A stretch of 64,000 bases of DNA from Brachionus manjavacas (lineage: Eukaryota; Rotifera; Eurotatoria; Ploima; Brachionidae), in the NCBI GenBank assembly GCA_019054805.1, contig JAHQIY010000007.1, positions 4,469,501 to 4,533,500 on the forward strand, in the 5' to 3' direction. Below the pieces are notes generated by a model, which saw nothing but the letters and a program-made list of their open reading frames with translations, was not told the origin of the DNA and searched no databases. Shown here one piece after another: positions 1 to 64,000 of this stretch. Each line of letters opens with the position of its first letter. Positions within the stretch are counted from its first letter, which is position 1. The position numbers were made by a program, and so were the translations under genes.

Positions 1-556
1 GTATAAGAAAAAAAAATTCTATCTTAAAAATAAGTTAAGCAGAACTTAAGTAACTAATTTTTTGAAAAAAAAATTTTTAAAAAATGATATTTGATGATAA
101 TTTCTAAATGAGTAAAACTTGAATTTAAAATTAAAATTAAAAAAATAAAAATAATTTAAAAATGGGAAAAAAAATCAACACATTAAATAAGAAGAAATTG
201 ACCTTGCCAATAAAAATAAATACAAATGTTTTGATCAATCATTGGGTTGCTGAAAAAAAATGATTTTGAAGTAATGTTTTGAAACTACCAAAAATTGTTG
301 ATATTCATAAAGATTGTTTAATATTATTTAGCATCATTTAATTTTATTTAATATTATTTAGCATCATTAAAATTTAAATTATTTGATATCTATAGCTCAT
401 TTGACCATACATACAGTACATAGATTGTATGCTATATGATTTAATAACAAAAATACTTAATTAAGATAGATTTTTTAAATTATTTTTAAGTTGTAGTATT
501 TAACAACAACTTGACTAACATTCTACATAAATTAACATTTATCTTTTTTTTTGATA
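1..556. other. AT-rich intergenic, no gene seen
   Basis: This stretch is homopolymer-rich with no reading frame or repeat I can identify. It forms the left flank of the Tc1/mariner element, and its last bases before that element are the TA target dinucleotide (557-558). Confidence 0.6.
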
Positions 557-558
557 TA

Positions 559-2411
559 CAGTAGCGCTACGCCACATGGATTTTACGTAAATTTACGTCA
601 AATTACGTTAATTTACGTAATTTTACGTAAAAAAAAGTAAATTTACGTAAATTAACGTAAAGATAGAAAAGTAAAATTACGTTTATTAACGTAAAATAAC
701 GTAAATTTACGTAATTTTACGTAAAATTACTTTTTTTTAACGTAAAATGTAAAACGGCCAAAAAACCGTCGAAAATTCAATTTAATTATTCAATTAATTT
801 AGACGATTTTTTTGAAAATTTGAATTTTCTGAGTTTTTTGACTAAAATTTTCAAAAAAGTAAATTTACGTAAATTTTCGTAAAATTTCATTTTTTTACCA
901 GGTAAAATTTGGTAAAATTTGGTAAATTTTCGTAAAAAAAAGTAAAAAAATGTAAATTTCTCAGTTTTATTAGATTTTTTTTAAAGTTGTATTAATTTTA
1001 TCTTAATATAGTTTGTTTAGTGATTTGACCATTCTCCATTCTTTTCAATCACTATTTCAATTACCTTTAATACTTGATTAGAGTTTAAAAAAATGAAAAT
1101 TATGAAAATCCCTTTTTTAAATGGTTTATATAAGACTGGCATTTTGATGGACTTAGACTACATTGTCTTGGTGCAATTTAAAATTAAATGAATTATTTTC
1201 AGACACAAATGGGATTAAATATTCAGCTAAAATATCCTTATACAATTCAGAATCCATAGTGCACTTAAAAAGCTAAAAAAAATTTCAATTTAATTTGCTA
1301 AAGAATAAAAATTTACTGCAAATTCGGAGATTCTATCCCATCTAGCTCAAAATTTGAATGTAAAATCCATGTGTGGGGTGGTATCTCGTATAACGGAGCC
1401 ACCGAATTTGCAGTAAATTTTTATTCTTTAGCAAATTAAATTGAAATTTTTTTTAGCTTTTTAAGTGCACTATGGATTCTGAATTGTATAAGGATATTTT
1501 AGCTGAATATTTAATCCCATTTGTGTCTGAAAATAATTCATTTAATTTTAAATTGCACCAAGACAATGACCCAAAGCACAAATCAGATCTTTGCTGTGAT
1601 TTTTTGGAAAGAAACAGCATAAACTGGGTGTGTTTTTTATAAAAAAAATAATAATATAAAATAGCTAAGGAATATTTTTAAAAGATAAGGTCTCCTCCAA
1701 AGTCTCCAGACCTAAACCCAATTGAAATGGTTTGGAATGAGTTGAAGGATTCACTTAGAAAAAAGGGGATCAAAAATGAACAAGAAGCAGTTGAGGCAAT
1801 TTTTGATTTCCAAAAAAGTCTAAGTCCATCAAAATGCCAGTCTTATATAAACCATTTAAAAAAGGGATTTTCATAATTTTCATTTTTTTAAACTCTAATC
1901 AAGTATTAAAGGTAATTGAAATAGTGATTGAAAAGAATGGAGAATGGTCAAATCACTAAACAAACTATATTAAGATAAAATTAATACAACTTTAAAAAAT
2001 CTAATAAAACTGAGAAATTTACATTTTTTTACTTTTTTTACGAAAATTTACCAAATTTTACCAAATTTTACCTGGTAAAAAAATGAAATTTTACGAAAAT
2101 TTACGTAAATTTACTTTTTGAAAATTTTAGTCAAAAAACTCAGAAAATTCAAATTTTCAAAAAATCGTCTAAATTAATTGAATAATTAAATTGAATTTTC
2201 GACGGTTTTTTGGCCGTTTTACATTTTACGTTAAAAAAAGTAATTTTACGTAAAATTACGTAAATTTACGTTATTTTACGTTAATAAACGTAATTTTACT
2301 TTTCTATCTTTACGTTAATTTACGTAAATTTACTTTTTTTTACGTAAAATTACGTAAATTAACGTAATTTGACGTAAATTTACGTAAAATCCATGTGGCG
2401 TAGCGCTACTG
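559..2411 (+). mobile_element. Tc1/mariner-like element with very long inverted arms
   Basis: The element begins CAGTAGCGCTACGCC and ends with its reverse complement, and both ends are flanked by TA (557-558 and 2412-2413), the Tc1/mariner target duplication. The left arm (559-1327) is nearly the reverse complement of the right arm (1402-2411). The exception is about 260 bases of the right arm (roughly 1569-1827) missing from the left. The outer 180 bases of each arm are dense in TTTACGTAAA-type units. The right half carries the 3' part of a transposase gene and the left half carries an inverted, deleted copy of it. I infer a rearranged, probably non-autonomous fold-back derivative of an active Tc1-type transposon. 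Confidence 0.85.
1335..1876 (+). pseudogene. Tc1/mariner transposase, C-terminal part with two introns
   Basis: Exons read 1335-1412, 1457-1627 and 1685-1876. The introns 1413-1456 (44 nt) and 1628-1684 (57 nt) are both GT..AG. The joined frame gives the Tc1 motif HVWGGIS, then MDSELYKDIL, HQDNDPKHKS and SPPKSPDLNPIE, followed by a basic tail and a stop. The first D of DND and the E of NPIE have 34 residues between them, as in D34E Tc1 transposases, but only after the second intron is removed. The N-terminal DNA-binding domain and the first catalytic D are absent, so this copy cannot encode a working enzyme. Introns in the catalytic region suggest the family was expressed and spliced in this lineage. 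Confidence 0.8.
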
Positions 2412-2413
2412 TA

Positions 2414-2780
2414 AATCAAAAACGATCTATTATCGATGTCGATGAAGATGCTTTTATTGTTTAGCTATAAAAAAAAAGGAGATCACATATTAAATTCCAT
2501 TGGAATTACTAAATGATTCTGTTAAACTAATAAGCATATTAAAATAAGAGTTGTCGCTAATGTTAGACAAGCATAGTTTAATGGAGTCAATTAGCCTGTT
2601 CTCCTGATTAAATTACAATTTGAAGTCCTTCTTAAGAGCATCAATTCTAAGGTTCATACTACTAAGGCCGTCTCTATTAAATTTATAATATTTATAAAAA
2701 AATTACCATAAATTTAATAAATCTAATAATTATAACATTCACAAAATAATTTTATTAAACTTACCATAAAATTAAGAAAA
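2414..2780. other. intergenic, possible decayed coding scraps
   Basis: AT-rich sequence between the Tc1-like element and the 3' tail of the first LINE remnant. A short open stretch just right of the transposon (2425-2463) reads as a plausible protein tail, but it has no start and no recognisable family. Nothing else is visible. Confidence 0.4.
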
Positions 2781-4150
2781 AATAATAATAATAATAATAA
2801 TAAATAAAGCTACGGCAAGCTAGCTTACGGAGGCAACCTACTAGGAGGTAGCCTATGGTAGCACATTGCGCTATACAAGGAAAATTACAAAAATAACCAG
2901 AACTTTTAAGTTTTTAGAGTCAACAGACATTATTAACAGAATGAGGTAAGAAAGAAATTATGAGGAACTGAAAGGGGTTTATAAAAGATACTGTTAGATG
3001 AAATTAAATTAAAATTAAAATTTTTATGTGGTAAAAACTTGGTGACCGGTCACGAAGGAATGGATACTTGACAACTTTGTTAGTAAAGAAATTGGCCTTC
3101 TGCATACATTTGGCTGTGACCTGACCGGATAGTCTCCTCGTATGCCCCATGATTCCTCTGGCTGGCCCGGACTGGGAGAGTGAACTGCTATGGATCTGTG
3201 GGTTCGTCCAATTAACTTTGTTGATGCCTTTTAAAAGTTTAAGCTATTGGATTATATCGCCTCGTGCACGGCGCTCGAGAAGGGATGTCAGGTTGAGAAT
3301 TGTAAGGCGGTCCTCATAAGTCCAGTTCCTAATTCTTCGAACTAGTTTGGTAGCTCTCCTCTGCACGGTCTCCAATAGCTAAATGTCTTTCTTGATGGAT
3401 GGATACCAGACAACGGAAACGTATTCCAGATTAGGTCTTACGAAAGCAAAAAAGAGAGTCCTGAATGTGTCGATTGTCCAGTGTCTGAAGGTTCGTTTTA
3501 GCTGACCTAGGGTACTCGTTGCTCTGTTGGTTTGGTTTCTAATGTTCTTAGTGAGCTTAAGATTATTTGAGAAAGTTACACCGAGATCTTTCTCGGTATT
3601 GACAAAAACTAGTAAACTCCTGGAGTCAAGATACTCCATCAGTATCTCAGACTCTGCGAAGTGGCTGTTACCGGACTTTCTGAACTCCATTACTTTGCAC
3701 TTGTTCACATTGAAAAGCATGCACCACTTATTCGACCACTCGGAGAGAGTGTCAAGGTCTTGGTGAAGTAGGACGAGGTCGCTTATGTCGCGAATCGTTG
3801 CGATAAGCATGCTATCGTCGCCAAAAAGCTTGACAAGATGACTGACAACCGCGGTAATGTCGTAAATGAAAATGACGAACAGAAGGGGTCCGAGGACACT
3901 ACCTTGAGGAACTCCACTTGACACATCCACCCAGTCCGCTTTGTGTTGTCCGATGATGACTCGCTGCCGCCTACCGGACAGGAAATCACAAATTTTCGTA
4001 TTGACTGTCTTACGAAAAACTTGACTTGCCTGCATACCAATGAATAAGTTTCCCATATAAAAAGTTTTCCTAAAGAGTTGTGGACCAAATTCAACTATTG
4101 AAGATTTCTTGGGGTTGAATTTCATTTTCCACTTATTTCCAAATTTAAAG
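2781..4150 (-). mobile_element. CR1/L2-type LINE remnant, 5'-truncated
   Basis: The minus strand from about 4015 down to 3050 encodes reverse transcriptase blocks: FLSGRRQRVI, SGVPQGSVLGPLLF and a degenerate catalytic box LFGDDS where YADD is usual. After these come the CR1/L2-like tail DLGVTF, VRPNLEYVSVVW, IKKDI, stop, LLETVQRRATKLVR and ERRARGDIIQ. In-frame stops (about 3376 and 3245) show decay. The 3' end runs to a (TTA)n tail at 2781-2805, which is typical of this LINE group. The first ~45 codons upstream of about 4020 (KWKMKFNPKKSSIVEFGPQL) look like the block after the catalytic box of a different RT family, so the copy appears chimeric. The endonuclease domain is missing. Confidence 0.8.
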
Positions 4151-4393
4151 CAAATATCAAAAAGTTCTTGAATTAATATTTATGCAGAAATCGACTAAAA
4201 ATCTTCACTAATTCAGTAAAACGAAAACAAAATCAATAAAAATTAATTAATTTAGTTTATAATATTTATTTCAGAAAAATAACAAAAAAAAAAAATTATC
4301 AAAACAGGAAGAAATTTCACTTATTTTATTAAATTATAGCTCTATTTTTACTTTATTCACTAATTGAGTTAAAAAAATTACCTCCTTTTTTTC
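4151..4393. other. AT-rich spacer between retroelement fragments
   Basis: No gene is seen. A short CCTCCTTTTTTTCGGT-like string near the right end recurs around 5515-5531, next to the FLYWCH element. Confidence 0.4.
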
Positions 4394-4700
4394 GGTTGTC
4401 AAATGGAGCAAGTTTTACAGCACTGGGGCGGAGAACATGCACCGTTTCTTATCGCTCATCATCATGGTCAACTGGATACGAACCAACTTTGACGTACGCG
4501 TATCGTATGTGCCATCTGCCGACAATCTGGCAGACGCGCCTAGCCGGCGCATACCACCATAAATGGAGCCTACGCCTTGGCACTACAACGATCGCCTATA
4601 TATACAAGCTGCCCGACGTATTACCGGTAGCTTTCGAACTTTATTTTTAATTTTCAATAAAAACGACTGACTCGTGGTCCAGCCACCGGTCAGCCAACAT
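4394..4700 (+). pseudogene. RNase H-containing retroelement polymerase, C-terminal fragment (copy 1)
   Basis: The frame beginning VKWSKFYSTGAENMHRFLSL continues to VSYVPSADNLADAPSRR and then meets a stop. It is closely related to the better-preserved copy at 58891-59464, which has YSTGAANMHRFLSL and SYVPSADNPAD. The DN-AD motif fits the last acidic residue of an RNase H fold found in LTR and DIRS-like polymerases. After the stop, the same frame stays open for about 37 codons (from MEPTPW), possibly the real C-terminus. The fragment is relatively GC-rich and stops abruptly 5 bases before the FLYWCH element. The exact superfamily is not clear. Confidence 0.65.
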
Positions 4701-4704
4701 TTTT

Positions 4705-5628
4705 AGTGTAGCCATATTTTGGCTACACTGTAAAATGACAACCTTTTGATTAATCCGAAAGATTTTTAACAAAGAGATTTGTGAAAAAGAAAAATGACAA
4801 CGGGGTTAATTTAAAATTAAAATTTATTATTACTAATTTGATTTGATAAAAAAAATAACAAATTAGAAAAAATTATAATTAATAAAATTGTAAGTTTCCA
4901 AAAGAAAATTTAACATGGTTTAGATGGAAGGCATTTGTTGGAGAAATATAAAAAAAAAAAGAGCTAGGCATAATCGGAGTAAAATGTTGGTTTTGTAAAG
5001 CCAGATAAATTGGATAAGTTGAATATTTAGGAACTTAATTCTATTTAGGACCATTAATTCTGATTATTTTCTCTTCGCTCGTGAAACATAAAACTTTGCA
5101 ATTTTTGCCTTTCAATCGGTAATCTCGACATCTCCATGGTTGCGTTCCATCTTTATTGGATTTTTTTATTTTTTGGTATAAAAGACCATTGTAATATAGC
5201 ATTAATCCACCTTTATTAGATGGAATATATTCAAGTTTATTGGACATGTTTTTTCTAATTTTCAATTTTTTTTTAGAAGAAGTTTGGTTAAAGGATTTTA
5301 TAATCAGTATTATTTGGTACATTTTGACAAGATAATTAGAGTAATTATTGGGAATTTGTGAGAGTGGTTTTTGATATTAAGTCTTAATCCGAGTATTAAT
5401 TAGGAATAATTTATAATATTTAGTTAAATAATTAGACACATTTTATTATAATTTATTTTAAGTAACCGGGAAATGACAATTTTTTAACACTTAGTTATAA
5501 TAAAAAAAAAAAACTCCTCCTTTTTTTTCGGTAAGTTAAAATACAATTTTTTAACACATTTGTCATTTTCCTCTCGAGGTGTGAAAATGTTGTCATTTTA
5601 CAGTGATCCCCATATTTTGGGTTACACT
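4705..5628. mobile_element. TIR DNA transposon with a FLYWCH gene (MULE-like)
   Basis: The ends match as an inverted repeat of roughly 38-45 bases. The left end reads AGTGTAGCC..GGCTACACTG then TAAAATGACAAC. The right end is the reverse complement around GTTGTCATTTTACAGTG and GGTTACACT. Each outer tip is itself palindromic around CCATATTTTGG. A single reading frame inside codes for a FLYWCH zinc finger, a domain often carried by Mutator-like (MULE) elements. No transposase is present and I see no clear 9-10 base target duplication, so assignment to MULE is an inference. Confidence 0.6.
5041..5322 (-). CDS. FLYWCH-type zinc finger protein, transposon-associated
   Basis: The frame has about 93 codons. 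It contains the FLYWCH pattern in order: YIPSNKGGLMLYYNGLLYQ (aromatic strand segments), then WRCRDYRLKGKNCKVLCF (the W-x-C ... C core). A final histidine ligand is not evident, because the frame ends 20 residues later at IRINGPK. FLYWCH domains bind DNA and are common both in host chromatin proteins and in MULE-derived genes. Its position between inverted repeats favours a transposon passenger. Possible starts at the upstream M or at MSNKLEY cannot be separated. Confidence 0.6.
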   Translation of the reverse strand: MYQIILIIKSFNQTSSKKKLKIRKNMSNKLEYIPSNKGGLMLYYNGLLYQKIKKSNKDGTQPWRCRDYRLKGKNCKVLCFTSEEKIIRINGPK

Positions 5629-5680
5629 TCCCTCAATTTGTTTGATTTCTTGAACTTAAAACCTCAATAGTTTTCTCCAT

Positions 5681-5860
5681 TTAAGTCTTTTTTCTTGTCG
5701 TTGCTACAGTGACAATATGATCTTTCGCTTCTTCGTCGTCGTTTAGTGATTCAATGGCCATTTCTTTGTTTGAAATTAACTCAAATGGTTGAAACTCAAG
5801 TGCAGATTTAGTTTTTGATGGAGAAACTCTTTTGCGCTTGTGGCCTATTGGAATATTCAT
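5681..5860 (-). CDS. small basic/acidic ORF beside the FLYWCH element, function unknown
   Basis: A 59-codon frame starts MNIPIGHKRKRVSPSKTKSA, continues to an acidic DDEEAKD segment and ends TTRKKT-stop. Its codon use and base composition are clearly richer than the flanks. I do not recognise it. Its location next to the FLYWCH gene on the same strand, and its basic N-terminus, suggest a tail exon or second product of the same transposon family. That is inference only. Confidence 0.4.
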   Translation of the reverse strand: MNIPIGHKRKRVSPSKTKSALEFQPFELISNKEMAIESLNDDEEAKDHIVTVATTRKKT

Positions 5861-6130
5861 TTACTGTAGGACCTTTAAAAAAAAGAAAGACTTGTGCCGA
5901 AAATTTGATTTTCGTTGTATGAAAATTAGTTAAATTTACATTCAAAAATATTAGGAAAAAATAATAAATTAGCTATCTTTTATTAAAGTTTTTATCTCTT
6001 TAGTGCACGAAAAATTGTACTTGATTTTATAAATAAGGAATGCAAAAATTACACCATTGAAGTTGGCCTGAATGCTAGAACAAAACAAAATTAAATAAAT
6101 TTAGAAAAAAAAAGGGTAATGATTTATTCC

Positions 6131-6295
6131 GAATTTACCTGCAAATAGAGAATTTTTGGTTCTAAACAAACTAAGGGATGAAGTAGCATCAAGACCTGAT
6201 CAAATTCATAATTTGATGAAAAAATACTTATAAATTCTTTTGACCATATAATCCATCTTTTTAATCTTAGTCTTGAACAGGGCAGATAAAAATTA
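6131..6295 (+). pseudogene. LINE reverse transcriptase scrap
   Basis: A short plus-strand stretch encodes RPDQIHN and, after a frameshift, HIIHLFNLSLEQGR. This matches the region of non-LTR reverse transcriptases where G-P-D-x-I-x-N is followed by the helix ending in LS-L-x-x-G. It is frameshifted and only about 50 codons long, with no other part of the element nearby on this strand. Confidence 0.5.
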
Positions 6296-6419
6296 AATTA
6301 TTAAGTGAGAATAAAAAAAAAAAAGAAATACAAAAATATAAAAAAGCATCTTTAGATAATTGAATAAAACACATTGAGACTTTGTGTTCTTTTAAAATAT
6401 AACTCTTTACTTAGTAGTA

Positions 6420-8400
6420 ATTGTAGTAATAGTAATTATAATTGCTACGCTTTCGCGTTAAGTCCGGTTATATCCAGACCATAAGCAATAATTTAGTCTT
6501 TCAAAAGTATGTCTAAATTATTTTTAAAAATGTTTGTTGATTTTGATTCTATAACTTTGTTTCCAAGCTGATTCCAATCATTGACTATTCTGTTGGTGAA
6601 AAAGTTGAATCTTGGTGCACAGTTTTTGACAATTTCTCTTCTTAACCTGTAGTTGTTGCCTCTTGTTTTATTTACACCAAAAACCTTGTCTGGTTGTTTA
6701 TACCAGTTGACTTGATCGTAATTATTGAGCAACTTAAACATTTGTATTAAATCACCTCTCTTTCTTCTTGCTTTAAGTGTTGTAAGTTTTAGCCTTCTTA
6801 GTCGTTCTGGATACTCTAGATTCGATAAACCTGAGATAGAACGCGTTGCTCTTCTCTGAACCTTTTCAAGCGCATCAATGTCCTTCTTTAAGAATGGGTT
6901 CCATGTCGAAACAGCAAACTCAAAATGAGGCCGAACCAGACTCTTATACATCTTACAAATAACGTTCTCACTGCGATTACTCAAGCCATTTAAGACTAAC
7001 CCCAGGATTCTATTCGCTCTTGACCTGCTTTCTCCATTTCATATCACTTGTCACCATTACGCCCAAATCCCTTTGCTCGGTTGCAACTGCTAACTTCTGA
7101 ACACCTTTGCTGCTTGAAATAAAAAATTCGTTCTTCGGATTGTTTTTGCCAATATGCATTATCTCACTCTTTTCGATATTAAGGCCCATTGACCACTCCC
7201 TACACCATTTCACTAGCTCGTCAATATCCGCTTGAAGCTGCTGTTTCATCAAGTTTTCATTGGTTTTATTGAAGACGCAATAGATCTTACAATCGTCTGC
7301 GTAAAGTGAGCATATGCTCTTGAATCTTTCGGGAAGGTCATTAATAAAAATCACAAAAAGGAATGGACCGAGGACTGAACCCTGTGGAACTCCACTCGTA
7401 ACTTCTAGCCACTCAGATGTTGAATGACCAAGAACAACACGCTGCTTCCTACCAATCAAAAAGGATTCAATCCACCTGTGTAAATTACCACTGATACCAT
7501 AATGTTTCAACTTGTTGAGGAGTTTATGATGATTTACTCGATCAAACGCCTTCGAAAAGTCAGTATACACAATGTCGATGTTATTGCCCTTAGAAAGCTC
7601 CGTTGTTATCAAGTCAAAACTCTCCAAGAGATTTGTGGTACAAGATCTCTTAGGCATAAAACCGTGTTGAAACATACTGATCAATCTATTATGAGTCAAA
7701 TGATCAATTATGACTTTCCGAATGATTCTTTCCGTGATCCGACAAACTATTGAGGTTATGGACACGGGTCTGTAGTTGTTAACATTGCATCTATCACCTT
7801 TCTTAAAAATAGGAGTCACATACGCTCTTTTCCAAACCTCTGGGACCTGTCATGTTGTCAACGAACTCTTCATTTATAGTGATAAAGGAACACATATAGC
7901 ATCCGCAGTCATCTTCAAGAAGTAAGGATTAATACCATCGAAACCTGTGCTTTTGGATACATTTAAGCCTTTCAAGTGTCTCAAAACAATCAGCGGAGAG
8001 ATGTCCGTGTTTATGTTGAACTCGCATACTTTTTCACTTCTATGTAGAAAATTCGGTGGTTCATCAACGTTGTTATTGAAAACCGAATGAAAAAACTCAT
8101 TGAAAATTCTGACTATCTCATCACGATTGCTGGTGATTGAACCATCGGACCGTTTAATTGAGTGAATTGCTGGCTTTACGTTTAGCTTTTCATAAAAATA
8201 CTTAAAAATCATTTTTGGCTGTTTGGCATGTTTTGCTAGTCGTGCCTCAAAGTCACTAACTGCCGACTTGATTTTACGCTTAATTTGATTTCGAACACGC
8301 CGAAAATTTTCCAAAATACTACACCTCAAACTTCTTTTTCCGCCAACTAGCTTCAATAACAGTCTTATTCAGTACTTATTCAAGAACAGTCTGGTTTTGG
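6420..8400 (-). mobile_element. CR1/L2-type LINE, ORF2 with intact RT catalytic box, frameshifted
   Basis: Three consecutive minus-strand frames (8356-7874, 7819-7010, 6984-6493) make one ORF2 interrupted by frameshifts near 7850 and 7000. In order they show the pre-RT linker (STGFDGINPYFLKM), the RT blocks NNYRPVSITS, DFSKAFDRVNHHKLL and SGVPQGSVLGPFLF, the catalytic SLYADDCKIY, the thumb region, and the CR1/L2-type C-terminus RATRSISGL..YPERLRRL..RRKRGDLIQMFKLL. The 3' end after the stop at 6493 finishes in ACTATTACT-type short repeats (about 6415-6440). There is no endonuclease or ORF1, so the copy is 5'-truncated. It is younger than the other LINE remnants, because apart from the two shifts most boxes are intact. 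Confidence 0.9.
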
Positions 8401-8517
8401 GAAGCACATGCGAACAGTCTACAATTTTTTTTCTCATTAAACGATAATCAATATTTTAAGTCGAATAATAGATGTGAGAAGAACGCTGTAAATCGAGGCT
8501 AAATTTTATCAAAATCT

Positions 8518-8590
8518 GTTTATTTTAAGTATAAAGAAATTTAAATTTTGTGCTATTTTTGTAGCCTACCTAGGTTAGAATTTCTTAAAT
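8518..8590 (+). repeat. dispersed repeat shared with 11002-11074
   Basis: About 70 bases containing TGCTATTTTTGTAGCCTACC and TAGGTTAGAA recur, slightly diverged, at 11002-11074. The second copy lies immediately upstream of a LINE ORF1-like frame, so this may be the 5' leader of that LINE family. Confidence 0.55.
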
Positions 8591-9829
8591 CATTTTGAAA
8601 GTTATCACATTTTACTTATCGATTTGATTTGGACTAAAAGAGGTAGAAGATAAAGCGCAATTGCCAATTTTATTTTCTACTGTAATTTATAATCAAATTC
8701 TGCAAATAAATTCAATCTTAATATGTTTAAATTATTTTCTTTAAAAAACAAAATCATTTAATCATTTCTATTTTTTCTATGCAAATACTCACAAATGATA
8801 ATTTTTATCTCATAATAATCACTTTAAAAGATAATAAGAATTCTTGGTAAATTCAATTTGATTGTGTCAGGAATAGTCTAAAGTATTCTTAAAATAAGGC
8901 TAATATCAGTTAAATATTTTTAGACAGCTATTAATTAATGAATAATTTTCAGCAAGAATTTATTTTGCTAGTGCTCATGATTATTATTTTAAATAAGGTA
9001 TGAATAAACAAAAATGAAAAAGATATACTTGAATAATAAATAACTTTATAATATATTTGCATACTAAAATTTAGTATTCTAAATTGATATTTTATTAGAC
9101 GATAGCTAGATCTAAAAAGCTCTATTGAATTAAAAATTTCTGTTATGACATTCTTTTTAATTCAATTTGCTCGTATAATTCACCAGCTTGAAAATTTAGA
9201 TAATAGAAAATTAATTTTTTAAAAGGTTTAAAAAGTTAAAGTTAAATAGATTCAAAATTTGAGAAAAAGAAAAAGTTTGACTGAAACCAAGCGAATAGGT
9301 AAAGTAGAACAAATGCTCCGGTTTCAATTAGAAAAAGTATCCTTGTGTTAAAATTTTGATCAAGATTCAATGATTTCCATTATTTGGTCTAATTTTATCT
9401 TATTTTATAAAGTCATTTTTAAATTCATTTAGATTTTAAATCTTAGATAGTGGTTTATTTTCTATTTTAATTCTTACTAAAATTATTCAATAAAAATTTA
9501 TGTAAATGCAATAATTTCTTAAAAATTGATAGAACTAGAGCAGATAACGCAGAAAAAAACTCAGTACGGTGCTTGAACAACTCAAACAGAAAAAAACATA
9601 AGTGAGAAATTATTTCAACTTCTTAAATATCTAAATGATATTTTAAATAAGCTAATCTTAAATAAGAAAAAATGCATATTACAATTTGTCTTACATCTGT
9701 AAATTTTAAAACCTAACCCTATTTAAACTTTGCATATTTTTTCAATGGTCACTCATTTTTATTCATTTTATTATTCATTTACAATTCTCACTGTAGTTTT
9801 TGGAATTTTTTTTCATTATTTTTATGCAA

Positions 9830-9895
9830 CAGGGCCGCTATACTTTTAGCTGCACTGAGTTTGTGGTCGAAGATCGACCTAAGCCTTAGAGCAAA
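9830..9895 (+). repeat. GC-rich patch, possible LINE 3' tail
   Basis: A patch of about 60 bases (AGGGCCGCTATACTTTTAGC to GACCTAAGCCTTAGAGCAAA) is far richer in G+C than its surroundings and runs into an A-rich (AAATA)-type tail. This resembles the 3' ends of the LINEs in this window. No coding frame is associated with it. Confidence 0.35.
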
Positions 9896-11001
9896 TACAA
9901 ATATAAAAATAAATAATTTTTTTTATTATAATTCAACAAAGACAATAGAAAAAGAAAAATATTTGTTATCAACGCATAAGTTTCTAAAATTTAAAGTGAA
10001 TGACAAATAGTAACAAAAACTATTCAAAGTTTCACTTCAATTTAAAAGCGCCTTTTAATCCATAAAATCTGAAAATTTTTCCAGCAAAAAAAAAGATTTC
10101 AGCACAATGCAACTCTTAAGTCATTGTTATGTTACACAACAATAATTATCAATAATTTTAGTAATATTCAAACCTATAATTCAAAGATTTAACAACAATT
10201 ATTTTGAGGAAGAAAAATTCAAAATTACTATTTTAGTGACTTGGTAAAATAGCTCAGTAAAATCAAGATTGAACAAAAAAAAGTTAAATTTTTTCTATTT
10301 ATTTAAATTTTAAACGATTTATTAAATGTAAAATTATAGTTCTCTAGAATTTTTGTGTGACTTATTCTAAATCTTATAAATATTTTTATGTCTTTTTGGC
10401 TTTAATTAATTAGTAATAAAAATAATAATAATTTTCGTTGTCATCATAAATATGATAAATCACTAAAAACGTGTATTAATTAGGTAGTCACTCGATTAAC
10501 AATTAGGTAGAATTACATAGTTTATATATAGATAGTATTATAAAAATATAGCGGCATGATTTATTGGCCTACTTGATTTAAACAAACTATTTCAATAATA
10601 TTTGATTTCATTTTACATTAATCACGGAGCTAAAATACGGATTCAATTGTAAAAAAAATAATTTTATTATATCATCATAAATCAAATTCAACTTTAAGTG
10701 GTGATACCGAGGATGTATCAGTTGTTTCAATTTACAGAACATGTTTTGGTCAGTTCGATTTAAAGCTTTGGCGTTTTTTATATTTTGTTTTTTGTTACTA
10801 AATTCACAGTCCCTAAAAATTAATATTATATGGTCAAAAAAATTAATTTTTTTATTTTTTTTGTATTTAAATCTTATTTGAAATAAAAATAGAAATAAGA
10901 CTTAATGCAAATGTTACTAAAATAAACATATTTAAAAATTTAAAAGTAAGAATAAAGATTAAATTTTAAATAAAATAAATGATAATACTGTGCTACTTAC
11001 T

Positions 11002-11074
11002 GTTTATTTTAAGTAAGAAAAAATTAAAATTTGGTGCTATTTTTTTGGACTTCCTAGGTTAGAAATTACCTAGA
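11002..11074 (+). repeat. dispersed repeat, second copy of 8518-8590
   Basis: It carries the TTTATTTTAAGTAAG, TTGGTGCTATTTTTTTGGAC and CCTAGGTTAGAA blocks shared with 8518-8590. It precedes the ORF1-like frame by about 100 bases in the same orientation. Confidence 0.55.
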
Positions 11075-11099
11075 ACTAATTAAAACTGAACGGTTTGTA

Positions 11100-11533
11100 G
11101 AACAGGTTACCCTTATGCCAGAGAAGTAGATGTTGTATCAGTCATACGATCGCTCGATGGTGCTTATCGCAAATGTTTGGCCGAGAAAGATGAATGTATC
11201 AGCGCTCTTAAGGTCGAAATTTCCGAGTTAAGAAGTCGAGTTGACGGAATAGAAAGAAGGCAGAAAGAACCTTTACCGTCAACTAGTTTTAACTGGTCAA
11301 AAATAGTATCAGGAAATACTCATAAGGACAAAAATGCAGTTGCAATGATTACGACCACTACAACCGAAATAAAGAAAAAAGAGGAGAGGGCAAATAATGT
11401 TATTTTAGCGATCCCGGAAGCTAAACTCACTGAGCCTAATGGAGAGACTGACTTTGCTAAGAAGCTGGCCTTCGATTTTTTTTTAATTCTGAGGAAATTT
11501 AAAAAACACTCATTTCTAATGAAGATTTTGTAA
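11100..11533 (+). pseudogene. LINE ORF1-like protein fragment (coiled coil plus start of RRM-like domain)
   Basis: The open frame extends upstream of the first ATG at 11177 to about 11103. It reads a heptad-rich coil (SALKVEISELRSRVDGIERR), a linker with FNWSKIVSG, then KKEERANNVILAIPEAK. That last block matches the R-x-N-N-[VI] motif that opens the RNA-binding domain of LINE ORF1 proteins. The frame then degenerates into AT-rich sequence at about 11480. ORF1 proteins bind the element's own RNA. Truncation and loss of the remaining RRM mean this copy is dead. Confidence 0.6.
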
Positions 11534-11803
11534 CATTAATTATTTTTCAAAATTGTTAAAAAAAATTTGATCAAGTTTTTTTTTTTGTATAATAGCCAAG
11601 CATGTGTCTCACTTTATTTTTATATATCTTGAATATTTAACTGTTTATTTCTTTTTTTTTATAATCATCTACATGAATATATTGATTAATTTTATAAACT
11701 GATATTTTTAGAAAAAGGAACTAGATTTCCTTTTAAGATTTTTACAATTGAATCCCTATTTAAGCTCCGTGATTAATGTAAAATGAAATCAAATTATCGA
11801 AAT

Positions 11804-13009
11804 TTGATATACCAAAAAATGAATTATTTCAAACTTTGATAAATTAATTTAAAATTACTCGTATTAAATTGGTAAATATTTTTGATCATTAAAAATTTTT
11901 GTTTCATATCGACATTTTTCATTAAAATTAAAAAGAATTTTTAGAAAATTTTATTTTTAAATTCAAATAAGTTTTAAAATAATCCAACGACTTTCAACGA
12001 TAAATTCAAATAAGCAACTCTTTTAATATTCAGAATGCAATAATTTTTTTTTGCATGTATTTTAAAGAAAGTGATCTTATTTCTAGATAGTTAAATCTTT
12101 TTCACAAAAATATTTTATTTAATTTTTTTTTTTTAATTCATGATTTTTTTTTACACAATTTTGAATTAATTAATTAAAGGATCATAAAAGACTGCACACA
12201 ACTATTGCATTAAATGAATCATTGTATAAAAAACATTTTAATTAATTTTTTTTTATTAGAATAGTAGTAAGTCGTATTCAAAATAAAAATCAGAAAGAGG
12301 CTATTTATCTAAAAAAAATTTCAGGTAATTCTATTCAAAAAATTTAATTATAAATGATGAATGCTGAATAAAGACTTTTTAATACAGATGTTTGGTAGAT
12401 ATTTTTCGTGATCTAAAGTTCATATTCAAATTATAATTAGACAAATAAAGTGAAACATTTTAAAAAAAAAACATTATTATTAATCATAGATTGAATGATT
12501 TAATTTGCAATTTATTGTCTAAAATTCAGCTGCCAAATTTTATTCAATTTTTCAAGTCCTAAATTCAAAATAAAAAGCAGATAATCTGTTAATTTTAATT
12601 CTAGATATTGCGTTTTTTAATTATGAAATTTCTAAATAATTTCTTTGTTTAGGATTTGGCTTTTCATACTATTATAATAAACAAGTTTAAGAAAAAATGA
12701 AAGCTTAAATTTAATTTTTAAAATTGATTTTTCGACAGAACAAAATTGAATGGTTAAAAGGAGTTTGTTTATGGATCGAAACAAATAAGCAACAATAACA
12801 AGGTCTAAATCGATTTTTCTGATATTGCTTCTTCACTTTTCGTGTCTGGTAATAAATAATTTTATGCTAAATTTAAAATTAATCGAAATTTATTTCCAAA
12901 TCAAATTTTCTAATAAAATTTAAAAAACCAAAAATATGGTAAACATTATTTAATTTTTTGTGAAATCTTTCCTTTAGATTGAATGCATAGAAATTAAATT
13001 AATTCTAAT
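11804..13009. other. intergenic, upstream region of the transporter gene
   Basis: AT-rich, with no coding frame or repeat recognised. It should contain the promoter of the OATP gene that starts at 13010, but I see no motif I can support. Confidence 0.5.
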
Positions 13010-16000
13010 ATGGGACAAGATGATGAAGAAGCAAAGCTACCAGCAACAAGCACCGAGTTGACATTTTTGGAAAATATCCCTACCGCTAATCAATCCAAGG
13101 ACACCTCATTAGAAGACTCATCAAATAATGTTACATTTAGACTTGGGCTTAATGAAGACAATATTGCCAAAAGATCAGTTGGTCCAGACACTACCAAAAA
13201 TGAAACAATTTTGCACAAAAAATCCCATTCAATATCACTGTCTGATATTCGTTTATTTACATTTTTTATGTGTCTAATAGTAATGCTAACAAATGCTTTG
13301 ACTGTTGGCTACAGGAATAGTGTAATCACGACAGTCGAAAAGCGATTTGAATTTTCTAGCATGTCCAGTGGTATTCTGTCCGGCTTTCTCGAAATCGGCA
13401 GTCTAATCACCACATTGATAATGTCATATTTTTTTTCTAACTCTCATATTCCAAAATGTGTCGCGGTTAGTTCCGTAATTTGCGCTGTAGCCTCATTTAT
13501 GTATTCATTGCCACATTTTATAACCGACCCATACAGTCCAATTTTATTCAGCAACAATTCGAATAAAAAATTATTGTGTTTGCTTAATGGAACATCAAAT
13601 TTTTTAGGGAATAAAATTCAAACAGAAAATTTAGAAAAAATTAGATATTCGCTTGATTCCATTCTTGATAAGCTTGACATAAAATCTCATTGTTTGTTAA
13701 AGCCGAGCAATCTAGGCGCATTTTTAATATTCGCATGTGCAAATGTTCTAATAGGCTCAACATCAGCTCCACTGTATACCCTTGGAACTTCTTATATTGA
13801 TTCGCATGTTCACAAAGATAATTCATCTGTTTACCTTGGTAAGTATTTTTTTATTTTAAATAAAGCTTAAATGTGTAAAAGGGGTGATATATCTTAAAGA
13901 TTAAGCTTCCATCTCGATCCTATGATTTCAAATCTAAAATTATTTTTGATTTAAAAAATCAATCCAGAGCATTAAATTAAAGAAAAAATTTGACTATTGA
14001 GGTTTAATTAATTTTAGCTAAAGAAGTAATTTAAAAAAAAATAACTTATTAAAGAATCTTTTAGACAAACAAAATTAATTATTAAAAAAACAATATTTAT
14101 TTGAGTTACATGTTTTCTTGGCATAAATTCATGATATGAAACAAATTTTTGTGTTGTCAGGAAGGAATCTCCTGAACTATCGACTTCCTATTATTTTCTT
14201 TTTATATTTTTTTCCCCATGCTTGTGAAATAACTTGGGTTTTACTTTTTCTTGCTTTTGGTCATGCAGACGAAGCTTTGTTAATAAAAACACCACACAGT
14301 TTTCAGGAGAAAATTCTATTTGTATATTTCTAAGAAATTCAATAAAATGTGTGCTTTACTTCTAACTAAATAATTTGATTTAATTAAACTAATTAAAAAT
14401 TTAATTTTTAGAACACATTTTAGCTTACATGTGCTTGTAATTTCTGAAAAAAATTGCTGAAAAATAATAAAACCAAAGATTCATCATCTGAAATTAATTC
14501 ACTTCATTTACAGTGCCGGAAATTAACTTGTCACATCAAATCATATGATATAATTTGACATCAACTGATATCAGCTAGTATCAGGAAAAAAAAATTATTT
14601 ACAAATTTTTACATAAAAAAATTCAAATTTTAATTCACCTGATATTATCTGACATCAAATGATAATAGCTGATATCAGCTGATATGAGTTAAGTTTAAAA
14701 AAATTATATTAAATGATATCAGATGATATGATGTGACAAGTTAATTTCCGGCACTGTACAATTTTTATAAAAATTACAACAAATTATTATTTTATGAAGC
14801 ATTTATTCAGTTTAAACTATTTTTGAAATTTTCGTCGCTTAAATGATACAAAAAAGAAGATAAGTTTCATTCCTTGTCATTCTTTAAATACTAGACTAGA
14901 TAATTATTATTCAACATAATTATCAAGTACGAATTTATTTTTGCATTAATTAAGTCAAAAGAATATTTTAGGCACAGAGTCCGGTTATAATTACAAATAT
15001 TATAATTAAAGATTTTAGAGTTGATCTGAGATGTAAGTGAAAAAATATTCAATCTAGATTTTTTTTAAATAAATATTTAAATTCAGTGCATTGAATAAAA
15101 AATTCAGGAAAGGATATGCAATTAAAGGATAATTTTTAAAACATTATTTCTCTAAAAAAATTTTCAAAATAAAAAGTTATATAATAATGCAAACCGAAAA
15201 ATTTTCAATATTTTTAATTAATTTTATTAATCCGCTTATTAAGCCTGAGAAATTTTGAGGAAAAAAATCTAAATATTAAAATGTGTTCACTTAAAGGAAA
15301 CACTTCTATCCAAAATAAAATAAAGTTGTGTAATTTTTTACATTAATTGCCCAAGCTTTTAAAAAAAAATTTCGGCAATTTTTGGTGATTTGGAGCAAAA
15401 TTTTTTAATTCAAATACTTTCGTAGTTTATCTACGAGTAAATTTTTCAAATAAACGAATTTCATCTAATTATTTTTAAAAAGCATTTATTTACAGTATGC
15501 TTGCTTTTGGACCCTTAGTCGGGTATTTGGCTGGCGCTGGATTTTTGCAAATTAATGCCGATCATTTTAAATTTTATTCAAAAGAAACAGATTTGAATGA
15601 TTCGAGTTGGACTGGAGCATGGCATTTGGGATTTATTCTTTTTGGAATTTTGATTCTTTTGACAGCTTTTGTGTTTTTTTTGTTTCCCAAAGAGATGAAG
15701 TAAAGCCGTATTTTATGAACCTGACAAATTTTATCTATTCCTTTAAAGAAATCAGAATAAAACAAATGAAGAAGAGTCATGTACTAGTAATACGTCTTAT
15801 GGAGATTTGAAAAGTTTGGGCATTTTTTTCAAAGTTAAATTGCTCATTATTTGCTTTTTCTTAAAAGATTTACCAAAGGCTATTTTAAATTTGGTAACTA
15901 ATCGAGTTTTTATGGTTGTTACTTTTGCGTTATGTTTTGAAATTACAATAATTTCTGGTTTCATGACTTTTTTACCAAAATATTTGGAACATCAATTTTC

Positions 16001-17183
16001 ATTAAATAATTCAGTAGCAAATATATACACTGGTAATTTAATTTAGATTAAAATATCAAAATTTTTAATTAGCTTTTATTTTATAAACAGGTGGAATAGC
16101 TATTCCTGGTGCCATTGTTGGTATTGTGACCGGCGGATTTCTGGTCAAAAAATTCAAAATAAATCCAAATGGAGCATCAGTTTTGGCCATTTGTTGCAAT
16201 ATTTTGTGTCTTTGCGGAATTTTGGTTCTAATTTTTATTGGATGTCCTAACATAAAAATGGCGGGAACAACAGCCTCTTACTCAAGCAATAAGTAATATA
16301 TTAAATTAAAAAAAACTTAAATAAAAATATAAAATCAAAGATACACTTTATTAGAAAGCAAAAAAATCGAAATTGAAAAATTCAATTTATCTTCAGAATG
16401 TAATGAAAAATGTTCATGTTCGACAAGTTCTATAGAACCGGTTTGTGGTCGCAACCAAATTACTTATTTTTCAGCATGCTATGCCGGATGCACAAAACTC
16501 GATGAACACGATACTAAAGCCTATTATTCATGTAAATGTGTTCGAGATGATCAAAATGATAATTCGATCCCGGATGCAATTTCAGGCTCTTGCACCTATG
16601 ATTGCAGAATGTTGTTTCCTTTTCTTGGCGTTTTATTCTTCATTACTTTTCTCACCTCTTTAAATCAAATGCCAACGCTAATGGTTACTTTAAGATCAGT
16701 GTCTGAGGTTGAGAGACCCTTTGCTCTCGGACTTCAATTAGTAATAATGCGACTTTTGGGTGACTATTTACGATGAAAATATTTTTTTATATTTTAAATT
16801 ATTTTTCTTTCTAGCATATATACCTTCTCCGTTGATATTTGGTCAAGCAATTGACTTTACTTGTTTGATATGGCGCAAAGACGAATGTGATGAAATCGGA
16901 TCTTGTTTATTCTATGATAGAGAAAAATTTCGATATGTTTATGGATGTAAATTTAATTTTTTTATTTTGAAATTTATTTTATTACTTTTTTTAAGCTATT
17001 GCGTGGATTTACAAAGCGTTTTCTCTTTTATTTTTTATTTTTTTATACTTTTCAGTCAGAATGTTTAGTTTTAAACAAAAAAAATTGGACATCGACACAG
17101 TGTTGAGGGCTTCATTGCATTCTCTAACTGGAAATCAATCAATAGTGAACTCTAGTGATGAATTGGATAAGCTAAGAAATTAA
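13010..17183 (+). CDS. OATP/SLCO-family organic anion transporter
   Basis: Eight exons: 13010-13838, 15483-15699, 15749-15813, 15868-16032, 16091-16292, 16359-16759, 16815-16946, 16996-17183. They join in frame to 732 residues, close to the 650-720 usual for the family. OATPs are plasma-membrane exchangers for bile acids, steroid conjugates, prostaglandins and other amphipathic anions. The first TM is at about 82-101. The family signature region is SSWTGAWHLGF (about 318-327), next to TM6. A Kazal-like extracellular loop rich in Cys starts at ECNEKCSCS (about 506) and includes PVCGRN. The sequence ISGFMTFLPKYLE is typical of the seventh TM segment. Exon 2 starts after ..TTTTTAAAAAG (15482) rather than at the later CAG, because only that keeps frame and gives FIYSMLAFGP. 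Intron 1 (1.6 kb) carries a MITE; the others are 49-66 bases. I cannot name a substrate. Confidence 0.92.
14511..14756. mobile_element. palindromic MITE (Tc1/mariner type) in transporter intron 1
   Basis: A 246-base element begins CAGTGCCGGAAATTAACTTG and ends with the reverse complement, flanked on both sides by TA (14509-14510, 14757-14758). The interior is built of TGATATCAGCTGATATC-like subrepeats, so the whole element can fold on itself. It has no coding capacity. The TA duplication and the CAGT start point to the Tc1/mariner superfamily. Confidence 0.85.
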
Positions 17184-20100
17184 ATTAATTTTATATAATT
17201 TTAAATAATATAAATAAATGAATATTTTTTTTTTAAATTAAATTAATTTAAGATTAAATAAATTCCCGATTGTTTTGATCCAAAATAGATACCAATAAGA
17301 AAAATGCAGCACAAGCTAAAATTTGATAATTTTTTTTTAAAGTAATACCTTGCCTTCGAGTTATTTAAAATGATTAACTTTTATATATAAAAATTGATTA
17401 CGTGACTTAATTAAAAAGAAGTAATCATGGAATTATTCGCGAGTTATAAATCTCCTGACATTAAATAATTATTTATTAAATAATTGAAATTTTAAAAATA
17501 GAGCAAGATAAAGCCATTAAGAGACAAAATATGCAAAAAAAATCCATGCAATAGCTTCTCGAAAAGGTTTGAATTTAAATTTATCAGCATTTTTTCTGGA
17601 ATATAAAGCTAAAAAGTTACATAACCTGAATATTCAGGAATAATTTTTAGCAGTAATTTTAGTTTAAACGATTTTATTTTCAAGCTTACTTAACGAAAAT
17701 AGTAGCTCGATAAAAAAAGTAGAAAATTTTTTTCTATAAATATTTTTTTATTGAATTCATTAAAAAATTTGATCTATAAATGAAAATTAATTTTTTGTTT
17801 TTATTTTGAAATAAAAGATGAAATAATTTGAGCTTAAGACGAACTATCAATTAATAAAAAAATTAATTAAAATAAAATGGAAACTTGATCACTAGATGTT
17901 TCATAACGATTAATTAAAAACAATTCAGTAAAAAAAAAAACAAAAAATCAAATTCTTAAAAGTGATAGTTTATGCACAAATTATCAGTTTGGAATTTTAC
18001 CAAAGATAAAAGCCGAAGGAATTATAAAGCTGTTAAAAGATGGAATGAAGTTTATAAAACCCCTAAAGATATTTATTTTTCATCAGTAATAACTTACTTG
18101 AAATAAGATAGGTAAAATCAGCAAAATTTTTATCGCTAAAAATCATTAGAATTTTTCCTCATATTGCCAGGGTCTTTTTGGTTTATTGTTATAAAATGAT
18201 TTTGTTCATTGTTTGTTTCTTCTTTACACTTTTATAGTATTTGAAAAGCTAGATAATAAATAATATCAAATACACTCGATCCTAATCTATTTTTCGCCTG
18301 GATTCGACATGTTTCTTTTTTTGTGAATTCTTGTTTGACTATTTTGAAAATAAAATTTCTGATTTTATCTAAGGTAAAAGGTATGAATTTTATTTTAAAA
18401 ATATTTATAAAAATAATTATCCAGTCAACAATATTTTGAAGAATTTTTTAAAAGGTTCTTAAAGAATTTTGTTGGAGGTTTTTTAAAGGGTTTTGGACAA
18501 ATAATCATTGTAGAGATGTTTGAAAGATTATTTTATTTAAATCTTTTTTGTTTCAGAATATAATAAAAAATAACAGTCTAGTTTTAAATAATCGGAAATT
18601 CAAAATAAAAACACAATTCCAGTGGTGTTTATTTTTTGGTTGAAGCCAAGATTTTAATTCTAACTAGTAAATTGCTTATTTCAGAAAGAATATCTTTTAA
18701 ACTTACATCAGAAGGAATGCTGAGCATAATAGTTAGGAACCAGTGGACTGGAAGAAGATAATTTAAATACTTTACCGTAATCATTTTTAATTTTGTATTT
18801 AGGATGTATAAAATTGATATCAACCTTCGTTTTAGCCTAATTAATTAAAAAAAAAATGTAAACTTTTTAACTAAATTCAGCTTCTAGAAAATAATTCTTA
18901 AATCAAAAAGATATTACCGTTTTTTTCACCAAGAAATTTTTAAATTAGCTGAAACTCTTTTCAAATTAATTATTAATGTATTTTTTAGAACTATCTCCTT
19001 AAGCCAATTCCTAGATTTAAAATCAAGCTAATAATTTCATTATTAATTTGACAAGCGTGTTGAATGTTTTTGAAAAATTTTAATATTTTGTTTTTATCAA
19101 TAAAATGTATTTATTTTTGTAGAAACCTTTATCTATATTGCTTTTTTTGATCTAAGCTTACTCGAGAAAAAAACGCATCATTACCTTTGTGTTTAAACGC
19201 GTCTGAAAATAATTTAAAACGGGTTAATTTATGCGTTTTTTGACGAATTTTTCCGTATCCGTATACGTTACGTCCTTTTTGCGTTAAAACACGATTCGAA
19301 TGAAAAATCGCATTTAAACGTGTAAAATTTTCATTTTAAAGCTTTCAAAAGGTTTCTTTAGTCTATGAATCGATAATATTAAACTAAAAATTAATAAAGA
19401 GAAATATTTTTATTTTTTCTTAAATAAAAATTAGTTTATTTTATTAATTATTAAATTAAAGTATTTATAAAAAGTTATTAAAATAAAAATTTAATCAGGC
19501 AAAATTATCCCATTGAGTATAATTTTTTATTGCTTTTATCATCTTATTCAAATTTTAAAATATGGAAAACTCTTTAATTCTTCATGGTAAAGTTTTGAAC
19601 CAAATTGGAGTATTACGAACAAAGCAAATTTTATCTAGATTTAGCAAAACATTCAAATTGAACAGTACCTCTACTGAGACTGTCAAAGATTCTAGTATTA
19701 AAAATACATAAGAAAAAACACTGAAAAAAATTCTTTAAAATTCTCTACTTTTTGAAAATCTGTAAATAATCTTTCTATTTCCTTTAAAAAATAAAATATA
19801 TTTGTGGAGCTTTTAAAGATCATAAATAAAAATTTTCTTTTGAAACCGTTTTTCAATTTATAATTTATAATTTATCTCCAAAAATTCTTGTAATTTAGTC
19901 TAATAAATTAGCTAAAATTTATAAGTTTATTAAACCGTTATCTTATATAATTAAGTATTTACTGTATTTACGTAAATACATGTAAAAATTAAAATCATCA
20001 TTAAAACAAATCGATTTTTGAGAATTTTTTTAAATTTTTTCTTAAATAAATAAATTAATTAATGAAAATAATAATAATAATAATATTACCAATTAATTCA

Positions 20101-22530
20101 GGGAGAAATTAAATATTAAAATATTTATTTACTTAAGGAGAAATTAATAAAAAAAATTCTCCAAAATCGATTTTAATTTTTACGTAAATTACGTAAAATA
20201 CATTTATCGTAGCAGCACTGTAAATAAACGCGATTAAAAATGAAATTTTCGCTTTTTTTAAAAAATATTAAAATATATAACTAATAGCTTTTTTTAAAAT
20301 AAAGTCTTTATTAATCATAAATTTAAAAAAAAATGCTTCCAAATATTAAAAAAAAAATATTTTTTAAATATGAATTAAATGAGAGAATAGCTATGATTAA
20401 ATTTTATTGAAATGATTTATTAAATGTTAATATTTTACTAATGTAGTTGAATAAGAACATGAAATTAAAATCTTAAATTACGACAATTATAAAATGCAGG
20501 AAACATGTAAAGACAATATTTTTTTAAAAATAAATCCAACATTAAAATCAGAAATCTAAACTTGAATGTCGCATGAAAGTAAGCCAAAAAATAAAAAAGA
20601 TTTTTTCCATGCATAATAGTCATTTATAAGATAATTTTTCATTATTTTTTTTGTTTTTAAATTGGAAATCATTGAAAAAATTAATTAAGATTATGGAGCT
20701 AAAATAAAAATCAATAACTCTTCAAAAAATATTTTTTATTTGCTATAAAAAAATAATTCAAATAAAACAATTAAAATTTTATTTTTTTGCAAATATAAAA
20801 TATATTTGTGAACGATTAAGAACAATTTTATAAAAACCCGATGCGTTTCGGCCGATAGGGCTTCTCCAGGATCTAGATGGACTGAAAGATAAGATTTCTT
20901 GATTAAGAATCCCTGAGTAAAAATCGAAATTGAATCTTGCTTGGAATTTTTAAATCACAATTTCACAAGCACAAAAGCTGTTTAGAAAAAAATAAATGTC
21001 AAAGAAAAAATTCTAACCTGTTTAACCTTATTAATCTTTTTACAGCTATACATGTATTTTTTAAAAATTTAAAAAAAATCAAGGTTTTAAGTATTCGACA
21101 GTTAATGGAAGAAATAAGAATTAATAAGTAACATTTACATAGAAGAGTTTAAAAAAAATAATTAAGAATCAAAAAGATTATTAAAATAAGTGCAAGTGAC
21201 GGTATTTACCACTTGTTAAAATATTTTTTAAAACGGAACCGTGATCGCCTAAACGGAGGGTTATAATGTTAGTAGTCTCAAATGATATCATTTAAATTAA
21301 AAAATAAAAGTATTAATTTTTTAATCAATACAAAATATTCTATCGATTTTTATGAAAAAATTTTTGGAATGAATTACAATTAGAAAGTGAAAAATTTTAT
21401 CGTGAATATGTTGCTCCTGAAAATTTTTTAATTTTTTATTAAAAAAATCAAATCTGATATGAAATTCCAGTGCTAAAATCGATTCAATTAAGAGAACTCG
21501 AACCGATCTCTGAAACCTTTTATCGACTTACTGCTTGCAAACAATAGTTTAAAATTCTACTTTTTTAAATCACAATATTTAGTTGAAACTAGACAAATTT
21601 TTAATTTAAATTTTTGGCAAAAACCTCCATCAAACCTAGAAAAAGTAGATTTTAATTCAGACCCGAGGCTTGAAATAAATTTTTGGAGCATGTGGTGTAA
21701 GAATATGTTTTAACATGTACTAAATCGCGACATTACGAGGCTGCAATTTCGAACAAAGGAAAACAGTAATTTAAAAATCAAAAAAAAATTAAGCATTTGG
21801 ATTTATATTTTATTAATGAAAAGATATTAACAAAATAAACCTAGTGAATTTTTTTAAATTCAATTTTATTTCACCAAAACAAACAGTTTTAATTTAAAAA
21901 ATTAACAAATCAATAATATTCTGTTCTGACTTATTGAAAATGCAAATTTTTTTAAATTAATTTGACTGTGAGTAATTAAACTCCTTTCATCTCATAAATT
22001 CTTTTTATTTGCTTCAATATGCTTATTTTTCCTTAGCTTCAATTTTCCAGAAAACAAGCTAATCTAAACTTCGAAAATTTTAATTTGTCACATAACTTTA
22101 AGATTTTTGTAACTCAAAATATCAGGCTAATTCATAAAATTTTAATTCAATTCTAAATAAATTTTTTTTTCTTTAGAGATTAAATTTTTTCAATTGAAAT
22201 ATGCCAAAATATTCTATCAGTATTATTTATTTATAAAAACTTGAATTAAAGCAGACAAAAGTAAACATATTTTCTTCAAATTTTTTGATTTAAATTGTTT
22301 ATTTTAACATTGCCTAATTGGTTTGAATAAGCAATTAATTTCGATCGATATTTCACAGTTTTATGTATGGTACAGTTTCTCCTTATTTTTGTTTTTTTAA
22401 TAAGATTTTTTTTCTTTAAATTATGAACAAATAATTTTACAGATTTGCCAAAAGAGAAATTGAATAATTAAACAAAAAAAACTAATTGTAAAAAATATTT
22501 TATTTAGTCAATTGAAAATGCCATTTCAAA
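17184..22530. other. 5.3-kb gene desert with repeat remnants
   Basis: No gene is supported. It holds short ACGCG/AAACGC-rich patches around 19170-19330 and a decayed inverted-repeat element at 19960-20222. Short frames in this stretch have no recognisable content. Confidence 0.5.
19960..20222. mobile_element. decayed MITE with TTACGTAAA ends
   Basis: Inverted arms share TTTACGTAAA, TAAAAATTAAAATC and ATCGATTTT..GAGAATTTTTT blocks. The right tip ends ..GCAGCACTG before TA, while the left tip is truncated (TACTGTATTTACG). The ACGTAA-rich subterminal pattern resembles the arms of the element at 559-2411, so it may be a degraded relative. Confidence 0.45.
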
Positions 22531-25500
22531 ATGAGCATCGATAACATGAGTTTTGACGATGAGCATGAAAAGTCGCCTGAAGAGGCATACGTTGCCAATC
22601 TAAAACTAATTCGCAAGCAGAGAGCGAAATTCAGGCGTTTGGAAAAAATAATATCCAGAAATGTTTTTCTAATACCTTTCTGTGCCATTTTTACCATCTT
22701 TTCAGCAGTGTCAATTTTTGCATCAACATTGTCTGATCATTTTGAGTACATTTCATACGACATGATAGAGATAAAAAAGCAAATTGGCATCGAAAACAAC
22801 CGAACCCTTAACTCAATAGAGCTCATGATTCAAAAAGAACTCAAATACGAAGAACTTCAAGAAATAAGAAAATTGATAGGTGAAAAAAAATTTGATAGAA
22901 ACAAATCGGAATATGTCAAAATCGATGCCAATATCAACATTCAAAATTTATACAACCTTATTTCAAAAAATGTCCAATCTATTAACATTATTGAGCTTGG
23001 ATTCTTTTTTGATTATTACATCCTTAAATCTTATGACTATTTAGACTTAAATAAAACAGAATCCAAAGATATCTTGGTTTATGAAATCCACTCGGGTATT
23101 TGGAAGTATTGCAACTATCTATCAAGTAAAATTGGATTAAAAAAATTTTCAAATTAAATTTTATTTTTAGTTTCTAGACGAGTCACGCAAAGCGATCAAG
23201 CTACATAGATGTTCCAGTTATGTGAGCAGAAAAACAGATTTGGTCGAAGAAAAATTGCTGTTCGACTTGGCAGATCCGGAGAAGGACATGATCCGTAGGT
23301 TTTTAAATTCATTTTAAGACGAAAATAATTAGGTTAAATTTTACAGATTCAAAAAAAAATTAAATTTCATAAAATGATAAATGATTGAAAAATACAAAAA
23401 AAAACTTTATAGAATAAGTTTTCCTTAGTTGATTCAAATCTGTTCTTAAATTACAACATTAAGCCCATATTCATTTATAATATGGCAGCTTTTTTGTTGG
23501 CATCGATCTAATGAATATCAAAAAAGCTAACTGGTTTACAAGTAAAAAATGATAAAAGTTTTCGATTTTTATCTGTAGCTAAATCAAAAAAAAGCAAAAA
23601 AAAAACATCATCGTACCAAAGCTTTGCTTTTAAAATACGCTTCTGTTTATTTTAGAATTTAAAAGAAAAATTAAAAAGAATAGCATAAAAGTATATGCTT
23701 AAAAATCATTTTTTAAAAGTAAAGAACCAGAGTTGGTCAAAAGTCTAAAAGAAAAAGTAAGATACGACTTTGACTTTTAACTATTTTTTTTCAAAGTCAA
23801 ATAATTGGGTCTTGTCCAAAATGTGGTCTTTTTATGATGCTGGTTTGGTGAATAAGACTGATCACCAAATATGATTACACAATATTTGACCAAAAAAAAT
23901 TTAAAAAAATGCGATCAATTTTGATCAATTTAGAAATTGAAGACTAAGTTAAATTAAATCTAAGTAAAATATAATACAATTAAAATATTTAAGGAAGAAA
24001 TATCAGAGTGACATTGTGATCAGTCTTGGACGCCATATCAATATCATTAGAATGCTCATATTTTCTGTGATCAGCTGATCGCATTTTGGACAAGACTCAA
24101 ATAATTAATGAGCAAGATACTCTAAGTCAATTGTTAAAAATGTTTTGAAAAAATATCAAAATATTAAAGGTTTACGAAAGAAATTTCTTAAAAAGCCAAG
24201 TCAAAGTTGAGTTAGACTTTTGACCAACTCTGTAAAGAAGTAACAATAAATTTTAATTTAACTTTGCTTGTCAAGCTCATCAATTTAAATTTTATTAGAT
24301 AATTTTTTGTAATTTTAAAAATTTACCCATAATAATTTATCTAAACTTTTCTTTTCTTCAGCTTAAAAATTAAAAACAAAAAAGTTTAAATAAAATAAAG
24401 AAGAAAATTAAAATAGATTAATTAAATAAGTATTACATTTACTATAAATCCATTTTTAGTTTTTTAATTTTTTTAATCAAAGATAAAAGAAAAAAAGATC
24501 ATCCAAAATTTTATTTTTTAACACTCAAAGGCTATTTTCGACTAAATCTTTGCTTAAATGTTGCATTCGTTCCATTAAAGTCTTTAATATGAAAAGCAGA
24601 TTATTTAAAAGACCGTTACCTAAGCTTTGAAGAAAATTTAAAAAAATCTAAATATTACTGATCGTTAATTGAAAAAGTGTCAAATTGACACCGCCAGTCC
24701 TTTAAGTGTTAAGTCTTTTTTTTTTTAAATTTTAGACATGATAATAATGGTGAATTTGTTTATCTAGCTAATTTTCGCCCTTTTTTCATTAATTTTTTTC
24801 AAAAATAATATTCAAATTATATAGTTATTTTTCTGCATTTAAAACTTGTTAAAGTTTTTAATAATGATTTAAAAACGCATTGAAATATTTCTAAAATTAA
24901 AAAGAGAAAAAAACATGCCAACAGCTCAAAGATGAATTTTAAATTCACATTTGTTTTGTAAAATATTTGAAATGGTTACTTCTTGTCAGTAGTTACAGTG
25001 GTTACTTCCAGAGTTGATTAGCGCACAGTTTTGAGAAGACTCTCTTAAATTTTGAATGGAGAAACTAAATAAGTATCTTCATGTCACAGTATTTTTTTTA
25101 ACAGGCGATCAAACTAGCCTGAAAACATTAGGAAGCCGAATGAATCATAAATATGAAAATTTGAGTAAAGTTCAAAATTTTCAATACTTCTTGCTATCTA
25201 AATTTTTTATTTAAAAAAAAATTTTCCCAGGAATAAAAAGAAAGTTTTTTTATTTTTTTGAGAGCAAAATATTTATATAAATGTAATAGAACATTATCAT
25301 ATTAGCTAAGTTATTCTGAAAGGACATAAAAATTTTTTTTTTCAAAAAACAAGATTTTTTTTAAAATAAGAAAAGAAGATCCGTGTTGATATATTTAAGC
25401 TTTAAATACGGACTATAAAAATATAATCTTCTTCTTAAAAAAAAAAAACGTTGATTTTTGAACCATCAAATTATGGAGCATTATCAGCCTTTCAATAAAG

Positions 25501-26730
25501 GAGGTCTCGATAATCGTCAAAAAAAAATTTTAGCCGATCTTCTTCTAGATTTTTGACACTTTAAAGGATCAACTTTTTTTTTTTTGGTTTAAGATTTATC
25601 AAATAAATTTTTGGAAATCATTCAGAAAAGTTTAATCTTCTTCACTCTGATACTAGCTTGTTAGTATTTTTGGTATTTTTTTCCAGCTTTCAGTTTTTTT
25701 AGGACCAAAAATTCAATAATTGTATATACAATTTTAAATTTCAGAAATTCAAGCTTTAATATCAAGTAAAATTTATTTTTTTCTTAACTTAAAATTTTAA
25801 ATTTATTCATATTTTATTCATCATATAAATTTTCATTTAATTAATTTTGCTTTTAGTAATAACTAGAAAATTATTTTTGAAAATTTAAAATAAGAAGAAA
25901 ATGTTCGAAAAAGCTTCAATTTAGCAAATTGAAGTTTATAATCAAGCTCAAAAATTACCTCAAAAATTAAAATTATCTAAAAAGGTTAATTAGACATTTT
26001 GTTTTTAAATTTTAATGCAGAGGCAAATTTTTAATGTAAACATATCATGTTAAATTGCAAATCTCTGCAAAAATTTTATGCATGCAGAATAATGCACAAT
26101 ACCATGGTATGGTTTAACTCTGCATTTAATTTTCTCATTGAAAATTCTTAAAAATCTTCAATTTTTTTAGAAAATTTTTGAGCATGATCATGATAATTTG
26201 ATCATAAAGATCAATTCGCCTTTATTTTCATGTTTGTTTTACAATATTTTTAACAATCAGATAATTTTATTTTAAGGTATGCATAACGCGGCAGCATGTT
26301 GCACAATAGTATGTTATTTTCTACTGATTTTCTCATGGTCTACTGGAATATCCGCCGGTTTCACCAAAAGAGTTCCTCTTACACTTGCTACCAGTGTTCT
26401 GAATATGCTAATTGCTGTTTTTTTGGCTCTAATGCTCGCTATTTTCCATCGAAAAATTATATCAGTTAACCAAGACACAAAGTGTGGTGGGACAAATCAA
26501 TTGCTTCAAATTATTTGTCTAAATCGTGTAGTTAGATACGGATATTCACTTGGTATGTGCTGGTTGGGATTTTTTTTCACATTTCTGAATAGCATTTGCT
26601 GGTATCACATAAGTAAAATGCAAAAACTGCTATTAGCTCATGGTAAGTATTATTAGTATTCAAAGATTCTATTAAAAAGTTTGTTTGTTTTTTTTGAAAA
26701 GGCGCTTGCGATAAAGAAATATTACATTGA
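22531..26730 (+). CDS. four-TM claudin-superfamily-like membrane protein
   Basis: Four exons (22531-23125, 23178-23294, 26277-26642, 26702-26730) join to 368 residues. TM segments are at about 44-64, 241-263, 272-294 and 326-348, giving the N-in, four-TM layout of claudins, PMP22 and clarins. The first extracellular loop has GIWKYC at 189-194 and a further Cys at 210 (HRCSSY), echoing the G-L/I-W-x-x-C...C signature of that superfamily. That loop is about 175 residues, far longer than the ~50 of true claudins, and has a charged, coil-like stretch at 76-130. The exon 1/2 boundary uses the second of two nearby acceptors (AG at 23176-23177) because it alone keeps the frame. Intron 2 is 2,982 bases and holds nested MITEs. 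A role in cell contact or membrane organisation is only a family-level guess. Confidence 0.65.
23728..24232. mobile_element. MITE, AGAGTTGG family, interrupted by a second element
   Basis: Terminal inverted repeats are CAGAGTTGGTCAAAAGTCTA at the left and its reverse complement at the right, next to TA. Inner blocks such as TTTGACTT and TTTTTTCAAA recur in inverted form. A second copy lies in the intron of the kinase gene (32476-32761). This copy is split by the element at 23807-24098. Confidence 0.7.
23807..24098. mobile_element. GGGTCT-ended DNA element with 8-base target duplication, nested in a MITE
   Basis: A 292-base element begins GGGTCTTGTCCAAAATG and ends CATTTTGGACAAGACTC. It is flanked by AAATAATT on both sides (23799-23806 and 24099-24106), a perfect 8-base duplication. 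It sits inside the AGAGTTGG MITE, so it is the younger of the two. Ends and TSD length match the element at 45698-46414. It has no coding capacity. Confidence 0.75.
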
Positions 26731-27037
26731 AGTGCGATTAATTTCCAGAGTTAATGAGCCAATGCAATAAGATGATATTTTTTAAAAAACAATTTTTCCA
26801 TTAAATAAAAATTATAAATATTATTTTTTTTTAACCATTTTTAAATGAAAAATTTATCGAGAATAAAATGTAATTGGAGATAATAATTAAAAATCAATAA
26901 TAATAAAAAAATTGAATTTAGATTTTCTGAAAAATTTCGAATTTCAATTAATCAATTTAAAAAAAATTAAGTATTTTAATAAGTATTAAGTATAAATTTT
27001 TTAGTCGTCAAAATTTTTACCGTAAACTCGCGTTGTA
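26731..27037. other. AT-rich intergenic
   Basis: Sequence after the stop of the claudin-like gene. It holds likely 3' UTR and no further feature that I can support. Confidence 0.5.
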
Positions 27038-27245
27038 GACTCTAAGAGTAAAGCCCAAATGCAACCTTTTTTCTTGAAGAGTTAATTACATAGGTTTTGG
27101 GATATTTTACTAAAATAAAGTTGAAATTTAGCTTTTACTCTCATAAAAAACAATAAAAATTAAAAAAATTGTAGAACTAATTTCGAAATAGAAAATTAGT
27201 CAAATTTAAGCTTTTTTCTTTTTTTTGCGCTTTACTCTTAGAGCA
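27038..27245. mobile_element. small inverted-repeat element (MITE candidate)
   Basis: CTCTAAGAGTAAAGC at 27040-27054 is matched by its exact reverse complement at 27229-27243, about 175 bases apart, with an AT-rich interior. It lies just upstream of a pogo/Tigger transposase remnant, so both may belong to one element. No clear target duplication is visible. Confidence 0.5.
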
Positions 27246-27249
27246 TTTA

Positions 27250-27684
27250 CGCTTTTTTAAAGCTTATTGTGCTAAATGGACGGTATGGTTTAAAGCAAGG
27301 AAAATGCAATATACCATACATGGGAATTCAAAATCACCTGGATATGAATTGGGAATAAATTGGCTTTCTGAAATATGGGATAAGTTTGAAGAGCATCTAA
27401 TAAAAAACTCATTTGTCTTATGCGGTACAACAAGTAAAGCATATTATCATGGCTTACTTAAAGAATTGGCTACTAAAAAAATGATTTTCAATGCCTATGT
27501 TGATGATTTTAGGGATTGTTGTTTCAACATACTTAAAAATATTCTTGATGAAATATTGATGTTATTGTTAAAAGCTCAAGAATTTCTGATCTTAAAACCT
27601 TTCTTTGTAAAGTCGCAAATGAGCTATTCCAATGGACAAACCCTATTATTCTTTAAAATTTCCAATTTCTCCTTCAAATTCTAA
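27250..27684 (+). pseudogene. pogo/Tigger-type transposase, C-terminal remnant
   Basis: The frame contains HGNSKSPGYELGINWLSEIW and then IKNSFVLCG. This is the arrangement at the end of the DDE domain of pogo/Tigger/Tc5-like transposases, where a G-N-x-K-x-P segment precedes a W-x-x-x-x-W helix and the K-S-F-x-x-C-G-I motif. The acidic stretch VDDFRD follows as expected. The frame continues to a stop at 27684 but loses similarity. The catalytic triad and the HTH domain are absent, so the copy is dead. Confidence 0.6.
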
Positions 27685-29889
27685 TTAATTTAACAAATTT
27701 AATATAAGTTTTTTATTGACACTTTAAAATTTTATATAACAATGGCGAAAGGATTTTTAATACTCAAAGCCATTTATTTTAAATATTAAATAAACTATTT
27801 AAAAAGAAATTAAATGAGTGAAAGACATGACAAAGCAGTACCCGGGATTTAAATAACGCAAAATTTCACGCAAAAAACCGCATCTACAAATAAACGCCTG
27901 TGTTTATGCATAAACGCGTAATAATCTTTGACAAAACAGCGTTTTTAACGTTCTTTTAAGATTTTATAAAATTAATGGCAAAAGTTCAAAATATAAAAAA
28001 ATAATCAAAAAAGTTGATTTCATACGAAATCTATAATATCTTATTATTTTTGAAAGCAAAAAAAAAATATTTTTAAAAATTATATTATTAGATTTAAAAA
28101 TTATTTGTGTATTAACGCATTGTCCTCTTCTTTATTTTTGAGAGAAAAGTGGAGTTATGTGTATTTACGCACTAAAATGAGAGCTCAATATTTTTCAGCA
28201 AAAAATAATGAAAGATTGATTATTTTGATTGGTATTTTGACATGATTGTTTTTTTAAAAACAATCATGTCAAAATATCTGTTATATAAATACCTGTTATT
28301 AAATACATGTTCATGAATGGTTTTTGGTGATTTAAATAATATTTTAAGAATTATTGAAATGATGCTTTTTTTTATTCATAGTAAATTAACAAAAAATAAA
28401 ACAAAATAAGAAGGAAGCGTAATTAAAGATTTTACGAAATTTTTACGAAATTTTACGTAAAATATCGTAAATTTTTTCTCGAGTTTGAAACTTTGATTTT
28501 ATTGAATTTGAGCAAAATTATTAAAAAAGTACTAAAAAACGGCGAATTTTTAGCCTTTTTAACCCACTTGGCAAATCACCACTGTAAAATAAAATTTAAA
28601 ATATTTTGACCATAAATTTTTCTATGTTATTTTATAATTAGTTGATTTTGTTTGATCTTTTTATTTTAAACAAATTAAACAAAATAAGAATTTAAAATAT
28701 TTTTTTCAATATCCTACCAAGATGTTGTGAAAAAAAATTATTAAAAATAATTAATAAACATTAGATATAGTTTATTGAACATTATTGAATATAAATTTTT
28801 ATTAAGATCTGGCGATTAAATAAAAAAAACTAGCTAAAATCAACTAATTTTTCTAATGAAATATTCTAAGAAAACTAATTAGAGAAATGGCATTTTTTTG
28901 AGAAATATGGCAATTTTTTCATGTAATATAATAACATTTGTTATTTGTTTTATAACATTAATATGCTTTAGTTATCCAAAAGATCTAATATCAAGTAGCA
29001 ATGAATATATATGAGATTTAAAAGCATTAAATTATTTTTCCATCTAGTTTTAATTAACATCTCGTTTTATAACGTTTTTAAATATTTTATTTAACTACTA
29101 TACTAGTATTAATCAAGAATTGGATATAAATTAAATTAAGGTATCCTTGTTATTAATTGTCTTTAAATTCAATCTTATTTTATTTAATAAATATTTTAAA
29201 ACGAATCCATAACTTTAACTAACAATAAATTAGTAGCAGACTTTTACGATAATTTTCCAAAATTTTTGTAAATTCGTGATTTTTTTCTTTAGCGATTTTA
29301 CGGCATTTAACCTGAATTATCGTCAAATTTTCCAATCAATACTGTATATTAATTTATTATAATTGTAGATAAGCATCTTATAGTGCAAATTAAAAATCAT
29401 TATTTTTTTCTAAAAAATATTCTGATTACATAAAATTTTGATCAGATTTATAAAATAATCAATAGATGATTTATAAAAATTGTTCCAATATTCTAGTCTT
29501 AAATAAATGTTAATTAGTTATTTATTTGATACAATAAAGTGTTATAAAGCATAATTTCAAAATTTATGATTAAATTTACGTTTTAGTCGAACTTTTTTTG
29601 GTAGTATTTTAAAAGCTAGTTATAATAAATCGATATTTGAAAATAAATTTTCTTAATGACAAAAACTTTTTTATTTTTAGAGCTGCAAAAAACGTCATTT
29701 AGAATCTAAATGAACTATTTAAGTAAAAAAACTTTATTAAAATGCTTAATTAACCATGTAAAAATTGTTTTTTTTTTTACCGGAAGATTATTAGCATCAC
29801 TTTGTCATTAAATAACGAAAAATCGTATTTTATTTAAAAGTAAAATAAAACTAATTGGAGTCAATTAGACAAATTTATTATAAGCATAA
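27685..29889. other. 2.2-kb intergenic with repeat scraps
   Basis: No gene is seen. It has an ACGC-rich patch at 27850-27960 similar in style to 19170-19330, a perfect hairpin at 28233-28276, and ACGTAAA/ACGAAA-type repeat sequence at 28430-28590 and 29240-29345. The latter resembles 34610-34770. Confidence 0.45.
28233..28276. repeat. perfect 21-base-arm hairpin
   Basis: TATTTTGACATGATTG plus Ts, then a 2-base centre, then the exact reverse complement. Every base of the 44 pairs or lies in the tiny loop. It could be a replication-derived palindrome, a MITE tip fusion or a hairpin RNA source; nothing favours one of these. Confidence 0.7.
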
Positions 29890-30222
29890 ATATTCTTTGT
29901 CAAACAAATTTTAAATAACCAATTATGTAAAAACGTATTTGAGTTTTTAAGAAAAGATTACAAGATATTTGATAGAGAGAATACGTCTTTTATTAAACAG
30001 TTATCAAAAGTAGAAGATCTGACTCATCTAAATTGCACTGAATATGATTTAGCATTCAGTGTTATTTTGATTGAATGGTGCCTTGAATGTAACAACAATG
30101 AACTAACCGACTCGATAAAATACTATTTTTATTTAATAGAATATTGTATGTTGAATAATCTTAAACATTTTTTTGTATATAACAAACTGAATTTTTTACT
30201 TAATTGTAAAATGGATATTTAA
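29890..30222 (+). other. orphan open reading frame without ATG start, convergent with SIK
   Basis: There are 111 codons without a stop in a region of very high A+T, with mixed polar and hydrophobic content (for example SKVEDLTHLNCTEYDLAF and VILIEWCLECNNNELTDS). It looks like protein rather than chance, and no in-frame ATG begins it. It could be the last exon of an unrecognised plus-strand gene. I do not recognise the family and could not place upstream exons. Confidence 0.3.
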
Positions 30223-30342
30223 TTTTCTATTAATTTTTATTTCAATTTGTCCATGGGACTTAAACTTTAATTAAATAAATAAATTTTCCAAAAAATTCCA
30301 TAAATTTATTAAATAAAGCTTTTTTTTTATAATTACAAAAAT

Positions 30343-33194
30343 TCATAGTTTAAGAGAGTTTTTTCGACACGATTTTGAATCTTTGCTGCCGCATTCAATT
30401 TTATAGCTTAAACCATTTTGTCGATAAGAATCAACAATATTTATACTGCTCAAACTAGACGATTTTTGTCGAAACAACCATCTACGATTTGAGGCTGATT
30501 CGCTTGATTTGATTTCCTTTTTTAAAATTTTCCCAAAAAAATCACTACCAGCTTCTTGTTTTTGGCATGGTTCTGCTCCGTTCAGGCTCGGGCACTCACT
30601 TATTTGATTCAAATTAGTGTTTTTAAGACTAGTCTTGATCAAATTGTTGAGCTCGCGTTTCAACGATGCCAAATCAGTCCCATACTTTGAAGTGTTTGAT
30701 GGCTTTAAAAAATTTTTTCTTAGTGTAGAAAATTTGTATCTTTTCAAGAGAGCTTGGTTAGATTTCAGAAAAGACTTTGGCCTGATCTGCATGCACTTTG
30801 AGTGCTCTTTGTCTAATGATAGCTGTGATGATTTTTGACTAGATTGAGACTCCAAAGAGGTAACTTGAACTGAATTGAATGAAGTCTTTGAGTTTGACAG
30901 AATGTCATTGCTAATAGAAGACGATAGAGAAAAATCGGACTCAACGCCTTCATCCAATGAAGAAGAATTGGAAATTAGTTTGGAAAAAGCAGGACACTTC
31001 AAGTGCGACTCTAGATTAGTGGTGCATTTGTGATGCTCATGAGGTTTGACACTGGAATCATGTTGGACCGGTCTGGCCTCATTTTTAGAATCTATATTAA
31101 GCTCGTTGACAAGCTTAACTATTTCATCGGAATCGGATTGTGAACTTTTTTCGCTTGAGTAAACTGGCAACGACAAGTAGGACTTGGCCAGCTTGTCGTT
31201 TTCACTAGATAAATAGTGGTTTTCTAAAGAGATATTCTTTAGTGATTTGGACTTGTATTTGTTGGACAAGCGACTAAATTTTTTGCCATCTAGTCCTTTG
31301 CTTACCGCAGCTTCATTCAAAATTTGTTTTTCTAAATTGTTAAACTTGTAGTAGTATGAGCTGTTGTTCAGCTTGATCCATTTATGTGCTTTTATTTGCT
31401 GAATTTTGAACCGTTTGGATGGGTTGACCACAAGTAGATTTTTGATCAGGTGCTCGCACTCGGATGACAAAAAGTACGGAATTCGGTATTTACAGTTGAG
31501 AATTAAGTTTTTTAAGCGTTGGAGATTTTCAGAATCAAAAGGTAAACTGGCACTCACAAGAACATAAAGTATGACTCCAAGGCTCCAAATGTCGATTTCT
31601 GGCCCATAGTACTTTTTGCCAATAAATATTTCAGGGGCTGCGTAGGGCGGACTGCCGCAAAATGTGTTCAACGGGCTTTTTAGATCAAAATAATTGGCAA
31701 AGCCAAAGTCGACCAGCTTTACATTCATGTTGACATCAAGAAGCAAATTTTCAATTTTTAGGTCCCGATGCACTATGTTTTTCAAGTGACAGTACTCAAC
31801 TGCGGATATTATTTGGCAAAATTTTTCGCAAGCAACTTTTTCGCTCATGGCGCCATTTTTAAGGATGTAATCTAAATTTAAAAATAATTAATATTCCTTC
31901 TGATTGTTTACTTAATTAAAACCAACCAAATATCTCTCCGTTTGACGCATATTCAGATACCAGATAAAGCATGCTCTTACTTTCCAAAACCTTTGTGAAA
32001 AGAAAAAACATAAAAATTCACATATTTCTTTTAAGTTTTCAGTTTTTTTTATTTTTTTTATTTTTTATCAAAATTGAAATTTATTTTAAGAATTTCGTAT
32101 TTTTAACCTACTTCTTTCATTATTAGTTTTTAAATAATAAATTGAAAACATTAGCCAGAGAATTAAATTAAATTAAATATAATTCTAAATAAGCTTTAAG
32201 GCTAATTAAAATGGAACCTAAACTCCATCTCAACCGAATGCATTTTAACCTTAAAGAGGCCAAAATCTTGGGTAATTTTTTTGATAACCTTGATAAATAC
32301 TGAACTAGAAACGTCGAACTTTAGATTAAAAGAAAAAAATAGGATTGATTTTAAATTCTAAAAAATGAAAAAATCATCTTGGTCAATTTTATATTTAAAT
32401 TAAAATAAATACATATTCAATACTTGACTTTCTTGATAAAAAATTTTAATTTTCCAGACGATATAATTTAATCAATAAGAGTTGGTTTGAAGTCAAAGTT
32501 GACTTTGACTTTTGAAATTTTATTTTTAAAAGAAAATTTTAAAAAATTTTAAAGAATTTTTTTTTGTAAACTTTTAGAGTTTTGACATTTTTTCAAACTA
32601 TTCTTAAAAACTGAGTGGAGCGAGTGAGTTTAAAATCTTAAATGACTTGAAGTGTCTTGCTCCTCAATTTTACCTAGTGTCTCTACTTTTTCAATCTTTA
32701 TTTTATCAGAATCGCAAGATATTATTTTTCTTTTTGACTTAGAATTTTGACCAACTTTGTATTCAATATTTCTTTTTAAATTAGTTACTAATCGCTTATG
32801 TAGTATTTTAAGCTTTGATAAAATTTAAATTTTATAGTTTTTTATTACTTGCATAATAAATTCAATTATTAACTTTGAAAAATAAATAAAAATATAATTT
32901 TATACTTATATTAAATTAATTGATAAAAACAAATCGGTTTTTATGCTAAAAATATTCAAAAAAGCTCACCTGGTTTAGTTTTATAATGTTTGGATGATCC
33001 AGAGACTTCATGATTTCGATTTCGCGGTAAATTCTGGCAAGTTTGGTGTCGTCTAAGCTGCGCTTGTCAACACATTTGATGGCAAATTTGTTTCCGTTCA
33101 TCTTGTGCTCGGCTAGTTTACAAACGGAAAAATTTCCGTGACCAATGGTGCCTAGCAAATCGTATACGTAAACTGAACTTTTTTTTTCGCTCAT
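30343..33194 (-). CDS. SIK: salt-inducible kinase (SIK family, AMPK-related Ser/Thr kinase)
   Basis: Three exons on the minus strand (33194-32970, 31990-31927, 31871-30343) give 605 residues. I start at the ATG at 33194. The kinase domain covers about 8-260: glycine loop [10 protein letters not shown], Lys40 in FAIK, the SIK-like segment [23 protein letters not shown] with Asp133, DFG with Asp151, and activation loop [14 protein letters not shown] with Thr166 as the expected LKB1 target. The wording of these blocks is specific to SIKs rather than to MARK or AMPK. SIKs phosphorylate CRTC coactivators and class IIa HDACs, thereby restraining CREB and MEF2. The C-terminal half is Ser-rich and contains [14 protein letters not shown], a candidate PKA/14-3-3 site. 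I cannot recognise the UBA-like domain that normally follows the kinase. Intron 1 (979 bases) carries a MITE. Confidence 0.9.
32476..32761. mobile_element. MITE, AGAGTTGG family, in SIK intron 1
   Basis: It starts AGAGTTGGTTTGAAGTC and ends GACTTAGAATTTTGACCAAC followed by TTTGTA. Internal blocks (GTAAACTTTTAG, CATTTTTTCAAAC, GTGTCTTGCTCCTCAATT) match the MITE at 23728-24232 in the opposite orientation. The two copies define a family. No coding capacity. Confidence 0.65.
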
Positions 33195-33203
33195 TGTTCT
33201 CAA

Positions 33204-36200
33204 TTTATAAATTAAAATTGACTTATTTTTTCATTTAAAAACTATCAGCCATTTAAGTTTTTATCATTATTTTCGCAGGATCGATGGCTTTTTAATCCCT
33301 AAATTAGACTATCACCGGTTCTAAATAATATTTAGAAAAAAATTATTCTGGGAATAGGCTGAAAAATAATTGCTTTTATTTTCTCAAAAGTTAAATTATT
33401 TTTTCTTGACGTCATTGATAAAATACGTCAATGAATAAAATATGTGCAAATCACATCGAAAAAAAATCAAGCAAAAGAGCAAAAAACAGAAAAATCAATG
33501 ACTCCCCAGTCTCAGACAGTGAACTTAAATATTGATGAAGCTGAGCTAACTTATTGAATAAATCTTGGAACAAAATTTACTTCTTCTCTAGTCGAAGTGT
33601 GCCGGTGACGCACTCTTGGTGCATCTAAGCCCTCATGCAAATATCAATCGGAAGAAATAAAGCTAAATTTGGATGAGCGACTTGAATGATTTGAATGCTA
33701 TTGAAATATTTTACTGAGTAGATTTCTCTTGCAATTTGGGCAAAAGCGTCATTCTGTCGGATGATTAGCATATTTTAATTGAAATTTTGTTCCATGATTT
33801 ATCATTTTTTCTAGATTTTGACTTAAGCTTCTTAAAAACGTTTTGCATTCAGTTAAATCTTAAATTTCTCTTATGATTCCAATGACGTAGATTTAATGCG
33901 AAATTCTAGTTGCTTAATTAACAAATATTTGGAAGTTATTTATTTTTGGCACACAGATATTATGGTAACATGTAAATATTTATCAAATAATAAACCTGTT
34001 TCTATTTAAACACCTGAAAACAAGAAATTTCGTGCAAAAATTCAAGATTAATATTGCTGAACTGTCAACGAGTCAAATACTCGATTTTTTTTTTTTAAAT
34101 TTTTTACTGCTGCAATAATTACATGCCGTTCATGATAGAAACAGGAACTTGATTATTTTAATTTAGTTCGATAATTGGAAATTTTATTTCGAAATTAATT
34201 TAAATGTTTCCTGATGATAATAAAGTGTCTGGTGCAGTTGCGATTACAACAAATAAGGACTAAAAAACACGAGATTTTCTAAATTAATAGATAATTTCAA
34301 ATACTAATTAAGATTTTTTTGCTGCTTTTTAATTTAAAAGCTTTGCTTTTAATATTTTAAAACAAAAATATGATACTCACTCCGACATTTAATATCATGA
34401 GGCCTTTAACAAAATCCCCTGAAATATTTTAAGTGAAAAATCAAAAAATTACGAAAATAATCCTAATTTTAGGATATTGTTCGTATAGTTGAGCTATTAG
34501 TAAAAAATCTCAAATAAAATTTGTAATAAATCGTTTTTCCAAATGTAATTGTAAATTTTAATGTGTATAAAAAATAATTTTTATTACATGATGATCTTTT
34601 TTAAAAAAAAAAGATTTCAAATTTTTTTAAAATTTTATTTATACAAAAATTAACGAAAAATAACAAAAATAACAAAGATTTTTGTCAAAAAATTTCGTAA
34701 ATTCTTGATTCTTCCCTTTTTAAAATTTTACGTTTTTTGCATGAATTACCTTAAATTTTGTTAAAATTTCTTCTTTATCGAACCATGCTATATATAAACT
34801 TCTAGCTGCCCTCACTCGTTTTAATTTATCTCGTTTTTTTTCTAATTTATTTTTTAACCTTTTTTTTTAATTAGCTAATTTTAAAGATTTTTATTTTTAA
34901 TCAGAAAGAGCTTTTGTTCGGCTCCGAAAAACAAAAAAAAATAATGGCAAAAAAATTTGGAATAAACATTATCTACTTTTAAAAAAAATCTCTGAAATAT
35001 TTTAAGTTCAGAAAATTGAAGTTTAAAAATAAAAAGCATTAAAACATGACTTGCTTTTATATTCTTTAATGATTAAGTTAACTTATAATTTTCTGACGCT
35101 CAATGAGTAACTTGTAAACGTGTTCTTTAATTTGAAACTGTAAACCAGAACTGCGTCAGTCTATTAAAAGTCTGATTAACTCTAAAACGTGTTTTCTATC
35201 CAATTCCTAAAAGGAAATTCAAATTTTTATTTTATTAGCTTTTTGCTGACGCTTATTATATTTAATAATCACTTGAAAATTTAATAATTTTTGCCGATTT
35301 TTTATATTACTAATAAATTAATGTTGTAGACTTGAATATAATGTAAATATTCAACAAAGAAAATAAGCTACACGCCAACACATTCAGCCCTCACAAAAAC
35401 CCAAATATGCTTTGTTAAATATTTAATGATGAAACAAAATTTTGAATAAACTCTTTCTATATTTTTTATAAATTTTTATAACTATTTAATCAATTTAATA
35501 TCAATAAAAAAAGTACTGATAAGAATTTCTTCAAAAATGCTTGTCTTTACAATGAATCAACAGTGTTTGAATATGCCATCTAATCGGATCGAAATGAAAT
35601 AAATTTTAGAATTAAATGCTTTTTGTTAATATTTTTCGATTAAAAATTTGAAAAAATAAAAAATATTGATGCTTTGCTTTTATTTTTTACTAGATAATTT
35701 TTTGAAAATCTATGATGTAAAAATAAAATTTTACATTAGATGAATAATCATAGTTAATCATAAAATTTTAAATAAATTGCATAATTAATTCTTTTTTCCT
35801 TTATGGTTCCTTTAAATAATTAAAGCTATCCATCTCATCTATTCACATTTTGATACAATTTAATTTAGAAAAATAAATAAAATTTCCTCAATTCGAGATG
35901 AGTTAAAGCTTGCTTTTAGTTTTGTTAAACAAATAAATGATAGATGATTTTATTGACGTAAATCAAGGCAGCTTGATTATCGGAATTTTAGTCAAAATCA
36001 GATTGATTCTATTTTTTTAAATAGCGAACATTTCGTCAAGTAAATACATTAAAACTTGAACGCAATAGAATTCAACACTTTGAATTTGCTGAATCTTCAC
36101 TATAAATAGATGTTTTTTTTGCATCTAATTTCGAAAGCTGCTTACGTAAATTGAGAAATTTCTACAAGTAAATCGAACATACTTTATCTGGAAAAATTTG

Positions 36201-37022
36201 AATCTAGGATTGGTAAAATAAAAAATAAAGAATTAATCAACAAAAGCAAAAATGGCAAACATTCATTTACGTCATTTAATTTACTTGATAAATTTGTTAG
36301 CTAAAAAGCTTTTTCTATCAAAGATTGTCTATTTAATGTATGTGCTCAAAATTTAATTATAAACTCCCATTTCAAATAATGATAAAATTAAAAAAATGTC
36401 AAAGAATCCAAAAGAAAATAAAAATTTATCTTCAAAGTTCACCACTTACGCATGTGTTATCCTGAAATTTTTCAACAGAATTTTATTAATACTGCTTTTT
36501 TCGACGCGAGATCATAATTCAAAAATGATATTTTTTTCTATAAAAATTTTATCAAAAAAAGCACTCAAATAAGTACAAGTTAAAAAATTCAGAAAAAAAA
36601 ATAATTTAAAAAAGTTTTTCTAACAATCGATTAAAATAAGGAATAATTTAACAAAATTTTAATGTAAAACATTAGTTTAATAATTTTTTAGTTAGAGAAA
36701 TAAACAATCAAATTTCTCATCTAAATTTGCTCAACAATTCCTTTTTTTCTTTATTTTATTCGATTCAAATTAACCTCCATCATGAGAAATACAATACAAT
36801 TAATATCAATTTTACTGCATAAGAAAAAATTTAAATAAAAAAAAATGAGAAGAGAATATAAAGCCAAAAGATAATCAGAATATTTTCAGAATATGATTGT
36901 CTAGCAGCTTCAAATTTTAAAAAACTATACAAATGTTTTTTAATGTAATGGTACACTTTTTTTCAAACAATTCATCGAAAATTCAATTCTTTTAAATCTG
37001 AATCAATTTGGTCTTACAGTGG
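33204..37022. other. 3.8-kb intergenic upstream of SIK
   Basis: It contains the CRE and half-CRE described separately, a short plus-strand frame MTPQSQTVNLNIDEAELTY (33498-33557) that I cannot support as a gene, and repeat sequence around 34610-34770. The rest shows nothing. Confidence 0.4.
33407..33430. promoter_or_regulatory. perfect CRE palindrome and adjacent half-site upstream of SIK
   Basis: TGACGTCA lies at 33407-33414, 213 bases before the SIK start codon, and TACGTCA follows at 33424-33430. TGACGTCA is the full CREB/ATF binding palindrome. In vertebrates SIK1 is a cAMP-induced CREB target that feeds back on CRTC. The same wiring here is an inference from position; no transcription start is visible. 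Confidence 0.55.
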
Positions 37023-37312
37023 TTCTTGCTAAAGTGAAACGCTTCGTTCCTAAAAGAGAAACGGAATGGAGACGCATTGTTAAAAAAAAGAATTCCTATT
37101 CCATTCACATTCCATTCCGTTCCGTCCATTCTATTATACGCATTCAGTCTGCTTTATTCCTTTCGATTCCAATCTAGGAATGTAATTCATTCAAATTTTC
37201 GGAGAAACATATCCTGAAATTTAAGTAAAAAGATGAAAACTTATTTTAAAAATTTTCGAAGAATGCAAATTAATTCCGTTCTTGAAAGAGCAACGTTTCC
37301 TTTAACAAGAAC
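37023..37312. mobile_element. degraded inverted-repeat element (MITE candidate)
   Basis: The left arm CAGTGGTTCTTGCTAAAGTG..AAACGGAAT is matched in reverse complement by ATTCCGTTCTTGAAAGAGCA..CAAGAAC at the right. The interior has repeated CCATTC/TTCCATTCC units. The left tip follows TTA; the right tip is eroded. Confidence 0.5.
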
Positions 37313-38164
37313 TTTTAAATCTTTAAATTTTAAAGATAGTTTTCAAATTATATCTTAATTTTTTTTTCGCAAAATCAAATTGGTTTTGAGGCTTTTCAAC
37401 AAGATTAATTTAGTTTCCGCAATCTTAAGATTAATAGGATGAACATTGATCCAAAGAATGTTTGAACAATAATAATGGTTACCTCCTGATAAGAATCTAA
37501 CTTGAAAAATCTTGAATACATAACGGAGAAGTTTGGAGTATTTGACAGATCTAACTAGTATTTATTTTACTATATTAAGGTAAAAAATTTTGAAATTACC
37601 CTTCAACCCATAATATCCATTATTCCATTCTATTTTTTTTTTTGAAAAATTGAAAATATCACGTTTGACCATTAAACATCAATTAGACTTCCTTCATTCA
37701 ATTAGAGAAATAAAATTTGTTGAATTCTATAAGATTTTCTTATAAATTATATTCTTTTTTAAATTCTTTCTTTCAGTTTAGAAATCGTATCGATTTATTA
37801 AAACTAAGGGGGTGCCCGTTAAAATAACTTTTTTTTATTTAATAGATTTTGTTCTAATTTTATCGATATTTTATTTAAAATAAGATTAATCGCTTTACTC
37901 GTTTAAAAATGGCGATCTTTTATTTTTCACCAATATTTTTGAAAATAAACCTATATTGCTAAAAATGGTAAAATTTTCATCTTACTTTTTTACAGAGAAT
38001 CATCGCTTAGTTAAAAAGATAATTACTTTAAAAAAATATTTAACTTTTACGTTTTGAAAATAATTACAAAGTAAAATTACCATTAAGAGAAGAAAAATTA
38101 AATTTAAAGTTTTATTTTTGATTTTTTTATTATAATCTAAAGAAACTTTAGCTTGGAGCAAACA
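37313..38164. other. AT-rich intergenic, nothing recognised
   Basis: Long T and A runs, with no open frame of note and no repeat match that I can see. Confidence 0.5.
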
Positions 38165-39320
38165 AAAATTTAAAAAACCAAAAATCCCGAAAAAAAGTGC
38201 GCATTACTTGAAAACCACGTTATAACAAAGGCACAACGAGGTTTTGTCCCAAAAAAAATCTTGCGAGACCAGTCTACTTGAAACAATAGATATAATCAGT
38301 GAAGCTTTCAATAGGGGATTTGAAGCCGATCTAATCTTCCAAGATTTTTCAAAGGTTTTTGACCTGGTCCCACATTTATTTGACCTAGAGCTCTTGATCA
38401 ATTTAGAAGCTTACGGGTTTGAAGGTGAGCTATTTGACCGGATCAAAGCCTTTCTTTTGAGTAGGAAGCAAAGAATGGTGATGGGGGAAAATAACTCTCA
38501 GTGCAAGGATGTAAAGAGTGGAGTACCCCAGAGCTCGGTCTTGGGGTCATTACTATTCGTCATATTCATTAACAATACTCACGTAGCAACCTCACAATCT
38601 CCAAGATCATCGCGGTATTCAGATGGAGAACACTTGCAGAAGGATCTCGACAAGGTATCTAATCGGGCACATGATAGGAAAAGGTTATTCAATTTGCTAA
38701 AAAGTAAAAAAACGTACGTTCGAAAATCAAACAAAAATACCACCAATAACTTATACTATGAAAAACTTAGTCGACTAGGCAGAAACCCAGTCAGAAAAGG
38801 ACCTCGGAATCCAGCTCACAAGGAATTTAAAAAAATAGGATAAACAAACTAAAATAGCAGCAAACAGAGCTAACTTTGCCCAAGGTTCACTTAGACGTTC
38901 CTTCAAATGTTGTACAATATAAAAAAGGCGGATATTAAAACAATTGAGATAGCCAGAAGAAGGGCCACAAAACTCGTACCAGAACTTAGAAGACTCATGA
39001 GCATCTGTGGTCACATTCTATAAAATTGCAAATGGAATAAACTCATTTAACTGGTTCCACCTAAATAGTGTTGCACAAGCGTTGAGGTCAGACGGTGCGG
39101 CTAGTGGTTCAACATAGAGTAGCAAGACAATTAATAAGGAACTGTGGTCAATCAGAAAGCTTTCTGGTCAACAAAATTATTCTAGTTTGGAACAAGCTAC
39201 CAAACTAGAATGATATTGTTCTAGTAAGACCGAATTTTGCAGTCGATTCCCAAACAAAGAATATTTCCAAAGCGAACCACGATAAGTATATCAAAATACC
39301 AAAATCGAAATAATAATTAC
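38165..39320 (+). mobile_element. heavily decayed CR1/L2-type LINE remnant
   Basis: The plus strand encodes RT pieces: AQRGFVPKK, after a frameshift SCETSLLETIDIISEAF, IFQDFSKVFDLVPH, FLLSRKQRMVM and SGVPQSSVLGSLLFVIFIN, where Ser replaces Gly in the usual PQGSVLGP motif. The YADD box is deleted, and a further tail to about 39190 has several stops. It is the most degraded of the three larger LINE copies and lies in the opposite orientation. Confidence 0.75.
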
Positions 39321-42300
39321 TAAATTTTATGTCTATTAAACACAAAAAAAGAATAAAAAAAAGAATTAAGCTGAAAGCGTAATTCAGAAGCTGCCAAAGT
39401 GTGTCTAAGCACACTTGCAGTGGTCATGATATCATGGTCAAAAATTAAATTTAAATAAAATTTTAAAAACTATTAGAAATAGATAAAAAGACTACCTATC
39501 TTAAAAGACTAGAAATATTTTAGTTCTATGCATTTTGATCAGACATATGATCGATTGCTTCGATGTAGGCTGTTATTGCCACATTATTTTATAAAATGTG
39601 ATTTAAACACAAATTATAATTAAACTGGCTTGTAATCCCAAATTATTCTAACAATAATAATAATACTCGCAGTGATAAATTTGAATCTATGCCGATCAAT
39701 TCAAAATGAAATCTCATTGTGATTTTCGTTTGTCAAAATTTTAAAGATCGCCTTCTAAAAACAATTAATACAATTTTATTAAATTTGTAACTTTTTTAAT
39801 CTATTTCTAATCATTTTTCAAAAATTTTTTTGGACACTTAACTAATAGATTAAGAAGTAATTTAAATAACAATTTTTTTTTTAAATCTCATATTTTAACT
39901 CTACTGACCATTATTAAGAATCGAATTTTTTTTCAATTGAAAAAAATTGTTCTTAAATAGTTAATTTAATTTTTTAGTTGCTATTTTATCCTGATTTTTA
40001 ACCCAGCATCATAACTCAAAAACTCGATTTTTTGACTCTAGTTTGATTTTAATTTACACTTTTTGATGCCGGGTCGAGAAAGAATTTTCATTTTTGACAC
40101 AGCGTTATTGCATGTTTTTTGAGTTTTAACGCCGCGTCAAAACATGAAAAAGCGAATTTTTATGCACTTTTTTTTTATGTCACAAGGGTACCGAATTTAA
40201 CATGGGTCGATGATCGCTTATGCGTGCACTAAAACATAAGAATAAAAAGTTATCCCACGCAAGATCTTGCAATGGTAAAATTGGTCAGAAAATTAACCAA
40301 AAAGAAAGATCTTAAGAATTTTCGAATTTATTTAGGAAATTAATAAAAAATTAGAAGAAAAATAAATAATTTGACTTTATGATTTGGCTTTAGGCAGTAT
40401 TCGTATTTTTCTTGAAAATTACTGGCTCAGGCTTCTACTGGGATTTGAAATTTTATGATATTTAAATTGAATAAAATTTCATACAATTATTTTTCCTTTT
40501 TGAAATTAAAAAAATCAAGTCAAGAAAATTGCTTTGTGTAATATTTAGACCTTACTTTAGCAAAATTAGATTCATTTGATAATTAAATCATCTTTTGTCA
40601 GAAAAATTATGTTTTCTAAGCTTTTGAGCATAAAAAGAAAGATTTCCTTTCGATAATTAAATACTCGTCTTTTTTTTAATTTAAGAAAATTTAATTAGAT
40701 CAATATTAAGAGTTTCTGTAGTAGTCACCTTTATTCTCAAGATTTCTGCTAAATCATCTAGTTGTTGTAAAATGTAATTATTTTGATCATATTATAAATA
40801 TTCTTATTTCAAATTGAAGAGTTATAAGTAAAAAATGTGACGTAAATAAGATGCTTAAGAATATATGCTTAATTATTTCACTTCGTTTATCTTTGAAAAT
40901 TAGTATTAAGGTTTTTAATATGAGAGTGTATATTAAACCCAATTTTTAATAAAGGATTAATCTTTAGTTAGTTAATGTCATTTTAATTCTTAAAAAATAT
41001 AGACAAGAAAATCATTAAAGATGAAGACAGAAGAATTTTTGATTAAAAAAAACAAGTATGTAAAATAATTTCAATTCTTTCTTTTTCATTAAAAAGGTCT
41101 AAAATTCCTTCTCCTACATTACATATTTTTAAATATTTAATTCAGCTCATTTAGTGTATGGTATTTTATCTTTCTTTAATATTTTTTTAACTTTTTTGTT
41201 AAAAAATTAGTTAATATTGTGATATTTACCCTTTTTGATCAAATATTGAGCTAAAAATAAAATAATAAGTAATAAATTCAAACTAACTAAAAAAAAAATG
41301 CAATCTAGATATTTAACTGAACTAAGTGTAAAATAAGAAAATTCATATAACTCGATAAAACTGCTGAAAATGACCGAGTAAAATTTATCATGAAAGAATT
41401 ATTTAAGGAAAATGATTTGAGAAGAATAACAAGATATTTTCATTTAGTCAGCAAGAATCTTCTTCGTATTCAATACTTGGAATTAGTAAATATAATGATA
41501 CTGAGATCAGTGGCAGTTGTTCTAAATCTGATTCAATTTTCCTTAGTTAATTATATATCGAAAATAGCTTTTTTATATTTCTTCACCACCTTAATGGTGG
41601 GAATTGAAATAAACAGAAATGATACGAATAACAATGTATATTTTTTTTGCTTATCTGAGATAAAAACATTTAATAGAAGATTTTTAATAAATTTTGAATA
41701 AAAAAAATAAATTGAATTTTTTTCCGACATTCAAATTAAAAAAAATTGTGGTCAGAGGTTTTTTATTTAAGAGAAAAACATATCTTTTAACAAACAGAAA
41801 GATTGATAATTTTTATTTTGTTTAAAATTTACAAAATATCTTTAATTTAAAAAAAATTATAATTAAATTATTTTCTTTCTATAATATTATCCAGTTATTT
41901 TTGCAAAATAAAAATAATTCAGAAGAAACAATAAGAAAACAGTTATTTTAAATTATTGAATTTGACATTTAAAAAAAATTGACAACTAAGCATCGGGTTC
42001 GAACCATTAATTCACATCATTAAGCCAAATGCTTAAAATAATTTTTCGTCGTTAAGATTTGATTCCTGTAATTATTTTGAATCAGCTTAAGTCTTTATCA
42101 CAATATCTAAATCTCTAAATTAAAATAAAAATAAAACGCATCTTAATTATTCTAAATATTGACATCGTAAACAATACAATAATAATTTTAACAAAATCAA
42201 TATTTCTATTGATATTTTAAGAGTGTTTTTTAAGTAAATATTTTGATTAAGGCAATGGAATTAGAATGAATTAAATTCCTCGCCTACTTTGAATCAAATT

Positions 42301-43300
42301 TAAAAAAAAAATTTTGAATCCAAGTAAAAAAATTTAAAAAAATCAATTAATTTTAAATTGTTAAAATCAATAAAAACAAAAACATGTTTTCTTTATTTTT
42401 ATTGCTTATCCAAATCGAATATTCAATTTTTTGAAATTTTATTTAAAACACTGAAATTTACTTAATAATTTATTACAATCTAGGTGTAATTTTATATTAA
42501 ATGGAAGACTATTAATTAGACTCTTGTTTAAAAAATGCTCTTTTTTTACAACATGTCGTTACATATGGGTATTCGATAATAATGACATATCCTTTCTATT
42601 CGAACACTGGTTTTCAAAAATAGAAAGAGTGTGGATCGATTATTTGATAAACTTCACAACCTTTTATTTTACAGTATTATGACATGTACCATTAAAAATT
42701 TACAACCAGCGTTAAATATATTAGGACATATCAATATTATGAGATACCCTAAAGCACTTAAATTTCTCAAAAATTGTATAATTAAATTGATAAGACAAAA
42801 ATTTTGCTATCTGATATTAAAGTAATTTTTACCTAATACCAAAATAATCATGAACTTAATTTTTAAATTCTTTAATGAGAGACTTGCTGAAAAAATAACT
42901 CGAGTCCAAATCTTTGACTTATAAATTTATTTTTTTGACTTGAAGCCTTTGAATATTTTAAATGAGACCAGCAAAACTATTTTGTGATCGAATTAAAAAT
43001 TTAGTGATCAGATAAAATATTAAGTACTCACTTGAAGTTTTAGTGATTAAATTAATAATCAATAAAAAAATCTAAACACGAATTCTTTTTTAAACATGTA
43101 TTATTCTTTATTAAAAATTATACAACAATCCTATCTATCGTAAAAATTTAAATTTTTTAAAAGCACTTACATAATATTTCACAAGCTTCCATGATCGTTT
43201 AAGAATTGACATAATTTTAAGTAAACTAGATTGTAAAATTATTATAAGTTGAAAATTAAGATCTTTGACATTTCGTATGAATATAAAACAAAAATTTTAT
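39321..43300. other. 4-kb gene-poor stretch
   Basis: No gene is supported. Two exon-like open stretches without ATG stand out slightly from the background: 41416-41550 (Ser-rich, QQESSSYSILGISKYNDTEI) and 42455-42682 (containing CRYIWVFDNNDISFLFEHWF). I recognise neither and cannot link them by splicing. Confidence 0.35.
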
Positions 43301-43440
43301 TTTAAATTTCTTATTAGATTCTTCAGATCATAACAAAGAATTTAAAGTAAGATATGTCTAAAATCAATTTACCAGATCTTGCATTATTCGTATTAATATC
43401 AATTTTAAGAAATAATTTTTAAATCTTAAATCAAAATTTT
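43301..43440. repeat. duplicated segment, copy without insertions
   Basis: This segment matches 44620-44680 plus 44858-44900 plus 45480-45510. Shared blocks are TTTAAAGTAAGATATGTC, TTTACCAGATCTTGCATT, ATTAATATCAATTTT and AAGAAATAATTTTTAAATCT. It is the empty-site partner for two insertions in the other copy, with an intact TTAA at 43405-43408. Confidence 0.75.
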
Positions 43441-44680
43441 TAGTTGACCAAAAAATATAATTGTGAATAAATTCAAGAAAGTAAAATCATGCCCATTTTC
43501 TAGAAAAAAAAATTTTAAATGCCATAGAGGCAAATTAAAAAAAAATCTTCAATTTTTAAAATAAACTGTTTGAAAAAAGAAATTATCATTAGTTATAAAT
43601 GAAATAAAAAAGCTAAGGTTCACGAAATTCAAAACTTTAGTGCTATCTGAATTTCACATTTTTGACTCAAAATTCGTAATCTACGCCCTCGAAAACCCCA
43701 AAAAAAAAATTTTTTGAAGGGGGCAAAAAAAAATTTTTTACACCCAGGGTTCCAAAGATAGCAAACCCTTTAAAAAGTTGTTGTTTTTTTAGACTCAAAA
43801 TCTCAAAGATAAAACTTAAAAATACTAAAAAAGTATATATATTCTGAAAGAGCATAAAATTCTCTACATGCTAATGTAATTTAGAAAAAAAAAAAGGGTG
43901 TGGCGGTTTTTGTGGGCTAAAAAAAGGAAAAAAATGTGTTTTTTCTGGTTTAAATCGTATCTCCTCCGATGGATCAATTATGAACCGAATTTTTTTTTTT
44001 TTTTAAATCTAGACAAAATTCTGAACAAATCTATGGTTTTAATTTTTTATTTTATTGCTTTATTTTTCTTAAAAAATCTCTTTAAATCATGTGATTTTTA
44101 ACAAATTTTTCAAACTTGAATTCTTTTGATATTTTTTTTCTAAATTTTACTAAAATTGTATCTTAGTATAAAAAAATTTCGTGAAAAATGCCTAAAAAAT
44201 CAAAATATAATCAATCTCGTGTAAGTAACCTTGGAGTTAATCTTTGATTTGCCGCACGACCTTTTTTAATATTTTTCTTTTTAACATCATATTATCCAGA
44301 AAAAAATCTAATTTTAATTAGAATTCTTAATTCTTAGCTAATTAAAAATTCTTATAAGTTCAGATGCCGAACTTGAATTTCTACTATTCCTGGAATTGTT
44401 CGATCTCAAGAGAAACAGTTGGCCTCAATCATTATTGAAAAGTTTTTTGTCCCAAAAGCTTTGATAATTCAGTTAGTTTAGCAAAGATCCGGTTGATATA
44501 TTTTAAATTTAAAATAGAGCTCTTATATTTGCATTCTGGCATAAACAATGAAAATTTTTTTTAAATTCTTTTAAATTAAATTTAAAATACAGAATAAAAA
44601 TTTCTTTTCCATTTTTTCTAATTAGAATCTTAACTTCAGATCATTACAAAAAATTTAAAGTAAGATATGTCCAAGATCTT

Positions 44681-44858
44681 TATTCCATATGATGTTTCTA
44701 ATTTTTCGCGGATTCGGTCAGATTTTGCTTGAAGCATTTTCGCTTTGATTTCTCCTCTTTCAGCTTTCAGTGCCCATGTCTCGTCGGATATCCATCTTTT
44801 CCTTTGATGTTTTACAAATCCGAGAACTCCTTCAGCTGTTTTATTATAGGCTTCCCGA
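44681..44858 (-). pseudogene. RTE-type LINE fragment (linker between endonuclease and RT)
   Basis: The minus strand reads EAYNKTAEGVLGFVKHQRKD and, after one frameshift, WISDETWALKAERGEIKAKM then LQAKSDRIREKLETSYG. This is the well-conserved inter-domain segment of RTE-like endonuclease/reverse transcriptases. Only about 180 bases are present. The sister copy at 43301-43440 lacks it, so it behaves as a discrete insertion. Confidence 0.7.
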
Positions 44859-44900
44859 ATTTACCAGATCTTGCATTAAATGTATTAATATCAATTTTGA

Positions 44901-45479
44901 CACTAGAAGCACCAAAACGAGTCAAAATGACTTGTTTTAATAGAATCTAATGGATAAAAATTGATTATAATTTATTATTTGGATAAATCTTTTCAAAAGT
45001 TAATTTTAATTGAGTAAAAATAAAAATTTGGCTAAAAAAAAGTATCTTGCAAAAATTTTATCTTCTAATGAATTCATTCCTTTTTGAACCAATTTTTCGT
45101 CTTTCATGTAAAAAGCGCAAGCTATAACTTTTGCATTTTTTAAATTTGCTTATCTTCGTTCAAGTAAAAGATTTGAGTCAGTTTTTTAAAGATTTATATA
45201 CTTTTTATAAATATTTATGACTCATCGATTGATTTTGGAGATAAATTCAAAATTTTAATTAAAAAACGAGTCAAAATGACTCTTTTCTTGGTGCTTCTAG
45301 TAGTATATACTTGATTTTGTACAAAGGAAATATTTTTATTATTTGAATTTAGTTAATTTAGAAAGTTATTCTTATTTTTATGCTGGAAAAAAAATTATGC
45401 TTAAATAGCAAAAATTGACTTAGATTTTAGCGGCCAAAAATTGAAAAAGAGTCATTTTGACTCGTTGGTGCTTCTAGTG
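44901..45479. mobile_element. TTAA-flanked MITE (piggyBac-like)
   Basis: It starts CACTAGAAGCACC and ends GGTGCTTCTAGTG. Subterminal ACGAGTCAAAATGACT is also inverted at the other end. It is flanked by TTGA on the left (44897-44900) and TTAA on the right (45480-45483). The duplicated empty site at 43405-43408 has a single TTAA there, so the target duplication is TTAA with one later change. TTAA and a CNCTAGAA-type tip fit the piggyBac superfamily. A third copy of the right end (ACGAGTCAAAATGACTC..GGTGCTTCTAG) lies inside at 45263-45301. No ORF is present. Confidence 0.75.
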
Positions 45480-45697
45480 TTAAGAAATAATTTTTAAATC
45501 TAAAATTAAATCGGTAAATCAAATCAATTAATTTAACAATAGGTAATTTTTGCGTTCGAGGATTTATTTTTGACCAAAACTAAGAATTAAGATAAGACCA
45601 AAAAACTTTTTTTAATCATCTAATCTATTCGAATAAATTTTAATCTTTTTTGAAAAATTTCCAAATTTCTGTGAAGTTTTTTTTAGTTATTGGTTAT

Positions 45698-46414
45698 GGG
45701 TCTAACCTGAATATCAATGATACTGAAATTTAAATATCAATTAATTAGATAATTGATACTCAAATTTTCGAAACGAGATTCAATTTAATATCAATTAAAT
45801 ATTTATTTAAGTAGAGAAAAAGATTTTCTATAGTTAAATTTCTAATTAATAATAATTAAATAATTTTACGTCTCTCGCGTTTTCTTTTTGGTTTTTCTAT
45901 TTCATCATCTTTTTATACATTTAACACTTCATGTGAAACTACTAAATCTTTGTTCCTTATCCTTGCCAACTCATTTGGTTTCGATTCAATAGATGATTTT
46001 GATCTGCGTATTTACGAATGACGCAGTGTCACAGTGGTCAATGGATGGTGAACTATGCGAATGGTCAACAACTGAATGTTGGTCTGTATTCAATGAATCA
46101 AAATCATTAGGATTTCCGTCTGGTAATACTTCTACAAAATTGTAGAATTCGTCATCTCCATCATAAAATACATCGATTGCATCTTGATTATTGATGTTAC
46201 ATTTTCAAAACAAAAGGGTTTACGGTATAATACGCTCAATTTCATTCGAATGAATAATCTCATAAATATTGGTATCAGGCTCAGTGAGCATTTTTGTATA
46301 AAAATTAAAATACTATTCAGAATTATTTTAAAGAAACACATTTGAAACACACTTTTTTTGAGATTAATTGATATTGAAGTTTCAGTATCGTTGATATTCA
46401 GGTTTATTAGACCC
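45698..46414 (-). mobile_element. GGGTCT-ended TIR element with perfect 8-base TSD
   Basis: The left end is GGGTCTAACCTGAATATCAA; the right end is its reverse complement with a 4-base insertion. About 50 bases of TIR are visible. The flanks are TTGGTTAT on both sides (45690-45697, 46415-46422). The interior minus strand holds a decayed acidic coding stretch (QDAIDVFYDGDDEFYNFVEV) and a basic tail (KPKRKRER) with stops between, perhaps transposase ends. The 8-base TSD excludes Tc1/mariner and piggyBac; hAT, P or Merlin-like families remain possible. It is related by tip and TSD length to 23807-24098. Confidence 0.75.
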
Positions 46415-46639
46415 TTGGTTATCAATTTTTTTAATTAAAAAAAAATTCTTTAATTAAGTTTAATTTATCTTGATTTAAAAAAGCATATATTTAACAACTT
46501 TATTTGAATATGATTTTTATAGTACTAAATCGGAATAAAAAATTAATTTAGAATTAAATATAAGATCAATTTTAATCACGTTAACTCTCTAAATTCTCTT
46601 GTTTGCCAAAATAATGTAATTTATACTGACTGACCATTT

Positions 46640-49600
46640 CTATCCAAAAATATCCGCCAGATCATCCAGAGCTGATTTTTGACTATTATTTACTGTTTGG
46701 TTATTAGGTTTGGTGATCATGGTTGAGCCAAATTTAGGCGGACCAGGTATCAACGGAATGCTATTGATTGAATTGTTCATGGTCGCTAAATTCGGGCGTG
46801 TATTAAAGCTATTGTTCGAGGCTGAATTCAGTTGAGGAGCATTTGAGCTTGGAGCAGGTAAAGCTAAGTTTCCGAAAAAGCCTAAATTCTGGTTAGAATG
46901 GGGCCTCATTTGACTAGTTGGTGAATTAAAAGAATTAAAACTGCTATTCGAATTAGACTGTCTTGAAGTCTGATTATTCACTAGACTTGTATTGGACATC
47001 GATTGTGTGAGAAGATCATAATTGGAGTTAAGTGGAGTTGGCTTTTGGCTGCCAGAAAAGCTTAAATTTTTTAAATTTTTATCCATTAAATTGTCTGTGA
47101 TATTGTTCGCAGGTTTAATGCTATTCAAAGACATTGATGAAGAAATTTTAGGCTCTTCTCGTTCCAATCTGGCCGCTAATTCTTGTTTCTCACTCAATGT
47201 TAGTTCCTTTTTAGGCAAATTACCACTTCTACTTTTAACCATGCTCTCTCCGTGAAAACTGGGTGGAGGATTTGCGTTCTGAGATGTTGTTGTTACACCA
47301 TAGCCGGCCATTAATTGATCCATCTAAAATATCAAAATTTATTTGCTAAAATATATTTTTAAAAAAATTTAACCATTGTATCTGGTGATTTGATGACTTC
47401 TTTTGGCTTTGAAGACGCAGTTCCTGCTATTGAATATGGAATAATGCTTTTTTCTCTTTCTAGAGCTTCGATTTGCTCAAGTTTTTTCTTTTGTTCGGAT
47501 TCGACTTGGGAAATCATTTCTTTAACTAGTGTCATATAAGCATTGAACTAAAGTAAACAATTAGAATTTTGAATTTTTTTTTCTTCAAAGTATCACTTGT
47601 TTCATATTCAAATTACTATCAATGCAAATGGGTACCAAAAATGGTATAACTCTGGTAGCAAGTAAATCTTTGGTAATACCAAGTTTTGGATGTGAAAGGA
47701 CAATTTTGTAAATTCCCAACATAGCCATTAGTACTGCCGAATCTCGGATAGTGATTTTTTCCAATATTGGCAGAACATCATCCAAAACAACCCATTTTTC
47801 CAAGTGTTCAAGAATTTTTCCAATACAGATCAGTGAGTTTACTCGCACACTTAAAGTAGATGATTCGAGACAAAGTTTTCGGATGCGAGGTATAATCTGA
47901 TGCTTGATCGAGTTACTATCAAGTAGATGAGCAAATGTTGGAAGAGTGGCCAAGCACAACTCTTGAATTTCAACAGTATCAGTCTCCAAAGATCTACAAA
48001 CAAGAGGCAATATGTGCTCTTTGATATCAGTTGGCGGAGTTTTGGATAAAATTAGACTCATATTTTTTAGTACAATTAATAATATCTTCAAAAAAAATTA
48101 ATTAAAAAAAATATATTTGAATAAAATTTAAACAATAACTTGAATTGGTTTTTGAATTTTAAAAATAGTTTTTAGCCGCGGTAAAATATATTTCACATAT
48201 TCTTCACTAGACGACTGTTCGGCTATTAGAAAGATACTTGGCAAAATGAAAGGTATCATGTCAGGATTTATGAACTCTTGTTCAAGACAAGGTATAATTC
48301 GCTGAAGGCATACTCTCTTTAAAAATTAAAATTAAAAAAAAATTTATTTTCTTGGATTTAAGTTTTACTTGTGGCAATTTATCGATTATTTGCGGTAAAC
48401 TCTTGAAAAACATTGATTTTTGAAGATTGTCCACTTGAAATGATGAGTCCAAGTATTCTAAGGTCTTTACTGCCACATCGTCAAAAAAAGGAATTTTCGT
48501 TACTTGACCAGCGTCTGGCCTCAGTTCGGAATTTAAATGCATCAACATTTTAAGATATTCTCTGATATCGTTCGGTATAGAACTCATCTGAGAGTTGGTT
48601 AATGACTTAAGCTTTAAAAAAAATTAACTATCACTCTTTTTCTAAAGAATATTTATTCAAACCTCTTCAACATTTTTGACAAAAGCTGAGTAATTATTGC
48701 CACAGCTGTACAATGTTTTGCCGTTGTTATAAACGGAGTAGAAAAGCATTCCATAAGAAAACATATCACTACTACAATCACATTTGGATGAAAGGCCATA
48801 TTCAGGTGCCAAGTATTCAAGGGTTGGATTCAACACAGGAGCCATAGAACCGTCCCATTCTTTGAACGGAAATTTTAACTTTTAAACTAATTGAATAAAA
48901 ATTTATCTTTATTTTTCTTTAGTTCATTTTACCGCATCATTAGGGTCGTTATTGTTAGTTACAAAATATTCAAAGCCAGCTAGCTTCCAAGCTCCGTTTG
49001 AGTTAATGATTATCGATTCTGGACAAATATTTCTGTGTAAAATTTTAGCATCTTTGTGTAAAAATGAAAGAGCTTCGACTAGCTGGAAAAAAATTAACTA
49101 AATTAAAAATTTTTATTAAATTTGAAATTTTAACCTGTAAAAGTCCATATTTGGTCTCAACTTCTAAAAGTTTAAAATCCTTGAAATCATCAGGCAGAGG
49201 TGAAGGCATATTTTCATGATTGCCCAAGACATTTGCCAAACTAGAAAAGCACGGTTCAGTGGCAAAAGCTAAACTATCTCTTTAGGACAAAAATGCTTCT
49301 TAGTAAATTAGTTTTTTTTGAAAAGAAAACATACTTTGATTCTTCAAGTTGATGTTGAAGACTGAGAATTCGGGGATGCTTGATTCGAGCAAGTTGGGTA
49401 GCGCCTTTTCTAAATGCCTCTACGATCAAATCTCGATCTTTTTTGGAAAAAACCTCGAGACTTTTTTTATGAAGAACAAAGACAGTTGCTTCCTTTTGAA
49501 ATTGATAGTTTTACATCAATTTAACTTGAGAACATTTTTTTCATACTTGTCTGGTTGATTTCTTAAAACCAGAATACAACTTCCACAAAAGTCCTGGGCC

Positions 49601-49854
49601 AGCACTTCCAACGTGCTTGGTAACTTCATACTCTCTGGTCACTGGGTTTCCTGGTATCACATTTTTTGTGATACTCTCGGCCATATAGACCGTGTCAACA
49701 ACTGTGGTGGCAAGTTTATTTTTGAAGAGGTTCAAGTATTCTTTGGATGCGTTGCCTGCTTTCTGCAGGTACTCTTGTGCAGTCACTTTAAACTAGATAA
49801 AAATGAGCTTCAAAATTTGAAAAAAGTTTAAAAAAAAACCTCTTTTTGACTCAT
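46640..49854 (-). CDS. SCYL2: SCY1-like pseudokinase 2 (clathrin-coat associated)
   Basis: Eleven exons: 49854-49840, 49792-49547, 49492-49335, 49279-49135, 49082-48933, 48878-48663, 48611-48369, 48316-48140, 48085-47597, 47547-47374, 47323-46640. They join in frame to 898 residues, near the human length of about 930. SCYL2 binds clathrin and AP-2 and acts in endosome/trans-Golgi trafficking. The pseudokinase domain (about 55-330) opens with GNPVTREYEV. It has degenerate catalytic motifs: a loop GSAGPG, LHRN where HRD is expected, and AGFEYF where DFG is expected. HEAT repeats follow, with the conserved RPDAGQVTKIPFFDD, LSVRVNSLICIGKILE and KLGITKDLL. The C-terminus holds LTLSEKQELAARLEREE and a low-complexity Asn/Ser/Pro tail ending DDLADIFG, where clathrin-binding peptides occur in relatives. 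Exon 1 codes only MSQKE. The promoter is shared with AAGAB. Confidence 0.95.
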
Positions 49855-50087
49855 TCTAACAAAACTTTTAAAAATTATTTATCATTTATAAAGCTGTCGA
49901 AATGAAAATATAAAAAATGCATGAAAAATTATTAAATTTCTTAATCAAGTATATTTTGACATAAATTTTAATAAATAATTTTCTAGCTAGGCAGTGTACG
50001 CTCTAGAGCATAATGTGTCTAGAATGTACTCTTTATGAGCGCGTTTGGAGCTCTAAAAATTCACAAAATTTTTGAATAGTTTTCACA
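49855..50087. promoter_or_regulatory. bidirectional promoter region, SCYL2/AAGAB
   Basis: Only 233 bases separate two divergent start codons. The right half has a cluster of CTCTAGAGC, TCTAGA and GGAGCTC-like short palindromes (about 49998-50056) and is less A/T-biased than the left. No TATA box or known factor site is certain. Confidence 0.5.
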
Positions 50088-50888
50088 ATGGCTAAAGTGG
50101 ACATGGTTTCAAGAAAAAATGTGAGCATGCTGTGCTTTGGAGAGAAAAACGAATGCCAAAATTTGTTCAAAAAAATCCAAAACTATGATAGTTCAATCAA
50201 TAAAATTTATCTTAACGAAACCGAATCAAATATTTACTCATTTCGTTTGGATACCAAATATTATGATCTAGATTTGGTACTCGAATTTATTCCTTTTGAG
50301 TCAAATTCTGACCGTGTCCGTTCAATTGAATCCGACGAACACTTTTTGAACAATATTCAATCAATTTTCATTTTGGTTAATAACAAAAACTATCAATTTA
50401 TAAGCCAACTTGATCAACTAGTAAATAAGTTGGAACATATCAACGAGTCTAATTCTTGTTTGAACATCTTAATTTTAACCGAAGACATTAAAATTCCTCT
50501 AGTATTGTCTAAGAGATATGAATATTTTATTAAAATAAAATTAAATGGAGAAAAAAATTTGCTTGATGAAGATGATGATAGTTTTTTTGATTTTGATGAG
50601 TTGATTAATGGCATCCTGGTGCACAGTTGGGAAGGAATTGAGCTAAAATCAGACAAAAAAGTGATGAAAAAGTTTCAAAAAATCGACACTGAAATGAATG
50701 ACAGTGAATTTGATGAAAAAAATTTCAATCTAGAAGATTTGATGATGAATCTAAAAGATATTCGAGAAAAGTCTAAAAATATGGATTTTGAGGAAAGAAA
50801 AAAGTTTGCCGAAAATGTGACATTAAATTTTTGGAAGTCAGTTGGAGGCGAGTCCGACGAAATCGAAGGATTAAATGATGAAAAATAA
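50088..50888 (+). CDS. AAGAB: alpha/gamma-adaptin-binding protein p34 (AP complex assembly chaperone)
   Basis: A single exon of 266 residues. AAGAB stabilises adaptin subunits so that AP-1 and AP-2 complexes can assemble in the cytosol. The N-terminal half is a Rab-like fold relative: hydrophobic strands SIFILV and LNILILTEDIK sit where the GTPase-like core lies, without P-loop residues. An acidic stretch (LLDEDDDSFFDFDEL, about 160-175) precedes HSWEGIELK. The C-terminus NLEDLMMNLKDIREKSKNMD..FWKSVGGESDEIEGLNDEK closely matches the defining AAGAB end (F-W-x-x-[IV]-G-G-x-x-D-E-I-E-G-L). The family is usually about 300 residues, so the middle linker is shorter. It starts 233 bases from SCYL2 on the other strand, and the next gene begins 100 bases after its stop. 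Confidence 0.9.
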   Translation: MAKVDMVSRKNVSMLCFGEKNECQNLFKKIQNYDSSINKIYLNETESNIYSFRLDTKYYDLDLVLEFIPFESNSDRVRSIESDEHFLNNIQSIFILVNNKNYQFISQLDQLVNKLEHINESNSCLNILILTEDIKIPLVLSKRYEYFIKIKLNGEKNLLDEDDDSFFDFDELINGILVHSWEGIELKSDKKVMKKFQKIDTEMNDSEFDEKNFNLEDLMMNLKDIREKSKNMDFEERKKFAENVTLNFWKSVGGESDEIEGLNDEK

Positions 50889-50963
50889 AATGTTCTCTTT
50901 TTAATTTAATTGTTTATTTTATGATGTGAAATTAAATACACATCTTGTCAAATAATTTCTTTA

Positions 50964-50988
50964 TTTTTTTTCAAATATTTTAATTAGA
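50964..50988 (+). promoter_or_regulatory. splice-acceptor-like tract directly before the OVCA2 start
   Basis: A T-rich tract ending in CAAATATTTTAATTAG runs to one base before ATG. This is a 3' splice-site shape at the 5' end of a gene that lies 100 bases after AAGAB. It could be a spliced-leader acceptor or the end of a 5' UTR intron. The same tract is copied with the truncated paralogue at 52164-52303. Confidence 0.4.
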
Positions 50989-51687
50989 ATGTCTTCAAAA
51001 AATAATTCACAACTAGCAAAAAAAGTTCTAAAAAAAATTCTAATGATTCATGGATACCGTCAGACTGAAAAAGCTTTCAGAGAAAAAACCGGTGGATTGA
51101 GAAAGTCTTTGAAAAATTATGCTGATTTCGTGTTCTGTGAAGCGTGTCATACTGTTCCAAAATTAGATTGTGAAAATTATGAAATTGACCAAGCTAATGA
51201 AGAAGACAAAGGCTGGTGGTTTAGCTCTGATGACAAGCAATATAATGCATTATTACACACTGATTGTGATTTAGGATTCGAACAAAGTTTAGGGCATTTA
51301 GATAGAGTTTTTGAGAAACATGGTCCATTTGATGGAATTTTAGCCTTTAGTCAAGGAGCCTGTATCGGCTCAATTTTATGTCAGATCTCAAAAATTAATG
51401 AAACTGGCGAGCATAAGTTTAAAAATATTAAATTTAAATTTGCCATTCTAGTTGCTGGATTTAAAAGTGGACAGAGTCAGCATAATTTTTACTTTGAAAA
51501 AAAAATTCAAATGCCAACTCTTCATATTATGGGTGAAAGTGATAGAGTTATACCAAAAGAGATGTCTATTAGTTTATTAGATTTTTTTGCAGAACCAAAA
51601 ATTTTTGAACACTCAGGTGGCCATTTTGTTCCGACCAATGCACAAGCTAAAAATTCGATTGTTCAATTTTTAGACTCAATTCAATAA
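50989..51687 (+). CDS. OVCA2: OVCA2/FSH1-type serine hydrolase, copy A
   Basis: A single exon of 232 residues, the normal length for the family. OVCA2-type enzymes are small cytosolic alpha/beta hydrolases; the human member prefers long-chain alkyl esters. The N-terminus KKILMIHGYRQTEKAFREKT is the conserved HGY entry strand. The nucleophile elbow is AFSQGA with Ser121. The acid is Asp185 in GESDRVIP and the base is His212 in HSGGHFVP, so the triad is complete. A Cys-rich acidic insertion (about 55-95) with WWFSSDD is the usual lid region. It lies in tandem with a second complete copy at 52653 and a truncated one between. Confidence 0.9.
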   Translation: MSSKNNSQLAKKVLKKILMIHGYRQTEKAFREKTGGLRKSLKNYADFVFCEACHTVPKLDCENYEIDQANEEDKGWWFSSDDKQYNALLHTDCDLGFEQSLGHLDRVFEKHGPFDGILAFSQGACIGSILCQISKINETGEHKFKNIKFKFAILVAGFKSGQSQHNFYFEKKIQMPTLHIMGESDRVIPKEMSISLLDFFAEPKIFEHSGGHFVPTNAQAKNSIVQFLDSIQ

Positions 51688-52163
51688 TTAAAATTTTTTT
51701 TGTCAGATTCAAATGAAGTTTTAATTAATTTCGTTGATCATGATGTAAAAATCATGTAGTATTCTTATTAAATATGGTACTAATTTTTAGATAAATAGAT
51801 AATAACTGTTCTTAGCTGCTGGTCCAAAGCTTTAATTGAGAAAATAATAAGATCACATTTTGCTATATTTACCAAATTTTGTTCATTAAAAGTTCCAAAC
51901 TTTATGTTTAAATTAAAATAAGCATAAAGGTTTAGTTTATTTTATACATAACGAGCTTGATAAATTTTATAATAAATTAAAGACTAAAAACGTCCTCAGT
52001 AAAGACATATTAATTTTTAAATTTAATTATTTCCTAAAATATAACTTAATATTGCATTAAAATATATAAACAAAAAACTTCAAAAATTTTTTTTGAAAAA
52101 AAGATGAACAGCTTTACAAAACACAAACAATTTAAATCAATCACAGTATTTTAGATGCTTCAT
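51688..52163. other. spacer between hydrolase copies
   Basis: AT-rich with no gene; likely 3' UTR of copy A followed by unremarkable sequence. Confidence 0.5.
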
Positions 52164-52303
52164 TTTTTTCAAATATTTTAATTAGAATGTCTTCTAAAAA
52201 TAATTCACAAATAGCAAAAAAAGTTTATAAAAAAAATTCTAATGATTCATGGATACCGTCAGACTGAAAAAGCATTCAGAGAAAAAACCGGTGGATTGAG
52301 AAA
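52164..52303 (+). pseudogene. truncated OVCA2 copy (5' end only)
   Basis: These 140 bases match 50966-51106 almost base for base, including the T-rich leader with TTTTAATTAG and the start codon (52187). One added base near 52223 shifts the frame before the HGYRQTE block, which reads on in another frame. Similarity stops after GGATTGAGAAA. It is a recent partial duplication of copy A, not of copy B. Confidence 0.88.
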
Positions 52304-52652
52304 TGTTTTTTGATCAAAAATTTTTCTTAATATTTCTTAATGTCTATAATATGTTAGCTGATTTTTAGTGGGTTATTTCTGGATCTAAAGCTTATTTAAA
52401 ATATTAAATAATCAATATATCTTTACTGAAGATTTTTTTAGTTTTAGGTAGAGATCTAGATTTTAAATTAAAAATCAATATTTCTTTATATCTTTTCTTT
52501 CAACTACTTCAAGTAGTTGAGAAAAATTTTGGAACAAATCTTTAGGATTTGTTAATTTTAAACCAAAAAAAAAACTACAAAAATAAACACAGATACATAA
52601 ATTTACAGTTCCATATAACTCTTACATTTTTAGTACTCTAAATAGTTTTTTT
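52304..52652. other. spacer upstream of hydrolase copy B
   Basis: AT-rich. A perfect small hairpin CAACTACTTCAAGTAGTTG lies at about 52500-52518. No other feature is visible. Confidence 0.5.
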
Positions 52653-53330
52653 ATGATGGAGATTGTAAAACCACTGCGTATTCTAATGATTCATGGTTAC
52701 CGTCAAAATGAATACATTTTTCGAGACAAAACGGGCGGATTGCGAAAAAATCTAAGAAATTTAGCAGAATTAATTTATTGTGAAGCGTTTCATGATATAC
52801 CGAAAGAGTACAGATTAAACCAAAATGAGGAACAAGAAGCTATAGTAAAATGTTGGTACTTAAAAGAGCCTGGATGCAAATTTGACTACGAGCAAGACTT
52901 TGAAAAAAGCATTAGGCATTTAAATGAAGTGTTTCGTGAAAAAGGACCTTTTGACGGCATTTGGGGTTTTAGTCAGGGTGCAACAATGGTAGCTGTTTTA
53001 TCAAAACTTTTAACCGATGATCAAAAGTCCCATCTTATTCCAAACGTTGACTTTAAATTCGCCATCATAGCAGCAACTTCTAAAAGTACTCAAAAAGAGC
53101 TTGATAAATTTTATGATCCAACTCGCAAAATCAATTTCCCTTCTCTTCATATTATAGGAAAATCTGATAAATTGGTCGATTATAAACAAGCCCTAGTATT
53201 GACTGAACATTTTAAAGACCCAAAAGTGTATATACATGAACTGGGACATTTTATTCCGGCAAAAAAAAATGATATAATAGTCTATTCAGAATTTTTAAAA
53301 GAAATGATAAATTATTGCAAAAAAAATTAA
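52653..53330 (+). CDS. OVCA2: OVCA2/FSH1-type serine hydrolase, copy B
   Basis: A single exon of 225 residues. It shares LMIHGYRQNEYIFRDKTGGL and the overall layout with copy A but is well diverged, so the duplication is old. The catalytic triad is intact: Ser107 in GFSQGA, Asp172 in GKSDKLVD, His199 in ELGHFIP. The lid region is shorter and differs (CWYLKEPGCKFDYEQD), which may change the acyl preference. Two adjacent Met codons begin the frame and either could be used. It is convergent with SPAG16, whose stop lies 65 bases beyond. Confidence 0.9.
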   Translation: MMEIVKPLRILMIHGYRQNEYIFRDKTGGLRKNLRNLAELIYCEAFHDIPKEYRLNQNEEQEAIVKCWYLKEPGCKFDYEQDFEKSIRHLNEVFREKGPFDGIWGFSQGATMVAVLSKLLTDDQKSHLIPNVDFKFAIIAATSKSTQKELDKFYDPTRKINFPSLHIIGKSDKLVDYKQALVLTEHFKDPKVYIHELGHFIPAKKNDIIVYSEFLKEMINYCKKN

Positions 53331-53394
53331 ATAAATTTTTATTTATTAAATTCAATAAATGTAAACCATAAATAAAATTAAAAAAATTGCATTT

Positions 53395-56300
53395 CTAAGA
53401 CCAAACTCTTAAAGTATTATCACAGCCTCCACTTAGAATGTACGAACCATTCAAATCAAAATTGACGCAATTAACTGCATCTTCATGAGCTGCTAGCGGT
53501 GTTAGCTGATAAATTTTAATTAAATTAATTTTTATTTATTAAAAAATTGTAGGCTTACTTGCTGGGATTGAATATTGAATGATTTTAAAGAACCATCATC
53601 ACTAGCAACCACTATCATAGTACCTAGGTATTTTTAATTATAAAAATGAAAAAGGTTAAGATTTAAGTCTTACTCAATGGGTTAAAAGCTATGCTATTTG
53701 CCGAATATGGTCCAAAGTCATGTGATTCAGTAACTGCTATTTTTCTTACATCCCAAAGTTTAACAATACCCATTGAATCGCATGAAGCAAGAGTATCACC
53801 CTAAAATTTAATATTTTAACATTAAATACAAAAAATTTAAACAAATCCTGTCAAATATTTTTTTTACTAATATTTCTGATAAAGAGCTTAATTTTTTCAA
53901 TCAATTTTGTTAATTATTTAATAATAGTTTTTTTACAACAAAGTTCGTGTCTAATTTTTATCGGCTTTATTTTTATTATAAGCTAAAAGTATTTAACTTT
54001 GCACTAACATTTCTTGAAAATTAAAGAATTAATTGTGAGACATAAATATGTTATATTATATCTAAATATTATATGGTATTTCTTTTATAAAAAATGTATT
54101 CAATTTTTGAATTTATATCAAATTTTACTTAAATATACCAACTGAAACTTAATTAAATGAAACTCATCACTTCACAGATATTATTTTGCTTGTTTTTTTT
54201 AAAAGAGAAACTGTATAATTTAGGTTAAATTATTTAAGATATTTTTTTAAATCTTGTATTTAATGAAACCTAACTCTCAAATTTTGAGTAAAAAGTCTTC
54301 TATTAACTTGAACTTTTGATCAAATCTGATAAAAAAAAAAATTTTCATGCTCCTTCAGCTAAGTAAACGAATCTAGGGTGTAAAAATAAACGTGGTCCAA
54401 AAAAGTAAGCTACAAAAAGATACTATCAATCTACGCTTTTTCGAATTTTAATAATTTTCTTTCAAATTGTCTTATTATGGTTTAAAACTAAAACGTCTAT
54501 AATTGTTATTAAAAATTAACTAATTTTCATTAACTCTTAATTAAAATTATTATTTAAAAGGAATTTAATGCAAAAATAAATAGTAGCCATTTTTATCTTT
54601 TTAATATGATTGAATGCTTAATTTTTAAGAATAAAAAAGTAAAGCTTACTCTTAAATTAAATGTCACATGATTGACAGAATTCATATGACCATAAAAAGT
54701 ATGGGCAACAAGTCCAGTTCTTGCATCCCATAGCGATATGGTCTTATCAGCTGAGCCAGTTAGGATTATATTCGAAAAATGCAAGAATTCGACAGAATTA
54801 ACCGCATCTGCATGTCCTCTCAAAGTGTATCGGGATCTCAAACTATTCAAGTCCCAAACTTTGGCAGTATTGTCTCTCGATGCAGAAACTAAAAAGTTTC
54901 CGCATGAATGCCAGCTAACATCCCATACAGCTTGCAAATGATCTGTAAATGTATGGATGCATTTTTGCTTTTCGAAATTCCATATTTTTACAGTCGAATC
55001 TCCGCTACTGGTGGCCAACATTTTACCACTAGAATAAAATTAGTTAATTTTTTCAAATACTCAAAAAAAAGCTTAAAAATACTTTGGATGAAAGTCACAG
55101 CCAGACACCCAATCGGTGTGACCATCGCCTCGCATAATCATTTGGCCATCAGGAATAGTCCACATTTTCCATGTTTTATCGTCGCTGGTAGTAACAGCTA
55201 TCATTTTACGAGGATGAATTGCAATGCTTTTTTTTAAAACTATTTTAAATAATCTAAATTAAATAATCTAGAGCAACTTACGAACTAATAGGTAAATTAT
55301 GAGCTTGGATTGTCTGAGACAAACGAATGCTAGTCAAATTGTGAGCATCTTCTTTAAGTCGATTCAAATAGGGATTGAGACCAGTCTCAGGTGGAAATTC
55401 ACTGTCCTTGGTTAAATAATAAATTAATTATAATAGCTATTGAATTTTTTTTTACTTTTGGATGTCGATTTGTAATAAATGGTTCCTCTGGCTTTTTTTT
55501 GTTCATTTCTTCTTTTAACAATTTTTCGCCATTACGGTAATCAAGCAGTCGCTTTTGAGTTGGACCAAGCTCCTTCTTGTCTGCTTTTTCCTCTTTTTAA
55601 TTAAATTAAATTAAATTTTTGTATCAAATTTTCCAGTAAGCGAAAAATTAAATACATTTTAAAGATCTTTAAAAATCTTGTTTATATAATGAACTTTTTC
55701 ATTTTTTTTAAAGGATCTAAGCAGGCTTTAATGCTTAGAGTTAAGTATTTTGAAATTTTTTTTATTGAATATATAAAAGGGTTTCATAAATAAAGAAAGA
55801 AATATTTGAAAGTTTTTAACTTTAAAACATTTTTATTTTCTATTAAACTTATTTAAACTAGTCTATTTCTAATATGGTACTAGCAGCAATTCTTTAAAAG
55901 TAATTCGCTAAAGACTAGATTAAGGAATAAAAAGATATTTATATTAAATATCTCTCAAAAATTTCTGAAAATTATTTAGAGAAAATTTGTTCAAAATCCT
56001 TTAAAAAACTCAAAAAAATTTTTCAAAATTTTTCTGACTAGGTTTAATATAAGTACTTGGTGACATGTTTTCATTTGACTTGATAGCGCCTAATTCTGCC
56101 ATTGCTCTGTCTCTTTCGAGTTGATTTACAATCTTGTCTCTGATTGCACCTTCATATTTGTCTTTCATATTTTTAAGCAAAGGTTCGTAGGTCTCATAGT
56201 GCAATTTTAGTCTCTTTAGATCAGTTATCAATTTATTCTTTTCTTGCGCAACCCGATTGTGATGCATTCGGTGATAGTCGCGCTCTTTCTTCATTTTGAC

Positions 56301-56980
56301 ATATTCTTCTTTTGCTTTTCTTAGGGCGAAAATTATTAAATTATTTAATTTTATTTTTTTAATTTTTACTCTGCTGCTTTTTTAAATCGATCAACTTCAA
56401 GCTGTAAAAATTTTACTTGGTCAGCCAACTGCTGATTTTTGGCGTAAATATCAGGGACAGTTCCGGTTTCGTCAGCTTTTAGCTTACCAGACTGAACGTG
56501 TTCGTACCATTCGTTCTGAAACGCGTTCAATGTTTTCAGTAAGTTTAATTTGACCAAAAAATTTCTAATAAAGTCATCGGTGGTTTCCGGAATAACGTGT
56601 AAGTCAGCTCGTGGAGGCGTTACTACCGTCAATTTATCCTTTGAACCGTCATCGAGTTTGGAAATTGCTATATCAAAATTTTCCTCATTTTCTAAATAAA
56701 TAATTAAAAAAAGATATAATCAAAAAAAAAAAAAATTTTTTTACCATTTTCATAAAAATCCTCAACAGGCACTTCTTCATAAACAAAATCGTCATCAATA
56801 TCTCTGATAAATTCCTCTTAAATATAAGAAAGATTTACTATTTTTTAGAGGTTTTCAATCAAACCTACTTTCTATAAAATAGGGAACATTGTCAATCTTG
56901 GACAAATCAATTTTTGGAATTTCATGGGCTGATTTCTTTTTTAAAAGATCCATTTTTAGAGCTGGTTGAATAGTTGCCAT
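53395..56980 (-). CDS. SPAG16: SPAG16/PF20, axonemal central-apparatus WD40 protein
   Basis: Eleven exons: 56980-56869, 56816-56745, 56691-56370, 56319-56039, 55592-55456, 55406-55282, 55226-55083, 55028-54650, 53800-53674, 53623-53559, 53505-53395. They give 624 residues, against 631 in human. SPAG16 (PF20 in Chlamydomonas) sits on the central-pair bridge of motile cilia and is needed for motility. The N-terminus has the family block TTDDFIRNFLVKLNLLKTL, then coiled coil (YVKMKKERDYHRMHHNRVAQ onward). The C-terminal half is a WD40 propeller: DDKTWKMW, SGDSTVKIWN, WHSCGNFLVSASRDNTAKVW, NIILTGSADKTISLWDARTG, GIVKLWD and GGCDNTLRVWS. The donor of exon 4 (A/GTCAGA) is unusual but is the only one that keeps frame. 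Intron 8 is 849 bases; the others are mostly 50-60, with one of 446. Confidence 0.95.
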
Positions 56981-57316
56981 GGTAAATTTTATTTATCTGT
57001 TTAATTTGAGTAAAGTATCATTCGATTTTTTCAAAATTTAAACCTGGAAGGGTCCAGTGAAAGTTTTGTACAGGTCCTTTGAAACAAATAATGAGCGTAC
57101 TAATAATTTTAGATTTACATAAACATAAAAAATCTGAATTGATGCTTTTTTCTTTCTTTTTTTATGCTCAATGTTTCCATGGAAACTATTTCTATACCAA
57201 AATTTCAAATAGAAAAAATTGCAATTTGAAATTTAAGATATTTTTGAACATACTTTTAGTTAAAAAATTAATTGAGAAAATTAAAAAAAAAAAGTTCCAA
57301 AGTTAAGAGTATCATA
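56981..57316. promoter_or_regulatory. bidirectional promoter region, SPAG16/C7orf57-like
   Basis: A 336-base divergent intergenic region between two probable ciliary genes. It includes the X-box palindrome at 57173-57186. No other motif is certain. Confidence 0.55.
57173..57186. promoter_or_regulatory. RFX X-box palindrome
   Basis: GTTTCCATGGAAAC is a perfect 14-base palindrome fitting the X-box consensus RYYNYY-N(1-3)-RRNRAC bound by RFX factors, the master regulators of ciliary genes. It lies 193 bases from the SPAG16 start codon and 131 from the C7orf57-like start codon. X-boxes usually lie within about 200 bases of ciliary gene starts. As a palindrome it can serve both directions. Binding itself is inferred. 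Confidence 0.75.
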
Positions 57317-58346
57317 ATGTCGATTTCACACCGTAAGCCAGAAGACGAAATTTGGTACGTGCATGCACCGCTCAAGAACGAAAAGCGTCCAATAGTTCCC
57401 ACTGTTCAGCCATCGAATATTCCTTATTTGAATGGAATCATGGACACCGAGGAAGAAATAAATAAACAACCAACTATTTGGTTCAAAGATACAGACAGTG
57501 AATTCGTTAAGTTATCCAAGTTGGGTGGTAGACAAGACCTTTTGATTCATCGGGTCAAGGAGAATCCTAAAGAGCCAAAAGGCTATCCTATTCCGTCATG
57601 GTGGACAGACATGCTGACCGAGGTTGTCACTGAAAAAAAAGAAGATAATGCGTAAATTAATTTTTTTTCTAAAGAATTCATATTAAATTTTGTTTCAGTC
57701 CTTATGAGTTTCAAGTACCAGCATGGTTTGCTCATCAGGATAAATCAAGTGTTGCCGATTTGAGAGCCAGAGAACACAAAATGGACCAATCTATCAAACA
57801 ACAAATGGCAAAGTAGAATTAATTTTGGCTTTAAATTTTTTTTTAATTAACACAATTAAGGCATGAGATTATTGAAGAGCCTAGAAAATATGGTCAATTG
57901 AGAAATTATTTGAATCCAGTTAAAATGAAATCGAATCCAAAGCGACAAGAAAATATTAATTTAGGCCTTAGACAAAAAAATACGTAAAACTTATTGTTTT
58001 AAATCTAGCTTTTTTATTAATAGTAAAATTTCAAGTGAGAGTACGACAACCATGCTCAAATTAATGTCAAATCATTATCAACAAGAACGTCCTAAAGACT
58101 ATAATGAATGGAAGAATAAAAATCTAGAAAGGTATAATTTTATTTAAAAAACAAAAAAATTCAAAATAAATAAATAAAATAATATTAAGTTTAACTGGAA
58201 CACCTTCGAGGGGAAGTATAATTTTGAAATAGATTCCAATTTTTTGTTGAATTTGTACTTTTTTTAATGAATTTATTAATAAAATAGTCTTTTAAAATTT
58301 TTAATTATTTATTTGATTTTTTTTCAGATCGATGGCGGATTTATAA
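57317..58346 (+). CDS. C7orf57: C7orf57-like protein, probable ciliary gene
   Basis: Five exons (57317-57651, 57699-57812, 57861-57983, 58036-58131, 58328-58346) join to 228 residues. Human C7orf57 is about 295. The diagnostic block IWFKDTDSEFVKLSKLGGRQ then DLLIHR matches the family's W-x-K-[ED]-T-D-S-E-[YF]-V-K-L-[AS]-K-x-G-G-R-x-D-L-L, followed by PSWWTDM. WYVHAPLK near residue 14 matches the N-terminal WYxHxPxK motif. A later segment, LKLMSNHYQQERPKDYNEW, matches the S-K-L-[IM]-S-N-x-Y element. The variable C-terminal tail of the vertebrate protein is missing. The molecular function of the family is not established as far as I know. Linkage to SPAG16 and a shared X-box support a ciliary role. 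Confidence 0.82.
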
Positions 58347-58819
58347 AATTCATTCAAACTAAAAACAAAATAAGTTTAAATAAAAAATCACCGAATAAAA
58401 TTCGAAAAAGATTTTAAGTTCTAAAAATTGTTTTTTAAATTTAATTCGAACATAATATTGCTGTGGTATTTATTATATTTTTAGGTTTTTATGCCTAAAA
58501 CCTACACTAATCCAAATTGTGAAAAAACAACACCAGGTTTAAATCACCAAAATTTTTATAAAAGCTCAAATTGCTAAAAATTTAACGAAGTTGTACGGGA
58601 AAAAAATAAAATTTATTTTAAAATAAAAATGAAATTTTGAGTTAGCTCTTAGTCAAGAGTATACGGAGGTATAGTGTGTTATGTGATTATTTGTTGACAT
58701 GATCTAACAATAATCCGATAATCACATTTATTTTATAAAATTAACCATCGAAAAAGCCAAAAATCTAACATAAAGTACTGATTCGTCACGTGTAATTATA
58801 CGTAATTTTACGTAATTTT
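58347..58819. other. intergenic
   Basis: AT-rich 3' flank of the C7orf57-like gene. The right end becomes ACGTAATTTT-rich, like the subterminal parts of the mariner-type elements. No gene is seen. Confidence 0.5.
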
Positions 58820-58890
58820 ACGTAAATTCGTAAATTTTGCAGACAATTTTAAATTTTTTTTTAAATAATAATAAATTTTGAAAATTTTAA
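58820..58890 (+). repeat. direct repeat, left copy (flanks retroelement fragment)
   Basis: About 71 bases containing ACGTAAATTCGTAAATTTTG, CAGACAAT and AATAATAATAAATTTTGAAA recur at 59465-59534 with a few differences. The two copies bracket the RNase H fragment exactly. Confidence 0.8.
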
Positions 58891-59464
58891 TTCGTTAAGG
58901 ACATGTCTGAATCCCTTTTGTTTTCGGACCCGAAAGGAAGGACCCTCATGAGAGTGAGAGGCTACTTAAATTACTACCTGGGGATTGCGGGGAAAGTGGG
59001 GCCAATTATAAATACTTTCCTCCGCATGACTGTAACCACACGGCGAGATTACTGGTGGTACATAAGCCTAATCCTAAAATGCGACAGGCTAAAGTTTAGG
59101 AGTCCCCCCAGAAGGCAGCGCATCTGGTATACGGATGCAAGCGAGTATCAGCTTGGGGTCGTTGATAGCTACTCGGGAAGGAAATTCTCAGTAGCCGCCC
59201 CAACGGAAGCTATACTCTTCAATGAAGCGGCTGCATCAATCATTCCAGGATTGTTATGCGATCACCCCGCGAAATTAAGGCTCTTTATTGACAACAGGGC
59301 GGTGATCGGACTCTGGAAAAGAGTCAGAGCGAAGTGGTACCGGTTCTACAGCACTGGGGCTGCCAACATGCATCGGTTCCTTTCGCTCATACTACTAGTT
59401 AACTGGATGAGATCGGTGTACGATATAAATGTCTCGTACGTGCCATCCGCCGACAATCCGGCGG
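58891..59464 (+). pseudogene. RNase H domain of a retroelement polymerase (copy 2)
   Basis: The open frame starts near 58903 and runs to where the flanking repeat begins. It shows the RT-connection motif MRVRGYLNYYLGIAGKVGPI, then an RNase H fold with four acidic positions in order: IWYTDASEYQLG (Asp), EAILFNEAAAS (Glu), LFIDNRAVIGLW (Asp) and SYVPSADNPAD (Asp). The arrangement fits polymerases of DIRS/LTR-like elements. The frame has no internal stop and is much richer in G+C than the flanks, which suggests recent arrival. RT, integrase or recombinase are missing. It is related to the scrap at 4394-4700. Confidence 0.7.
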
Positions 59465-59534
59465 ACGTAAATTCGTAAATTTTGCAGACAATCTTAATTT
59501 TTCTCTTAAATAATAATAAATTTTGAAAATTTTT
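59465..59534 (+). repeat. direct repeat, right copy
   Basis: Matches 58820-58890, beginning at ACGTAAATTCG directly after the NPAD codons of the RNase H fragment. Confidence 0.8.
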
Positions 59535-59919
59535 AAAATTTTAGGAAAAAAAAACCAGGAAACTACAAATAAACTCTCATATCCGCTTAAAATTACATAA
59601 TCAATCAAATACGCTCAATTAGCACTAAGATTACTTAAAAAATCCAAATCCAAATATTGCAGCCCATCTAAATAAATTACTATGCTTTGAACCCACAAAA
59701 TATCTCATCAATCAAAGCTAAGTGTACTCGAAAACATAGACAAAAAAGCAGCGTAAATAACGCCTTCTAAAATGAGTATATACAAGAATATTTTTAAAAA
59801 AAATTCTTAAATCTTATATTGTTTTTAGTTTCTTTAAGTATCAGATAATTGCTTCAATTTCACGTAAATTTGAATTCTGAATAAACAATTAGCAATAATT
59901 TAATATTTTAGAAGCTTAT
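59535..59919. other. intergenic
   Basis: AT-rich, with no gene or repeat recognised. Confidence 0.5.
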
Positions 59920-60260
59920 CTATATTTGTCTTAAAAATGCCCATTAATTTTTCCATTATAACTTTATGGTCAAGCTTCGATGTTCAATAAGTGACTATTT
60001 TGCTAGTCAAAAAGTTGAATCTTGATGCACAGTTTTTCAAAATTTCACTTTTAAACCAGCTTACTTGTTTGAGGTAATTGAACATTTTAAAAATTTTTTA
60101 TTAAATTTTCTCTCTTCCTTCTAATTAAGAGTGTTATTTTACCTACTTAATTCCTTTCTTTATAATTTTAATTTTATTACCCAAATATAAAACACTTAAC
60201 TCCTCTTTGGATCATTTCAAGTGTATTTAAAAAAACAGTCGTATCCAGGCTAAGTTATTA
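59920..60260 (-). pseudogene. CR1/L2-type LINE 3' remnant
   Basis: The minus strand retains EILKNCASRFNFLTSK and other pieces that match the end of the LINE at 6420-8400 (its RREIVKNCAPRFNFFTNR block). Nucleotide blocks such as AAAAAGTTGAATCTTG and GCACAGTTTTT are shared. Stops and frameshifts are frequent. Confidence 0.65.
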
Positions 60261-61730
60261 TTTACAAAATTTCTTTCGCTAAATCTTAAAGGACCTTCTC
60301 GGTAAATTCGAAATTTTATATCCCGAATTGCTAAGATTCCTCTAAAATTGAGAATAGTTCATAGACTGAGCATTTAATTTCAAGAATGTGTTTCCTGCAG
60401 TAACCAATCTATTTTTATCTATTTCCTGGTCTTCAACCTCTATTTCGACAAGGTAGATTCATTTTTTCAATTTTGTCTTTGGGTCAGGAGGCTAATTAAA
60501 AAATTAATTTATACACATAAATTCGTGTTAAGGACACGGGCTTATGATAAAGACAAGATATGAGATAGGAGACAAATGTCTATATCAGCATCTAGAAGCG
60601 TCTACTTCTGAGATACATGACAATCATATTAATTCTTATTTATCTTAGTGCATCAGTTGAGATACTGATGATTTAGTGAAACGATGATTAAGATGGGGTG
60701 CATAACAAGTTGTCAAAGTATGGAAACAAGAAAGTTTTCCATTATCAGTCAATTCAGTTTTCAAGACACACTAGTCAAAGTATTAAAATTTTTTGTTAAA
60801 AGAATTTTGATAAATAATATCTTTTTGTTGATTAATAAAAAAAATTATTTATTTCAAGTAAAGCTAAATTAAAATTCAATTTCCAGTGAATTTTTTCTAA
60901 TTAAGTTTCTAATTACTTTGCTTTAATTAATGATTGAAAAATTTTATTATTTAATTAATTATTTAAAATATAAGAAACGTATTTTTAAAACATAAAATTT
61001 AGATAAGCCAAATTTGTTTCATGATTGTGGATTATAAAAAAAATAAGTACCAAAAAATTTTCATGTTAGGCAATTTTTGTGGGAAATCGAAGCATATTTT
61101 TTAATACTCTCTCAGGTTTTGCTTGAAAAGAACTTCGATTTTGATTTAAAATTCCATTTTTTTTTGAGTTTTCTCGAAGATATTCAACCTTGTATTAACA
61201 CCAATAAATCAAACAATCTCACAATTGAAATAATAAAAAACTTCGACAGCAGCAAGGAACACGATACATTTAAGATTTTGGTTAAAAATAAGAAAAAAGT
61301 TATTAATTACCAAGTTACTGACAGCTTTGAATTTCGTAATGCTTTTCAAAAATGAATGCTAAAAATTTGTTTGTAAAATTTGATCTATCACTAAGCATAA
61401 ACTACAAATTTCTCAGCACTCTGCGAAAAGCGAGTTTTTAATAGATCTATTTGTTAGATCTTATTTCAAAATTTTTTATTGCATCCTTATAATTCAGATA
61501 TTTGAATTATATTCAATTAGAAGCGATTATATAAATAGATAAAATACAGATATTTAAGAAAATTCCAAGTGCCTATGACACAAGCGGAACAAACAAGCCT
61601 GGTTAAGATTGTTTATCCCACAATTTATATTGAACTTTAAATTTTTCTTCCAATTTTTAGAAAATTGTTTATTCGCTTGTTAAACAAGTTTAGATGATTT
61701 TATCTCTAAAAATTAGCAGCACTCGCTCCG
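60261..61730. other. intergenic with one unrecognised frame
   Basis: A plus-strand frame at 61077-61355 (about 92 codons, LEDIQPCINTNKSNNLTIEI..FEFRNAFQK) looks faintly protein-like in its second half but has no family or splice context that I can support. The remainder is AT-rich without features. Confidence 0.3.
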
Positions 61731-62120
61731 ATGAAAACTATTCTCATATTTATTTCTCTTCTAAATTTTTTTAATGCAGCCGATATAGGTAATCTCTAAA
61801 AGTAAAATTTTGCAAATTTTTTCAAATCGTATTTTTCAGAATGTCCACTAGACTGGTTTAGATTCAAGTCATCATGCTATAAAAATTACCCAGCAGCTCA
61901 ATATTCAAAAGCAATGGTTATTTCTGAAGACTAAGCTTAAATTTTTTTTAAATGTAAATTTAGGAAACTTGCTTCAAAGCTGCTCACAAATACGGAACGA
62001 TTAAACAACCTTACTTGACCAATATTGAAGATGACGAGGAAATGAATTTTGTGATGAGATTCATGATTCAAAATGACATAAACGAGATTTACGTTGGAGC
62101 TAATAATCTCATTAAAAGAA
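61731..62120 (+). CDS. secreted C-type lectin-like protein, 3' part lost or not found
   Basis: Exons 61731-61788, 61840-61916 and 61964-62120 join in frame. Residues 1-17 are a signal peptide (MKTILIFISLLNFFNAA). The mature start ECPLDWFRFKSSCYKNYP is the classic long-form CTLD opening, with the first two Cys and the W-x-x-F. ETCFKAAHKYG gives the third Cys, and LTNIEDDEEMNFV and IYVGANNL match the alpha-2/WIGL-region motifs. The second half of the domain (W-N-D, last two Cys) is not recoverable. A plausible next exon contains FYWTEGASLR at about 62205-62235, but no splice choice joins it without a stop. Either the gene is broken or it uses a structure that I missed. Such proteins bind carbohydrate or other ligands outside the cell. 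Confidence 0.55.
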
Positions 62121-62284
62121 GTAAATTTTTCATATTTTAGCTTAATAGATTTTAAATTATCTGTTCTTCAGGTAAAATATGTTTGTTTATTTTTTTTTCT
62201 ATTATTTTTACTGGACAGAAGGAGCTTCACTTCGTATGTGCAGTATGCGCTCTTTTCGAATGTTAGCTCGAAGCCTTTTTAAAT

Positions 62285-64000
62285 TAATTTTTAAATAAAA
62301 ATATCTATTAAAAAAAAAGTAAAAGAATTGTTTTTTTAGCAAATGTTAAAATGAAATAAATAGTAAAGTTGAAAATGATTCAATGTGATTTTTAAATAGA
62401 GTTTTAATAAAAAACTTTAAAACATAACTAAATAGTAATGCTGTTTAAAAAATTTAATAGAAGTCTCATCAACAAGACTTTTCGAAAAAGAACATTAGCA
62501 TCAATTTTTAATTTTTTTTTATATAATCAGAATGTTATCTAATTAAAAATTTCAAATTTTATCAAAAATGAATTTTAATATCGTTTTTTTGTGATTTATT
62601 AGAAAAATATATCTAACCGGTTTATTAAAACTTGATAGAAATGACGCTAATTGAATTTATTTGTTACATGATAAACCAACTTGTTAGCGTGATAAACATG
62701 TAGAGTATCTAAATATTGGAATAAAAAAATTTTTTTTTATTTGACGAATACAATATTTTTTTCGATCCAGAAAAAAGATATAAATAAATAACTATTTCTT
62801 TTGTTTTTTCTTTCATTTTTGTTTTGCTCCTAAAATTTTAATTAGTAGCATAGAGTTCAAGGATTTTTAATTAATTCAAAATTGTTCTTTAAAATCAGAG
62901 AAATTTACTTTAATCATTTTTTATTTAAAAATAGAGCAACGAAATTAATATTTTTCTTAATTTTTAAGTAAAATCTATTTTAATTTTACATTAATTATTC
63001 TTAGACTCAATAACCAACTATTTGGCTATAAAATTTCATGTTATTTAATACTCGATTAAGTTTTTTACATAACAGTTGCATCTAAAGAATTTAAAACAAC
63101 AAAATATCGTCATTTGTTTAAATTTTGAGATTTTATTTTTTATTTTAAAAGAACTAAATTAAAAGAAATAATATTTTTTGACTTGAAAAATAAAAGCATA
63201 TAACTTGTATCTTGTTGTCATACCTATAATATACTTGCAAATATAGTCTTTCATAAAACCTCATCTTTAATTTCTGTAATACTTAGCATAGCTTAATTTA
63301 AAATTGATTTTATCAAAAGTAATGATTTGGTGGAAGTCTTTGCCAGTTAAACGAGTTTGTTTGCTTGATGCATTGTTGATTGTTCCATTTCTTCAATCTC
63401 GCTCAATCTATTCTTGCTGTTGTTTGTTGGCACACAAGAATCACAAGAGAATTGCATTTTTTCTTTTTTCAGAATTCATCTTTATTTAGAATCCTTTTTA
63501 TTAAAATAAAATTTTCACCGTGTTAAATTTGTCTGTTGTAAATAAAAAATATGAAGTGACATTTTTCTATTATAAAAAAGGAATTATTTTTTCAGTCAAT
63601 TTTTGTTAATTAAGTGAAGTTCAAATAAATAAAACAAAGCTATGGCTCCAACTGCAAAAAAAAAATTTCAAAAAAGAATCATTATTTCAGTGTATCATTA
63701 AACAAAAAAATCACGATTGTTTATTAGAAAAATGAGACTTTAATTTGAATCATTTAAAAATTGTGACTGACAAATTTTGTGACTAACATATTTTTTTATT
63801 TTAAAGACTTATTAGATAATTAATTATAAGGATAACAAAAAAATTTAGTTTAAATTAACCATTCAGTATAAAAATATAATTACCTAATTTTAGTTAGGAT
63901 TTTCTTACAATTTTTAATTTAAAACACTTATTTTTTTTCAAAAAGAAAATATTTCAATCTGATCTATTTAATTCATTTTTAATTTTACTCGAATTTTATC
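62285..64000. other. AT-rich terminal stretch, no gene supported
   Basis: Long A/T runs. A short frame near 63304-63489 is Cys- and hydrophobic-rich but reads as chance. Nothing else is visible to the end of the window. Confidence 0.5.

Follow-up and report, generated by a model that had tools for sequence, protein, structure and literature searches.

The question raised by this locus is whether the palindromic word GTTTCCATGGAAAC, lying between two back-to-back genes, serves as an RFX-type X-box for both of them. We addressed it in a stretch of 64 kb, here called the window, which has 26.5% G+C and genes with short introns and belongs to a rotifer genome of 114 Mb in 61 contigs. The features concerned are as follows.

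57173..57186, no strand assigned: palindromic X-box GTTTCCATGGAAAC, a putative RFX dimer site (exact match; seven copies in the genome, none of the backwards control)
56981..57316, no strand assigned: intergenic stretch of 336 bases, the proposed shared divergent promoter
56973..56986, no strand assigned: a further X-box-like word, GTTGCCATGGTAAA, with one mismatch, which spans the first SPAG16 ATG (from the window scan)
53663..56980, minus strand: SPAG16 (PF20), N-terminal and WD40 parts (nine-exon model from the second ATG at 56953; provisional 3' end)
57317..58346, plus strand: C7orf57 (DUF5524), 228 aa in five exons (from splice sites and frame; PF17662, E 5.7e-17)
57317-57651, 57699-57812, 57861-57983, 58036-58131 and 58328-58346, plus strand: the five C7orf57 exons

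The divergent arrangement of SPAG16 and C7orf57 proposed in the first-pass annotation is borne out by the proteins that the two genes encode. In a search of the PDB with the minus-strand protein, SPAG16 (9ijj chain Q, E 7.7e-132) and Chlamydomonas PF20 (7n61/7som, E 7.3e-124) took ranks 2 and 3 among 226 matches, behind 2ymu (E 7.9e-173), an entry labelled just "WD-40 repeat protein" whose best stretch lies in the WD40 part. The match to SPAG16 in 9ijj falls into two stretches, the best at 253-536, and extends past the WD40 repeats, and the ciliary assembly factor DAW1 (5nnz, E 9.4e-51) came behind SPAG16/PF20. The plus-strand protein matches Pfam PF17662 (DUF5524) with 62.5 bits, above the gathering cut-off of 35.6, and gave no significant match among PDB sequences (best E 0.95). 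We take DUF5524 to be the family of C7orf57, and also of the ciliary protein FCAP33, an assumption that agrees with the 292 positions of the Pfam model and the size of 33 kDa found in a passage of PMC12583597. A genome-wide search for a second SPAG16/C7orf57 pair found none, all four stretches matched by C7orf57 falling at this locus. Elsewhere in the window, two adjacent paralogues of FSH1-type serine hydrolases lie at 50956-51687 and 52587-53330 (PF03959, E 2.6e-58 and 9e-53), and an open frame of 195 aa just 3' of C7orf57 (58891-59478) looks retroelement-like by eye and has no Pfam match.

The palindrome itself is present at 57173-57186 as originally described. Its half-sites GTTTCC and GGAAAC flank AT, which fits the X-box layout GTTNCC/GGNAAC with a spacer of two bases, and it separates the two divergent genes, the minus-strand gene to its left and the plus-strand gene to its right. 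The spacing of 131-193 claimed for the two start codons also stands once coordinate differences are converted into bases in between, namely 130 to C7orf57 and 192 to SPAG16. The first SPAG16 ATG (56978-56980) is in frame with the second at 56953 and either may be the start; with the second, the gap grows to 219 bases. The distances of 130 and 192 bases fall in the range of 100-250 bp upstream of the coding sequence where X-boxes of C. elegans ciliary genes are often found according to a passage of PMC2873420, and an excerpt of PMC1794439 likewise puts most known C. elegans X-boxes within 250 bp of the ATG.

Within the window, 57173-57186 is the only place with two or fewer mismatches to the 14-mer. 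However, 100 shuffles of the window gave on average 0.27 such matches, with at least one in 24 of them; thus it is the exactness of GTTTCCATGGAAAC that is its unusual trait. When the window was scanned with GTTNCCATGGNAAC, two or fewer mismatches were again found at two places only, the GTTTCCATGGAAAC site and GTTGCCATGGTAAA, both within or at the edge of the intergenic stretch, and these two alone have no more than one half-site mismatch, where about 0.05 matches with at most one mismatch are expected per 64 kb. As a Met-Ala-Thr start by itself spells ATGGCNAC, GTTGCCATGGTAAA may be a real site or possibly a by-product of the protein sequence. A comparable arrangement was seen at another locus (L031, 2501-2514), where the X-box GTTGCCATGGAAAC has as its central ATG the predicted start of an oxidoreductase-like gene.

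Across the whole genome, the exact 14-mer is far too frequent for chance: its seven genomic copies compare with about 0.38 expected and with none for the backwards control. The pattern GTTNCCATGGNAAC occurs at 97 places as compared to 1.7 expected and 4 for the control. Both expectations come from a first-order Markov model with the composition of the window alone as background. We examined 24 of the 97 GTTNCCATGGNAAC sites, namely the first 20 of 50 listed, three carrying the exact 14-mer, and that of the window itself. In 100,280 bases around 20 other sites, with the seed sites excluded, there was not one word with at most one half-site mismatch. An origin of the sites in a repeat family was considered and rejected, since the 2-kb flanks of the 24 sites have no blastn match in common at 1e-6.

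Sites other than GTTGCCATGGCAAC also tend to lie at gene starts. Of the 16 examined, ten overlap a predicted ATG or precede one by no more than 450 bp, as compared to 2.0 expected (binomial 3.4e-6), and for all examined sites the count is 12 of 24 (binomial 8.6e-6). The background is the share of the window, 12%, that is no more than 450 bp ahead of a predicted ATG under the same gene-finder settings as used for the sites, and the figures are rough because the gene models of the window are incomplete. Adding starts placed by eye at three loci (L004, L042 and L023) raises 10/16 to 13/16, a count that has no matched background.

Which genes adjoin the sites was at first obscured by the method. 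Pfam searches of 192 open reading frames surrounding the first 20 sites of the list (minimum length 50 aa, with overlapping frames thinned out) returned mostly non-ciliary families such as cyclophilin, CHD1, pyruvate kinase, EF hands and ankyrins; this overview is too blunt, because most neighbours are hidden by short exons, and it was replaced by a small home-made gene finder trained on long open reading frames. All seven exact sites were examined, and three of them adjoin genes whose products match axonemal chains of solved structures: SPAG16, CFAP52 (PDB E 1.8e-47; 153 bp to the start) and STYXL1 (PDB E 3.8e-24; 89 bp), the latter two starts being placed by eye on the expected N-terminus. 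Three others lie 191 bp from the gene of a LKAAEAR-family protein (L030; Pfam E 6.8e-27), 84 bp from a gene for a 222-aa protein of no named family (L036), and 321 bp from the gene of a LRRC71-like protein, which has no Pfam match and nothing in the PDB below E 0.1; beside the remaining one no gene was found.

The 17 other examined sites include an X-box 65 bp from a SPATA17-like gene (PDB 9ijj, E 2.7e-10) and another 299 bp from a centrin gene. Among solved structures, 9fqr has chains of CFAP52, STYXL1 and Centrin-2, and 9ijj has SPAG16 and SPATA17. Further sites are found near genes for calmodulin (432 bp; a general protein), an ankyrin protein (345 bp) and a B-box protein (363 bp), about 80 bp from a WDR60-like gene, and over the ATG of the oxidoreductase-like gene mentioned above. 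The identities LRRC71, ZBBX (the B-box protein), WDR60 and NOXRED1 are presumptive, and PDB searches with the WDR60-like and LRRC71-like proteins matched neither identity. The X-box beside the SPATA17-like gene, GTTTCCATGGCAAC, lies within a second divergent pair (L028, 2363-2579), 65 bp from the SPATA17-like gene and 138 bp from a gene model that has both Fn3-associated and annexin parts.

The textbook palindrome GTTGCCATGGCAAC behaves differently. It has 37 genomic copies (control 0), and none of the eight examined lies upstream of a recognisably ciliary gene. A predicted ATG follows two of the eight, as compared to 0.99 expected, which is chance level. Thus, a palindrome alone is no mark of a ciliary promoter in this genome. 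The copies examined (L019, L021, L024, L027, L033, L034, L037 and L038, each at 2501-2514) vary in their surroundings: some carry added symmetry, with TTG before and CAA after, at least two (L034 and L038) sit within long open frames, and the one at L027 is just beyond the 3' end of a polycystin-channel-like gene.

The relation was also examined in the reverse direction, with genes picked by Pfam family irrespective of the motif. The eight genes taken comprise four of the tektin, three of the TPH and one of the radial-spoke family, a weak radial-spoke match on C15 being left out. A site with at most one half-site mismatch was found within 250 bp upstream in three of the eight, and such a strong site is absent in the other five. 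Two of the four tektin genes are preceded by related strong sites: in one, GTTGCCATGGAAAC stands 157 bases before the ATG, and in the other, two perfect half-sites separated by GA stand 185 bases before it. In one TPH gene, TTTTCCATGGCAAC is found some 132 bases ahead of a predicted start whose placement is uncertain. The third tektin gene has two words with two half-site mismatches each, and the fourth tektin gene and two TPH genes have no such word upstream. The radial-spoke gene, whose start is uncertain, has a two-mismatch word and was kept out of the strong count. None of 24 control starts not beside a seed site has even a two-mismatch word within 400 bp; these controls comprise 13 starts from the window (SPAG16 excluded) and 11 from loci taken for their X-box, and include retroelement-like and doubtful predictions. 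The comparison of 3/8 with 0/24 gives a one-sided p of about 0.011 by Fisher's exact test, calculated by hand. Taken with the three of seven exact sites, this indicates that X-boxes are over-represented ahead of ciliary genes in this genome, albeit with small numbers.

A factor suited to such sites is encoded in the genome. A profile search detected one RFX gene, with the DNA-binding domain PF02257 (E 8.9e-33) and the BCD domain PF25340 (E 4.4e-98) in one open frame of 628 aa, and the best PDB match of its product is human RFX1 (hRFX1, 1dp7). RFX1-4 dimerise, and the protein found here is likely able to do so as well, because the same frame contains the B-C-D region. The first-pass annotation had predicted RFX control together with control of the FOXJ1 type. 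The former is supported indirectly, by the excess of the motif, its position at the starts in 10/16 sites, the ciliary neighbours and the RFX gene. In contrast, FOXJ1-type control finds no support, since the 336-base intergenic stretch holds two forkhead core matches (one ATAAACA and one TATTTAT) as compared to 0.82 expected.

The literature was searched for either gene and for the motif. Under Gm11992, which we presume to be the mouse name of C7orf57, it offers what looks, from the listing, like a cell-line name, and no literature was found under DUF5524. Spag16, Gm11992, Lrrc71 and Cfap52 are absent from the main text of the RFX2 spermiogenesis paper, and among papers on rotifer RFX and cilia none deals with X-boxes, judged by title and opening of the abstract. 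A common promoter of SPAG16 and C7orf57 was not found in a non-exhaustive search by titles, abstract openings and passages. SPAG16, RFX2 and FOXJ1 appear together in the same cilium gene lists in an excerpt of PMC6825243. The mouse homologue of C7orf57, FCAP33, is described in passages of PMC12583597 as enriched in primary cilia of IMCD3 cells, and C7orf57 is included among proteins of motile ciliated cells in part of PMC12772120. Furthermore, excerpts of the CilioGenics paper (PMC11317154) place C7orf57 among candidates with earlier experimental validation, and those of PMC6969427 make it one of ten asthma-COPD hub genes, the asthma-COPD module being enriched for cilium terms; in the relevant passage of PMC7515907 it is given only as a predicted partner of PKD1L1. 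The proposal that C7orf57 is a co-regulated ciliary component is therefore likely to be right, although its ciliary nature is not new, being already in print in the portions consulted of PMC12583597 and PMC12772120.

Considering these results together, we infer, with a probability of about 0.75, that GTTTCCATGGAAAC is a proximal-promoter X-box through which an RFX dimer drives SPAG16 and C7orf57 jointly; binding, activation and action on both genes are predictions. In this mechanism, the RFX factor of the animal would bind as a dimer to the half-sites GTTTCC and GGAAAC, the bound dimer would activate transcription in both directions, and ciliated cells would make the small ciliary protein C7orf57 together with SPAG16, which belongs to the central apparatus of motile axonemes. 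As the palindrome sits between the back-to-back genes, the two are probably switched on together. The locus illustrates a known control system well but is otherwise ordinary: RFX X-box promoters are the targets of DAF-19 in C. elegans, Rfx in Drosophila and RFX2/3 in vertebrates, and what differs here is that one putative site lies between divergent genes. The probable bidirectional promoter at Cep290 mentioned in a figure legend of PMC5245798 is likewise one promoter region facing two genes, although the gene pair differs. In the case of FCAP33, the passages of PMC12583597 concern the primary cilium of cultured IMCD3 cells and the mouse homologue, whereas here C7orf57 is tied to a motile-cilium gene.

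The same arrangement would be seen if the X-box were functional for one gene only, most likely SPAG16, with C7orf57 merely adjacent. Two X-box-like words do precede or overlap the start of SPAG16, and where other examined sites have a predicted start, it mostly lies on just one side. Nevertheless, C7orf57 is the nearer of the two genes to GTTTCCATGGAAAC, at 130 bases as compared to 192 for SPAG16, passages of PMC12583597 and PMC12772120 independently report C7orf57 as ciliary, and in the second divergent pair one X-box is flanked at 65 and 138 bases by the SPATA17-like and Fn3-associated/annexin genes, so we regard an action on one gene as unlikely, albeit far from negligible. Joint control could, on the other hand, reflect a closer relation than we propose, in which C7orf57, instead of being a ciliary protein of a general kind, would be a stoichiometric partner of the central apparatus that contains SPAG16 in motile axonemes, and one RFX dimer would keep both in step. 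The SPATA17-like gene has its X-box in another divergent pair, and its relative occurs together with SPAG16 in one solved structure. Such a partnership is an idea that we hold doubtful.

Explanations without RFX fare worse. That another factor binds the palindrome, or that it marks another process and its ciliary link is indirect, might be suggested by GTTGCCATGGCAAC, which is also in excess (37, control 0) and yet precedes a recognised ciliary gene in none of eight cases; but the genome contains an RFX gene with DNA-binding and B-C-D domains, and GTTTCCATGGAAAC shows the half-site layout and the distance of known X-boxes, which makes this very improbable. A mere chance palindrome in AT-rich intergenic DNA would be in keeping with the matches of two or fewer mismatches that arose in 24/100 shuffled windows, but is scarcely credible in view of seven exact genomic copies where about 0.38 are expected and the control has none, and of the axonemal neighbours CFAP52, STYXL1 and SPAG16.

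In summary, joint control of SPAG16 and C7orf57 by an RFX dimer at GTTTCCATGGAAAC remains our preferred reading. It would provide independent regulatory evidence that places the little-studied C7orf57 in the ciliary programme. Furthermore, the results indicate that the X-box code works in a small AT-rich animal genome, and therefore scanning for it could nominate uncharacterised ciliary genes, such as those for the LKAAEAR-family protein (L030) and the 222-aa protein (L036).
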